Source: Lactarius indigo
Lineage: Eukaryota; Basidiomycota; Agaricomycetes; Russulales; Russulaceae
Reading direction: 5' to 3'
Assembly: GCA_025766275.1 (NCBI GenBank)
Contig: JAFKAC010000056.1
Coordinates: 310,001-374,000 of the forward strand
DNA length: 64,000 bases
Shown here: one piece after another, positions 1 through 64,000 of the stretch
How positions within the stretch are numbered: position 1 is the first letter of the stretch
Layout: each line of letters opens with the position of its first letter
Notes under the pieces: model-generated
Database searches by the model: none
Told to the model about the DNA's origin: nothing
Seen by the model: the letters and a program-made list of their open reading frames with translations, nothing else
Program-made: the position numbers and the translations under genes

Positions 1-2523
1 ATCTTTCCAGATCATTCCCTACCGTTCCAAACGATCGCCCTCGACTTCATTACAAAACTCCCGAAATCCCGAGGATTCGATGCGATCCTAACTATCACCG
101 ATCAAGGGTGTTCGAAAGCGAACATTTTCATACCGTGGAAAGAGAAACATGGCGCCGAAGAAGTCGCACTATCGTATCTTCGGCATGTGTTACCTCACTA
201 CGGACTACCAAACAAGGTCATCTCGGACCGTGACCCCCGATTCACGGCCACACTCACTAAAGCCTTATGTTCAGCATTGAACGTCCAACAAAACATCAGT
301 ACGGCTTATCATCCACGTACCGACGGACAGTCGGAAAGAACGAACCAGAAACTGGAACAGTATCTGCGAATGTACGCTAACTACCAACAGGACAATTGGG
401 CAACGATGCTCCCCATCGCCCAGTACGCACTAAACACGTGGCCATCAGAAACTACGCGCAAAACCCCGTTCGAATTGCTCCTAGGTTTCGTTCCATCGGT
501 CCACCAACCAAAGACGTCTACCAACTCCCCGACGACCAACGAACGTCTCGCGACTCTAACTAAAGCGCGAACAGATGCTCACGCCGCAATGCGGAATGCC
601 CAACTAAAATGGGTAAGCGAATCGCCGCGACATCAACCTTATCGATTAGGAGACAAAGTATGGTTGGACGCCACAAATCTAAAAACGACTCATCCAACAA
701 CGAAACTCGCGCCGAAACGATATGGACCACTCATTGTAACACAGAAGGTATCGGAAACGGCATATCGACTACAACTGCCGGAAAGATGGAAGATCCATGA
801 CGTGTTTCACGCCGCACTCCTGACCCCTTATCGCGAAACCGAGACAAATGGCGAAAAGGAAGAACATCCACTTCCAGAACTCGTAGACGGAGAACCAGAA
901 TGGGAAGTCGAGAAGATTCTCGACTATCGCACCACGGGACGAAAGAAGACGCCGCAATATCTTATACGATGGAAAGGGTTCTCCGCAGCGTACGATAGCT
1001 GGGAACCCCTCGAGAACATACACGCCCCAGATCTCATCCGACAGTATAAAGACCACGCCAAAACATCCATTCATAGTATCACCTTAGCCATGGACAGACA
1101 TCCCCCTCAGTTCCCTATCGTCGCCACTCGAGAACTCCCGGACGACGTCAATCGACGTATCGACCGCGAAGTTAACGAATGGGCAAAGGTGGGACCCTCG
1201 TACGATGCACGTGCGAACTCTCCACGATCTCGCGAGGACATGTGGGGACTGAGCACTCATATTGGCGACGACGGGAATCACTATCGTCATTCGCAAGCCA
1301 AACAGCAACGTCAGCAACGTCTGCGACGAGAAGCACTCGAGGAAATCGCAGTCCGCGAGAATACGCGAGTAGTCCATCCCTTACCGACCCGACCAGACAC
1401 CGCGCCGCCTCCCGGCGACTGGCAGAAGGTGCTACCCGAGCATCCCTACCAGGTCGAGATACCATTCTCTGACGGGGAACGAAGAAACGCACACTATCTT
1501 CAGTTCGTCATAAATGCTCGAGGACAACCCATCGTTATTGCTACTGAAGGACGCGGTAAACCCACTTATTACGCCGAGTTGACGGCACGACCTCGCCCCG
1601 ATATCCAACCACGGATTCTTGAAAAAGAATTCATCGACATCTTCCGCCCCGATCACCCGGCTCGCGTAGACATCGACAAGGCCCTCGGACGACTCGCTGA
1701 CCCTGGACTAAGCGCGGACGTCCACCGACTCAGGCAATCCGTACAGCAGCAGCAGCTACTCACGACGCGTTTGAGAGAAGCCGAGTACAGCATGGTAGAC
1801 TGGGCTAACAACGCAGCCGCCATCGATAGTCGCATCCTCGACGCACGCGCGGTAACACGGTTGACACCTTACCTCCCGAAGCCCATGCCAACTGCTCTCG
1901 CCAGCGTATTTACACACGATGGAATCTCCGACCCCCGTCTCCGACACCACCGCGCCGTTATCATGGCCGAACAAATCCTCCCGATTCCCCCTCGCATTCT
2001 ACCCCGTACCTTCGCTGAAGCAGTGGTAGCTCATCCTCGTCGACTCACCTATCCGCAATTGCACGACGAACCGCAGCGGTCGGTCTCACCCGTATTGCAC
2101 GAGGTCGAACTCGGCGAAGTCACCAAAGTCACCGAGCCAACACCCATCACTACGAGCGATAACGCGACACACAACCGGGACGACGATCGTAACGCATCCA
2201 TCTACAGTCGCACTGGCTTACCTGTTTGCACGTGGTGCGACAGCCCCGAACACCTCACGTTTGAGTGCCGTACGCCACACGCCAAGTGTGTCGACCGACG
2301 TGTCTGTCACGTTTCAACTACTACCGCACACGCCAATACGTACTGCGCATGGCTCGCAGTCCTCGGACGAGCTGTCGACCGCGAACGCACTACTCAAGCC
2401 ACCGCGCACCTTTGTGCACAACGACGCGGCGACCCATACCGACGTCCCGAACACTACATCTTTCGACACGACTACGATTTCACTCACGCGACCGGTCGCG
2501 CAAGTCGAGACGACTCGGCCTAG
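1..2523 (+). CDS. Ty3 family A pol, 5'-truncated by window edge: integrase + chromodomain + accessory tail
   Basis: The reading frame is open from base 1, so the protein enters from outside the window. Integrase catalytic residues are visible as ALDF (codon 15), SDRDPRF (codon 76) and DGQSERTNQ (Glu at codon 112), a DD35E arrangement. A KLAPKRYGP module follows, then a chromodomain from EWEVEKIL to about codon 351. Instead of ending there the frame continues about 490 codons through a helical, Arg-rich region to a CCHC knuckle (CTWCDSPEHLTFEC) near codon 742 and stops 11 nt before the 3' LTR. The last about 80 residues lack the regular knuckles of families B and D, so a late frameshift is possible. 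Known for the family: integrase inserts cDNA and the chromodomain targets chromatin. The role of the tail is unknown. Confidence 0.9.
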   Translation: MFPDHSLPFQTIALDFITKLPKSRGFDAILTITDQGCSKANIFIPWKEKHGAEEVALSYLRHVLPHYGLPNKVISDRDPRFTATLTKALCSALNVQQNISTAYHPRTDGQSERTNQKLEQYLRMYANYQQDNWATMLPIAQYALNTWPSETTRKTPFELLLGFVPSVHQPKTSTNSPTTNERLATLTKARTDAHAAMRNAQLKWVSESPRHQPYRLGDKVWLDATNLKTTHPTTKLAPKRYGPLIVTQKVSETAYRLQLPERWKIHDVFHAALLTPYRETETNGEKEEHPLPELVDGEPEWEVEKILDYRTTGRKKTPQYLIRWKGFSAAYDSWEPLENIHAPDLIRQYKDHAKTSIHSITLAMDRHPPQFPIVATRELPDDVNRRIDREVNEWAKVGPSYDARANSPRSREDMWGLSTHIGDDGNHYRHSQAKQQRQQRLRREALEEIAVRENTRVVHPLPTRPDTAPPPGDWQKVLPEHPYQVEIPFSDGERRNAHYLQFVINARGQPIVIATEGRGKPTYYAELTARPRPDIQPRILEKEFIDIFRPDHPARVDIDKALGRLADPGLSADVHRLRQSVQQQQLLTTRLREAEYSMVDWANNAAAIDSRILDARAVTRLTPYLPKPMPTALASVFTHDGISDPRLRHHRAVIMAEQILPIPPRILPRTFAEAVVAHPRRLTYPQLHDEPQRSVSPVLHEVELGEVTKVTEPTPITTSDNATHNRDDDRNASIYSRTGLPVCTWCDSPEHLTFECRTPHAKCVDRRVCHVSTTTAHANTYCAWLAVLGRAVDRERTTQATAHLCAQRRGDPYRRPEHYIFRHDYDFTHATGRASRDDSA

Positions 2524-2534
2524 TAGGGGGGCTA
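2524..2534 (+). promoter_or_regulatory. Polypurine tract of family A
   Basis: A G-rich run (AGGGGGGC) lies between the pol stop codon and the TG that opens the 3' LTR. This is the normal place for the plus-strand primer in LTR retrotransposons. Confidence 0.6.
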
Positions 2535-2960
2535 TGTCACGGTCACGTGACATCGTGACGTCACGTCATGCAACGCGCGTTCAAGTTTCGGTCCCCGTAA
2601 GTTTTACAGAAGTATGGTCTCGTCTTAAGCACGCCTTATGGTGCTAGTATCACGAATCGTCCACGTAGCCATCGATAGGTGACGTGGCTTGTAGAAAACA
2701 GTCCCCGAAAACCCCAGTCATGTACGAGTATAAAGGTAGTAGAGTAACAAGTAGTTTACTTGTCTACTCTTAGTTCTCGAATCCGATCTAGCTTGTCTTG
2801 TCTCGAAACCCCGCGTGCTTTCCCCTCTCTCTAGCGATACTCTTTGAGTTGAGCCTAGAAATCCCCGAAGCTTGACTTGTTTGCAGAACAAGTCCCGACT
2901 CTACCAGTGCGTCGAGCTCAGCTCCGCAGAAAACCCGTACGGTCCCTCGGAACCGTAACA
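2535..2960 (+). repeat. 3' LTR of family A
   Basis: A 426-bp block opens TGTCACGG and closes CCGTAACA. It has a TATAAAG box at 2729-2735 and follows the polypurine tract directly. The 5' partner lies outside the window, so identity and target duplication cannot be checked. The base run TGTCTACTCTT at 2761-2771 sits where families B, C and D carry their self-primer 11-mer. Confidence 0.8.
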
Positions 2961-3118
2961 TAGTGGGAGATCATGGTGGGTATGACAATATTGCACATAC
3001 CTTGTAGTTGCAATGCGTGATCACAGTTAGGCCATAATTGCCTGCAACTGGGGCTACCTCCTAAGACTTGGGCTCATGCATGCTCAGCTACACAAGCTAC
3101 AAGTCAGGAGATCATGAG
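2961..3118. other. Unassigned 158-bp spacer
   Basis: Sequence between the A LTR and the reversed B LTR. I see no ORF, repeat or terminus in it; it may be a remnant of older DNA into which both elements inserted. Confidence 0.5.
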
Positions 3119-3433
3119 TGTTACGCCCTAGCAGGGGCATGGGTTCTAAAGGTTTCTAGTCACACAAGTATCAAGCGAAGACTTCTATTGTCTTATTGCT
3201 ATGAAATACAAGTGGCGAAAGTGTGGCACAGGGTGCAGCACTACTCTGTAATGTAGGACTCCTCGTCCGAAGTGTCTGACACTTCTCTACACTTGATCTT
3301 GCTAGTGCACAGAGTATAACAGGTGTGACGTGTTGATATAGTTCAACTGCAAAGACTTCGAAGTGTCCTGGTTAGGGACTGAGGTAGGGGATGCACAAGA
3401 AGAGGGGAATAAGGCAAAGTCACACCAAGGTAC
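3119..3433 (-). repeat. Family B 3' LTR (minus-strand element), first segment
   Basis: This is the reverse complement of the family B LTR seen at 13701-14279. It starts TGTTACGCCCTAGC, which is the inverted LTR end, and runs to GGTAC at 3433, where the copia element interrupts it. It resumes at 9774, giving about 580 bp in total, the normal B length. Confidence 0.9.
3429..3433. repeat. Target-site duplication GGTAC, left copy
   Basis: The 5-bp GGTAC directly before the copia LTR is repeated at 9769-9773 directly after it. Joining across the two copies restores the B LTR order (CACCAAGGTACGGAGG), which proves a simple insertion. Confidence 0.95.
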
Positions 3434-4039
3434 TGATGAACAGCACACATGAAGATGATACTCACAGTGACAAGAAGACTGTGGTGAGATATCAAAGGTG
3501 GCTGAAAGGCAGCAACAGGGATGAAGTCAAGCAGAGTGAAGCAGAGGTTGTCTGGCACACAAGCAGTGAGAACTGATGTTGGTTACATTTAGAGGGAAGG
3601 GAGCTTACCTGGCACACAAGCAGTGAGAACTGATGTGGTCCAGGAGCGTACATGGTACTCTACTTATACTCCTACAGAGGGTGACGCTAGTCACAGAATA
3701 CAAAGGTGCTATTGTTCTACAAAGGGACAAAAGAGTGGACGCTTTGAGAACAAGGGAAAGGAGAACAAGAAGAGTCCAGAACTAGATGATATCATACTGA
3801 CATCATAATAAGGATAATACCAAGTAAAGAACAAAGGAAAGTACAAAGACGTTATACAACGCAGAGTCCGGATGTATGATGTTATTAGAAGTACAGTGAT
3901 GTCATATGTGACGCAATGATAAGTCCAGATTGTACAGATCAAATAGTATCTAATCTACAAGTCCTGTTAATCTAAAGCAGTCCATGCTGCAAGTCCGGTC
4001 CGTACGAGCCGCTAAGTGCGCAAGGGTCACTTATCAACA
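3434..4039 (-). repeat. Copia 3' LTR
   Basis: A 606-bp terminal repeat that reads TGATGAAC...TATCAACA on the plus strand, that is TGTTGATA...TTCATCA in element orientation. It matches 9163-9768 in length and, by eye, in sequence. Confidence 0.95.
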
Positions 4040-4049
4040 TCTCCCCGTG
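4040..4049 (-). promoter_or_regulatory. Copia polypurine tract
   Basis: On the minus strand the bases CACGGGGAGA lie immediately upstream of the 3' LTR and just after the pol stop. This is the expected plus-strand primer site. Confidence 0.6.
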
Positions 4050-4058
4050 ATCTACAAT

Positions 4059-7000
4059 CTAAGTACACACAAGTCCCATGTCATTATTGTGCTTCTGCAG
4101 CAGGACACGCGGTAGTGACTTTGTGAAGCCGTCCGCAACCATATCTACAGTAGGAGTTCTAATGAGGGTGATGGTCCTCTTTTCGATGTACTCCCGAATG
4201 ACATGATGCCGTATGGCAATGTGCTTAGACCGTCTCCCAGTGACAGGGTTCAAGGCCAAGTCAATGGCACCCTTATTGTCACCATGAAGTGGGATGGGGT
4301 CGTCGACCTCGTACCCGAGTTCCATGAGGAAGCTCTGATACCACGCAGCCTGGTTAGCCGCGTCGGTCATGGCCATGTATTCCGCTTCCGTTGTGTTTTG
4401 GGCAACAGTCTTTTGCTTGCGCGAAGACCAGCTTATTGCACCGTTAGCTAGTAGGAACACATAACCAGAGGTGGAGTGGCGGTCATCAGTCTGATCAGCC
4501 AGACTGGAATCAGTGTAGCCGTGAAGGCCATCGCCATTGGCGCCATCGTAGACAATACGCATATCCATAGTTCCCACTAGGTAGGATAGGACATACTGCG
4601 CAAGTCGCAGATGTTGTGGTGAAGGATTCGCTGCATACTGCGCCAGACGTGACACAGCGAAAGAGATATCTGGCCTAGTGCCAATCTGCACATAAAGCAG
4701 ACTCCCAATTAAGGACTGGTAGTGGGAAATATCTGAGGCAGTTGCCTGCGACGTATATTTAACCAAGTGCTCGTCAGCACCAGCAGGCAAGGGTGTGTTG
4801 TGTGGTGTGGCATCAGACATGCCAAAGCGTTCAAGGACATCCTTGATATAGCCAGACTGATCTATTTCGATGCGTCTGAGGGAGCGGTCACGCACAATGC
4901 GCATCCCAAGATAAGACTCTATCTCCCCGAGATCTGTCATCTCATAGCGTTCAGACAGGTCCAACTTTAAACGCTTGATACCACTCAGTGAGGGACCCAG
5001 TATAGTGATGTCGTCAACGTAGACAATAACGAAGAGTGGATCATACCCCTCCCGTTGAGGCATCACATATATGCCAGCATCAGCAAACGTCCGCTTAAAG
5101 CCGAGTGCAGTGAGCACTCCATGGAATTGCAAGTTCCATGCGCGGGAGGCCTGTTTGAGACCATAGATCGCCTTAACTAGGCGACACACCTTCGTCTCAG
5201 AGCCAGTGACAGTGAAACCTTGTGGCTGCTCCATGTAAATCTCCTCGTCAAGCACGCCATTGAGAAAAGCAGACTTAACATCCATCTGATGGATGTGCCA
5301 GTCCTCCAGCGCGGCCAACGCCAGAAGTAAACATAGCGACTCAAATCGTGCGACAGGAGAGAAGGTTTCATCAAAATCTACGCCAGGGATCTGTGTGAAT
5401 CCCTTAGCCACCAAGCGAGCTCTGTAGCGGCCATCCGCTTTGAGCTTAAAGACCCATTTGGATTTTACTGCCTTACGATTAGGCGGGAGATCCACTAACT
5501 CCCAAGTCCCATTCTTAGCTAGGGCGTCCATTTCATACTGACACGCCTTAGTCCACTCATCTGCAGCTGCAGACCTCATGGCCTCTGCATAAGTTGCAGG
5601 GTCTCGGCCTACAAAGGCAGCAGCCAATAACTCCGCATACCCCAGGCGCCTGCCGCGCCATGCCGCATTGTCCGCATTGAAGTAACGCGGATTAGGGACA
5701 GGGGCACGAGCACTGCGCCTTGGTGCATTGTCCATTTCGCGCAACAGCTGACTACGCTGTGCACGATCCTCAAATCCCCCAGGCATTTCTGGTGAGGGAG
5801 GAGGGACATGGCGCATAATGCGCGTTGCACTAGGACGCGGCGGGGGTGAAGTGGGAGTAGTCTGCTCACGTTTAGGTGTGGTGGGCAGGGCTGGTAAAGC
5901 AGGTGGTGGAGTGGTGGGGCGTGGTTGGACTTGTGGGGGGTCTAGGAGCTTTTCAACATCCTCCTCCTCACTACTACTGGAGTGTGCAGGGGAGGGGGCT
6001 CGCATTGGTGGTAACGCCGGCGGGTGAGGCACGGCAGTCACTGTTGTGCTAGGCACGACTGGTGGTAAAGGTGTGGGGTGTGTCTCAACACCCTGGAGGG
6101 ACGGGAAGCTACTCTCGTCGAATGTCACATCCCTGGACACTCGGACTGAGCGGGTTGAGCGGTCCCAGAGCTTATAGCCCTTAGATTCGGGCTCAAACCC
6201 GATAAGCGTGACCTCAATGGCCTTCGCATCCAATTTGCGACGCTTATCAGCGGGTACGTGCATGTACCCCTTGCATCCAAAGACGCAAAGATGTGAGACA
6301 TCGGGCACTTTGCCAGAGTGCCAGAGCTCATAAGGAGTGCGCCATTTAAGCCCACGGACTGGAGAGCGGTTATAGATGTGCACAGCTGCGCACACTGCAT
6401 GCTCCCAGAAGCTTTTAGACATGCCAGCTGTGTGGAGCATGGACATTGCCTTATCCATAATGGTGCGGTTAAACCGCTCGGCTTTCCCGTTGGACTGTGG
6501 TGAACCCGGCATCGTGAGGTGATGCTCTATCCCTTTCTGCTTAAGAATGTCCTGCGTGACACTCGACATGTATTCGCCACCACGGTCAGAGTGCAGAGCG
6601 CACAGTTTATGGCCAGACTGGGTTTCACCCCAGGCCAAATACATCTGCAGCGACTTAGCAAACTGGTCCTTCGACTTAAGGAAGTGGACCACAGTGAACT
6701 TAGTGTGGTCGTCTATGAAGGTGGCAGTGTAGGTCGAGCCTTGCAGAGACTGAGTCTGCATAGGACCGGCGAGGTCACTGTGCACAATCTCAAATTGACG
6801 AGTTGTCCTCTTGTTGGAGGATGCAGAAAAGGGCTGGCGAGTGGACTTGCCCATCTCGCACCCACGGCAGACTGTGTGGACCGTGGTAGAGCTATCTATG
6901 TCCATGCCAGTAGTGGCAGAGGGACCATGCGCCTTCAGCGCTGCAGAGGAGATGTGTCCCATGCGTTGATGCCAGATATCAAGTGTGGCAGCACTTGATT

Positions 7001-8381
7001 TTGTGTGGGCGTTGAGGCCGACGCTGGCTGCGTCCAACCAGTAAAGGTTGTCCTCAAGGTAGCCTTTGGCCACACACTTTTGGTTGATAGATATTTTAAA
7101 TGAGCCACTATCAAAGGCAATTTTAGCACCCTTTTGTGCTAGGGCGCACGTCGACAAGAAGCGCGTCTTCACCTGTGGTAGGTGTAGCACATTACTGAGG
7201 GTGATAGAGATACCCTGGCTCGTTGTAAAGACGACAGACCCGACACCTACTTGGTCTATAGTAGACTTATCACCCAGGCGTACAGTGCCTTTGGTTGGGG
7301 TGTAGTCCTTGAAGTCAGACCGATGTGGTGTAATGTGGTGCGTAGCACCACTGTCCATCATCCAACGCACACGTGAGGCAGCATACAAGGCAACAGAAAT
7401 GGATTGAGAGGCCCAGTCTATGGCGGGCTCTTCGACCTCCTTAATGGAGGCGGTGGTAGGTACAAGAATATGACTATTTGCGGCCTTGTTGCCTGCCTTC
7501 TCCTTCTCCTTTGCGTCAGCCTCATCCTTCTTTTTCTTCCTGCAGTCAGGCTTGATGTGGCCCTTTTTGTTGCAATAGTGGCAAGTTAGACCAGAGTGGT
7601 CCTTCTTGCCCTTTTTGCCCGTCGACTTGACGGGGGCCACCTTGTTGAGGGAAGAGCCAGAGGGCCCGGCGTGGCGAGCTTCTTCCGACACTATGCGCGC
7701 AATTATTTCAGCGTGCTTGAGTGTGGAGGGGGCCCCACTGGCAAGGATGGTTGAGGCCAACACCTCATAAGAGGGTGGTAGCGCATGGAGGAGAATGAGG
7801 CAGTATTGGACGTCAGAGACACCCATCTGCGCATTGGAAAGGGCAACCCTAAGCTCATTGAGCTTGGCCAGCTGAGCGGCCATGGGTGCGGAGTCGTCGA
7901 GGCGGGCTTGTGTTAACTGGATCCACAAGTTAAAGATGGTGGTGCTGCCTGAAGCACCAGCGTATACGTCTCTCAGCTTGTCCCACTTCGCCTTGAAAGT
8001 GGCATAGACAATATTGTCCGCCACAAGGGAGTAGACATCTGGCTTTAAGTAAAGGCGTAGGTACGCCTTGGAGCGACGCTGGACTGAGTCCCACTCATCG
8101 GTAGTGATGCCAGATGGGGGTGTGTCCAAGGTGAACACATCTTCAGCCTCATGCAGCGTGAGGATAGCCTCAATGGTTCCAGACCATTCGTTCCAGCCAG
8201 TGCCGTCAAACTGAGTGAGATGGATGCCAGATGGCATACCAAAGTTGGAACTGTGGGCTTGAGAGAGACGTGTGGAGGGTGTGGACCCAGAAGGAGGAGG
8301 GAGTGAGCCTCCTGCAGAGCCACCAGTGGGGCTGGGAGGAGCACCAGCACCAGCAGCAGGGGTAGATGAAGAACCAGACAT
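4059..8381 (-). CDS. Copia Gag-Pol polyprotein
   Basis: A single 1440-residue frame starting at ATG. The N-terminus is Ser/Pro/Gly rich. Next come a Gag domain (about 50-240), a CCHC knuckle CHYCNKKGHIKPDC (267-280) and aspartic protease DSGATHHI (343-350). Integrase has its HHCC zinc site (HQRMGH...CRGC, about 471-508) and catalytic core with HSD, DRGGEY and NGKAERFNR. Reverse transcriptase has the VKSAFLNG and YVDD motifs. The C-terminal RNase H carries TEAEYMA and DNKGA. The order protease-integrase-RT-RNase H is diagnostic of Ty1/copia. Gag and Pol share one frame, so no frameshift is needed. There is no internal stop, and the length is normal for an autonomous element. Confidence 0.97.
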   Translation of the reverse strand: MSGSSSTPAAGAGAPPSPTGGSAGGSLPPPSGSTPSTRLSQAHSSNFGMPSGIHLTQFDGTGWNEWSGTIEAILTLHEAEDVFTLDTPPSGITTDEWDSVQRRSKAYLRLYLKPDVYSLVADNIVYATFKAKWDKLRDVYAGASGSTTIFNLWIQLTQARLDDSAPMAAQLAKLNELRVALSNAQMGVSDVQYCLILLHALPPSYEVLASTILASGAPSTLKHAEIIARIVSEEARHAGPSGSSLNKVAPVKSTGKKGKKDHSGLTCHYCNKKGHIKPDCRKKKKDEADAKEKEKAGNKAANSHILVPTTASIKEVEEPAIDWASQSISVALYAASRVRWMMDSGATHHITPHRSDFKDYTPTKGTVRLGDKSTIDQVGVGSVVFTTSQGISITLSNVLHLPQVKTRFLSTCALAQKGAKIAFDSGSFKISINQKCVAKGYLEDNLYWLDAASVGLNAHTKSSAATLDIWHQRMGHISSAALKAHGPSATTGMDIDSSTTVHTVCRGCEMGKSTRQPFSASSNKRTTRQFEIVHSDLAGPMQTQSLQGSTYTATFIDDHTKFTVVHFLKSKDQFAKSLQMYLAWGETQSGHKLCALHSDRGGEYMSSVTQDILKQKGIEHHLTMPGSPQSNGKAERFNRTIMDKAMSMLHTAGMSKSFWEHAVCAAVHIYNRSPVRGLKWRTPYELWHSGKVPDVSHLCVFGCKGYMHVPADKRRKLDAKAIEVTLIGFEPESKGYKLWDRSTRSVRVSRDVTFDESSFPSLQGVETHPTPLPPVVPSTTVTAVPHPPALPPMRAPSPAHSSSSEEEDVEKLLDPPQVQPRPTTPPPALPALPTTPKREQTTPTSPPPRPSATRIMRHVPPPSPEMPGGFEDRAQRSQLLREMDNAPRRSARAPVPNPRYFNADNAAWRGRRLGYAELLAAAFVGRDPATYAEAMRSAAADEWTKACQYEMDALAKNGTWELVDLPPNRKAVKSKWVFKLKADGRYRARLVAKGFTQIPGVDFDETFSPVARFESLCLLLALAALEDWHIHQMDVKSAFLNGVLDEEIYMEQPQGFTVTGSETKVCRLVKAIYGLKQASRAWNLQFHGVLTALGFKRTFADAGIYVMPQREGYDPLFVIVYVDDITILGPSLSGIKRLKLDLSERYEMTDLGEIESYLGMRIVRDRSLRRIEIDQSGYIKDVLERFGMSDATPHNTPLPAGADEHLVKYTSQATASDISHYQSLIGSLLYVQIGTRPDISFAVSRLAQYAANPSPQHLRLAQYVLSYLVGTMDMRIVYDGANGDGLHGYTDSSLADQTDDRHSTSGYVFLLANGAISWSSRKQKTVAQNTTEAEYMAMTDAANQAAWYQSFLMELGYEVDDPIPLHGDNKGAIDLALNPVTGRRSKHIAIRHHVIREYIEKRTITLIRTPTVDMVADGFTKSLPRVLLQKHNNDMGLVCT

Positions 8382-9150
8382 TGGGATGATTTATCTGTCG
8401 CCGAGGAGCAGTCAGCGACAGTGCTTCATAGTTGCAAGACATAAGGATAGAGGGGGTACCACTCCTGTCTGTGATTCTGTAAGGCCAGAACGCTAACGCG
8501 TCCTGCCTCCTGATAGTGTGCCAGTGATACAAGGGCTAGGCCCAGGTTGAAGGAATCCCTTTGCCATACCATGAGCTAGCTGCCAGCCAGGATGTGTCTA
8601 AGACACAGCTCAAATGGTTTGCGTCAGGGGGAAAGTGAGGGGGATGCTTTCAGAGCCCAAGGCTGTCTACCTCAGCCTCCTCGGCCTATTGGTTGCCTCA
8701 TCGCCACAAGTGGCTTTACTGAATCCTTTCCCATTGCCGCTACAAGGCAGGTATCTGGTTGCAGAACACCATAAGGTGAACACTCCCCAGAGCCTGAACC
8801 AGGTTTTACACTCCCATGGTGAGGAGATCCTGCGCCCAGTGTGGAGCACCAGAGACAGCTGGCGCTAAGCTCCACAATACACAGCCCAGTGGGCCATGCA
8901 CGCCTGGATATTTTGAAGTTAAGGGGCTACCAGACCCAATCTCCTTGCGCATAGCGCAGGGGCTAGGAAAACAGTAGGGGTGAAAGTAGGACTACTGGGC
9001 AGTACATACACAGGAGGTTCCTTAGCAGAGACAAGTGGCGCCCCACTGTTCTCTGCCTTGGGCAAGGCTGGTAAGGCCCCAGACAGACCTTAGCCTGGTG
9101 TGTCCTCCTAGGAAGACAGTGACCAGCCAAGTGGAGTGGCTAGGGCACCA
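8382..9150 (-). other. Copia untranslated leader
   Basis: About 770 nt between the primer site and the polyprotein ATG, with only short inconsistent ORFs. It probably holds packaging and dimerisation signals, but nothing specific is visible. Confidence 0.6.
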
Positions 9151-9162
9151 GGGCCCATAACC
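9151..9162 (-). promoter_or_regulatory. Copia primer binding site (initiator tRNA-Met, internal)
   Basis: On the minus strand GGTTATGGGCCC abuts the 5' LTR with no gap. Its reverse complement GGGCCCATAACC is the anticodon stem-loop of eukaryotic initiator tRNA-Met, not the 3' CCA end. Drosophila copia is known to use such a half-tRNA primer. Confidence 0.8.
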
Positions 9163-9768
9163 TGATGAACAGCACACATGAAGATGATACTCACAGTGAC
9201 AAGAAGACTGTGGTGAGATATCAAAGGTGGCTGAAAGGCAGCAACAGGGATGAAGTCAAGCAGAGTGAAGCAGAGGTTGTCTGGCACACAAGCAGTGAGA
9301 ACTGATGTTGGTTACATTTAGAGGGAAGGGAGCTTACCTGGCACACAAGCAGTGAGAACTGATGTGGTCCAGGAGCGTACATGGTACTCTACTTATACTC
9401 CTACAGAGGGTGACGCTAGTCACAGAATACAAAGGTGCTATTGTTCTACAAAGGGACAAAAGAGTGGACGCTTTGAGAACAAGGGAAAGGAGAACAAGAA
9501 GAGTCCAGAACTAGATGATATCATACTGACATCATAATAAGGATAATACCAAGTAAAGAACAAAGGAAAGTACAAAGACGTTATACAACGCAGAGTCCGG
9601 ATGTATGATGTTATTAGAAGTACAGTGATGTCATATGTGACGCAATGATAAGTCCAGATTGTACAGATCAAATAGTATCTAATCTACAAGTCCTGTTAAT
9701 CTAAAGCAGTCCATGCTGCAAGTCCGGTCCGTACGAGCCGCTAAGTGCGCAAGGGTCACTTATCAACA
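9163..9768 (-). repeat. Copia 5' LTR
   Basis: 606 bp, matching 3434-4039. In element orientation it drives transcription toward lower coordinates. It is followed at 9769-9773 by the second GGTAC copy. Confidence 0.95.
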
Positions 9769-9773
9769 GGTAC

Positions 9774-10038
9774 GGAGGCAAGGTTGCTAGATTGCAAATG
9801 AAGCCAAGTCTGGCTTCCTACGGTCTATGGTACAGGTTTATATAGGACAGGGTTCCAAACAACATGAACACAAGTCCACACAATATCAAAGAAACCAAAC
9901 GGAGCAAACAGAAGTCTAGATCAGAAGGAACAACACCACTAGTAGCAGTAGCTCCTTTGGTAACAAGGTATAGTACAGAAGGAGAAAGGTGGGGTGGAGA
10001 CATACTGTGACTGAGGTCCAAAGCGTCGGATCATAACA
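9774..10038 (-). repeat. Family B 3' LTR (minus-strand element), second segment
   Basis: Continuation of 3119-3433 after the copia insertion. It ends GGATCATAACA, the inverted TGTTATGATCC start of the B LTR, and abuts the B interior at 10039. Confidence 0.9.
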
Positions 10039-12209
10039 TGAGCCCCTCTCTAAGTCAACTCTCCCTAGAGTGCTTCGAAGTCCATCAGGTCATAGACATC
10101 GTTGTCTACATCGTTGGAGGGGGTGCTTTCATGAGGGATGGGGCAGCGATGTTGGCGAAGGAAGTTGAAGGGGCCATGGGCTCCACACTTGCGACAATTT
10201 TCGTACTTGGGGCACTTGATTTCTTCGTGGCTGTTGCTGGTAAAACACTTGCCACACCACTGAGTGCGTTCTTCTGGGGCTGGCCAAAGGCACTGGTAGG
10301 GGAAGTGGTCAGTGCTAGAACACCTCCAGCAAAGCTTCTGTTTTTGAGGGCAAGCGAAGGAGAGGTGGTCTTCAGACTGGCACCTATAACAAAGTCGGAT
10401 GGTGCCAGTCCCCTTCTTGTTGGATCTGCGCTTGCGTCTCTTCTTCCTTTCTACAGAGGGGCTAGGTCCTTCTGGTTCATTGTGGAGTTCTGGCATGGAG
10501 TGGTAACGAGGTGGGGCAGGGGCAGGAATGGGGTGGACTTCAAAGGGGTGAGTTTCTTCTTCCAGAGGAGGGGGGTGTAGTGTGAGCCACCGGTCTGCAA
10601 TCTGGACATAGGCCTTGTGTGGTGAACTCACTGTCACTCGACAGCGAGGGATACGGTTGGAGACGACGGCGGGCGAGGTGGAGACGGAGAGAGCGTCGAA
10701 GGGGGCGAAGAGGAGGCGTCTTGGCTCAAAGAAAATAGTGGCGCACACAAGGTGGGGCACTTGAGGGAGCTGAGAGGCAAGAGAGGGAAGATGTCACAAG
10801 TGGACAGTCTGAGGGACTGTCCGATAGATTGCACTAGCTTATATACTACAGGGGGTGGTCTGTGCGTAGGTTTAGGGCAGGCTTAGGGCCTGTCCACGAG
10901 TGCTGCGCAATACTGCGGATTGGAACTTTCTAGAGACTAGTTATTAATACTGTCCAATCAGAATAAAGGATAAGCATGGTATGACTGCGCCGCAGTCAAT
11001 AACGCCATATCATGCCATAGTGGCGTGATTCCGCAGTAGCTGCGGAACCCGTGATTAGGACACGTGTTCCTTGTGACTTGGTTGATTATTTTCGTTGATT
11101 GATAAACGATCAACCGTTGATTGATACACGTGCATGTACACATGTGACTTGAAAGGGCAGAGTAATCACGTGACGCATCACGTGATCGTCGGAGAGTGAA
11201 ATTCAAACTCCGATCTCGGATTTCCCCTTTAGGAAGCTGATGACATAAGCCTGGTCCGGTCCGGTCCGGTTCTAAGTGCCTTGAGTCACAACCAGGTTTA
11301 TAGGTTTGTGACACCTTGTGCTCTTGCAACCTCCTTCAGGTACTGGTTAATTGCATGTCCATGTTGAGGAGGTGCCTTTTGAGGGGCTCCATCGTCTTGT
11401 ACAGGCCTTCAATCTCCTTTCAGAGGGCCTTCTGGTTTCGCAAGAATCGGCAAGTCCTGGAGATTTCTGCTGTGAGGCGGTCATCTCCCAGGTCTTCTAG
11501 GACTTCGTCGACTTGTCTGGCTGTGGGGGAAGCTTCGTCGAAGTTCTGCATCTGAGCTGGGGTGATGGGGGGAGCTGGATTGTGGGGGTCGTCGTCTCTG
11601 GGAAGGAGGAAGAGGGGGAGGCCATAGTGAGGGAGGTTCTTGCTCATGGTGCCAATGACGTCTTCTTTGTTCTCACTGATCTTGATCCACTTAGCATCCT
11701 TTCGGACATATGAGGTTGGGTCAGCGTTGTCAGGGATGAGGAAGTGGACATAGCAGCTGCTCCAAGGGTCATTCAAGAAGAAGGGGTAGCCAGGGTCGTC
11801 ATCTTCTTCAGCAGTGATGTGCATCCTTTCATAGTCAATGGGGAGTGCGTCCATGATTGGGTCGTTGGCTATTTTGCTGAGGTGGGCCATGGTCACTCTA
11901 GGATCAGGGGGGGAGGTGGTAGGTCGGTGTATCTCAGGAGTAGGGGGAGCTGTGTGTCCAGGAGGGGGAACACAAAGGGCTATTCCTCCTCCTTCTGTTT
12001 CTATGACGCTGGGCATGGTGGGATCAATGGGCTGTGGTTCCTGAATGAGTGAAGGCAAGGAAGGGGGTCGTGCTGGGAAGGGAGAATAGCCAGAGGAGGG
12101 TGTGACCGAGGGTGTTTCGTCAAAGGAGCCTCTTTCCATGGCACGAGCAACGAGGCGTTCTACAGAGGAGGAGCGAGAGGGCATGGTGAAGAAGCTAGTG
12201 GGGAAGGTG
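10039..12209 (-). pseudogene. Family B pol accessory tail, minus-strand copy, broken
   Basis: Only the 3' end of a B interior remains. It starts just upstream of the MPSRSSSVERL segment that follows the chromodomain and runs to the four C-terminal zinc knuckles and the YDLMDFEAL end. Two lesions are clear. A TGA at 11420-11422 replaces the CGA present in the plus-strand copy, and a 696-bp solo LTR splits the frame at 10618-11313. The 5' side is cut by the C1 element at 12210, and no continuation of this copy occurs beyond it. It is the same protein region as about 19585-21026 of the plus-strand copy. Confidence 0.88.
10618..11313 (-). repeat. Solo LTR, family H
   Basis: A 696-bp insertion with TGTG...GACA ends is flanked by a 5-bp duplication CCTTG (10613-10617 and 11314-11318). 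Removing it restores the B coding sequence between LQEHK and AYV. A TATATAA box lies on the minus strand near 10843, suggesting minus orientation. No internal coding region is present. It is read as a solo LTR left by LTR-LTR recombination. Confidence 0.75.
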
Positions 12210-12687
12210 TGTTACGTTCACAACCGGTTATGACTACGGACTGACTCAGTATTAGTCATGGACATTTACATCGTATCAGTCAGCACAGTAGTACACATGT
12301 GATTGTGGCTCGTGTATGACTCATTCCTAGGATAGCTGTACTAGGGTTCGAGCTAGTTACGCTACTGGTCTCTTGTTGTTCTAGCGGCGCTTTAAAGCCC
12401 GCGTGTATCTGTATAAGTAGTCGCTTTGGAAGGCCAAGAGTCCCCATCTTGGTCTTCTTCAATCCACCACTTTGACTCGTCTTCTCGCCTTAGTCTCTGA
12501 CTAAGTGTCCTTCTACTTCTATCCACCAAGGGATAGTACTTCTTCACCCCTTTTGCTGCAGCGTGTGCCGGAGTGCCCCTGTTCAGCCTGCGTTGGGTTG
12601 ACACGTGATCCCCATTCGCCTGACTTTCGCTAAGTCGATTATGCCTTTCTCGTGTCCAAGTCGGACTCACGCTGGTGGAGCGTAACA
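12210..12687 (+). repeat. Family C 5' LTR (C1 copy)
   Basis: A 478-bp block TGTTACG...GCGTAACA, clearly similar to the C2 LTRs at 55347-55830 and 62565-63051. A GTATAAG box is followed by the self-primer ATCTTGGTCTT at 12446-12456. It was inserted into the minus-strand B copy. Confidence 0.85.
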
Positions 12688-12689
12688 TT

Positions 12690-12700
12690 AAGACCAAGAT
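12690..12700 (+). promoter_or_regulatory. Self-priming binding site of C1
   Basis: AAGACCAAGAT, two bases inside the LTR, is the exact reverse complement of ATCTTGGTCTT at 12446-12456 in the LTR. See the same arrangement in C2, B and D. Confidence 0.75.
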
Positions 12701-12707
12701 CCTCACC

Positions 12708-13700
12708 ATGGCGTACTCGACCAGAGATCAGTGGACAACCTTTCGTCCCTACCACATTGAACGATGAGGAGATCGCAACGTACCAACAAGATTTTTAGGA
12801 GCAGCTCAGTGGAGAGAACGAGGAGAAGACACCAGGTATTTTGTAGAGTTCAACGGTCCTAACCATTTCTGACCTGTTGAGTTCAATTTCAAACGCCTCT
12901 GTTGGACCGAGGTTACTTGGAACCCCATAGATCATCGCTGGGATATTGTACGACCAGCCGGAAGAAACTACAATTGTGACATCGATGCGCGAGAACTCAA
13001 CAGCCGAGCGGACTACGGTCCCATTGACGGACAAGCACAAGAACATACTGACAAAGGAATCAGTGGAGAAGAAGCCTCCGATAGTCAACCATCACCAAGT
13101 AGAGGAAACACGCCAGCAGAAGACGCCAGCCTCAGAGCTATCGGCGACCACATTATACACCAAACTGAGTCCCTAACTATTCACCAGCCCAAACCAGAAA
13201 TAATCCACGTTCACAGCCCAGCAGTCACGATGGCAACTGCCACCATCACACGAGAAGAAGTGCCTCCTACCACTGAAGCAAGGGATCAAATAGCACTAGA
13301 AGAACAAAGACGCATCACAGAAGAATCACGAGCCAATTTGGCTCCTATAAACCCATACACCGGTCACCGGATGACTGATGACGATGTAGCAATTCATCGC
13401 GCCATCGGACCAGACGTAGCCGACCCTCCTAGCGGTGGAGGAGGACCCCCTGGCGACTTACCAGGAGGAGGACCCCCACCCAGAGGATCCGACTTCGGAG
13501 GATTCCCTGGAGGATTCCCAGGAGGACCACCAGGAGGAGGACCACCAGGAGGAGGACCCCCTGGAGGAGGATTACCAGGTGCAGGTCCCATTGCTCCCCC
13601 TCCAAATAGTAAATTAGCTGGCGAAGCACCCACAGTGTTTGACGGGGAACGCGCAAAAGTCGAAGCATTTCTCACTCAATGGCACGTTTACTGGGGCATG
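12708..13700 (+). pseudogene. Family C gag, 5' part (C1), truncated
   Basis: The frame begins with ATG in an ACCATGGCG context (MAYSTRDQW), unlike the GTG found at the same place in C2. It has TGA codons at 12765-12767 and again after GPNHF, so it is decayed. A second in-frame ATG at 13230 starts MATATITREE. A Gly/Pro-rich linker follows (about 13429-13590), then the start of the Gag domain (VEAFLTQWHVYWGM). The frame is cut at 13700 by a family B LTR, and the rest of this copy is not present in the window. Confidence 0.85.
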
Positions 13701-14279
13701 TGTTATGATCCGACGCTTCGGACCTAAGTCACAGTATGTCTCCACCCTGCCTTCCCCTTTCTGTACTATACCTTGTTACCAAAGGAGCTACTGTTACTAG
13801 TGGCGCTGTTTCTTTGATCCGAACTTCTGTTTACTCCGTTTAGTCTCTTTGATATTGTGTGGACTTGTGTTCATGTTGTTTGGAACCCTGTCCTATATAA
13901 ACCTGTACCATAGACCGTAGGAAGCCAGACTTGGCTTTGTTTGCAATCTAGCAACCTTGCCTCCGTACTTTGGTGTGACCTCGCCTTATCCCTCTCTTCT
14001 TGTGCATCCCCTACCTCAGTCCCTAACCAGGACACTTCGAAGTCTTTGCAGTTGAACTATATCAACACGTTACACCTGTTATACTCTGTGCACTAGCAAG
14101 ATCAAGTGTAGAGAAGTGTTAGACACTTCGGACGAGGAGTCCTACATAACAGAGTAGTGCTGCACCTTGTGCCACACTTTTATCACTTGTATTTTATAGC
14201 AATAAGACAACAGAGGTCTTCGCTTGATACTTGTGTGATTCGGAACCTTTAGAACCCACGCCCCTGCTAGGGCGTAACA
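13701..14279 (+). repeat. Family B LTR 1 (5' LTR)
   Basis: 579 bp, TGTTATGATCC...GGCGTAACA. A TATATAA box lies at 13894-13900 and the self-primer 11-mer AGACTTGGCTT at 13927-13937, 33 nt downstream. By eye it is closer to LTR 3 (23417) than to LTR 2 (21053), which matters for the history of this composite. Confidence 0.93.
13894..13937 (+). promoter_or_regulatory. LTR promoter TATA box and start of B transcript/self-primer
   Basis: TATATAA at 13894 precedes AGACTTGGCTT (13927-13937) by 33 nt, the normal TATA-to-start distance. The 11-mer would be the first bases of the RNA and is perfectly complementary to 14281-14291. Confidence 0.7.
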
Positions 14280-14280
14280 T

Positions 14281-14291
14281 AAGCCAAGTCT
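14281..14291 (+). promoter_or_regulatory. Self-priming binding site of B
   Basis: AAGCCAAGTCT, one base inside the 5' LTR. No TGG start typical of tRNA-primed sites is present. It pairs exactly with 13927-13937 of the LTR. Confidence 0.75.
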
Positions 14292-14487
14292 ACAACTCCC
14301 AACACACCCAAGACACTACTGCCACACAGCAGAGTGGGCGACGATCCAAGAGGACGCATCAGCCAACAACCAGACACTCCACAGAACCCAGAAACGACGG
14401 CATAGCCGGGCGACGGATCCTCCTTGACACAAGAGGCCGCTTCAGCCATCCCCTTACACAAATCAGCACCCAAGACAGACCACAATC

Positions 14488-16161
14488 GTGGCTAGCATCA
14501 GTGTCACCTTTGAATCAGACAATGATTGGACCCCAGTCACAACCAGAACACAAGACGACCTCCCACACCACGTTAAAAGCAGTCAACTAGGAAAAGGAGC
14601 TCGCTGGGCCACAACATCAGGCAGACCACCTTGTTACAAGTGCCTCATCAAAGGCGAACTCAGACCAGTGGAATTCATCAACAACAACTGGTACATCCTC
14701 CGATACTTTCAGAATACATACCACACCAGAGCCATAAACATCACACCACACAGATTTGCTGAAGGACTAGGCTGGTGGAACGAAGAAGACGAACAGAACC
14801 CAGAAACGCCCACACAACAATCATCCTCAGCACCAAGAAACACTAGGGGAACATACAGACTACAACAAGACTCATCAGAAGAAGAACCCAGCTCAGACGA
14901 AGCGGAATCACACTCAGAACACCGCCTAGACATCACAGTACCCACACAAGCTTCGTCACAAACCAGCCCCACTATCCCTATCTGGATAGAACCATCCCCA
15001 GCGGAAGAAGGATTCCCAGCCCCACTACCACCAATCAGATTGCCCTCCCCAGTCGAACCACCCCAGATCCCCATCACACCACAGCCAACACTTATCATGT
15101 CAGCCATAAACGCCACAGGCACTGGCACAGGTACCGGCTCAAGCACCGGAACAGGAGGAACACCAACAACGAGCTCAGGAGGACTCAAAGGAGCACCCCC
15201 TACTCCGTTCACCGGAGATAGAACAGAGAGTGGTCAGTTCAAAAGAGAACTACTACGATACATCAAGTTAAATAGCGAGAATGAACTCATCAAAGAACCT
15301 TATGCACGGGTACTATTCGCCCTTACAATGTTCAAAGGACCCGGTGTACAGCTGTGGGTCAACCAAACCGAAGATGACATGGAAGCGGCACTAGCAGACC
15401 CCACCAAAGCCCTCACCAAAAACAGCAAAGATCTTTGGGACGGTTTTCTTGACACCTTCGACAGAGACTGGACCGACACTCTAAACAAAGAAAGAGCCTA
15501 CCAGAAGCTCATCAGTCTGACGATGCAGGGTGGAGCATTGGACAGTTACATCCTCAACTTCGAACACCTTGCAGGAATAGCAGGATGGGCAAGAGATGCC
15601 CCTGGAACGGTGGAATTCTTCAAAAGAGGACTACCCACAGGACTGTATTGTGCTTGCCTTATGCGAACCACCATCCCAAACACCATGGATGAGTGGCAAA
15701 CCGCTGCCAGAGCAGAACACCAACGCTGGAAGCTGCTAAAAGCCAGACCGGGGAATAGAAACCCAGGGCCAACCCAGAATGTCCACCAAGGACGACCAAA
15801 GCGAGACCCAAACGCGATGGATGTAGATGCCACCACCTCCACCCCCTTTAAGAAGCTTACTGAAGAAGAAAAGAAAGCCCTCATGAAAGATGGACGCTGC
15901 TTCAAATGTAGACAACAAGGACACATGGCTAGGAACTGTCAACGACAAAACACCACCAACCAAACCAAAGCCAGAGCCACAGACACTCAAGAAGCGGACA
16001 CTGCACCCCCATACACCCCAGAAGCAAGCACCTCATCGGTGGCTGCTACCACAACCGAAGATAAAGTCCGACAAGCCCTTGCACTCGTCCAAGGCATGAC
16101 TGAGGACGAAAAGAGACGCTACTATGCCTTAGATCAGGATTTTTGCGATGCCGACCTGTGA
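14488..16161 (+). CDS. Family B Gag
   Basis: A 557-residue frame opening at GTG (MASISVTFESDND); an in-frame ATG also occurs at 15097-15099. The N-terminal about 200 residues hold a small conserved-looking module and an acidic Ser/Pro stretch. A Gly/Thr-rich linker and the Gag domain (FTGDRTESGQFKREL onward) follow. A nucleocapsid knuckle CFKCRQQGHMARNC sits near residue 471. Gag forms the virus-like particle and binds RNA. The frame overlaps pol, which is in the -1 frame. It has no internal stop, so this half of the element looks intact. The true start is uncertain because GTG is unusual for a eukaryotic ORF. Confidence 0.9.
   Translation: MASISVTFESDNDWTPVTTRTQDDLPHHVKSSQLGKGARWATTSGRPPCYKCLIKGELRPVEFINNNWYILRYFQNTYHTRAINITPHRFAEGLGWWNEEDEQNPETPTQQSSSAPRNTRGTYRLQQDSSEEEPSSDEAESHSEHRLDITVPTQASSQTSPTIPIWIEPSPAEEGFPAPLPPIRLPSPVEPPQIPITPQPTLIMSAINATGTGTGTGSSTGTGGTPTTSSGGLKGAPPTPFTGDRTESGQFKRELLRYIKLNSENELIKEPYARVLFALTMFKGPGVQLWVNQTEDDMEAALADPTKALTKNSKDLWDGFLDTFDRDWTDTLNKERAYQKLISLTMQGGALDSYILNFEHLAGIAGWARDAPGTVEFFKRGLPTGLYCACLMRTTIPNTMDEWQTAARAEHQRWKLLKARPGNRNPGPTQNVHQGRPKRDPNAMDVDATTSTPFKKLTEEEKKALMKDGRCFKCRQQGHMARNCQRQNTTNQTKARATDTQEADTAPPYTPEASTSSVAATTTEDKVRQALALVQGMTEDEKRRYYALDQDFCDADL
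16137..16143 (+). promoter_or_regulatory. -1 frameshift heptamer GGATTTT (B gag/pol)
   Basis: Gag is read G GAT TTT in the correct X XXY YYZ phase, six codons before the gag stop. Shifting back one base gives GGA TTT and continues into the open pol frame. GGAUUUU is a proven viral frameshift heptamer (dianthoviruses). Confidence 0.75.
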
Positions 16162-19100
16162 GAGCTGACAGGGAGGCCAATTCAATGTATAGTGTTCGCG
16201 ATAGTGCTATGACAATCAAAGTCCTCGTTCGCCTTTACTACAAAGAAGCTCGCATAAATGTGCTGCTGGACAGCGGTGCAACAGACAACCTAATTGACCG
16301 AAACCTGATCCAAAAACTTGGACTAGGAACCACTCCTCTGAAACCACCCAGATTGGTCCGGAATGTAGATGGATCGCTAAACAAAGATGGCACCATGACA
16401 GAAACATGCCAGCTATGGATAAAAAGAGGAGAAGAAGAAACTCCCTTCCAGTTTTTCGTAACCAGCCTAGGGGAAGACAGAATGATCTTTGGATATCCCT
16501 GGTTCGAACACGAAAACCCAGACATAGACTGGAAGAAACAAGAGCTGAAAGGAGAAGCCGTCACCATCCTGACAGGAGGGTACCGCTTCCGAAGAAAGCG
16601 ACACCAAGAAGCGAAAGCGGCAGCAACCAAAACAACCTTTGACCCAGTAAAAGAAACTGCAATCCCAGAAGAATACCAGCGCCACAACAAAGTATTCTCA
16701 GACGAAGAAGCACAGCGCTTTCCCCCAGAAAGAGAAGAAGACCATCCTATCACATTGCGACCAGATGCACCCAACAAGATCAATTGCAAAATCTACCCCT
16801 TGACCCCAGAAGAAGACAAGGAGTTGAAGGCATATCTCGACGAAAACATAGCAAAAGGATACATCTATGAAGGAAGCTCCCCCTACGCTTCCTCCTTCTT
16901 CTTCAGAAAGAAAACAGACGGAGGGTTGTGCCCTATCTTGGACTACAGACCCCTAAATACCTGGACAATAAAAGACACTTACCCACTACCTCTCATCTCC
17001 GACATCCTGACCAACTTAAATGGGAAAACACTGTTCTCAAAGTTCGATATCAGATGGGGGTACCATAACATCCGCATAAAAGAGGAAGATCAGTGGAAGG
17101 CAGCCTTCAAGACACCAAGGGGGCTGTTCATCCCTCGAGTCATGACCTTCGGCCTCACAAATGCACCAGCCACCTTTGCAAGAACCATGAGCAGAATACT
17201 TTGACCGCTTATGGACAAATACCCGAGAGAGCTATTTGTGTACATGGACGATGTCCTGATAGCCACAGAAGAAGATACAGAACGCCACAGACAAATTGTA
17301 CACGAGTTCTTGGAAATCTGTGAAAAGGAATCTTATTTCCTTAAAGCGTCGAAATGCGTGTTCGAACAAAGAAAGATCCACTACCTAGGCATTGTCATCG
17401 ATGGGTCTCAAATCAAAATCGACCCAAAGAAAGTAGAAGGACTAAAAGACTGGCCAAGAGACATCAAGTCAGTCAAACAAGCAAGAAGCGTGTTGGGGAC
17501 ACTAAGTTATCAGCGACCCTTCATCCCCAACTTCGCTCACTTAGCAAGACCCATCACGGACACAATAAAGACGTCAGAAGGACCCTTCAGATGGACAAAG
17601 GAAGCAGCAGAAGCCTTAGAAGCTCTCATCACACTTGTGTGCAAAGACCCCATCTTATGCCAACCAGATATGGACAAACCTTTCGAACTAGAAGTAGATG
17701 CCTCCGCTTTCGCCACAGGGGCAATCTTAACACAAAGAGACAGCCGAAACAAACCACAAGCTGTGGGATACTTCTCCAAATCATTTTCAGAAGCGGAGCG
17801 CAACTATGACATCCATGACAGGGAACTCCTGGCAGTAATCAGAGGACTAGAACACTGGAGACACCTTCTTTTAGGGTCCCCCCACGAAATCACAGTGTTT
17901 ACAGACCACAAAAACCTAGAATATTATCGCCACCCTCGACAAATCAATAGGAGAGTGGCGCGCTACATCCCCAGACTTGCAGACTATCACATCAAACTTC
18001 ACCACAAACCCAGACCCCAAAACCATGCTGATGCCCTGTCAAGACGCCCTGACCACGACACCGGAGCAGGGGATAACACCGATGTAGTGGTCCTGACCCC
18101 AACCATCTTCGCAAACTCTGCTCTCTCCATAAGAATAGATGACCGGGTCATGGCACACCAATTAGATCACCAAGACACTCTGGACGAGTGGGCTGCCCCC
18201 TTCCACCTAGTAAAACAAGGCAAACACTGGTGGAGAGGCGACAAACTGGTGGTTGTGGACAACACACCGCTAAAGAGGGGGGTAATTTCCCTGTTTCACG
18301 ATACAAAAACAGCTGGACACCCCGGAATAACAAAGACCTTGTGGTTAGTGTCACAAGACTTTTGGTGGCCAAACATGAAAGACGACATATCCGCATATGT
18401 AAAGGGCTGTGCCACATGCCAATCAAACAAGAACTTCCCTGGGAACCCGAAACCACCGATATTCCCCATCAAGACTAACCCAGAAGCACTCCCTTTTGAA
18501 ACCATCGCTCTAGACTTTATCACAAAGCTACCCCAATCAGAAGACAATGACACAATTCTCACCATCACGGATCATGACTGTTCCAAAGCAGCCTTCTTTA
18601 TCCCATGCAGCGAAACAATAGACGCAGAAGGAGTGGCAAAACTCTATGCCAAAACTGTCCTGCCACACTATGGACTACCAAGAAGGGTCATCTCCGACAG
18701 AGACCCCAGATTCACAGCGAAGTTCATCAAAGAACTGTGCAGAGTGCTTGACATAGAACAAAACATCAGCACAGCATACCACCCACAAACAGATGGACAA
18801 TCAGAGCGAACAAACCAGTGGTTAGAACAGTACCTCCGAATGTTCATAAACCATCAACAAGACAATTGGACGGAGCTACTACCACTGGCACAGTACACCC
18901 ACAACTCCTGGCCAAGCGCAACCACTAAGAAGGCACCCTACGAATTAATCCTTGGGTACATCCCAAGAGTACACCAACCAGAAAGAACGACCACAGTACC
19001 AGGAACACAAGAGAGATTGGAGCGAATCCAGGAAGCCAGAAGGACTGCCCAAGCAGCAATTACCCATGCACAGTCACTCTACAAAGGATCCTCTTGCTTC

Positions 19101-21026
19101 GAACAACACACAGAAGGAGATAGTGTGTGGCTGGATGCCAGGAACTTGAAAACAACGCACCCTAGTTTCAAGTTAGCCCCAAAAAGATATGGACCCTTCA
19201 GGGTCACAAAGAAGATCTCCGCCACCACATATGCCCTGAAACTTCCCCATCAGTGGCAGATCCACCCAGTATTCCATGCGTCACTCCTGATGCCATACAA
19301 AGAAACCTCCATACATGGAAAGAACTTTACGGAACCACCCCCAGATCTAGTAGATGGAGAACAGGAGTGGGAAGTCGAGAAAATACTAGAAACAAGATGC
19401 CACAGGAACCAGTTACAGTTCCTAATCAAGTGGAAGGGATACTCCGATGCACACAACAGTTGGGAACCAGAAAAGAACCTCAACGCCCCAGAACTTATTC
19501 AGGAACACTTTGAAAGCAACCCCAGAAGCGAAGGAGCAAAGCAATGGTTAAAACGAAAGGAAGTAACAGTACGAACAGCAACCACCTTCCCCACTAGCTT
19601 CCTCACCATGCCCTCTCGCTCCTCCTCTGTAGAACGTCTTGTTACTCGTGCCATGGAAAGAGGCTCCTTTGACGAAACACCCTCGGTCACACCCTCCTCT
19701 GGCTATTCTCCCTTCCCAGCACGACCCCCTTCCTTGCCTTCACTCATCCAGGAACCACAACCCATCGATCCCACCATGCCCAGCGTCATAGAAACAGAAG
19801 GAGGAGGAATAGCCCTTCGCGTTCCCCCTCCTGGACACACAGCTCCCCCTACTCCCGAGATACACCGACCTACCACCTCCCCCCCTGATCCTAGAGTGGC
19901 CATGGCTCGTCTCAGCGAAATAGCCAACGACCCAATCATGGACGCACTCCCCATTAACTATGAAAGGATGCACATCACTGCTGAAGAAGACAACGACCCT
20001 GGCTACCCCTTCTTCTTAAATGACCCCTGGAGCAGCCGCTATGTCCACTTCCTCATCCCTGACAACGCTGACCCAACCTCGTACATCCGAAAGGATGCCA
20101 AATGGATCAAGATCAGCGAAAACAAAGAAGATGTCATCGGCACCATGGGCAAGAACCTCCCTCACTATGGCCTCCCCCTTTTCCTCCTTCCCAGAGACGA
20201 CGACCCCCACAATCCAGCTCCCCCCATCACCCCAGCTCAGATGCAGAACTTGGACGAAGCTTCCCCCACAGCCAGACAAGTCGATGAAGTCCTAGAAGAC
20301 CTGAAAGATGACCGCCTCACAGCAGAAGTCTCTAGGACTCGCCGACTCTTGCGAAACCAGAAGGCCCTCCGAAAGGAGATTGAAGGCCTGTACAAGACGA
20401 TGGAGCCCCTCAAAAGGCACCTCCTCAACATGGACATGCAACTAACCAGCACCCGAAGAAGGTTGCAAGAACACAAAGCCTATGTCCGGATTGCAGACCG
20501 ATGGCTCACACTACACCCCCCTCCCCCGGAAGAAGAAACTCACCCCTTTGGAGTCCACCACATTCCTGCCCCTGCTCCACCTCGCTACCACTCCATGCCA
20601 AGACTCCACGACGAACCAGAGGGACCTAGCCCCTCTGCAGAAAGGAAGAAGAGACGCAAGCGCAGAGCCAACAAGAAGGAGACTGGCACCATTCGACTTT
20701 GTTACAGGTGTCAGTCTGAAGACCACCTCTCCTTCGCCTGCCCTCAAAAACAGAAGTTTTGCTGGAGGTGTTCTAGCACTGACCACTTCCCCTATCAGTG
20801 CCTCTGGCCAGCCCCAGAAGAACGCACTCAGTGGTGTGGCAAGTGCTTTACCAGCAACAGCCATGAAGAAATCAAGTGCCCCAAGTATGAAAATTGCCGC
20901 AAGTGTGGGGCCTATGGTCCCTTCAACTTCCTTTGCCAACATCGCTGCCCCCTCCCTCGCGAAAGCACCCCCTCCAACGATGTAGACAACGATGTCTATG
21001 ACCTGATGGACTTCGAAGCACTCTAG
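16140..21026 (+). pseudogene. Family B Pol (protease-RT-RNase H-integrase-chromodomain-accessory tail), one stop codon
   Basis: Read in the -1 frame from the GGATTTT site. Protease has LLDSGATDNLI. RT follows, and a single in-frame TGA at 17202-17204 falls between it and YMDD (YMDDVLIATEE). The homologous D sequence has a sense codon there, probably CGA mutated to TGA. After the stop come RNase H (VDASAFATG, YDIHDREL, TDHKNLEYY), an integrase HHCC site (GHPG...CATCQ) and catalytic D435, D496 and E532 (counted from 17211). The chromodomain is at 719-768. A tail of about 500 residues follows, with a coiled-coil-like region (LEDLKDDRLTAEVSRTRRLL), a basic patch and four zinc knuckles (about 1163-1247). 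Apart from the TGA the frame is complete. Confidence 0.93.
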
Positions 21027-21052
21027 GGAGAGTTGACTTAGAGAGGGGCTCA

Positions 21053-21630
21053 TGTTATGATCCGACGCTTCGGACCTAAGTCACAGTATGTCTCCACCAT
21101 GCCTTCCCCCTTTGTACTATACCTTGTTACCAAAGGAGCTACTGTTACTAGTGGCGCTGTTTCTTTGATCCGAACTTCTGTTTACTCCGTTTAGTTTCTT
21201 TGATATTGTGTGGACTTGTGTTCATGTTGTTTGGAACCCTGTCCTATATAAACCTGTACCATAGACCGTAGGAAGCCAGACTTGGCTTTGTTTGCAATCT
21301 AGCAACCTTGCCTCCGTACTTTGGTGTGACCTCGCCTTATCCCTCTCTTCTTGTGCATCCCCTACCTCCGTCCCTAACCAGGACACTTCGAAGTCTTTGC
21401 AGTTGAACTATATCAACGCGTTACACCTGTTATACTCTGTGCACTAGCAAGATCAAGTGTAGAGAAGTGTTAGACACTTCGGACGAGGAGTCCTACATTA
21501 CAGAGTAGTGCTGCACCTTGTGCCACACTTTTATCACTCGTATTTCATAGCAATAAGACAACAGAGGTCTTCGCTTGATACTTGTGTGACTTAGAACCTT
21601 TAGAACCCACGCCCCTGCTAGGGCGTAACA
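21053..21630 (+). repeat. Family B LTR 2 (middle LTR)
   Basis: 578 bp following the polypurine stretch GAGAGGGGCTCA. It differs from LTRs 1 and 3 at about ten scattered positions seen by eye (for example ATCAACGCG instead of ATCAACACG) and shares several variants with the solo LTR at 42665. It is followed directly by CAGTATTCC, mid-integrase sequence, not by a primer site. Confidence 0.93.
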
Positions 21631-23390
21631 CAGTATTCCATGCGTCACTCCTGATGCCATACAAAGAAACCGCCATACATGGAAAGAACTTTACGGAACC
21701 ACCCCCAGATCTAGTAGATGGAGAACAGGAGTGGGAAGTCAAGGAAATACTAGAAACAAGACGCCACAGGAACCAGTTACAGTTCCTAATCAAGTGGAAG
21801 GGATACTCCGATGCACACAACAGTTGGGAACCAGAAAAGAACCTCAACGCCCCAGAACTTATTCAGGAACACTTTGAAAGCAACCCCAGAAGCGAAGGAG
21901 CAAAGCAATGGCTAAAACGGAAGGAAGTAACAGTACGAACAGCAACCACCTTCCCCACTAGTTTCCTCACCATGCCCTCTCGCTCCTCCTCTGTAGAACG
22001 TCTTGTTGCTCGTGCCATGGAAAGAGGCTCCTTTGACGAAACACCCTCTGTCACACCCTCCTCTGGCTATTCTCCCTTCCCAGCACAACCCCCTTCCTTG
22101 CCTTCACTCATCCAGGAACCACAACCCATCGATCCCACCATGCCCAGCGTCATAGAAACAGAAGGAGGAGGAATAACCCTTCGCGTTCCCCCTCCTGGAC
22201 ACACAGCTCCCCCTACTCCCGAGATACACCGACCTACCACCTCCCCCCCCGATCCTAGAGTGACCATGGCTCGTCTCAGCGAAATAATCAACGACCCAAT
22301 CATGGACGCACTCCCCATTGACTATGAAAGGATGCACATCACTGCCAAAGAAGACGACGACCCTGGCTACCCCTTCTTCTTGAATGACCCCTGGAGCAGC
22401 CGCTATGTCCACTTCCTCATCCCTGATGACACTGACCCAACCTCGTACATCTGAAAGGATGCCAAATGGATCAAGATCAGTGAAAACAAAGAAGATGTCA
22501 TCGGCACCATGGGCAAGAACCTCCCTCACTATGGTCTCCCCCTTTTCCTCCTTCCCAGAGACGACGACCCCCACAATCCAGCTCCCCCCATCACCCCAGC
22601 TCAGATGCAGAACTTGGACGAAGCTTCCCCCACAGCCAGACAAGTCGATGAAGTCCTAGAAGACCTGAAAGATGACCGCCTCACAGCAGAAATCTCCAGG
22701 ACTCGCCGACTCTTGCGAAACCAGAAGGCCCTCCGAAAGGAGATTGAAGGCCTGTACAAGGCAATGGAGCCTCTCAAAAGGCACCTCCTCAACATGGACA
22801 TGCAACTAACCAGCACCCGAAGAAGGCTGCAAGAACACAAGGCCTATGTCCGGATTGCAGACCGATGGCTCACACTACACCCCCCTCCTCCGGAAGAAGA
22901 AACTCACCCCTTTGAAGTCCACCACATTCCTGCCCCTGCTCCACCTCGCTACCACTCCATGCCAAGACTCCACGACGAACCAGAAGGACCTAGCCCCTCT
23001 GCAGAAAGGAAGAAGAGACGCAAGCGCAGAGCCAACAAGAAGGAGACTGGCACCATTCGACTTTGTTACAGGTGTCAGTCTGAAGACCACCTCTCCTTCG
23101 CCTGCCCTCAAAAACAGAAGTTTTGCTGGAGGTGTTCTAGCACTGACCACTTCCCCTATCAGTGCCTCTGGCCAGCCCCAGAAGAACGCACTCAGTGGTG
23201 TGGCAAGTGTTTTACCAGCAACAGCCACGAAGAAATCAAGTGCCCCAAGTATGAAAATTGTCGCAAGTGTGGGGCCTATGGTCCCTTCAACTTCCTTTGC
23301 CAACATCGCTGCCCCCTCCCTCGCGAAAGCACCCCCTCCAACGATGTAGACAACGATGTCTATGACCAGATGGACTTCGAAGCACTCTAG
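21631..23390 (+). pseudogene. Family B pol 3' fragment (second copy)
   Basis: Starts in the C-terminal part of integrase (VFHASLLMPYKE) immediately after LTR 2. It continues through the chromodomain and the full accessory tail to YDQMDFEAL. The interior segment 21631-23416 is 1786 nt, the same length as the matching segment 19267-21052, so there are no indels. A TGA at 22452-22454 replaces the CGA of the longer copy. The start of pol and all of gag are missing, so it cannot be functional alone. It is read as the 3' half of an older B element interrupted by another B element. Confidence 0.9.
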
Positions 23391-23416
23391 GGAGAGTTGA
23401 CTTAGAGAGGGGCTCA

Positions 23417-23986
23417 TGTTATGATCCGACGCTTCGGACCTAAGTCACAGTATGTCTCCACCCTGCCTTCCCCTTTCTGTACTATACCTTGTTACCAAAG
23501 GAGCTACTGTTACTAGTGGCGCTGTTTCTTTGATCCGAACTTCTGTTTACTCCGTTTAGTCTCTTTGATATTGTGTGGACTTGTGTTCATGTTGTTTGGA
23601 ACCCTGTCCTATATAAACCTGTACCATAGACCGTAGGAAGCCAGACTTGGCTTTGTTTGCAATCTAGCAACCTTGCCTCCGTACTTTGGTGTGACCTCGC
23701 CTTATCCCTCTCTTCTTGTGCATCCCCTACCTCAGTCCCTAACCAGGACACTTCGAAGTCTTTGCAGTTGAACTATATCAACACGTTACACCTGTTATAC
23801 TCTGTGCACTAGCAAGATCAAGTGTAGAGAAGTGTTAGACACTTCGGACGAGGAGTCCTACATAACAGAGTAGTGCTGCACCTTGTGCCACACTTTTATC
23901 ACTCGTATTTTATAGCAATAAGACAACAGAGGTCTTCGCTTGATACTTGTGTGATTCGGAACCTTTAGAACCCACGCCCCTGCTAG
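23417..23986 (+). repeat. Family B LTR 3, last 9 bp displaced
   Basis: 570 bp of B LTR stopping at CCCCTGCTAG; the terminal GGCGTAACA is missing because the family D LTR begins here. By eye it is nearly identical to LTR 1. Confidence 0.9.
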
Positions 23987-24083
23987 TGTTATGACTTCCT
24001 TGGACTCGTCTCTTTCCTCGCCATTACTTCCTTCCCACACTATACGAGCCCTGTATAACTACGCGGACTTTACGATTACCCGG
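23987..24083 (+). repeat. Family D 5' LTR, first segment
   Basis: TGTTATGACTTCC through ...TTACCCGG, then interrupted by the F element. It continues at 36127; 97 plus 471 nt gives 568, equal to the 3' LTR. Confidence 0.9.
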
Positions 24084-24935
24084 TGATACACCCGGCGCGC
24101 CGCTAAGCGTTAATTTTCGCTAATCTAAGCTAATACGACAATATGCGGCAGACCGGCCCAACCGGCCCGTCTAGAGTACTGCGATCGGTCACTCTCGGCG
24201 GCGGGAAGAGCGGCCCGTGGTGATGGGCCGAGACACCCGAATATTTTAGCCGCATATGCGAACGGTAGCCTACTGCTACAATCACGGGTGCGGCCCCAGC
24301 GCGGGGTACGGGACGGTGCCTATATTAGCGCGGAACATGTGAAAGCCCCAGAAACCAATCAGGGCCGACATGGCGAATAGCGACATACCGGAGCGGCCGA
24401 GCAGAATCACAGGCGCGGCCATGGCGCGAATAGGCAAAGCAGCACCTAGGGTTGGTAAGGCGACACCCCAGAGAAGAGCGGATCAGACCGGCGTGGGTTT
24501 AAGGCAGGAGAGTAAGATGGACGTTCAGCAAGGGAAAAGCGGCGAGGTGCGGATTCGGTCGGCGAGCGGCAGCACATAAATAGCTCTATACCACAGGTAC
24601 AAGAACAGCAACCTTCGGGGAGCCCATAGCGACTTCATTCTATTCATACGCTCATATCCTACTATTCGATTATCTACGACATCTATTCTATTTTGATTTC
24701 GCGAAGCACCCGTGTGTGCGTATTCGGCTATACCTCGGCTATTCGCAGCCCCGCGTCGCGTTAAGACTACATCGCTCTCACCTCGGTCGGCTCCGGCTCG
24801 TTCGGTCCCGCGTCGGTGCGCCTTCGGTTAAAGTCGCCATCGGCCGGATTATCGGTCCTATATTCCCTGACTTCTCGAACCCAATATCACTCCTTTACCG
24901 GTCGTTCTTGCGTTTAGCGACGGTTTAGGGTATCA
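24084..24935 (+). repeat. Family F 5' LTR
   Basis: 852 bp, TGATACACCC...GGGTATCA. Partner of 35271-36122. Two differences noticed: GCGCGAATAGG against GCGTGAATAGG, and CGCGTCGGTG against CGCATCGGTG. Confidence 0.95.
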
Positions 24936-24939
24936 TTTC

Positions 24940-24956
24940 TGGTGGCCAACGTGGGG
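24940..24956 (+). promoter_or_regulatory. Family F primer binding site
   Basis: TGGTGGCCAACGTGGGG lies four bases inside the LTR. The TGG start fits pairing with a tRNA 3' CCA; the tRNA species was not identified. Confidence 0.55.
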
Positions 24957-25260
24957 AAGTTGGAATATAGAAGGTTTGCGTGCGCATTAAATAACTAACA
25001 TACTGCCGAGAAGGCGAGAACAGCGAAGTCTACTAGAAGAATTAATCGCGGCCGGATACGACCCGACTCAATCAATTCCAGGAAGCTATCCTAGCCCCGA
25101 AGACCTAACACCCCTTAGCAGCCTTAGTAGCGAACAAAGCGACCCCTCATCCAGTCACTCGGGACAAGAAGAAACCAATAGTGAAAAGGAAGTCGACCTC
25201 ATCCTGTCAAGTCACTCGGCTCCGTTACCCGCGCGCCACGGCGCAACAACAAGATCAAGA

Positions 25261-27786
25261 GTGAAAATCCTAGCACAACAACAGCAGGCGGAAGCGTTAC
25301 CGGCCGAAGAACAGGAAGCAGCCGATCAAAGTGTTAACCAACCAGCGAACACCACAGCATCAGCGACAGAAGATAATAACCGGCAGCCCGGCAGTAGTAA
25401 CCAACGAGCGCAATCGGCGCCGCCTCAGCAAAGCAACACAGCGATAAACCCCGTAGTACCCTCGATAAACCAGAACCCAACTCAAACACAGGCCGTACCG
25501 CAACCGGCCCCAAGACTACCACCAGCAAGAATAAACCAGCCTGTCCCCGCAGCAGCGGTCAACGTCAGAAGGATGCCCCTTGCAGATTTACCCGGAAGAG
25601 GTGAGCGGTCAGCACCTAGTTTTGATGGCGAGCACCCAGAAGAGCTTGGCCGATATTTTGCCGAAGTAGAAGCCCTATACGATAGGCACACAGTAACGAC
25701 CAACGCAGATAAGAAAAGCGGCACACTCAAATACCTTACGACAGCCGCGACCGAAAGAGTATGGAAGACAAGCGACGCGTTAACGGACGTAACAAAAACA
25801 TACGAAGAATACAAAGCCGAGATCTACAAGCTATACCCCGGATCCTCGGAAGACATTCATACAATCCTACACCTGGATACACTAGTAGGACAGCGCGCCC
25901 GCATTGGCATAGTCTCAGAACTGGAACTCGGCGAATACTACCGACAATTCAAAGTAATCTCCAAATACTTGATCGGCAAAAACAGAATGTCGCAGGCCGA
26001 GCAGACCAGAGCGTTCATGCAAGGATTACAGCCGGATATGGAACAACAAGTCAAGCAAAGGCTACAGCTAAAGATGCCAGACCACAACCAGCAAGACCCC
26101 TACAGATTAGAAGACTTGTATGATGCCGCAAGCTACGTACTCCAGGGCCGAGCACCGGTCGCGATCTCTAGCATAACTTCGGCAAGCGCGACACTCCCAC
26201 CGGCAACAGAGATAAAGACAGAGATCCAAACCGCGCTAGCAACCGCGGTCGCGACACTAGGCGAAATGTTCAAAAACGCGCTAGAAATCCAAAACTCAAG
26301 CGAGAAGGCCCGAAACGCCGGAAATCCTAGGCCGATAGGGGAACCAACCACCAAGTGCAACTTCTGCGGAACGCCAGGACACTTCATGCGAGAGTGCGAA
26401 GTAGCGGCCGAATATATGCGACTCGGCAAGTGCAAGCGTAGCGCAGAAGGGAAAATCGTGCTACCATCAGGTGCCGTGGTCCCTCGGCATATCACTGGAG
26501 CATGGCTGCGCGACCGCATAGACGAATACCACAGGCAAAATCCAGGACAAATAGCGGTGGCACAAATGTTACTCGAAATGTCAAGGCCGACGGCATCCGC
26601 AGAAGCGCGAACGGCAAAAACAGTCCGCTTTGCAGAAGAATGCCCAGAACCAGGACAAGCAGGCGTATATGCATTTCGAAGAGGCTTCATACCAAGGATG
26701 GGCGGAAGGACCAGGACCAGGTTCGAACATATGCCGACTGCCCGCATCCAGCAAGAAGACTCAGAAGAAGAGCAAGAAAGCCAGTCGCATCGCAAGGAAC
26801 GACCGCCACACCTAGAAAAGACGATAGAAGCAACAACCGAGGTTGCGGCGACAATAAAGGAACATCCATTCGCCAGAACGCAAGAAGCAGAACCGATTAC
26901 TCTAGGACTGACCCCGGCAACAAATACGGCGAACGACCGCAAAAGCGAGCGTGCTTATACATCAAATACGGCCATATACGACGAAAAGGCAGCAGGAAAA
27001 GTCTACGAAAGGATGATGGAAGCCGAAGTAACAGTGACGCAAAGAGAACTACTCTCGTTAGCACCAGAACTGCGGGCCCAAGTCAACGAAGTAACGACAA
27101 AGCGCCGCGTTGCTCGCGTTAACGCCCAAGAAAGTGTAGAGGACAGTACCGAGGAGGAGCCGAAGCGATCGACAGAATCGCATATGCCGGCGGCATTCTC
27201 GATCGCCAAGCGCACTCCACCGGCCGACGCAATAATAATAGCCGACCCGTATGAGGCGTTACTAAAGGCGCGACCGGCCGATGACGATGGATCGCAAAAT
27301 ACGATCGAAGTCGCGACCGAATCAAATGCCCTACGCGCGATCTTACCGGTAGTCGACGGATCAGAAAAGATAGAAGCCATCTTAGATCCCGGCTGCCAAA
27401 TAGTCGCAATGTCAGAAGAAGTGTGCAACGCACTGGCGATCCCTTACGACCCGAGCATACGGCTCAACATGATCTCGGCGAACGGCGGTGTAGATCAATC
27501 GCTAGGACTGGCGCGCAACGTACCATTCCACGTCGGCGAAATAACCCTCTATCTACAAGTTCACATACTGCGCTCGCCAGCCTATGATATATTACTCGGG
27601 CGGCCATTCGACATACTGACCCAATCCGTGGTGCGCAACTACCGGAACGAAGACCAGACAATAACGATCCTCGACCCGAACACCGGGAAAACGGCAACGG
27701 TGCCGACGGTACCACGCGGCAGCAACCGATTTGCCGAGCGAAGAAAGAAGCAGACAAGCGAACAATCGCAAGACTCGGATTTTTAA
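25261..27786 (+). CDS. Family F Gag-protease
   Basis: 841 residues from a GTG. The same frame is open back to 24991 without an ATG, and those upstream codons (LLEELIAAGYDP) look coding, so the real start may be a near-cognate codon such as the CTG near 25003. A Gln/Pro-rich N-terminus is followed by a Gag domain (about 118-300), a knuckle CNFCGTPGHFMREC (366-379), a charged region, and a retropepsin-like domain near the C-terminus. There the usual D-S/T-G is DPG (ILDPGCQIVAMS), followed by the flap-like ILLGRPFDI. The frame ends TTT TAA at the frameshift site. No internal stops. Confidence 0.9.
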   Translation: MKILAQQQQAEALPAEEQEAADQSVNQPANTTASATEDNNRQPGSSNQRAQSAPPQQSNTAINPVVPSINQNPTQTQAVPQPAPRLPPARINQPVPAAAVNVRRMPLADLPGRGERSAPSFDGEHPEELGRYFAEVEALYDRHTVTTNADKKSGTLKYLTTAATERVWKTSDALTDVTKTYEEYKAEIYKLYPGSSEDIHTILHLDTLVGQRARIGIVSELELGEYYRQFKVISKYLIGKNRMSQAEQTRAFMQGLQPDMEQQVKQRLQLKMPDHNQQDPYRLEDLYDAASYVLQGRAPVAISSITSASATLPPATEIKTEIQTALATAVATLGEMFKNALEIQNSSEKARNAGNPRPIGEPTTKCNFCGTPGHFMRECEVAAEYMRLGKCKRSAEGKIVLPSGAVVPRHITGAWLRDRIDEYHRQNPGQIAVAQMLLEMSRPTASAEARTAKTVRFAEECPEPGQAGVYAFRRGFIPRMGGRTRTRFEHMPTARIQQEDSEEEQESQSHRKERPPHLEKTIEATTEVAATIKEHPFARTQEAEPITLGLTPATNTANDRKSERAYTSNTAIYDEKAAGKVYERMMEAEVTVTQRELLSLAPELRAQVNEVTTKRRVARVNAQESVEDSTEEEPKRSTESHMPAAFSIAKRTPPADAIIIADPYEALLKARPADDDGSQNTIEVATESNALRAILPVVDGSEKIEAILDPGCQIVAMSEEVCNALAIPYDPSIRLNMISANGGVDQSLGLARNVPFHVGEITLYLQVHILRSPAYDILLGRPFDILTQSVVRNYRNEDQTITILDPNTGKTATVPTVPRGSNRFAERRKKQTSEQSQDSDF
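27777..27783 (+). promoter_or_regulatory. -1 frameshift heptamer GGATTTT (F gag/pol)
   Basis: Gag reads G GAT TTT TAA, so the heptamer ends right at the gag stop. The -1 frame GGA TTT TTA AGC continues open into pol. Phase is correct for X XXY YYZ slippage. Confidence 0.75.
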
Positions 27787-30700
27787 GCGTCGATGATTTG
27801 GTAACAAACCAAGGAGAGCTCGCAATAATATTAAATTTCAATCAATCAAGTCAGGAAGCGACAATCGAAGCTTGTGCGCCGCTACCGGCAAATACCACGC
27901 AACAAGACATCGCAGCGGCGTACATTTCTCTATGTGATTCAGAAAACCCCAACCTAAGCACCTACCTTAATACCTCAGAATCTAACAGCAGCGATCAGCC
28001 GGCCCGGCAGGAAGGCAAAAGCATCGCCTTCGCCGACACAAAAGCACCGGCCGCCATATACCTCGGCAAGAAATACAAACCTGTAGCACTCAAAATCAGA
28101 CCGATAGAAACCGAACTCCCGAGCCGGTTCAGAATAGTCCGCGAAATAACCGGCGACCCACTACAAGACCTACCGGCACTACCCACTAAACCAAGCGAGT
28201 TCCGACCGACCGGCCGATATACTAGCGAACGCAAAACGCAATTCGACCTCGCGCACGCCGGTACCTTCTTATTACCAGAAGAACGCAAGCTAATGCACGA
28301 ATTCATGTGCATCCAGAATAAAGCATTTGCCTGGGAAGATGCGGAGCGTGGACACTTCCGCGAAGACTTCTTTCCGCCGATCGAAATCCCTACGATCCCG
28401 CACAAGCCTTGGGCTCAGCGAAACATACCAATACCACCCGGAATCTACGACGAAGTCTGCCGGTTAATAAAATGCAAGATCGACGCCGGCATATACGAGC
28501 CATCGAACTCTTCATACCGATCTCGGTGGTTCTGCGTCGTAAAGAAAGATGGAAAATCACTGCGCATAGTCCACAGCCTGGAGCCGCTTAACAAAGTTAC
28601 AATCAAGCACGCCGGCGTCACCCCATTCACTGATCAGATAGGCGAGCATTTCGCCGGCCGAGCATGCGGCGGCATGCTAGACCTATATGTCGGCTACGAT
28701 GAACGAGGCTTATCACCAGAATCACGAGATTTAACAACCTTCCAATCACCATTCGGCGCCTTGCGACTGGTCACTTTACCCATGGGATGGACGAACTCGG
28801 TCCCGATATTTCACGACGACGTCACATACATATTGCAGCCAGAGATCCCAGACGTCACGGTTCCTTACATCGATGATGTGCCGATTCGTGGACCGGCAGG
28901 TCGGTACGAACTAGCCGACGGAACCGAAGAACGAATATTAGAAAATACCGGCATCCGCCGATTTATCTGGGAGCACTTCCAAGGACTCAATCGAGTAGTC
29001 CAGCGAGTCAAGTACTGCGGCGGCACGTTTAGCGGCCTAAAATCAATACTTTGCGCAGAGGAAATAACTGCAGTTGGACACCGGTGCACACCGCGCGGAA
29101 GGCTACCAGAGGTGGCCCGCGTGAACAAGATCGTTAACTGGGGACCGTGCAAAGACCTATCTGAAGTTCGTGCATTCCTCGGCACTGTAGGAGTGTGCAG
29201 GATATTCATACAAAACTTCGCGAAACGAGCCAACTCGCTCATCAATCTCACTCGCAAAGGCGTTCCATTCGAATTTGGACCGGCGCAAGTTGCGGCCCAA
29301 GAAGATTTAAAGCAGGCCCTCTTGAGTTCGCCGGCGCTTCGGCCGATTGACTACCAATCCGACTCACCGGTAATACTGGCCGTGGACACCTCACCAATAG
29401 CCATAGGGTTTTACCTCTGCCAGGCCGACTCAGCAATGCCGAAAAAGCGGTACTACGCACGCTTTGGTTCGTTGCCGCTAAACGACCGAGAGCGCCGCTT
29501 TTCGCAACCGAAGCTAGAACTATACGGCCTCTATAGGGCACTGCGCGCTTACAAAATATTCATCGTCGGCGTGCGCAACCTAATAGTGGAAGTAGATGCC
29601 AGGTATATCAAAGGCATGCTCAATAATCCAGACATCGCACCATCGGCCAGCGTCAACCGCTGGATAGTATCAATTCTAACCTTTCATTTTGAGCTGCGCC
29701 ACGTCCCCGGAAAGCAGCACGGACCGGATGGACTCTCTCGGCGGCCAGTACAGCCGGATGACGAACAAGAAGAGGAGGAAGAAAGCAGCGAAGAAGAATT
29801 CGAAGATTGGATTGATAACCTATATGGCTTCATGCATATGGTTAACCACCCAGTCGCGGCGCCTCGCACGAACCAACTTCTATACACCATCGCAAGCACG
29901 AACATACCAGAAAAGCGACCATACGAGATGGCCGACGCATTTCCATATGAGCCGAACTACGATCTAATCCCGCGAACGAAAGCGGCCGCGCGAGCCGATG
30001 AAAAACTAGCGGCAGCGCACGACTGGCTGACCTTCCTGGAGCGACCGGAAGGCATGACAGAACAAGATTATACCGCTCTAGTGCGCTTCGCAGCAAGATT
30101 CTTCGTAGACGATGGGCTACTCTGGAAGCGAAACCCGCAGGGGGCCCACCAGAGAGTCCTGTATCGGCACCGACACATTGAAGCGATACACGCGGCCCAC
30201 GACGATACCGGGCACCGCGGCTTCTACGCGACCCGAGCTCTACTAATAGAACGGTACTGGTGGCCATTCATGGGCGACGACATCGCTTGGTACGTGCGCA
30301 CCTGCCATGTCTGCCAGACCCGGCAGACCCAGCAAATCTCAATACCGCCGGTGGTCGCCACCCCCGCACCTTTATTTGCGAAGATGTATATGGACACAAT
30401 GCACCTCCCGCGTGCCGCCGGCTACTCCTACATTGTACAAGGCCGCTGCTCTCTGACCGGATACCCAGAATTTAGAATGCTCCGAAAAGAAACGGCTCAG
30501 GCACTCGGCGACTGGATATTCCAAGATGTACTATGCCGATGGGGAACGCTGACAGAAATAGTCTCAGATAACGGCAAGCCCTTCGTCGCAGCGCTCGGCC
30601 ACTTGGAACGCAAGTACCACGTGACGCATATTAGGATAAGCGGATATAACTCTCGCGCGAATGGCATAGTAGAGCGCGCGCACTTCGATGTGCGGCAAGC

Positions 30701-31406
30701 GCTGTTTAAAGCGGTCGACGGTGAGCAAAACCGCTGGCCGCAGGCGACATATTCCGTATTCTGGTCGGAGCGCGTTACGCCGCGGAAGCATCTCGGCTGC
30801 TCGCCATTCTTCGCGGCGACCGGCGTTCACCCACTGCTACCCTTCGACATCGTAGAAGCAAACTATCTATCGCCCCCACCTGATTCAATACTAGCGACAA
30901 CCGACCTCATCGCCCGGCGGGCGGTAGCTCTACAAAAGCGACCGGAAGACCTAGACCGGCTCAAGGCGAGAGTCCACGAACACCGCAATCGCGTGGCCCT
31001 TCGGTTCGAGAAGGCACATTCGGCAACAATTCGCGACTACGATTTCAAAAGAGGCACTCTAGTCCTAATCCGCAACACCGCGATAGAAAAAGCGCTGAAT
31101 CGCAAAATGCGGCCGCGCTACTTTGGACCACTAGTAGTGGTCTCGCGAAACAAAGGAGGGGCCTACATAGTATGCGAACTCGACGGCACACTGCTACACA
31201 GCACCATAGCAGCCTTCAGAGTGGTGCCGTATTTCGCCCGCGAATATATGGACATACCCGATCTAGAACAACATTTGGACGTCTCGGTCGCTCGGTTGCG
31301 CGAATTGGAAGCCAGTGGCGAACCGGATGTGGACCCACGGCAAGACACCCAGGAGAGCGAAGACGACGAAGATATACCCGAGGCAGCCGAAGAACTCGAC
31401 ATGTGA
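27780..31406 (+). CDS. Family F Pol: RT-RNase H-integrase
   Basis: 1202 residues counted from 27798, entered by the -1 shift. RT motifs include LDLYVGYD (about 294) and YIDD (357-360). RNase H shows LAVDTSPIAIGF and VEVDARY, and the domain ends HGPDGLSRRP (about 648). An acidic linker follows. Integrase has HHCC (HDDTGH...CHVC) and catalytic D866, D924 and E959 (MDTMHL, SDNGKPF, NGIVERAH), a DD35E set. The C-terminus ends with an acidic tail (EDDEDIPEAAEELDM), and no chromodomain is visible. There is no internal stop. Protease lies in the gag frame, not here. Confidence 0.93.
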   Translation, partial: FLSVDDLVTNQGELAIILNFNQSSQEATIEACAPLPANTTQQDIAAAYISLCDSENPNLSTYLNTSESNSSDQPARQEGKSIAFADTKAPAAIYLGKKYKPVALKIRPIETELPSRFRIVREITGDPLQDLPALPTKPSEFRPTGRYTSERKTQFDLAHAGTFLLPEERKLMHEFMCIQNKAFAWEDAERGHFREDFFPPIEIPTIPHKPWAQRNIPIPPGIYDEVCRLIKCKIDAGIYEPSNSSYRSRWFCVVKKDGKSLRIVHSLEPLNKVTIKHAGVTPFTDQIGEHFAGRACGGMLDLYVGYDERGLSPESRDLTTFQSPFGALRLVTLPMGWTNSVPIFHDDVTYILQPEIPDVTVPYIDDVPIRGPAGRYELADGTEERILENTGIRRFIWEHFQGLNRVVQRVKYCGGTFSGLKSILCAEEITAVGHRCTPRGRLPEVARVNKIVNWGPCKDLSEVRAFLGTVGVCRIFIQNFAKRANSLINLTRKGVPFEFGPAQVAAQEDLKQALLSSPALRPIDYQSDSPVILAVDTSPIAIGFYLCQADSAMPKKRYYARFGSLPLNDRERRFSQPKLELYGLYRALRAYKIFIVGVRNLIVEVDARYIKGMLNNPDIAPSASVNRWIVSILTFHFELRHVPGKQHGPDGLSRRPVQPDDEQEEEEESSEEEFEDWIDNLYGFMHMVNHPVAAPRTNQLLYTIASTNIPEKRPYEMADAFPYEPNYDLIPRTKAAARADEKLAAAHDWLTFLERPEGMTEQDYTALVRFAARFFVDDGLLWKRNPQGAHQRVLYRHRHIEAIHAAHDDTGHRGFYATRALLIERYWWPFMGDDIAWYVRTCHVCQTRQTQQISIPPVVATPAPLFAKMYMDTMHLPRAAGYSYIVQGRCSLTGYPEFRMLRKETAQALGDWIFQDVLCRWGTLTEIVSDNGKPFVAALGHLERKYHVTHIRISGYNSRANGIVERAHFDVRQALFKAVDGEQNRWPQATYSVFWSERVTPRKHLGCSPFFAATGVHPLLPFDIVEANYLSPPPDSILATTDLIARRAVALQKRPEDLDRLKARVHEHRNRVALRFEKAHSATIRDYDFKRGTLVLIRNTAIEKALNRKMRPRYFGPLVVVSRNKGGAYIVCELDGTLLHSTIAAFRVVPYFAREYMDIPDLEQHLDVSVARLRELEASGEPDVDPRQDTQESEDDEDIPEAAEELDM

Positions 31407-31764
31407 ACATTCCATAAGCGCGAAAACATGGGCTGCGAAAGAGCCATCTCTGGACTTTAATTTTCTATAGTCTTACTTTATTATTGCTTTTAATCCTATG
31501 CGAACAGTGAAATAACACGCGATATACCCGCTACACGAGGCCGAACCCCAAGCGCACCGAGCACACACATGCCGGCCTAACAAGCCTGTTTCCGCAGTAC
31601 TGGGCCAACTAAAACACCGAACGTCCGCAATAGCCAACGCCCACGGGGACTCTCACATCGAGATAAACAACTTCTCCAGTACAGCAGGAGGCCGCTACAA
31701 GCTCGCTACCAAAATTCTGGGTATACCAGCGCCACCGCTCCTTCACGATCCAACGCGACAGTCC
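31407..31764. other. Spacer between F pol and antisense cassette
   Basis: About 360 bp with no convincing ORF on either strand. It lies where the convergent pol and antisense transcripts would terminate. Confidence 0.5.
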
Positions 31765-32551
31765 TTAGACACCTACCCCAGTCTCACCACCATCGTCCTC
31801 TGCACCGTCTTCCGCGCCAGCAACAAAATAACCTTCGGCGCCAATACCAACGTGCAACTCTACAGCGAAGCGATTAGGCATAAAGCGGCGAAAAAGAAAT
31901 AGGCAAAGCATACCGCGAGGCGAGCGGCCCAGACTCATGATCTTCGGGAGCGACCCTCGCTTGCAAATCACCGTCAGCCGGTCAGATCGCAACTTCGAGA
32001 GGTACCAATAATAGTCCTCGCGCGAAATGTCCCCGGCAGCCCGAAGCGACTCAAACTCGATAGCGGCACGATCATAAACATCCGGGACCTGCTCGCTAAC
32101 CAGCGCTCCGGCGAGACACTCCTCAAGAGCAGCGCTCTGCGTGCGACATATGACCCCTGTATACAGCAACACTCGGCTTCGAACGTGCTCAGTGACCATG
32201 GGGAACTCGAGCAGCCAATTAACATCCGCAAATGGTGCGGCCTCGGTCCGAACAAGCGAACGCAGGGCATATGCGTCGGCCCCCATCTCGCCATCGTTAG
32301 CAGCATCCGCCATCAGCCGAAGATAATCCTAGAAGTGCCCAATCACCATGGAATGAACAAAACACATAGATTTAGCGACGTACCCACGACCCCTGGAACA
32401 AGCGTAGCCACGATGCGATCTGCGGCGCCTGGCGAGGACACTGCGACCAAGTTTCGCCAAACACAAAGAAACTAGTCAAAGCGGAATCGAAGGCAGCCTT
32501 GAGCAAACCCTCGGGCAAGTAGGCATCAGAGTCACGACCGGTATCAGCCAT
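31765..32551 (-). CDS. F antisense gene 3 (two exons), paralogue of genes 1 and 2
   Basis: Predicted exons 32551-32384 and 32328-31765 with a 55-nt GTACGT...TTCTAG intron, phase 0; product about 243 residues starting MADTGRDSDAY. The intron falls right after Trp in LFQGSW, matching gene 2. Exon 2 holds a shared domain: a helical WLLEFP segment, then IEFESLRAAGDISREDYYW, and an acidic Gly-rich C-terminus. It lies inside the F element on the strand opposite to gag-pol. No known family was recognised. Splicing is predicted, not observed, but the joined frame is continuous across the intron and aligns with gene 2. Confidence 0.72.
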
Positions 32552-32717
32552 GGCAGGGAACGTTGGGATCGGCTCACAGCGAACAAGCCGCTTTAATGCG
32601 AGACAACCCGCTACAGACTCTTTTCACATGTCAATGGACGAAGATCGACACAAGCGACACCATTTAATAACGGGTTGTAGTACGCCAATTACAAAGGCCG
32701 GGCAGGTACAAGGAACG

Positions 32718-33378
32718 CTACTCCGCATCATGCGATACCCCCTCGGTCGCCGAAGAGCTTCGCCGCGCGGTTTCGGCCAGTAAACTAGCCCGACCGAGCC
32801 GCTCCTCCTGCCACTGATACTCGTCGAAACTGATAACGCCCGCAGCGAGAAGGTCCCGAAACTCGGCAACGGCTAAGACGTACGGGTCCCGAAGCGCAGA
32901 TACCCCCGGTCCATGGATAACGTTCGCGATAACGGCGGACTGAGCGCGGCTGAATACGACGGCATACCGAATGAGCCGCGACTGGTGCTCCTCGAAAACG
33001 CCAGGGAATAATAGAAGCCATTCCAGCTCAGCATGAGGCGCGGCAGCTTCCTCGATGATGGTCCGAAGCTCCCGAGCAGACTCGGCGAGGCTATGAACAC
33101 CAGCACGGGCGGCCATGCGCTCGGCATATTCCTGGAAAAGTTAGGCGTCTAGCGAAGACAAGCGAAAAGAAGCGTCGTACCCAAGCGCGATAGAAATCTC
33201 GAAGGAAGTCGGCAACATCCGTGGGGCGGCGCTGAAGACCGAACCACCGCTCGGAAAGCACGGCCAGCTGCGCAATCGCACGCACATACGCGCGACGGTT
33301 TTCGCCATCGCTCGAGTCCACCAGACTAGAGTTATTCGAAGGAACGGGCATCGAGCGCAAAGGGAGAAAACGTTCCAT
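32718..33378 (-). CDS. F antisense gene 2 (two exons)
   Basis: Exons 33378-33181 and 33131-32718 with a 49-nt intron GTACGA...TTCCAG that contains a CTAAC branch-like sequence; product about 203 residues starting MERFLPLRSMP. The intron follows Trp (DFYRAW). The exon 2 domain matches gene 3: WLLLFPGV, then VAEFRDLLAAGVISFDEYQW. By eye the two proteins share about a third of residues over this stretch and keep the same intron position and phase, so they arose by duplication. Function unknown. Confidence 0.72.
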
Positions 33379-33617
33379 CCCTACTCACACCGCAAGCGCG
33401 ACAAAAGTATCGCCGGCGCCAAGATGCCGGCCCGACGCGGCAGCTGAGGACAGCCAAATTAAATTTTTCAGGGGGGGAAAGCGCAAGAAAAAGCGCAAGG
33501 CAATCGGCGCTAACTCATTTCAACGAAACGTGGCAAGATTGATACATTCCCAGGCACAGGGCAACACGGAAAGTCTATTTACAAATGTTCTACAAAGGTA
33601 GATCGGGCGACCGCGGC

Positions 33618-35089
33618 TTACTCGGCGCCGAGATCCCCGGAAATGCCCGCCCAGTCCATTTCGGCATCTTCCTCCTCATACTCGTATTCGGTCCCGTCTT
33701 CAATTTCATCCTCGTCAGCCGCTTCGGCATCATCACCCGAGAGCGCGTCAACGTCGATCGCTCGCTCCTTACCCTTCGACGAAGCGCGCGTTCGCGGCCG
33801 CTTCGGCGGCGGCTGCCCGAGAGAAGTGCCGGGCTCAACCATCATACCAAGATAGCTGGCCAACTGGAAGCGAAGGAAAATGATATTCTCGTCGATCAAC
33901 GTACGAGAAGCCATTGCGCGAGCAAGCTCAGCACGATAAAACACGATCGTCGCGGCGAGCTCGACGCCCGAACAGTCCTCTGGGGGACCGAAAAAGGCGC
34001 CGGCGCGAGCGTTGCCAGAGAACGAGCCGGCGCGAGCACTGCCAGACGGCGCGGGACCGGGCGAAGCGACACCGGGAGAGGGAACACGGGGAGGCGCGGC
34101 GGCGCCTGCCCGACGGCGACGACGGCGCAGAAGCGGCGCCCGAACACACGCGTGATCCCCGTGAACGCACCGCCAGCACGGATACGGCGGCGAACTACCG
34201 ACAACGGGCGCGCATTTCACCTTGCTCTTGATGCAAGTCACACACTAGAAGACAGGTTAGCCAACACTCAAGAGAAGCCAACCGAGACGCACCTGCCGCC
34301 ACCCAGCGATCAACGTGACATCCATCAGCTCGGGCGTATGACCGCGCTTAACGCCGCGACCGGTCCCCGACCCGGAAGCGACCGTGGGCTCCTCAGAAAG
34401 CGCGGCGGCGGCACCAGATGGGGAAGGCGCCGCCCCAGCCGCACGAAGAGCGGGAGATTGGATGGAACTCTGCGAAAAGAGTTCTGATAAGCCGAAGGCG
34501 GGAGAACCGCCGACGGGTGAAGGGCCGAGTGGGCGCGCGGACGACCGCAAGAGCGGCGATGGAACCGGCAGCGACGGCGGCATGTCGGGCCTGGTGTCGG
34601 CCGCGAGAATGGCCGCACGGTGGGCCTCGAACTCGGCGCGAGACAAAGTACCAGCCTCCACCTGTCGGCGGTACTCGGCGAGCCGCGCATAGTCACCGGG
34701 TATATCGGCCGACCCAGGCGGAACCGACGGCGCCAACAAGGAGCCCAGCCGCTCCTCGCTCCCAGCGACAAGACGAGGCGAATGTTCAAGCCAAGCCGCC
34801 GAAGCGAACGGAAGCAGGCAGCTGCGTGCAGCGCCAACAAGAGCGTCCACCTCCTGATCGACGCCAACATCTATGCCGGCCTCGATCGCCGACGAAACGA
34901 CAAGTTCCTGTCAACCCGATCAACCACGATCAGCACGGATCGAAGCCGACAAGTACTCACCAGAGCCGACGAAAAGGTCTGCGCGAGCTCATCGGCCGAC
35001 GCGGCATCCAGATCGGTCCTCTCAAACTTGGGGCGAAGACGCAAGAGCGACAACTTAGCGAACGAAAACACACGGGATTTTTGCGACAT
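33618..35089 (-). CDS. F antisense gene 1 (three exons): Zn2Cys6 protein
   Basis: Exons 35089-34961, 34907-34293 and 34244-33618; introns of 53 and 48 nt are GTGAGT...TTGACAG and GTGCGT...TTCTAG, the latter with CTAAC. All joins are phase 0, giving about 456 residues. Exon 2 resembles genes 2 and 3 (ALVGAARSCLLPFASAAWLE; EYRRQVEAGTLSRAEFEAH). The second junction creates a full binuclear zinc cluster: C-x2-C-x6-C-x11-C-x2-C-x6-C (CVTCIKSKVKC, then CWRCVHGDHAC), the fungal DNA-binding type. A basic run, a PPPKRPRTRASSKGKERA nuclear-signal-like stretch and a very acidic C-terminus follow. Inference: a nuclear DNA-binding regulator encoded by the retroelement. Confidence 0.75.
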
Positions 35090-35258
35090 GTTAGAAGAAT
35101 CGACTCAAGGAAGAAAAACGGCGAAAGGACGAAGATAACAATATCGGCGACAACGTATGGCGGACTCGCGGACCGTTCTCACGCTACCGGCACCGGCCGA
35201 CGACTTCTACCACGCGATGCTATTGCGCCGACTGACTGAGGACAGTCAGAAGCTCAGC

Positions 35259-35270
35259 CAAGAGGGGAAA
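35259..35270 (+). promoter_or_regulatory. Family F polypurine tract
   Basis: AAGAGGGGAAA directly precedes the 3' LTR start TGATACACCC. Confidence 0.65.
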
Positions 35271-36122
35271 TGATACACCCGGCGCGCCGCTAAGCGTTAA
35301 TTTTCGCTAATCTAAGCTAATACGACAATATGCGGCAGACCGGCCCAACCGGCCCGTCTAGAGTACTGCGATCGGTCACTCTCGGCGGCGGGAAGAGCGG
35401 CCCGTGGTGATGGGCCGAGACACCCGAATATTTTAGCCGCATATGCGAACGGTAGCCTACTGCTACAATCACGGGTGCGGCCCCAGCGCGGGGTACGGGA
35501 CGGTGCCTATATTAGCGCGGAACATGTGAAAGCCCCAGAAACCAATCAGGGCCGACATGGCGAATAGCGACATACCGGAGCGGCCGAGCAGAATCACAGG
35601 CGCGGCCATGGCGTGAATAGGCAAAGCAGCACCTAGGGTTGGTAAGGCGACACCCCAGAGAAGAGCGGATCAGACCGGCGTGGGTTTAAGGCAGGAGAGT
35701 AAGATGGACGTTCAGCAAGGGAAAAGCGGCGAGGTGCGGATTCGGTCGGCGAGCGGCAGCACATAAATAGCTCTATACCACAGGTACAAGAACAGCAACC
35801 TTCGGGGAGCCCATAGCGACTTCATTCTATTCATACGCTCATATCCTACTATTCGATTATCTACGACATCTATTCTATTTTGATTTCGCGAAGCACCCGT
35901 GTGTGCGTATTCGGCTATACCTCGGCTATTCGCAGCCCCGCGTCGCGTTAAGACTACATCGCTCTCACCTCGGTCGGCTCCGGCTCGTTCGGTCCCGCAT
36001 CGGTGCGCCTTCGGTTAAAGTCGCCATCGGCCGGATTATCGGTCCTATATTCCCTGACTTCTCGAACCCAATATCACTCCTTTACCGGTCGTTCTTGCGT
36101 TTAGCGACGGTTTAGGGTATCA
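35271..36122 (+). repeat. Family F 3' LTR
   Basis: 852 bp, near-identical to 24084-24935, followed by the second CCGG target copy at 36123-36126. Antisense gene 1 begins about 180 bp upstream, so its promoter must lie in this LTR or the short gap before it. Confidence 0.95.
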
Positions 36123-36126
36123 CCGG

Positions 36127-36597
36127 TTTCTATCAAGCGCCTTGCTTATCGACGCCCTCTTTTGATAAAGCTTGACATGTGCCAGTTTCCGACTTGTTTC
36201 CTCTCACGCGCGACCCCGCGTGATCCTCCTTTGTTCTGGATATATCTCTGCTTTGTTCCCTTTATGTTCGCTCCTTTCTTCCCCGACTTGACGATGGCGC
36301 CATCTGTTTGTGATGGCCACACAGCACGATTTCTATTTAACCCTAGTCATACCTAGCTTGTACGGTAGACTAGACTTCTTGTGTAATACTACACTCGTTT
36401 ACGCAGAGTCTCTTTGTCCCTCGATCCTCATTTTCGCTAGACCTTCGAGTCTTAGCCTCCCTCTATAGTCCGAGTGACATACGTCCTTGTGACTCTTGTG
36501 CATCATTCCTGCTGAAGTCGAGCCTTCGAGCTTTGACTACCGAGCGATTGACTGACTTGGTACAGGTCGTACTCAACGCCCCTGTAGTGGCGTTACA
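36127..36597 (+). repeat. Family D 5' LTR, second segment
   Basis: Continues the D LTR after the F insertion, TTTCTATCAAG...GGCGTTACA. It contains TATTTAA at 36334-36340 and the self-primer 11-mer AGACTAGACTT at 36367-36377, spacing 33 nt. Confidence 0.92.
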
Positions 36598-36599
36598 TT

Positions 36600-36610
36600 A
36601 AGTCTAGTCT
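36600..36610 (+). promoter_or_regulatory. Self-priming binding site of D
   Basis: AAGTCTAGTCT, two bases inside the LTR, is the exact reverse complement of 36367-36377. No TGG is present, so tRNA priming is unlikely. Confidence 0.75.
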
Positions 36611-36615
36611 CCACA

Positions 36616-38301
36616 GTGGCTCTCACCAGCCGAAGCCGAACACAGTTCGTCAAAGAGTACCTGGAGCGGCATCCTTACGACGACCTAAGACCTTCTATCA
36701 AAGGAACCGCTCTTTGGAGGAACACTCCACACGACGAAGGGTACTACGTCTACGACCCCGACAAACTCACATACGAACCAATCGAGTATATTGAAGATCA
36801 ACACATCTGGGCCTACGTTGCCTACTCCGACTCAAAGCATTCCTGGTACTCATATAAACCCGTACCTGCACACCTAGGCCTAGGACCCGGAAAAGGACAA
36901 ATCAGCGCCATCGAGGCCGATTCCGATATCGAAGAACCATCTTCCAAACCTGACTTAGACAACCCAACATTAACGCCTACCATCCAACGACCTGTGGATT
37001 TCGCATCATATGCCAACATGTCCACCACCCAACTCTCCACCACCCTCACCTCCTCACAACCAGCCGCAGGGTCCTCGACAGCGAATCCTGCAAGTAGTGG
37101 AGGACATCTTGTGGGAGGAAGTATGTCGGCAAGCGGAGGAGGCGCTGCGGGAGGCGCAGGAAGCCATCATGGAGGCGGTGCGCCTGGAGGTGGAGGCAGT
37201 GCGCCTGGAGGTGGAGGTGGTGCGCCTGGAGGCGGAGGCGGCGCGCCTGGAGGCGGAGGCGGCGCGCCTGGAGGCGGAGGCAGCGGAGCAGCAGCAGGTC
37301 CCCCCGCTGGAGGACCCCCCCCACCAAACGGACGACTCGGAGGGAATCCCCCGCCAGAATTCACTGGGGATCGAGAAGCCAGCAGAGCTTTCCTAAACGC
37401 CTTCGCACTCTACCGCGGGATGAACCCGAATGTCCAGCAATTGACCCTCCCTTATTCACGCGCTATGACCCTTCTCTCGTATATCCGAGGGCCATTAGTA
37501 GACGACTGGGTCGAAGAACAAATACAGTGGCTAGCCGACCAATTGGCGGGAGGAGTAGCCATGAACGCCGAAAACTTATGGAACACTATCGAAACAAGGT
37601 TTATCCAGGCGTACACCGACACTACCCAACAACAAAAGGCCCGCCACGCCATCCAAAATTTACGAATGGACAAAGAAGACATCGACACCTACATAGCCAA
37701 GTTCTCCAATTTGGCCAATAAGGCAGGATACAACAAGGACGAGGCCACTACCCTGGAAATTTTCCAGAAAGGCCTCCCGAATGCGCTGGTTATAAACGCG
37801 ATCAAGTTCCACCACCCTGTGGGCTGGGACGATTGGAAAACGGCGGTTACACTCCAGCAAGCGGAGTACCTCCTCCTCAAGGACAGACTCACCAAAGGGA
37901 GAACGGACAAGAAGGGAGGAGCCTCCCGCGACCAATGGTTGAACGCTCTCAACAAAACCAGGGACCCAAATGCAATGGACGTCAGCCGAACTCGCGCCAG
38001 GGCAGCAATGACGGAGGACAAAAAGAAACTACTTCAGAAAGAGGGAAGATGCTTCCGATGCCGAGGACAAGGACACATCTCCAGATTCTGTCCGCAAAAA
38101 ACAACCACTACCGTCAAAGCCGCAAGTACAAACGACCCTACCCCAACCACCGCTACCATCTCAATGACCGCATCACGCCCTCTTTCCAACGAGGAACAAG
38201 CTGATGCCCAAGTAGCAGCCTTGTTCGCCCAAACCCCTGAAGTACGAGAACTGATGGTGGACAAACTCTTCGGACAAAAGAAGGATTTTCTGAACGCTTG
38301 A
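36616..38301 (+). CDS. Family D Gag
   Basis: 561 residues with no internal stop, opening at GTG (an in-frame ATG lies at 37018). The N-terminal about 130 residues are a distinct module. A strongly Gly-rich tract of repeated GGGAP units (about 37180-37300) leads into the Gag domain (PPEFTGDREASRAFLNAF onward). A nucleocapsid knuckle CFRCRGQGHISRFC lies near residue 479. The end overlaps the -1 pol frame at GGATTTT. It is the only intact coding part of D. Confidence 0.9.
   Translation: MALTSRSRTQFVKEYLERHPYDDLRPSIKGTALWRNTPHDEGYYVYDPDKLTYEPIEYIEDQHIWAYVAYSDSKHSWYSYKPVPAHLGLGPGKGQISAIEADSDIEEPSSKPDLDNPTLTPTIQRPVDFASYANMSTTQLSTTLTSSQPAAGSSTANPASSGGHLVGGSMSASGGGAAGGAGSHHGGGAPGGGGSAPGGGGGAPGGGGGAPGGGGGAPGGGGSGAAAGPPAGGPPPPNGRLGGNPPPEFTGDREASRAFLNAFALYRGMNPNVQQLTLPYSRAMTLLSYIRGPLVDDWVEEQIQWLADQLAGGVAMNAENLWNTIETRFIQAYTDTTQQQKARHAIQNLRMDKEDIDTYIAKFSNLANKAGYNKDEATTLEIFQKGLPNALVINAIKFHHPVGWDDWKTAVTLQQAEYLLLKDRLTKGRTDKKGGASRDQWLNALNKTRDPNAMDVSRTRARAAMTEDKKKLLQKEGRCFRCRGQGHISRFCPQKTTTTVKAASTNDPTPTTATISMTASRPLSNEEQADAQVAALFAQTPEVRELMVDKLFGQKKDFLNA
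38283..38289 (+). promoter_or_regulatory. -1 frameshift heptamer GGATTTT (D gag/pol)
   Basis: Gag phase is G GAT TTT, four codons before the gag stop. The -1 product reads GFSERLNPAAW, closely matching the C2 product GFSGRLNPLAW across the shifted frame, so the shift site is conserved between families. Confidence 0.8.
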
Positions 38302-41300
38302 ACCCGGCGGCCTGGGCTAGAGCATTAAAACTTAGCGTGTACAATAGCAGATTCCGATCCATGCGAATTCCAGTACTTTTCAAATCTGCTCACGCGACGG
38401 CCGAACGAAACGTGTTGGTAGACTCGGGCGCAACAGACAATTTCATAAGCGCAAACCTTCTGAAACGACTCAAAATAGCCTGGCTACCTACCGAACGCTC
38501 CATCAAGATATGGAACATAGATGGAACTCACAACCAAGGAGGAGAAATCACATCTTTCACCGACCTCACCGTGAAGACCGGAGGAAAGACCCAAAACCTT
38601 CGATTCCTTATCACAGATCTAGGAAACGACGAAGTCATACTGGGATATCCTTGGTTCACGGCTTTCGAACCCAAGTTCCACTGGCGAGACGCCACACTCG
38701 ATGAAGAGTTCCAACCAGTAATCATCACCAGCCTATATTTGTCCGACGAAGCCATGCCTCTTGAAGCAACTATCAAGGCATTGGAGACGTACCAACTGGA
38801 CGAATCAGCCTGGGAACAGCTACAAAAAGAGGACGAACCCTATATCTGACTGCGAAAAACAACAACAGCATCAGAATTAGCGCAGCAGGAAGCGGCCAAA
38901 AGACCCCAGAAAACCTTCGAAGAGATGGTCCCGGAAGAATATCGGAGGCATCAGAAGGTTTTCAGCGAGGAAGGATCTCAGCGCTTCCCCCCTTCACGCC
39001 CATGGGACCACGCCATCGACTTAGTCCCAACTGCCCCTGAAACAATGGATTGCAAAGTGTACCCACTTACAATTCCGGAAAACGAAAAACTAACAGAATT
39101 CGTAACCGAACATCTGGAAAAGAAGTACATCCAACCATCCAAGTCTCCTTACGCATCTCCCTTCTTTTTCATCAAGAAGAAGGATGGGAAACTACGCCCG
39201 GTACAGGACTATCGCCGCCTCAACGAACTAACCATAAAAAACCACTACCCACTCCCCCTAATCCCTGAACTTATCGACAAGATCCGAGAAGCAAGGCTTT
39301 ACTCGAAACTTGATATCCGATGGGGATACAATAATGTTCGAATCAAACAGGGGGACGAATGGAAGGCGGCGTTCAAGACAAATCAGGGGTTATTCGAACC
39401 GCGAGTCATGTTTTTTGGCCTCACTAACTCCCCCAGCACCTTCCAAACCATGATGGATACTATCTTCCGGGAGTTAGTGCTGACAGGAGAAGTGATCGTC
39501 TATATGGACGATATCCTAATCGCGACCTCAGACGACCGCACCCACCACAGAATGATATTACACCAAGTCCTTGACCTCTGCGACAAACACGACCTATACA
39601 TCAAACCGGAAAAATGCGTGTTTGAAGTTTATGAGGTGGAATACCTGGGACTAATCATTGGGCACGGACAACTGCGAATGGACCCAGTCAAAGTGCAAGG
39701 AGTCCGAGAATGGAAGGCGCCGACATCACTCAAAGAAGTACGAGCCTTCTTAGGATTCTGCAATTTTTACCGGCGGTTTATACAGGGATTCTCTATAATT
39801 GCAAGACCCCTCCACGACCTCACGAAGAAAGATGTTCCCTGGGAATGGACGGAAACCAGACAAAAGCCTTCGACACCATCAAAGAGCGAATCAGTTCGGA
39901 ACCAGTCTTGTTATTCCCGAAACTAGATCAACCCTTCGAAATCGAAGTTGATGCTTCAAGTTACGCCCTAGGAGCTGTCCTAAATCAAAAGGGAGAGGAC
40001 AACAAAATGCATCCGGTCGCATTCTATTCCGAATCTCTATCGGAGGCCGAACGCAATTATGACATTTACGACAGGGAACTACTAGCGATCGTCAAAGCGT
40101 TACGTACCTGGCGAACATATCTCGTGGGATCCCCCCATCTGATAACGATCCACACGGACCACGCCAACCTGCAATACTGGAAAGAACCCAGGAAAATCAG
40201 TCGACGAGTAGCGCGGGAATTCCAAGAACTGTCGGAGTACAACTTTACACTCAAACATATCCCCGGTACCAAGAACACACAAGCAGACTCCTTGTCGAGA
40301 AGACCTGATTATGATGACGGCACCAGCGACAATGAGCACATCACAGTACTCCCAGACGACGTATTCCTCAGAAGTCACCCAAACGTCCATGCACGACATG
40401 GATATATGGACTCAAATTGCACAAAATATGGACGAAGCAGCACTCCTCCCATGGATAGAACCCCATAACCTAAAGAAACACGATGGGTTGTGGTGGAAGG
40501 GCGATGCTCTTGTTGTTGTGGGAAACAACAAACTTAAACGGGGGGTAATCACCTTTTTCCACGATACTCCAAGCGCAGGGCATCCAGGAATTACAAACAC
40601 TTTAGAGCTATTACGACGCGATTTCTGGTGGCCCAACATGCGCAAAGATGTGGAAGCCTACGTCAAGGGGTGCTGCAACATGCCAAAGCAACAAGATCAA
40701 TCATCACCGACAGAAGCCCCACTTGTTTCCCATCGCCACCGACCCATCGGCCGAACCGTTCGAAGTAGTAGCCATGGACTTCATAGTCAAACTCCCGATA
40801 TCAAAAGGGTTTGACTCAATCCTCACCGTCACGGACCACGACTGCTCAAAAGCGGCAATATTCATACCGTGTAACGAAGCCATAACGTCGGAAGGCGTGG
40901 CAAAACTCTATCTCCGACATGTCTATCCCCATTACGGCCTACCCCGAAGGATCATATCCGACCGAGATCCAAGGTTCGCGTCGATGTTCATGCGACAACT
41001 GTGTAAAACGTTGGGGATACAACAAAACGTATCATCAGCATATCATCCGCAAACAGATGGTCAATCAGAACGAACAAACCAATGGCTAGAGCAATACCTG
41101 CGACATTGGTGTAACGTGCAACAGGACAATTGGGCGGAACTTCTACCCTATGGCGCAATTCGCTCACAATTCTTGGAGAAATGCCACCACTAAGCACTCC
41201 CCGTTCTCTCTTATTATGGGATGGGAACCACGAACCTGCATGGATACCAAAACCATCACACAGCCCCGTGGTGGATCAAAGATTGGAAGAATTGCAAATA

Positions 41301-41837
41301 CTCCGACAACATGCACAAGACTAGTATCAAACACGCGCAGCACCTCATGGCCCAACGAGGAAAAACGGGGTTCACGCCTTATCAACAAGGGGATCAAGTA
41401 TGGTTAGAAGGGACCAATCTCCGTACCTTCTACCCCACGAATAAACTAGCCCCGAAACGATACGGACCCTTTAAAATTGCCAAGATTCTATCAGACTGTT
41501 TCGTACGAACTGGAACTTCCGGCATCATGGAAAATACACCTGGTATTCCACGCGAACCTTCTGACGCCATATAAGGAAACGGAGATGCATGGCGCAAACT
41601 ATACCCGGCCCCCACCGGATCCTCATCGATGGAGAAGAGGAGTATGAAGTGGAGCAGATCGAAGACGCCCAGGAACGAGGAAGGGGGCGCAAACTCCACT
41701 ATCTAGTAAAGTGGAAGGGATTCCCACCCAGTGACAACACATGGGAACCCGCAACAAACATGACCCACGCCACAGACGCCATTAAAGACTTCTACCGACG
41801 ATATCCGACCGCCAAAGGGGCTGGACGAACGATATAA
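38286..41837 (+). pseudogene. Family D Pol, multiply frameshifted
   Basis: Protease (LVDSGATDNFIS) is followed by a TGA at 38847-38849, RT (YMDDILIATSD), RNase H (VDASSYALG, TDHANLQYW), integrase (HPGITNTL; AMDFIVKL, SDRDPRF, DGQSERTNQ) and chromodomain ([12 protein letters not shown]...KWKGF). Frame changes are needed near 39850, 40390, 40675, around 41150-41220 and before 41589, so the copy is dead. The order and motifs match families B and C. Confidence 0.9.
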
Positions 41838-41880
41838 AGAAAACACCCCTATTGCACCCTCTGCTCCCTTCAGCCCAAGA

Positions 41881-43916
41881 ATGACCGACACCCCAGTAAC
41901 CGACACCACCCTCGTCAACGTCCTCAACAATCCCCCAGCTCGAAGCCGCCCTCGAACGAGGAATTGTCACCATCAATCTCACCGACATCCCCTGTCTGTC
42001 ACCACCACCGTCCCCCCAACATTTTACCATCACCGCCCCTATGCCCATCGAACTGAGAACCTGGGGAACTCACCCCGTCGACACCGGAGGAAGGGCAATA
42101 TTCTCCAACGCCACCCCCTCAACAACAGTCAACTCCTCCACCTGAATCACGGCTTCAATCCCCACCATCTTCCCCATCAGTCTACACCACCCCTACCTCT
42201 AGAACTGTTTACTCCAGTCCGCGTCCACACCCCCATTGACTACAATCGACCCGACTCCCCTCCCAATGACACAGACGACCCCTGGTGCCCCATTCTTTCC
42301 AAACACCCCCGGTACCCCCAAGTACTACCCATTACAAATCCCGCTACCAGACGGTGGATCTAACCCAGCGAAGTATATCTACTATCGCAAGGGATTCACC
42401 GAGGTAGTAGGGACAATGGGTGCGGGACAACCTCACTACGGAGAGGAGGTCTACCTCTCGTCACTCAGGCCGAACGTCTCGGCACCACCCTTTACAGCGG
42501 AACAACTACAGTTCTTTGACCCTCACGACATCCGCGCCTGCGCTCTGGACGAGACACTCATAGAGCTTAACTCACCTCGTCTCACGGCCGAGATTACTAG
42601 GCTGAGAACGGGACTTCTGGCACTCAAGGAACTCAACGAGAAGTGCGAGAAGCTGGAGGAGGACTGTTATGATCCGACGCTTCGGACCTAAGCCACAGTA
42701 TGTCTCCACCCTGCCTTCCCCTTCTGTACCATACCTTGTTACCAAAGGAGCTACTGCTACTAGTGGCGCTGTTTCTTTGATCCGAACTTCTGCTTACTCC
42801 GTTTAGTCTCTTTGATATTGTGTGGGCTTGTGTTCATGTTGTTTGGAACCCTGTCCTATATAAACCTGTACCATAGACCGTAGGAAGCCAGACTTGGCTT
42901 CGTTTGCAATCTAGCAACCTTGCCTCCGTACCTTGGTGTGACCTCGCCTTATTCCTCTCTTCTTGTGCATCCCCTACCTCAGTCCCTAACCAGGACACTT
43001 CGAAGTCTTTGCAGTTGAACTATATCAACGCGTTACACCTGTTATACTCTGTGCACTAGCAAGATCAAGTGTAGAGAAGTGTTAGACACTTCGGACGAGG
43101 AGTCCTACATTACAGAGTAGTGCTGCACCTTGTGCCACACTTTTATCACTCGTATTTCATAGCAATAAGACAACAGAAGTCTTCGCTTGATACTTGTGTG
43201 ACTCAGAACCTTTAGAACCCACGCCCCTGCTAGGGCGTAACAAGGACGCACGAAGACTACGAGCGGAACGGCTCACGGTCGACCTGATGCTAGCCAGTAC
43301 CAAGAGACGCCTTCAGTATGCAGGGGCGCTGACTACCATCGGCAATGAATACGCGCGTATGACGGCCCTACCAGCCCCACTCCGCCACTCCCGTTACGCC
43401 ATCCCATTTTCCCCACGACGCGGAGGACCACTAGAGTTTCCCCGCCTCGCCGACAAACCCCACCGCCGACGCTGCTATCACTGCAACAGCCCCCACCACA
43501 TAGTACGCGACTGCCCCACCAGACCGCGACCTGCCTGCCGACATTGCCAAAGTCAAGAACACCAATCCCATCGCTGTATATTCCGCCGCGCAGGTATGGT
43601 CGAAGAAGTGATCACGACCCATCAGGCAGATGAGCGTATACGGCAAGCAGTGGCTACGGAGGCCACCACCTCCTTTACCGTCCCCGAACCACCGACAATC
43701 GCGGCCCATACCCAAGGAAGGTGGTGTGGGCGGTGCTTCCGTACTGATGCCAATCATGACGAGATTCGGTGCCCACAGTACGAAATGTGTCGCAAGTGTG
43801 GCAAACGTGGACCCTTTCTTTTCCTCAAAACGCATTACTGTCGACTCGACATTTCTCCGTGGCCGGAAAATGACCTCGATGCCGACATCTACGACCTTAT
43901 AGATCCGGAGTCCTGA
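41881..43916 (+). pseudogene. Family D accessory tail with zinc-knuckle cluster, split by solo LTR
   Basis: After the chromodomain the element encodes a Pro-rich segment in one frame. From 42236 a continuous second frame runs YIYYRKGFTEVVG, LTAEITRLRTGLLALKE (coiled-coil-like) and KLEED. A solo B LTR interrupts it at 42665. After its removal the frame continues ARRLRAERLT and ends in four Cys/His motifs (CYHCNSPHHIVRDC, CRHCQSQEHQSHRC, CGRCFRTDANHDEIRC, CRKCGKRGPF) and the acidic end IYDLIDPES. The layout matches the family B tail, including its YDLMDFEAL end, despite low overall similarity. Confidence 0.85.
42665..43242 (+). repeat. Solo family B LTR
   Basis: 578 bp, TGTTATGATCC...GGCGTAACA, flanked by the 5-bp duplication AGGAC (42660-42664 and 43243-43247). 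Its removal restores the D reading frame. Its variants (ATCAACGCG, TACATTACAG) resemble LTR 2 at 21053. Confidence 0.95.
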
Positions 43917-43950
43917 AGTCGAGGCGTCTTCAGACCAAGACGGGGGGTAA

Positions 43951-44518
43951 TGTTACGACTTCCTTGGACTCGTCTCTTTCCTCGCCATTACTTCCTTCCC
44001 ACACTATACGAGCCCTGTATAACTATGTGGACTTTACGATTACCCGGTTTCTATCAAGCACCTTGCTTATCGACGCCCTCTTTTGATAAAGCTTGACATG
44101 TGCCAGTTTCCGACTTGTTTCCTCTCACGTGCGACCCCGCGTGATCCTCCTTTGTTCTGGATATATCTCTGCTTTGTTCCCTTTATGTTCGCTCCTTTCT
44201 TCCCCGACTTGACGATGGCGCCATCTGTTTGTGATGGCCACACAGCACGATTTCTATTTAACCCTAGTCATACCTAGCTTGTACGGTAGACTAGACTTCT
44301 TGTGTAATACTACACTCGTTTACGCAGAGTCTCTTTGTCCCTCGATCCTCGTTTTCGCTAGACCTTCGAGTCTTAGCCTCCCTCTATAGTCCGAGTGACA
44401 TACGTCCTTGTGACTCTTGTGCATCATTCCTGCTGAAGTCGAGCCTTCGAGCTTTGACTACTGAGCGATTGACTGACTTGGTACAGGTCGTACTCAACGC
44501 CCCTGTAGTGGCGTTACA
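43951..44518 (+). repeat. Family D 3' LTR
   Basis: 568 bp, TGTTACGACTTCC...GGCGTTACA, preceded by the polypurine run GACGGGGGGTAA. It contains AGACTAGACTT at 44288-44298. It differs from the 5' LTR at a handful of positions. Confidence 0.95.
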
Positions 44519-45971
44519 CAAAGCATTGGATCATAACTCAAGAGGAGGCATGATGTTAGGGGTCTAAACTGGTTCAAGAAAGGTGACTGCTCAGAAAAGG
44601 AAAGGAGATGGGTTTAGATAAGATAGGGACAGAAGAAGAACCAGGAAGGGTGGTAGGGGAGTTCATGACATAGTAGTGCTAGTGAACCAAAATGCAACCT
44701 ATGTATTCTTTGGCTCACTTTGCTGAATCAATCATTATTTTCAATGTTAATGAAGCTGTTTTCAATCTGTCCCTAGTGTCAATTAACATAATCAACAAAT
44801 TAAATTAAGATTCACCCAATGCAACAAAATGCCAGTTAATACATCTGGCTATGGCTTTACACTTGGCTTTACAGGTTGTAAAGACTCTCTCTTCTGGAAA
44901 TTGAGTTGAGCAGAAGACCCATATGTGGCTCCATTGTCATCACAGTTCTGCATGAGGGCACCTAGGCCACAAAGGGTGTTTGTCCTGTGAAACAGCTGTA
45001 GATTGGCTTTAGAATATAATGCTGATGACTAGGGAAAAATATTACTTCAGCTGTATCATGCATGCATACATTTCACTGATAACTTAGGGAAGATACTTTG
45101 TCAGGTCTTGTGACCTTTTCCTTGCTTCTGTGACAAAGAATCCACATGACCCTATTTTTCTCAGTTGATCAAATTTTGGATTGGAAAAAAATGTTTCTAC
45201 TGCAATCAATCAATCTGTTCGAGTTGAATATACTAAAGTTAACTCACTCCCAAGTTTATGATCTGCTATGATAGCAGTGTAATCAACAATTTCTGTGAGC
45301 ATTGGAGATCTTAAAGGGTTTATAGTCATCCATGGGACAAGTTGCTCTAAGCTAAAGGCCAGCTACTTATCTGGTGACACTATAGCAGATGTCCTATCCA
45401 CAAGAGAAAGGCATCCACTAATGTGCATGTACTTTGTTCATTCTGACATGAAATAAGGTACAGATGTGTTGACAGTCCAGTGGCATACTCACTGGTTTTG
45501 AATAGACCTCTTGCAAGACCTCTAAGTTGTAATTGAAGTGTGTTGATGACCAAAGGTTTAAACTTCTAAGCTTGCTGGCTTATTTTGTATGACCTGACTT
45601 TAGTCTAAGAAAACCACCACCATCTAAGATGATATTGAATGTTTCCAAGTGGCTGGTCATCACTCATCATACAAAGAAAATGAAGAACCTATAAAGTAGG
45701 AGGTGAGGTTTGGAGGTCTCACAAATCTAGTAATTTGTCATACTTTGTTTTCATCTACTCCACTGACTCAAACATCCAAACCATAACAATAACATCATGA
45801 AAGAGATAAAGGGATATTGAAAGAAATTAAGTAAAAAATGAATGAGTCCAAAATCATAACATTATACATGTATGAGGACACTTTCAAGCTTCTCCTGAAA
45901 CTGTAAGTAACCAGTAGCATTACTAGCTCAAATGTAGTGTCTACCACAGATGCTTGCCTAACTTAGGCACT
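44519..45971. other. AT-rich sequence without recognisable genes
   Basis: About 1.45 kb of lower-GC DNA. No ORF of note, no LTR termini and no tandem repeat were seen. It is probably the non-coding flank of the KDZ-containing region to the right, or host intergenic DNA. Confidence 0.5.
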
Positions 45972-46169
45972 TTAAACAGCTGGGTTCCTTCTGGCTTGGT
46001 TATTGCAGATGAGGGCTAGAGTGGGATTGGCTAGGTCATACTCAATGAGGACATTGGTGTTGTCCATGTAAGAATGATACTCTTTGTTGAACTTATCAAC
46101 ACTCCAGCAATCCTGTTGATAAGTGAGCCCATGACGCAGATTTGGGTCATTGTACTCGGCAGAGCCCAC
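45972..46169 (-). CDS. Possible terminal exon of unknown gene
   Basis: A 65-residue minus-strand frame (YNDPNLRHGLTYQQDCW and onward, ending RRNPAV). It has protein-like composition and lies just downstream, on its own strand, of the 220-bp array. It might be a 3' exon of a gene whose upstream exons were displaced by the repeats. No partner exon was found. Confidence 0.25.
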   Translation of the reverse strand: MGSAEYNDPNLRHGLTYQQDCWSVDKFNKEYHSYMDNTNVLIEYDLANPTLALICNNQARRNPAV

Positions 46170-46331
46170 GTGACAATTTCACGAGCGCATCGGCAAAGCC
46201 CACGTGGGCCCATTGTGTGACTTAAGCGCATATAGATGTATGGGCCCATGAATATGTATTCTGTATAGGCATCGTATGGGCCAACCAAACACATATAGGG
46301 AAACTGCACAAGGTCCATGTATAGGCCCAGG

Positions 46332-47930
46332 ACAAATGGGGGGTATCTGGCAATGAGCTTGTATTGGCCCAGAATTAAATTGCAATGTCATTGACAATAT
46401 ACACGTATGGGCCCATAGGACTGGCATTTGCTGCTGCCGATGCAATTGTAATGGCCCAGGGCAAGCAGGAAAGCTGCCGAACAAGAGCTTTGTGTAGGCC
46501 GACGATGTGCACATAAGACCAAGCTTGTGCTGTTGCCGATGATATTGTGATGGCCCATAGCAGGTGGCGACAGCTGCCGAACATGTATCTCGTGTGGGCC
46601 CATGACAGCCATGTGTATATTCTGCCAACTAGCTTGTATTGGCCTACGATGGTCACTTGTATATTCTGCCGATGAGCTCGCATTGGCCCAATTCAACCTA
46701 TCATGTATCTGACAATATACATGTCTGGGCCCATAGGAAGGCATTTGTGCTACTGCCAATTAGCTCGTAATGGCCCACAGTAGGTAGCGACGGCTGCCGA
46801 GCATATATCTCGTGTGGGCCCATGGCAGCCATGTGCGTATTCTGCCAACTAGCTTGTATTGGCCTACGATGGCCACTTGTATATTCTGCCGACGAGCTCG
46901 CACTGGCCCAATTCAACCTATCATGCATCTGACAATATACATGTCTGGGCCCATAGGAAGGCATTTGTGCTACTGCCAATTAGCTCGTAATGGCCCACAG
47001 TAGGTAGCGACGGCTGCCGAACATATATCTCGTGTGGGCCCATGGCAGCCATGCGCGTATTCTGCCAACTAGCTTGTATTGGCCTACGATGGCCACTTGT
47101 ATATTCTGCCGATGAGCTCGCATTGGCCCAATTCAACCTATCATGTATCTGACAATATACATGTCTGGGCCCATAGGAAGGCATTTGTGCTACTGCCAAT
47201 TAGCTCGTAATGGCCCGCAGTAGGTAGCGACAGCTGCCGAACATATATCTCGTGTGGGCCCATGGCAGCCATGTGCGTATTCTGCCAACTAGCTTGTATT
47301 GGCCTACGATGGCCACTTGTATATTCTGCCGATGAGCTCGCATTGGCCCAATTCAACCTATCATGCATCTGACAATATACATGTCTGGGCCCATAGGAAG
47401 GCATTTGTGCTACTGCCAATTAGCTCGTAATGGCCCACAGTAGGTAGCGACGGCTGCCGAGCATATATCTCGTGTGGGCCCATGGCAGCCATGCGCGTAT
47501 TCTGCCAACTAGCTTGTATTGGCCTACGATGGCCACTTGTATATTCTGCCGATGAGCTCGCATTGGCCCAATTCAACCTATCATGCATCTGACAATATAC
47601 ATGTCTGGGCCCATAGGAAGGCATTTGTGCTACTGCCAATTAGCTCGTAATGGCCCACAGTAGGTAGCGACGGCTGCCGAACATATATCTCGTGTGGGCC
47701 CATGGCAGCCATGCATGTATTCTGCCAACTAGCTTGTATTGGCCTACGATGGCCACTTTTATATTCTGCCGATGAGCTCGCATTCAACCTATCATGTATC
47801 TGACAATATACATGTCTGGGCCCATAGGAAGGCATTTGTGCTACTGCCGATTAGCTCGTAATGGCCCACAGTAGGTAGCGACGGCTGCCGAACATATATC
47901 TCGTGTGGGCCCATAATCGGCATGTATGAT
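46332..47930. repeat. 220-bp tandem satellite, about six units plus diverged edge
   Basis: The anchor TGGCCCACAGTAGG recurs at 46771, 46991, 47211 (one base changed), 47431, 47651 and 47862. That is exactly 220-bp spacing, except for the last unit, which has lost about 9 bp. A diverged unit begins at 46551, and shorter related pieces extend left to about 46332. Each unit contains the sub-motifs TGCCGA and GGCCCA several times. 220 is not a multiple of three, so the 92-residue ORFs in it shift frame each unit and are not taken as genes. Confidence 0.92.
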
Positions 47931-47987
47931 TGATGCTGATGAACCTGATTACACTCGCAATAGCCACAGGGTCTACTTGAACTATAG

Positions 47988-49446
47988 TTATGGCATGAGA
48001 TCATAGCTCTTTCCATCATACATGGTATTTAGAGTCTTCTGGCCGTCATGAAGCTGCACAATTTCCTGCCGAAGCATCTCAAGGACCCTCTCATGTGTCT
48101 CACATCTCGATTTCAGGTCCTCAATCATCTTGTCTTGCCCCTCGCATCTACTTTTCAGAGCCTGGACCTCTTTTTCTAGGTCTCTGACGACACTATTGTT
48201 GTCTTCGCCTCGAACTGACAGTATGCACGATGAGTGTAAAACCAGATGTAAACTTCAGTGAACACACATGAGATTGCTGGCTCATTGCCTTCCTCCCTGC
48301 TTTCATCGGCGTTCTCTTCTTGGGGCGAAGGCTTGTCCTTTATAAACACTGTCTTGGACTGCTTCCCCTCGTCCCTGACATTTGGCCCATCTCCCTTTGG
48401 CGGGTTTGTGTGCTTAGCCATCTTACCCTTGGCTTTATCTCGTAGCCTAGCTACCTTTGAACTACAGGTATTTGGAGTGTCGTGTAGAACCTGCAGGAAT
48501 AATAGATCTTGGATCTTTGGGCCAGCTTTATGTTTCAATCCAATCACTTACGTTTCCATTATCTTGTCTCTTTGGCATAGTACCGGTGATTGCTTTAGTA
48601 CAGTCATCGGCAGCTTTCTGTTTTTCTGCCGATCTTGTGACAATTTCTTCGGCAGCAATTTTATTTCTCAGTGCATCTGTGGGATAAAATATGGGACTCA
48701 CTCCAAAGACCGCCACCAGCAGCACACTGCTGCTTCTTCCCATTGCTAGGAATAGTGACTATTGAATGGTCAACCTCTGTTGAATCGTCTTGAGGTTCAG
48801 GTGCCATAGATTCCAGAATGGAAGCTGCCGACGGGATACTCATTGCTACATTGCTTACCATCGCCGAACCTTCTTGAAGCTTAGGTACCATACATTCGCC
48901 ACAGGAAGCTGCCGATGTAAGTAGAGACCCATGAACATCAGAGAACAGTACCGTACCATTTTGACCAGGTAGATGTATGTCCAGCGGTGGAAGATCTTTG
49001 GGTGAAGTATAATAGTTGCTACTTAACACCTTTGGATTATCCTCAGAGACAGCTCTCATGTTCAGGGAGGTTTCAGACTCGTTGAACATCAAAGCAAGGC
49101 TCAATAGGAGTGGGTGAACACGGGGAGGTGTGGGACTTCTTGTATTCGCATCAACAAAATAGTTCATCGATTCTCTCTAGAAATATCTGAGCTTAGCTTG
49201 TAGAAGCAGATGGAAAGCACACTAGGATACCAAGCGTGCTCTCAATAAATTCTTCCACTTTATTTCATCTTGGTGTGTGCATGTGCGGTATGCTTCTAGC
49301 CCATTTTTGAGCATAGCGGCATGGTGGTGAAGAGTTTGTTCATCTTTGGTTAGACCGAGCATGGATGTTGACATGGAATAGAGCTGGTAGTAGATCCAGG
49401 GGGAGGCAGTACAGAGCGCATATGCAGGTCTGTAATCATGGCCCAT
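47988..49446 (-). CDS. Spliced gene for coiled-coil protein, unknown family
   Basis: Predicted five exons: 49446-49231, 49176-48717, 48676-48552, 48490-48268 and 48214-47988, giving about 416 residues. Introns are 54, 40, 61, 53 nt, all GT..AG, and every join keeps frame. The N-terminal part begins MGHDYRPAYALC and the middle is Ser/Pro rich. Exons 3-4 are Lys/Glu rich (KIAAEEIVTRSAEKQKAADD). The last exon is a coiled coil (VVRDLEKEVQALKSRCEGQ, LEMLRQEIVQLHD). It is transcribed in the same direction as the KDZ transposase. The start could lie further upstream. Possibly a passenger of the KDZ element. Confidence 0.6.
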
Positions 49447-49544
49447 GCAGATATATTGTCAACTGTCCTATCAGAGCGTTCGGGTTCTGTCGGCAGCTAG
49501 TGTGGGTATATAATACAGGCCATCACAGCATTTCTCCTAGCAGC

Positions 49545-49985
49545 GTCTGATTGGGCAGCTATGAGTTTATTGCATCACCGGGTAGGCTGCTACAAGCTTA
49601 TCGGTAGCACCTGACTGGACCATTCCAAATATATCAAAAGTTGCTGATTGGGCCATGGCAAGCTTATGGCCATTATCTGATTAGGCTGCCGTGAGCTTAT
49701 CGGCGGCACCTGATTGGGCTATTGGGCTACCGCAAAGTTTATCGGCATCACCTAATTAGGCTGGTGCAAGTTTATCGGCACGCACCTGATTGGGCCATTG
49801 TAATTTTATCGGTAGCACTTGATTGGGCCACTGCAACTTGATCAGCAGCAACAGGTTTATGGGCAGCAACTGATAGGCCACCGCGAGCTTATCGGCGGCA
49901 CCTGATTGGGCCATTGTAAGTTTATTGGCAGAAACTTATTGGGTCACTGCGAGCTTATCGGCAGCACCTGATTGTGTCGCTGAAA
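49545..49985. repeat. Degenerate short repeat field with TTATCGGCAGC motif
   Basis: Roughly ten imperfect units of about 40-50 bp, each resembling TGGGCCATTGCAAGC TTATCGGCAGC ACCTGATT. The core is the reverse complement of the TGCCGA motif in the 220-bp satellite. It lies between the divergent genes at 49446 (minus) and 49987 (plus), so it would sit in their shared upstream region. Confidence 0.7.
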
Positions 49986-49986
49986 C

Positions 49987-50499
49987 ATGCTTCCATCTAC
50001 CATGCAGGGAAACGATTCAGAGATACAAAAGCATGTCTCTGAGTTAGAGGAGAACAACTTTAAGGAGGCAGTGTGTGGATCAAACTAATGCCTAACCAGG
50101 GCACTAAACCAATGCCTGTAGATGCGCTCTGAATTCTGGAAGGGTGTTTCATTCCTCAGTGAAACAGATTCTGATGCAGGTCGACATCAGAGGGAAATGA
50201 CAGGGCCCTCCAACGGAGGTTTTAGTGAGGTCCCAAAAAATGTGGTGCTCTTACAACCTGTGATTCAAAAGCTCATAGATAAGGTGATTTGGAATGTCAT
50301 CTGATCTGCCGAAGCTAACACAACACAGGACCCTCCAAAGGGTGTTTCTGCGGAATGGCTTTCAAAAGCCAGATCTAATGCTGGCTTCCTGAAAAAGTGG
50401 AAGGTGATAAGGAAAGAAAAATTGGAAGACCTTTTGAGTGATTTGGAAAATGAGATGGTTTTGGTAGATGTCTTAGCAGGGGGGGATGGAAAACTGTAG
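49987..50499 (+). pseudogene. Small spliced plus-strand gene, one stop codon
   Basis: Exon 1 49987-50070 (MLPSTMQGNDSEIQKHV...), a 51-nt GTGTGT...CTGTAG intron, exon 2 50122-50499. A single TGA at 50302-50304 interrupts exon 2; after it the same frame continues SAEANTTQDPPKGV to a natural stop. The predicted product is about 153 residues, hydrophilic and helical (LEDLLSDLENEM). It is divergent from the coiled-coil gene and convergent with the small gene at 50535. No family recognised. Confidence 0.45.
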
Positions 50500-50534
50500 T
50501 TGATTTTCACGAAGACATAGAAATATAATTCTCA

Positions 50535-51212
50535 TTAACCCATGTTTTCTTCCAAACGAGAGGCCTCTCCCTCAAGACTCTCAAAACCATTGGAGATCGT
50601 ATCGTAAAGGGAATTAACCTGGTTCTCAATTTCCTTGACCAGTTCCTGTGCTTCTTTGAATTTCCCTACTATTCTAGCGCGAAGTTGCGTGCTAGCTTCC
50701 TGCTACAGCACTGGTTAATTTGAGGATCAGTAAATGAAACGAGGTACATACCATCTCTAGAGCACGCAGCAACCCCACTACTACCTCCTCACGGACATCG
50801 AATGGTTCTTTCATTGTCTCCCCTTCAAATTTCCACCACTCTGTAAAATTTAATTGAGGAATGCCAGCTGCCTGGAACATTCCCTCTAGCTGCTGGTTTG
50901 CTTCGGGAGCCATATAGGACCCTGGGTTCCTAATGTCTGAAAACCCACGAAAGGCAATCCTGACCGACTCTGGCACTTGAGGGGAGCTGCCGCTAGACGA
51001 CAGAAGGCCAATAATCCATACAGCAGCAAGCTAAGTCCAATTTCTGGTGAAAAGATATTCCTAGCACATTGAGTAATGCTTACCACTTCCTTGTGTAAGC
51101 TGCCGATATAGTTTTTGTCAATATCGGCAGGTTTGAGAAGGATAATGGATATTCTCTGGCCAATGTAGGCGAGTGCAGCGTCTAGTATGGAGGTGCCGAT
51201 TTCAGTGGACAT
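50535..51212 (-). CDS. Small spliced gene of unknown function
   Basis: Predicted exons 51212-51084, 50967-50752 and 50699-50535, about 169 residues. The ATG opens MSTEIGTSILDAALAYIGQ. Exon 2 carries VRIAFRGFSDIRNPGSYM and WWKFEGETMKEPFDVREE. Exon 3 is a helical end (FKEAQELVKEIENQVN...LEENMG). Intron 2 (52 nt, GTATGT...TAGCAG) is convincing. Intron 1 (116 nt) has an uncertain acceptor. It lies just downstream of the KDZ pseudogene on the same strand. Confidence 0.5.
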
Positions 51213-51710
51213 GGTATGCGGATGTGAATTGATGCGCAAATGGAATGGAATCTCTATGCTTAAGAAGCTGCCTTCGGGAGCTGCCGATGAGTGCTGATGA
51301 TCTTAAGTGAGTATACGCCCATGCTGCATCATGCACATGACTCCGAGACATCTCCATTTGAAGTTTCTGTTGCTTGTGTGAGGAAATGCCTGTGGCACAT
51401 GCCTGTCACAAGCCCATATATCGGCAGCCCTCCCGCCAGCTATGTGCTAATAGAATGTCGTTAGCAGAGACCCTCCACCGGCAGCCCAAGCCACAAACAC
51501 CTACCGGTGACTCATGGCTAGCTGCAGTGAAGCAAAACATCCAATCTGTTTCCCTTTATAGAGATAACTCTGACTTTCCGTTGGAGACTATATAGCAGGC
51601 CTAATTGTAAATGAGGGAATGAAACAGATTTATTTCTAAAGGAATTGTAGTTTTAAGCTCCCACTGACTACCGATAGCTAATCGGCAGCGCTATGCGAAA
51701 GTTATTAAAC
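51213..51710. other. Spacer between KDZ pseudogene and small gene
   Basis: About 500 bp. It holds a few TGCCGA motifs (for example at 51282) near the start of the minus-strand gene and only weak ORFs. No feature assigned. Confidence 0.45.
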
Positions 51711-54700
51711 TCATCTACTTGGTTGCAGCCGTGGAACTTTAGCAAACTCAGGAGGCGGATTACTCCTGAGTAAAGCAGTAAACCTGGACTCTGCCTGAAT
51801 AGCCATCGAGCACCACATTGCACTCTGTTTGGCTGCCCACGCAGCATGCCCTGACTGTGACTGGGGCTCAAGGAGCTCCTGCTTTGCTTGCCAAAATTGC
51901 TCTTGATGCCTAAAAAACCTGACAGCGGACTCCATCTCAACTTGAAGACACTGAAGTTCTTCTATCCATCGCATCTTTTGAGCTTTTGCCCGAAGCCAAT
52001 GTACTCGGTAGACTGTATAGAGCGTTATATTGTTTGAGTGTGTGTGAACAGAGAGCTACGCACAGTCTTCCATCCATTCCCCAATGTCGGCATCTCTCTG
52101 AATGTCCATTGTCCAAAACCAGGGCAATGATTTATTCCGCTGGCCACGTACATGAGGGGCAATTACACTTGTCTTGACACTCAAGTCCTGGCGCCTCAAG
52201 ACTTTGTATCGATCAAGGAGAGAGGTGCCGGCTCCAAGGTTTACCATTGCCTGCCGGGCACGAATATACACCCGGGCATGATGCTGAACTGTTGACTCGG
52301 CAGCATGTACTTCTGCCCAAGCGCGTGTTTTGAGTCTTTGTGTACGTGCCGGACTGAACATCCTGTCTGAACAGATAAGATTTGTGGCCTAGGGAGATGC
52401 GAATGTGATGTAGGGAATCGTTCAGTTGTCCCTCCCTGTAGGTGTATTTCTGCCTTCGCCAGGGCTTCGGCAGAATTTCCATCACTACCAGTCACAGTCC
52501 AAGATGTGAAGGAAGATGCAACGAGATATACTCTGCATCCACACTGCCATTGGTAGAGCAATTTCCTGGAAACTGCATTTGATCATGTTCTTCGGCAGAT
52601 GAAGTGCAATCCTCATCAGTCTTCTCCTTCATCAGTGCCATCGAATTCTACACCAATATAGGTTTCTCTTCTTGGGGCATTGTCCCAGTAGTCATCTCTG
52701 CTGTCGTGGGGGTCTTGAAGAATGTTAGCTGCCTGCTTTTGGAATGCGTCAACTCTTTCTTGGAGTCAGGGCACGCTTCAAGGTAATATCCCTCTGTTGA
52801 TCTGGTGTTGGATGGGATCCCAATCTTCCTCACCAGTGCTTGAAGGGATAACCTATGTTTTTTGTGAAATCGCAATCATGATGTCTCACTGGAGAAGGTG
52901 CTGAGAATCCTACTGTGACTCCTGAATCTTCAATCCACTGCTAAGCCATACAGCATGTCCCTTATGGCCTAGAGCCCTCAGTCTCCTTCTGTGTCAATTC
53001 AAGAAGTATCTCTGCACTGCGATGGGACTAAAACCTGATGTCAGGCAAACATATCATAGAGTAATTGTACCCACATTGTTTCCTCTTGATGTCATAGATG
53101 TCCATGACTTTGACAGTCATGACCTTCGCTCCCTTTGTGCATACTCCTCTTCAGCGCTCCAAGCCTCAACTCTCTCCATACTTGCCGATACATTTATGGA
53201 CTCAAATGCTGCCAGTGCTGATTGTGGCTCCCGAAAAGTGCCTTTCAGGTAGCGTCTAGACACAGCATTGACTACCCAACCCATGTAAGCACTGATGTGG
53301 TATCTGTGGGAGGGAACTTGCCTAGGTCAATAAGCTTCTTCCAATTTGAGTCATTCATATGGTCATCTATGACCTCCCTGCAATGCGACTGTTGACATCC
53401 CCCTTAGTACTTCTGGAGATCTCATTGAGTGGAGCCCAAAGTGTTTCGATGGTCTTGCCATCTATTTGTTGGCCTCCTTTGATGAAGCTGGGTGAATACC
53501 TAGCTAGGCAGGTATCTTGATGCCCATGGATATGAAAAAGACCAATGCCCAACCTGAGCTCCAGGCCTGTCAGGAAGTTTGAGATAGTTGCTGCCGATAA
53601 CCCTCTCCTTCATATGAACGCTCCATTGACACATGACATCATAGCAGATGAGGGCGGCCTCTATCCCCTCCATATTGAAGTTTAGGGCCTTGAATATGGA
53701 ATAGTCCATATTCTTCTGGCTTTTAGAGGGTTGATTTTCACTCATTGTATGCAGATAGATATAAGAACTCACGCTTCTCCCTTTTGAAAGTCAACAACAG
53801 AATCAGGCACAAAAGCCCCATGAATGCATGCAGTGGCACCAATTCCAGTTGATTCAAGGTGTCCGCCATGCTTGTTTACATTATTTACTGCACGGTGGTC
53901 ATGGCATGTCAATCTCTGCTCAAGTGTCAACCCTCCTGTCATGAACTCCCCTGCTATCTTTCCTTTTCTGTCCTTATCTGATCCATCCCCTTTCTTGGTA
54001 ATTACCTTTCTATGCTTTCCCTTATCTGATTGTTCTAGCACCCTCTGTGCTATTTTTGTTTACCCTTCTTCTGCCTTGCTGGCATAACACCATCTTGCAC
54101 GATGTTGACACCATCATGCCAGCACATCATTCTATCTATAGCAACCAGTAGCACTATGCGCTCAGGCGCAATCCTGTACTATATAGGGAACCCTGTAGTA
54201 TGCCTTAGCTCCTTAGCTTTGGCTTAATCAACTATCTGCGTTGTATCTCCCATTGACTCCTTGAGTGCCTCAGTCCCTTCAGCACTCAAGCCTTTGACCC
54301 TGAACCTCTGACCCTTGACCCTTATCCTCTTTGGGTCACTCCCCTCTCAGCCTCTGTGCAGGCTCCCCCTTGACTTCGCTCTTACCCTCTTCCTGTCTTA
54401 CTGGTCAGCCCAGTGACACGTGACCTTTGGACTTAGGCCACCGAGCTCGTCCATTGCTACAGACTCAGTCACCTTAACACAAGGGGCTGTTACAGAAGGA
54501 CCTTCCCACCTTAGCACAGGGGGATTGCCACAGACTCAGCTACCTCAGTGCAGGAGCTGTTACAGAAGACCTTAGGAGTCCTTCCACTCAGTGGGGATCC
54601 GACTCAGAGTCCTTTGCCTCAGGCAGGATCTGTTACAGAACGACACACGCCCCCGCAGAGGCGTGACACCTCCCCTGCCAAAATACCAGAGATAGTGCTT

Positions 54701-55346
54701 ACCTGCTGCCTCTCAACTGCTGATTTCAGGTGCAATTCATATGGCTTTTGACTGACCATGAATCCTGTACCTTCAGAGAGTGGAATGTCATTCTCTGGAT
54801 TCCTCATCTTCATGTGCTCTGCCTGGAAGTTCCCATCCATCATGAAACCCCGCATGAAAAGGGTTTTGCTAAAGTAATATGTCAGCAGTTACTAGGTACC
54901 AAAGACTATTGACACACCTATTTTCAAACTCTCTCCAATCCTCAGGGAGGTTGATTCCAGGTTGTGCACACAAAGCACAGAATATAGTTGTTGATCCTGG
55001 CTTCCATTCTTCATTCTCCCCATACCCAAAACTGAATCTCTTCCAGGAAATGAGTACTCTCCACTGCCAGGAGACCCTCAGCAGCTCCCGATATCAGTCC
55101 TAAAGCTGCCAATTAGTCTGCTATCGGCAGATGTGCTAAGTTCTCTTTCCAGCACTGAATTTGGAAACTCATCATTTGTGAGTCTCCTTAGGTGACTGAA
55201 AAATTGGCTTGGAGTTGTCTTGCATTCAAGATTGTCCAAATGGAAGTCTTCTAGCACCGAGAAGGTAAATGATGTCTTTGGGTTGCAAAATGTGGCTGGA
55301 AAGAGCCCTGCCATCATCAACTGCATGTCATGCTCAGGAGCTTCAG
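51711..55346 (-). pseudogene. KDZ-type transposase, decayed and 5'-truncated
   Basis: Blocks in order match what I know of fungal KDZ transposases. They are GLFPATFCNPKTSFTFSVLE (from 55346), YRELLRVSWQWR and FCALCAQPGINLPEDW (to 54918), MMDGNFQAEHMKMRNPEND (54868-54703), RLTCHDHRAVN...STGIGATACIHGAFVP...DFQKGE (53915-53773) and NMDYSIFKAL...CYDVMCQWSVHMKERV (from 53719). Then GLFHIHGHQDTCLARYSPSF, DGKTIETLWAPLNEISRSTKG, EVIDDHMNDSNWKKL, a C-terminal RAWAEVHAAESTVQHHARVY, and the helical end WIEELQCLQVEMESAVRFF. Clean introns include 54917-54869 and 53772-53720. Lesions: single-base frameshifts near 53560, 53403 and 53378, a TGA where D-R-Y is expected near 55100, a solo LTR in an intron, and loss of the 5' end to the C2 insertion. 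Confidence 0.85.
54103..54668 (+). repeat. Solo LTR, family G (B/D-like)
   Basis: A 566-bp segment inside a KDZ intron, TGTTGACACC...GGCGTGACA. Its end (ACGCCCCCGCAGAGGCGTGACA split by eye) follows the same pattern as the B and D LTR ends. TATATAG at 54180 is followed 35 nt later by AGCTTTGGCTT, close to the B self-primer. No target duplication was found, so the left boundary is tentative. Confidence 0.6.
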
Positions 55347-55830
55347 TGTTACGGATTTCGAATCACAACTGGTTATGACTATGGTCCAACTGTTGTATTA
55401 GTCATGGACACTTACATTGTATCAGTCAGCACAAGTAGTACACATGTGATTGTGGCTTTTGTATGACTCACTCCTAGGATAGCAATACTAGGGTTCGAGC
55501 TAGTTATGCTATTTGTTACTTACCATTCCAGCAGCACTTTAAAGCCCACGAGTATCTGTATAAGTAGTCACTTCAGAAGACCAAGAGTCCCCATCTTGGT
55601 CTTCTTCAATCCACAATTGACTCATCTCTCACCTTAGTCTCGGACTAAGAGTACTTCCACTACTATCCGCCAAGGGATAGTACTTCTTTACCTTAGGCTG
55701 CAGCGTGTGCCAGAAGTGCCCCTGTTCAGTTTGTGTTGGGTTGACACATGATCCCCATTCGCCTAGTTTTTGCTAAGTCAATTACACCTACTCAGAGTCC
55801 AAGTCTGACTGATGCCTGTGGAGTGTAACA
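55347..55830 (+). repeat. Family C 5' LTR (C2)
   Basis: 484 bp, TGTTACGGATTTCG...GAGTGTAACA. TATAAG starts at 55559 and the self-primer ATCTTGGTCTT is at 55593-55603, 34 nt downstream. Confidence 0.92.
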
Positions 55831-55832
55831 TT

Positions 55833-55843
55833 AAGACCAAGAT
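55833..55843 (+). promoter_or_regulatory. Self-priming binding site of C2
   Basis: AAGACCAAGAT, two bases inside the LTR, exact reverse complement of 55593-55603. Confidence 0.75.
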
Positions 55844-55850
55844 CTTCATT

Positions 55851-57797
55851 GTGGCATATTCGACTAGAGACCAGTGGACGGCCTTTCATCCCTATCACAT
55901 TGAACGACGAGGAGATTGCAACGTACCAACAAGATTCTTAGGAGCAGCCCAGTGGAGAGAACGAGGAGAGGACATGGGATACTTCGTAGAGTTTAACGGT
56001 CCCAACTGTTTCCGACCCGTTGAGTTCAATTTCGAACACCTCTGTTGGACCGAGGTTACTTGGAACCCCATAGATCATCACTGGGACATAGTAAGACCAG
56101 CAGGACGAAACTACAACTGTGACATCGACACACACAAACTCAACAGCTGGGCAGACTACGGTCCTATTGACGGACAAGCACAGGAACATACTGATGAAGG
56201 AATCAGTGGAGAAGAAGCCTCCAACAGTCAACAATCCCCAAGCAGAGGAACCACGCCAGCAGAAGAAGCCAGTTTAGGAGCCATTGGCGATTGTATCATA
56301 CAACAAACTGAGTCTCTTACCATTCACCAACCCAAACCAGAAATAATCCATGTCCGCAGCCCAGCAGTCACAATGGCCACTGCCACCATCATACAGGAAG
56401 AGACACAACTCACCACCGAAGCAAGGGATCAAATAGCCCTGGAAGAACAAAGACGCATCGCCGAAGAAGTACAAGCCAATCTGGCGCCCATCAACCCATA
56501 CACTGGTCACTGAATGACCGATGACAACGTAGCCATCCATCGTGCCATTGGACCAGACATAGCTGACCCCTCTAGCAGAGGAGGACCCCCTGGTGACTTA
56601 CCAGGAGGAGGACCACCACCCCAAGGACAGGGATTTGGAGGATTCCCTGGAGGATTCCCAGGAGGACCACAAGGAGGGGGGCCTCCCGGAGGAGGATTAC
56701 CAGGTGCAGGTCCCATTGTTCCTCCCCCAAATAGTAAACTAGCTGGCGAAGCACCCACAGTATTCAACAGAGAACGCGCCAAAGTCGAAGCTTTCCTCAC
56801 ACAATGGCACGTCTACTGGGGCATGAATGCGGACGAGGGCATTATGGCAACCCCATACCAACGTGCCCTACTTTTCCTCTCCTACATTAAAGGTGTCAAT
56901 GTTAGCAAATGGGTATTAGCAATGCTCACCTGGCTTAATGGCCAGATACAAACCGGCATACCCCGGACAAGCAAAGGACTATGGAATGAAGTTATGCACA
57001 GCTTTATGCAGTGCTTCTGAAATATGATGGAACAAGAACAAGCCCAGTATGAATTAAAAAGAGGACTCAAAATGATGGGAGGCAATCTAGATGAGTATTG
57101 CACACAATTTGAGCAACTAGTACAACAGGCTCAATACCAACTCGATGATCCTCAGACGCTTGACCTATTCGCAAGCGGACTACCCACCGAACTTTACTTG
57201 AAGGTATACACCCTCAACTCTCCATGCAATTATTGTGAATGGAAAGAAGCAGCAACTACTTGTCAGCAACAATACATGCACCTCAAAATCATGATCAACA
57301 AAGGAGCACCAAAACAAGACTGACCACAGCGACAATGCCAATGGCAGGGACCACCAAGAAGTACTTGGCAACCAAGGAATCTCCCAAGAGATCCAAATGC
57401 AATGGACACATCAGCAGACTGAATCCGAGGGTGTTTAACAGGGGCAGAAGATATACTAGCCCCTCGACCCCCATATTGACCCAGAGGAGGATTTTTACAG
57501 AGAGGAGGACATAACAACCAAAGGCCAGTCACCTGTTACAATTGTGGAAAGGACGGACACATGGCCCATGATTGTAGACAACCATGAGGAAGCTATCAGT
57601 CCCCAGCATCAACTAGTTGGTACATCAACACCGACTACCATCAACAAGAACCAGAAGTCACTACCAGGGCAGTCCAAGAAGCGCCCCCTCAACAGCGCGC
57701 CAACGACTGGCTTAACAGAGTAGCAGGAGAATCGGACAACATAAAAGACATTATCCTCCAACAGTTGTGGAAAAAGGAGGGTTTTCAGGACGCCTGA
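55851..57797 (+). pseudogene. Family C Gag (C2)
   Basis: Opens at GTG where C1 has ATG (AYSTRDQW). The order is an N-terminal module, a second in-frame ATG at 56373, a Gly/Pro-rich linker, the Gag domain and a knuckle CYNCGKDGHMAHDC near 57535. In-frame TGA codons at 56511, 57018 and 57321 and several further stops before the knuckle break it. At 56511 the C1 copy has an Arg codon (CGG). It ends overlapping pol at GGGTTTT. Confidence 0.88.
57779..57785 (+). promoter_or_regulatory. -1 frameshift heptamer GGGTTTT (C gag/pol)
   Basis: Gag phase is G GGT TTT, four codons before the gag stop. GGGUUUU is the proven heptamer of barley yellow dwarf virus. The bases right after it can form a short hairpin, CAGG-ACG-CCTG (57786-57796). 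The -1 product GFSGRLNPLAW matches family D. Confidence 0.8.
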
Positions 57798-60700
57798 ACC
57801 CATTGGCCTGGGTGAGGGCAGTTAACTGTAACAGTGTAATCATGACTCGCTATCATTCTATGAGAGTTCCAGTATCGATTCGCACCAGTTACGCAATGGC
57901 CAACATATGAGCATTAGTCAACTCAGGAGCAACCCATTGCTTCATGAGACCCTCCTTCATCAAGAGAATGAGATTTGGGACCAAACCACTAGACATCCCA
58001 AAGAAAATATGGAATATCGACAACACAGAAAACAAATCGGGGCGTATCACCCATTATGTTGACGTCGATGTACAAACTAAAGGAATTAACAAGGAAATAC
58101 GCTTCCTTATCACGGACATAGGAGATGAAGATGTTGTGCTGGGATACCCATGGCTCACCATATACGACCCCCACATCAAATGGTCACAAGCAGCAATACA
58201 TGAGACCATGCTCCCTATAGTCATCAGATCAGTAAACCCCTGTATTGAACGAATTGCACCTGTAGTGGCAGCCTCCTCAGTACAAAATGGCGAGTATGAA
58301 GTCATACACTCCTGCGTCATCACTGATGAACAATGACAACAATTCGAAGAAAACTGTCAAATTAGGGCAACAGCCACGGACCTTGCCATCGCCACCCAAC
58401 AATATGTCACGAAAGCTGAGTTACCTCCCGAATATCAAGAGTTTGAACATCTCTTCAGTGAAGAAGCATCGGACAGGTTTCCTCCCAGTAGACCCTGGGA
58501 TCACACAATTGAGTTCAAACCAGGAACAGCCAATGCCATTGACTGCAAGATATACCCAATGACTCAAGAAGAAGACAAGAAATTACATGAATGGATAGAC
58601 AAACAACTGAAGAAGGGATACATATGACCTTCTAAATCCCCATATGCATCCTCCTTCTTTTTCATCAAGAAAAAGGATGGGAAGCTATGGCTGGTGCAAG
58701 ATTACCAGAAGATCAACGCAGTCACCATTCGCAATCAATATCCCCTTCCTCTCATTTCCAACCTCATTACTGACCTAAGCAATGCCCACATCTACACCAA
58801 ACTTGACGTCAGATGGGGATATAACAACGTACGCATCAAGGAGGGGGATGAAGAGAAAGCTGTGTTTAAAATGCGATATGGACTTTTTGAACCTACAGTG
58901 ATGTTTTTTGGCTTAACCAACTCCCCTGCAACATTCCAGACCATGATGAACTTCATATTCAGAGATATCATGACCAAACATGAAGCACGTGGTACAGTTA
59001 TTCAGGTATACATGGACGACATTGGCATCACAACGGGACTCAATCACTCCCTCCAAGACCACGTTGAAGCAGTTAAAGACGTACTCCATGTATCCGCGGA
59101 GCACGACCTGTATTACAAGCTCGAAAAATGTCTCTTCCATTCCCCACACATGGATGACCTGGGGGTAATCCTTGAAAAGGGGGTGACACGCATGGACCCT
59201 GTCAAAATTTCGGGCATCAAAGACTGGTCTAATGCCAACCAAGGTTAAAGACGTCCACTCTTTTCTTGGCTTTTGCAACTTTTACTGACCCTTCATATGA
59301 GGTTTTGCAACCAAAGCATGACCACTCAACAAACTCACACAAAAGAATACCAAATGGCACTGGGGAACCGAAGAAGAAAAGGAATTCCAAGACCTTAAGA
59401 CCCTCATCACCAGCAAACCTGTTCTAGCACACCCCAACCTCACACAACAATTTGAGCTGGAAGTCGACACGTCAGGATTTGCAACCAGAGCAGTCCTCCT
59501 TCAGCGTAAAGCAGATGGTAAACGACACCCCATTGGTTACTACTCGTCCACCCTCAATGAAGCTGAACGAAATTATGACATCTACGACCTCGAACTCCTA
59601 GCAATTGTCAAGGCCTTCCACCATTGGAGACCTCTCCTAGCAGGCTCCCCCCACAAAATCAAGGTCTTCTCTGATCATCTTAACCTACAATACTGGAAAT
59701 CACCACAGAAGATTAGTAGGTGCATCGCCAGGGAAGTACTCGAACTTTCTGAATACGACTTCAAAATTCACCACATTAAGGGAACTTCTAATGGACGTGC
59801 CAATGTGCTATCACAAAGACCAGATTACGACCAGGGAGAAAATGACAACGAAGGGATAACGGTATTACCAGAGAGCGTCTTTATACGTGCCACTACGCTG
59901 GAAAAACCACAACATTCACATGGAAGATCAGAAATCCTACCAGCCAAAATGACTCCAGAACACCCCATCTACGAGCAGGACACAGCTAAGTTGAAGCCTT
60001 GGGTTGACACTCATAAACTAAAGGATATTGAAGGGACATGGTACAAGAACGGATGTCGAGTAGTCACCGGTGGTATCCACAACAAATGTACCATTATCGT
60101 GGCCCATCACGACTCCCCTGTATATGGCCACCCAGGCATTAAATGCACCCTCCAATTGACAGAATGACATCACTAGTGGCCACAGATGAAAAACGATGTC
60201 ACGGATTACGTCAAGGGATGTGCGGAATGCCAGCAGCACAAAGTCAACCTCCACCCCATCCGAGCACCTCTGCAACCCATCTATCCCAAACTAGAAGCCT
60301 TGCCATTCGAAACTATTGCAGTGGACTTTATTACCAAACTCCCTATATCCTGTGAATATGACTCCATTCTAACTGTGATGGACCACGACTGCACCAAAGC
60401 CGCTGTCTTCATTCCTTGCCATGAAGAGATAACCACCGAAGGAACAGCCGCTCTGTATATGTCCCACGTCTTTCCGCAATTTGGACTCCCTTTGCGTGTT
60501 ATCAGTGATCGAGATCCCCACTTCGCATCAAAATTCATGTGAGAAATATGCAAGATCCTTGGCATCAGCCAAAATATCTCAACCACTTATCACCCCAGAA
60601 CCAACAGCCAATCGGAACAAACAAATCAGTGGCTGGAACAATACCTCCACTTTTGGGTAAATGAGCGGCAAGACGATTGGGTTCAGTATCTACCTATGGC

Positions 60701-61512
60701 AGAATTCACACATAACAATTGGCCAAATGAAACCACGTGGGAGTCCCCCTTCTTCCTCTTATCAGGGTTCAACCCTCACACTGATTGGATTGATAGGCCA
60801 TCTCCCATCCCACAGGTGTCATTAAGGTTGGATCAATTCAAACAGGCACGACAGCGTGCCTCCTTCTGTATGTTCAGGGTGCAGAAATCGTGGGTCAAAC
60901 ACAAAGATACGCCCAAATTCAAAGAAGGAGACCTTGTATGGCTTAAAGGGACGCCACCTATGCATGCATCAGCCAACCACAAAACTAGCTGCAAAATGAC
61001 ATGGGCCATTCAAGGTCATCCAGGTGATGTCTCCTGTCAACTACCGCCTTGAACTTCCCACACAGTGGAGCATCCATGACATCTTCCATATAGATCTTCT
61101 CACACCTTATCGTGAGACACCCATGCACAGACCAAATTACCAGTGCCCACCACCGGATTTGGTCGATAACAAAGAAGAATATGAGGTTGAGAAGATTCTA
61201 GACTCTCGGCGATTCGGCAGAAGATGTCAACTCCAGTACCTAGTCAAATGGAAGGGCTATCCAGACTCAGACAATCAGTGGGTTGATAAGGATGATGTCT
61301 TTGCCGATCAAGCCATTTGGGACTTCAAAACTTTGAACCCTGATCAAGAAACACATATAAGGGTGACTCGATGCTGCGCTAAGTCCTCACCACCCACTCC
61401 CATCTTCTCTCTGCTCATGACCACCCCCACCAATGCCTCCACACTGAACCCCATGCTCATTGAACACCTCGCAAGGGGTGCAGTGGCCTGTAATATGTTA
61501 CACACCTTCTGA
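57782..61512 (+). pseudogene. Family C Pol (C2)
   Basis: Protease region reads NSGATH, with the catalytic Asp replaced by Asn. RT (DVRWGYNNVRIKEGD, YMDDIGITTGL), RNase H (YDIYDLELLAIVKAF), integrase (HPGIKCTL; VDFITKLP, SDRDPHF) and chromodomain (EEYEVEKILDSRRFG...KWKGYPD) are all recognisable. Many TGA stops lie at places where relatives have Arg codons, for example within NFY*PFI near 59286, together with several frame changes. Inactive. Confidence 0.9.
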
Positions 61513-62477
61513 GCTCCTGAAGACATCCCCGATGAAGAGGGGCTTATCACCCAGCAAGAATGGGACACCATTCAGAGGTGATTCCCCCTACCTACCAGAG
61601 GGGTCCTCACCGATGACACCACCCCCACTTACAACCTTATTGACCCTGACACTGGTTGACAGTTCAACACCACCCCCATCACCATTGAAGAACTTGCCGC
61701 CCTTCAAGCAGCTCTCCCAAGCACTGACGAGCATGCAATCGCTCTGAATGTGGGAGATGCAGTGGAAGGAGACGGTGCGCAAGTGGCAGGATGAGCAGCT
61801 ACACCTGGCAGAGATGCAAAGGAAGGCAAGGCAGAAGTATTGGAGGACGATAATGCTATCTATGATGATAGTGATCAATACCTGGCAAGACACTCATTCC
61901 TCAGAACACAAAGCCACACTGATGATCCCAATGCCACCCCTTTTATCATCTACACCAATGGAGACCCCATGTACTGAGGAGACATCCAGGTCTTCCGAGT
62001 GGCGCCCCATGAGCCCAGATCTCCCGAAGACAATCCCACCTCCCTCATGGCACCAGAAGGGTTCCGGCACAATAGGGGACCCAATTTGATTCACTTCAAG
62101 GTCAAGCTCCCTGGAGGGCGAGTTGTAGATGCCAACCCATGTGCAAGTGGCCATATGCGGCAACCTGTTCGTGTTGGGGTTGGTAAGTGGGTCGCCATAT
62201 GTCTATGGCCAACCCCTGTACGCCAAACTGCATTGCCCTCACAACAACCGAGCTTTCATCGCTCATGAAGACCTCATCATGATCAAGGAGGGGAATACCT
62301 ACCGACCATGCCCTTGAAAAGATAGGGGATGAATCCCTCACCACCAAGATTCACCGCTACCAGACAGCTGCATTCCATGAAGACCGACTGCTGATGCGCA
62401 TGAGGGAGATCAGACTCCAGCTGGCAAATGTGACACAGGATAAGCTCGACTCCATCTATAGGTTGGAAAGGGGCTAA
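61513..62477 (+). pseudogene. Family C accessory tail (C2)
   Basis: Coding-like sequence continues past the chromodomain for about 1 kb. A Leu/Ala-rich stretch and an acidic region are followed by FIIYTNGDPMY and IQVFRVAPHEP, which resembles the YVHFLIPD / YIYYRKGF block of B and D. It ends in a helical segment (AAFHEDRLLMRMREIRLQLAN, LDSIYRLERG). Unlike A, B and D no zinc knuckles are visible before the stop at 62475. Stops and frameshifts interrupt it. Confidence 0.65.
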
Positions 62478-62564
62478 CACATTTTGGCGAATTGAGGAAG
62501 TGCAGAAGGATTGGCCGCTGTCGGCTTTTATGCGAGGTGGGCCTCACATCTGAAAAGGGGGTAA

Positions 62565-63051
62565 TGTATGGATTTCAAATCACGACCGGTTATGACTACA
62601 GTCCAACTGTTGTATTAGTCATGGACACTTACATTGTATCAGTCAGCACAAGTAGTACACATGTGATGTGGCTTTTGTATGACTCACTCCTAGGATAGCG
62701 ATACTAGGGTTCGAGCTAGTTATGCTATTCGTTACTTACCATTCCAGTGGCGCTTTAAAGCCCACGAGTATCTGTATAAGTAGTCACTTCAGAAGACCAA
62801 GAGTCCCATCTTGGTCTTCTTCAATCCACAATTGACTTGTCTCTCGCCTTAGTCTCGGACTAGAGTACTTCTTGCTACTATCCGCCAAGGGATAGTACTT
62901 CTTTACCTTAGGCTGCAGCATGTGCCACTGGCAGAAGTGCCCCTGTTCAGTTTGTGTTGGGTGACCATGTGATCCCCATTCACCTAGTTTTCACTAAGTC
63001 GATTACACCTACTCAGAGTCCAAGTTGGACTGACACCTGTGGAGCATAACA
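62565..63051 (+). repeat. Family C 3' LTR (C2)
   Basis: 487 bp, TGTATGGATTTC...GAGCATAACA, preceded by the polypurine run GAAAAGGGGGTAA. It contains the same TATAAG and ATCTTGGTCTT as the 5' LTR. Confidence 0.92.
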
Positions 63052-63589
63052 AACTAGCTCATGTCGTACCAGGGGGAGCAGTGTCGCATTGCAGGAGGAA
63101 CCACGGACCGCGCCACAAACACCGATCGTTTCATACTATTTGCATACAAGAATCCATAAACACAGCCGATATATTATACCGTAGTTTGCGTTTTCACCCC
63201 CTCAGTTCGCTTGTCTCCGCGTTCTGAGGGGTAAGCCTTCGTCCCACCTATATTACCATACCGCGCACTAATACTCTCACCTTAGTACTGTTTAGGTTCG
63301 TTGATAATAATATCAGTTCGCTTGTCTCCGCGTTCTGAGGGTACTGTTTAGGATCTAAAAGGTTATGGGCCCTGCGGGTCTTTAGCTGCAACCCGCCGTT
63401 AATCCTGGACTCTCAGACCGGTGCTCTCTTCACCAATTCCTCGTTGTTTATCCATCGCACTTGCTCTCGTGATCAGCTCGGAAATCAATCAGAATCGTCT
63501 CGCAGAATCATCTCGCAGTCTCATCAGTTCTCAGCTCTCAGTTAAAAATCGTCTCGCTCTTCTTTTCCGGTCAGAATCAGCCAAAACCT
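63052..63589. other. 5' region of an unidentified element or gene
   Basis: Holds a TATATTATA box near 63167 and a 28-bp direct repeat (CAGTTCGCTTGTCTCCGCGT core at about 63205 and 63315). It also holds a copy of the copia primer-site 12-mer GGTTATGGGCCC at 63361-63372, the same bases that abut the copia LTR at 9162. The preceding bases (TCTAAAA) are not a normal LTR end, so the element is not resolved. Confidence 0.4.
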
Positions 63590-63856
63590 ATGTCTGTTGA
63601 AACAAACCCCTGGTCTGTCCCGCCGATGCTCTTTAACACATCTTTCACAACTGCATCCGATCGAATGACGCAAACGCCGACAACGAGAACTCCCCAGCAT
63701 ACGACCTCGTCGATGTCGCTCACACCGCCGGCGCCCCCCCCCCCCCCCCCCCGTCAGCACAGCCACTATCGCCCCTGCCCTGACAGCAATCATCGCAGCA
63801 CGCCGGGATCCGCCCCCCATGAGCACCGACGTACCCCCGCGCAGCGACTCTCCTGA
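63590..63856 (+). CDS. N-terminal part of unknown Ser/Thr/Pro-rich protein
   Basis: ATG opens MSVETNPWSVPPMLF and runs through a Thr/Pro-rich stretch into a 19-C homopolymer at 63734-63752 (Pro tract), after which the frame ends at 63856. Other frames stay open toward the window end, so the true reading may change across the C run through polymerase slippage or a sequencing error. It could be a gag N-terminus. Low certainty. Confidence 0.3.
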   Translation: MSVETNPWSVPPMLFNTSFTTASDRMTQTPTTRTPQHTTSSMSLTPPAPPPPPPRQHSHYRPCPDSNHRSTPGSAPHEHRRTPAQRLS

Positions 63857-64000
63857 TGAGCGTCCACGCACATATGTTCCCCCACAATTGCGGTGTACCC
63901 CACTCACATCAGCCAGTGCAGCGATATCATGAACGAGACTCCGAATCACCCCCTTCTTCCCGGGAAAGCCTACCTTCCCCCCCCAGCCGAGCCGCGCAAC

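Follow-up and report, generated by a model that had tools for sequence, protein, structure and literature searches.

A conserved antisense cassette of three predicted spliced genes in a Ty3-type LTR retrotransposon of Lactarius indigo

In the Lactarius indigo genome an LTR retrotransposon carries, between pol and its 3′ LTR, a block of 3.86 kb (31407-35270) that is the seat of genes on the minus strand. The element lies in a window of 64,000 nucleotides (C244:310001-374000, the whole stretch of DNA analysed here, to which all plain coordinates refer). The locus raises the question of whether these are real genes that belong to the element and, if so, what their products might do for it.

The element spans 24084-36122 and its two LTRs differ at two positions (Table 1). 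It has the two LTRs, the protease and the RT-RNaseH region ahead of the integrase that mark a Ty3-type element. Within pol, RT_RNaseH_2, RT_RNaseH and Integrase_H2C2 matched above the Pfam cut-offs; at 1e-3 the element matched neither the RT-core nor the integrase-core model. Judged by its sequence this is a young, multi-copy Ty3-type LTR retrotransposon. The copies described below agree with the suggestion of an earlier note that the cassette travels with the element, which may still be active. In the gag frame, open from its beginning at 24991, no ATG occurs before 25573; translation may start unusually or a leader may be spliced on. When the LTRs of 17 of the 21 aligned copies are compared, 70-77% of positions vary among CpG bases and 9-15% among the others, which suggests a strong, methylation-like decay of CpG in the LTR.

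Table 1. Features of the element and its minus-strand genes, in window coordinates.
Feature	Position	Strand	Basis
5′ LTR, 852 bp, TGATAC start, GTATCA end	24084..24935	+	direct repeat; 2 differences from the 3′ LTR
3′ LTR, 852 bp	35271..36122	+	sequence repeat
Target-site duplication CCGG, 4 bp	24080..24083 (left copy); 36123-36126 (right copy)	.	read from sequence
gag-protease open frame	24991..27786	+	Asp_protease_2 above Pfam cut-off
pol open frame, RT-RNaseH then integrase, overlaps gag in another frame	27588..31406	+	Pfam
Purine-rich tract abutting the 3′ LTR, probable PPT	35258..35270	+	read from sequence
Gene A exon 1, ATG start	34961..35089	-	
Gene A intron 1, 53 nt, GTGAGT..CAG	34908..34960	-	
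Gene A exon 2: shared domain, proline/serine-rich linker	34293..34907	-	
Gene A intron 2, 48 nt, GTGCGT..TAG, immediately ahead of first cysteine	34245..34292	-	
Gene A exon 3: CX2CX6CX11CX2CX6C, arginine run, basic stretch, acidic tail, stop	33618..34244	-	
Gene B exon 1	33181..33378	-	
Gene B intron, 49 nt, GTACGA..CAG	33132..33180	-	
Gene B exon 2, including stop	32718..33131	-	
Gene C exon 1	32384..32551	-	
Gene C intron, 55 nt, GTACGT..TAG	32329..32383	-	
Gene C exon 2, including stop	31765..32328	-	

The gene models agree with the three minus-strand genes that had been proposed between pol and the 3′ LTR, the position known as aORF-3R. Gene A would encode 456 residues and has two introns; genes B and C, with one intron each, would encode 203 and 243. 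All four predicted introns are GT..AG and of phase 0; three have lengths that are not divisible by 3, and the fourth, of 48 nt, contains an in-frame stop. The introns lie exactly where the earlier note had placed them, although gene A has two rather than the single one it had allowed each gene, and the three genes fit within its span of 31765-35089, though the block that carries them extends further.

To what extent the block is a regular part of the element can be read from its other copies. In the 90.3 Mb of genome searched, where all counts of copies are lower bounds, the block matched at least 27 places, and at least 18 of these, the window included, cover all 3,864 bases. The remaining matches are pieces of three interrupted copies (C135:307k, C79:742k/753k and C223) and one remnant (C35). 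A pol probe matched at least 30 places. Twenty-two copies of the family (F) reach the 3′ end of pol, 19 of them unbroken, together with C223, C240 (in two pieces) and C35; the other pol matches are the first halves of broken copies and a diverged lineage, and C151 is a further remnant of the family that ends short of the pol 3′ end. The block directly adjoins pol in 21 of the 22, and the cassette is thus present in most copies of the family. In C35 only the first 396 and last 151 bases of the block are retained, so the cassette there is almost wholly gone. Copies lacking the block, which would have spoken against the proposal, did not turn up beyond this remnant among those reaching the pol 3′ end.

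The window and 20 other copies were aligned (n = 21). The GT and AG dinucleotides are kept in every intron that was fetched whole, that is in 21 copies for each intron of gene A, 20 for that of B and 19 for that of C; the C intron of L027 ends at the edge of its fetched stretch, and the stretch of L028 is without the B intron and gene C. Models remain fully open in 12 of 21 copies for A, 17 of 20 for B (L028 not covered) and 13 of 19 for C (L027 and L028 not covered), so that conserved frames in several copies, on which the earlier note had made its case depend, are indeed found. All three genes are intact in 10 of the 21. Where pol has a full frame (1264-1272 aa), in six copies, all three genes are kept without exception; of the remaining 15 copies, two of them partly fetched, four also keep all three. 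Among copies with an intact gene A its length changes only in 15-nt steps. A repeat of 15-nt units in exon 3 (about 34050-34090) forms an in-frame length polymorphism among the copies.

Genes A, B and C are under purifying selection. Pairwise pN/pS is 0.384 for A (16 copies; L023-L027 left out), 0.440 for B (18 copies; L023, L024 and L028 left out) and 0.459 for C (16 copies; L019, L023, L024, L027 and L028 left out). The null was obtained by shuffling columns within base and CpG classes, with CpG judged on the window copy or, more strictly, on any copy. With the former none of 100 shuffles was as low for any of the three genes; with the latter 0, 1 and 2 of 200 were as low for A, B and C respectively, around shuffle means of 0.65-0.70. 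When the set is reduced to the fully intact copies, nine of ten with L021 left out, pN/pS is 0.410, 0.284 and 0.383, with 1, 0 and 16 of 200 shuffles as low, and for gene C the value in this smaller set is therefore not clearly below the null. Since introns and spacers (4.0-6.2% divergence) are about as diverged as exons (5.7% for gene A exon 2), the case for selection rests on the kind of change and not on its amount. Wrong frames gave values of 0.76-1.13 for the two shifted frames on the coding strand and 0.74-1.08 for two on the other strand. The opposite-strand frame that shares its third positions with the genes, the mirror frame, is also low (0.48-0.55); the frame test alone is for this reason not proof of strand, which is settled by the splice sites and the homologues. 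Frames of up to 300 aa are present on the plus strand within the block.

Diverged A-B-C cassettes were found at three further places in the genome, C79:503-506k (L059), C277:179-183k (L060) and C270. At C270 a plus-strand pol ends near 1498014; beyond it C (read by eye), B and A lie on the minus strand, as far as 1503635. This copy is decayed, as there are stops inside the pol, B and A matches, and its pol has 66% amino-acid identity to that of the window over the part compared; it represents a second pol lineage with the same anatomy. No pol was found close by the other two cassettes among the 100 of 2165 candidates that were scored, the nearest in these matches being about 45 kb from the C79 cassette and about 12 kb, on the cassette's own strand, from that of C277. 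In L059 gene C is split by an insert (about 1300-1950 of that locus) that resembles, reversed, the window at about 23400-24010, which by eye is apparently the LTR of another repeat family. Outside the known copies there are A-like matches at C274:76000-76203 (E 8.9e-8) and C241:314521-314967 (E 3.2e-4).

Among the matches listed, protein relatives occur only in Lactarius sanguifluus, L. deliciosus and L. pseudohatsudake. With the best 8000 candidates scored, at least 13 relatives of A were found, at 41-52% identity with one (P0015) at 36%, and a B/C profile found at least 10 relatives; these include the two relatives of B, at 53-61% identity. The C relative P0018 has 70 and 74% identity to the two exons of the window's gene C. 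In P0022 the tryptophan at the C intron site is directly followed by 18 inserted residues that resemble a retained intron. Several A entries run into B (P0004, P0005, P0011, P0013 and P0014 clearly, P0010 partly), so A and B are adjacent in these species too. When equal contig size is taken to mean the same contig, A, B and C entries come together on contigs of 255550 (P0007, P0017, P0019), 606621 (P0015, P0001, P0018) and 1313966 (P0009, P0002, P0023); three further contigs (202741, 387402 and 134668) hold two gene types or a fusion. Adjacent locus numbers (1904800/1904801, 2146083/2146084 and 1911645/1911646) support this reading. Relatives of A, B and C thus share contigs in three Lactarius species, where they are known from gene neighbourhood.

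These comparisons bear on three explanations in which the proteins would matter little to the element. We give almost no credence to the frames being mechanical and without biological meaning: long antisense frames also arise by chance opposite gag and pol, but here splice sites, frames and proteins are conserved across copies, lineages and species. It is improbable that the antisense transcript itself acts, by pairing with the genomic RNA and feeding silencing or by blocking sense transcription, with the frames secondary. Regulation by antisense RNA has been proposed for LTR elements (PMC7264820, from the part of that paper available), but the pN/pS values, the conservation of frames and splice sites and the conservation of the proteins in Lactarius point to the protein being what is kept. 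By comparison of sequences, then, the cassette is real, conserved and borne by the element.

The genes could still be captured host genes that merely hitchhike. Zn2Cys6 proteins, to which gene A bears some likeness (see below), are common in fungi. Gene capture by elements does occur (PMC7264820, in the part available). Against this, the best candidates in the genome all lie in copies of the family or in the C79, C270 and C277 cassettes, except for those at C274 and C241 and weak NLR-like matches, and retention in a second pol lineage and in another species group argues against a passenger; we consider this explanation improbable too.

The earlier note had assigned one shared domain to all three proteins. 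For B and C this stands: their second exons are 37% identical (E about 1e-14), their profiles align over 184 columns (hhalign, E 1.8e-21), and by these alignments they are certainly paralogues. For A it is weaker. The profile of A aligned to that of B and C over 101 columns with E 8e-4, a probability of 24% and a score of 28.8, the maximum in 30 column shuffles being 18.4. In this alignment intron 1 of A and the intron of B and C share one column, although intron positions were not used in aligning. A is probably the third paralogue. More distant matches to the C domain (E 0.003-0.009; C135, C212, C221 and C245) were dropped as chance after one place (L062) was examined, as the frame there presumably belongs to a host protein of the NLR/NACHT type.

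What the proteins may do is suggested mainly by gene A. Behind the six-cysteine cluster, which is encoded immediately downstream of intron 2, come an arginine run, a basic stretch and an acidic tail that bears tryptophan and is conserved in Lactarius. All 21 copies have the spacing CX2CX6CX11CX2CX6C, with a stop interrupting it in two of them. Of the diverged cassettes, L059 has it and in L060 it did not turn up; among the 13 Lactarius A proteins 7 show it and the models of the other 6 do not. Zn_clus was the commonest weak Pfam match, to 8 of 14 members with a best E of 0.011, and the gathering score of Zn(2)-Cys(6) (PF00172) was not reached (P0003, 16.2 bits against a cut-off of 21); for the window's own A the Pfam search listed no Zn_clus match. 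Neither B nor C reached the cut-off of any Pfam family, whether DNA-binding or not. For the B family an all-helical structure is predicted (pLDDT 77, pTM 0.56), and in a fold comparison no match stood out.

The cysteine pattern, basic stretches and acidic tail of A, together with B and C lacking a Pfam domain and B being helical, lead us to read the locus as an antisense regulatory cassette borne by the element, in which A would be a DNA-binding regulator and B and C its helical partners; we put the probability of this at roughly 0.45. Against it count the Zn_clus scores below the cut-off, the A proteins in which the cysteine spacing is missing, the nine of 21 copies in which gene A is broken, the C79 and C277 cassettes with no pol close by, the low pN/pS of the mirror frame and the value of C in the intact copies. 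An unlikely alternative is that the proteins act on the particle or its enzymes, with B, C and the N-terminal domain of A as interfering or chaperone-like partners of Gag or integrase that control copy number. Ty1 p22 exerts control of this kind. Proteins of no Pfam family above cut-off and with a predicted all-helical B would suit capsid partners, and three paralogues would suit a multimer; in A, however, the cysteine cluster looks nuclear, and so do the arginine run, the basic stretch and the acidic tail, and there is no match to any Gag family of Pfam.

Under the regulatory reading one helical domain would have been duplicated to give A, B and C, which were maintained as part of a retrotransposon lineage. 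Antisense transcription would begin within the 3′ LTR or close inside it, and also ahead of B and C, and the transcripts would be spliced and translated. A would enter the nucleus and bind DNA through its Zn2Cys6-type cluster, and with its acidic tail it would control transcription, the element's own LTRs being the likeliest target. B and C retain the helical domain without the cluster; they may bind A or each other and so tune A. The introns would last because packaging takes the RNA of the opposite strand, and the spliceosome thus never meets them in the RNA that serves as template; this explanation, already offered in the earlier note, fits the copies, in which the splice sites are kept throughout. 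Typical targets of Zn2Cys6 proteins are CGG triplets. The LTR holds a cluster of them, 32 where 14.3 are expected (as many in 0 of 200 shuffles), but pol, with 56 where 37.5 are expected, and gag, with 30 where 20.8 are, show enrichment as well. In 17 of the 21 copies compared, CpG sites within CGG/CCG are conserved no better than CpG sites elsewhere, and the idea of CGG targets in the LTR was left as weak, there being clustering but no preferential conservation.

Taken together, selection, intron positions, duplication and a motif resembling a DNA-binding one yield a concrete prediction, that A regulates the LTR and that B and C modify A. The element may thus bring along its own control genes, and it would be a natural example, and a clean one, of strand allowing introns to survive retrotransposition. 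Even in plants, where antisense genes in LTR elements are frequent, their functions are described as unknown (PMC7264820, in the part available).

The earlier note knew of no description of such a family in a fungal LTR element, and this holds in part. In the literature searched, judged by titles and the openings of abstracts, no spliced or triplicated antisense cassette appeared, and the available part of PMC5408684 contains no comparable antisense spliced genes. Antisense genes in fungal LTR elements are known, however: in Boty of Botrytis the space between pol and the 3′ LTR holds an antisense gene, brtn (PMC7264820; mentioned also in PMC8365987 and PMC4227169; all as available in part). 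Boty thus shares with the present element the fungal host and the position of the antisense gene, but a single gene is named there against three paralogues here, going by the description of brtn in these citing papers, and the nearest sequence relatives of A, B and C come from the mushroom genus Lactarius. In plants, the parts available of PMC7264820, PMC11963269 and PMC8365987 describe antisense ORFs between pol and the 3′ LTR of Grande, RIRE2 and Retand, with gene23 of Grande reported to have its own promoter and TRP28 of Retand predicted to bind DNA (PMC7264820; PMC11963269). TRP28 is reported there from flowering plants only (PMC11963269), whereas the cassette here is fungal; the relation to the plant aORF-3R proteins was compared at the level of Pfam families. 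The word intron is absent from the main text of PMC11963269 and PMC7264820.

A retroviral parallel suggests itself as well. HBZ of HTLV-1 is spliced and is a bZIP protein. HTLV has an antisense promoter in its 3′ LTR, and HBZ is an antisense-encoded nuclear regulator (PMC7264820; PMC11963269; parts available). A has a cysteine cluster and no bZIP Pfam match, so that any likeness would be one of working principle only. It may be, though this is less likely than not, that the whole is a self-made spliced antisense system of three paralogues, a Zn-cluster DNA binder and two helical partners, by which the lineage controls its own LTRs, with introns protected by strand as long as the lineage endures, and so a convergent counterpart of the retroviral antisense regulators. 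With the Zn(2)-Cys(6) factors (PF00172) A shares the cysteine spacing, basic residues and acidic tail; unlike them it falls below the Pfam cut-off, has an N-terminal domain assigned to no family and is borne by a retrotransposon. The antisense position itself is already known from plants and Boty, and what stands out in this cassette is its triplication, its conserved introns and its cysteine cluster.
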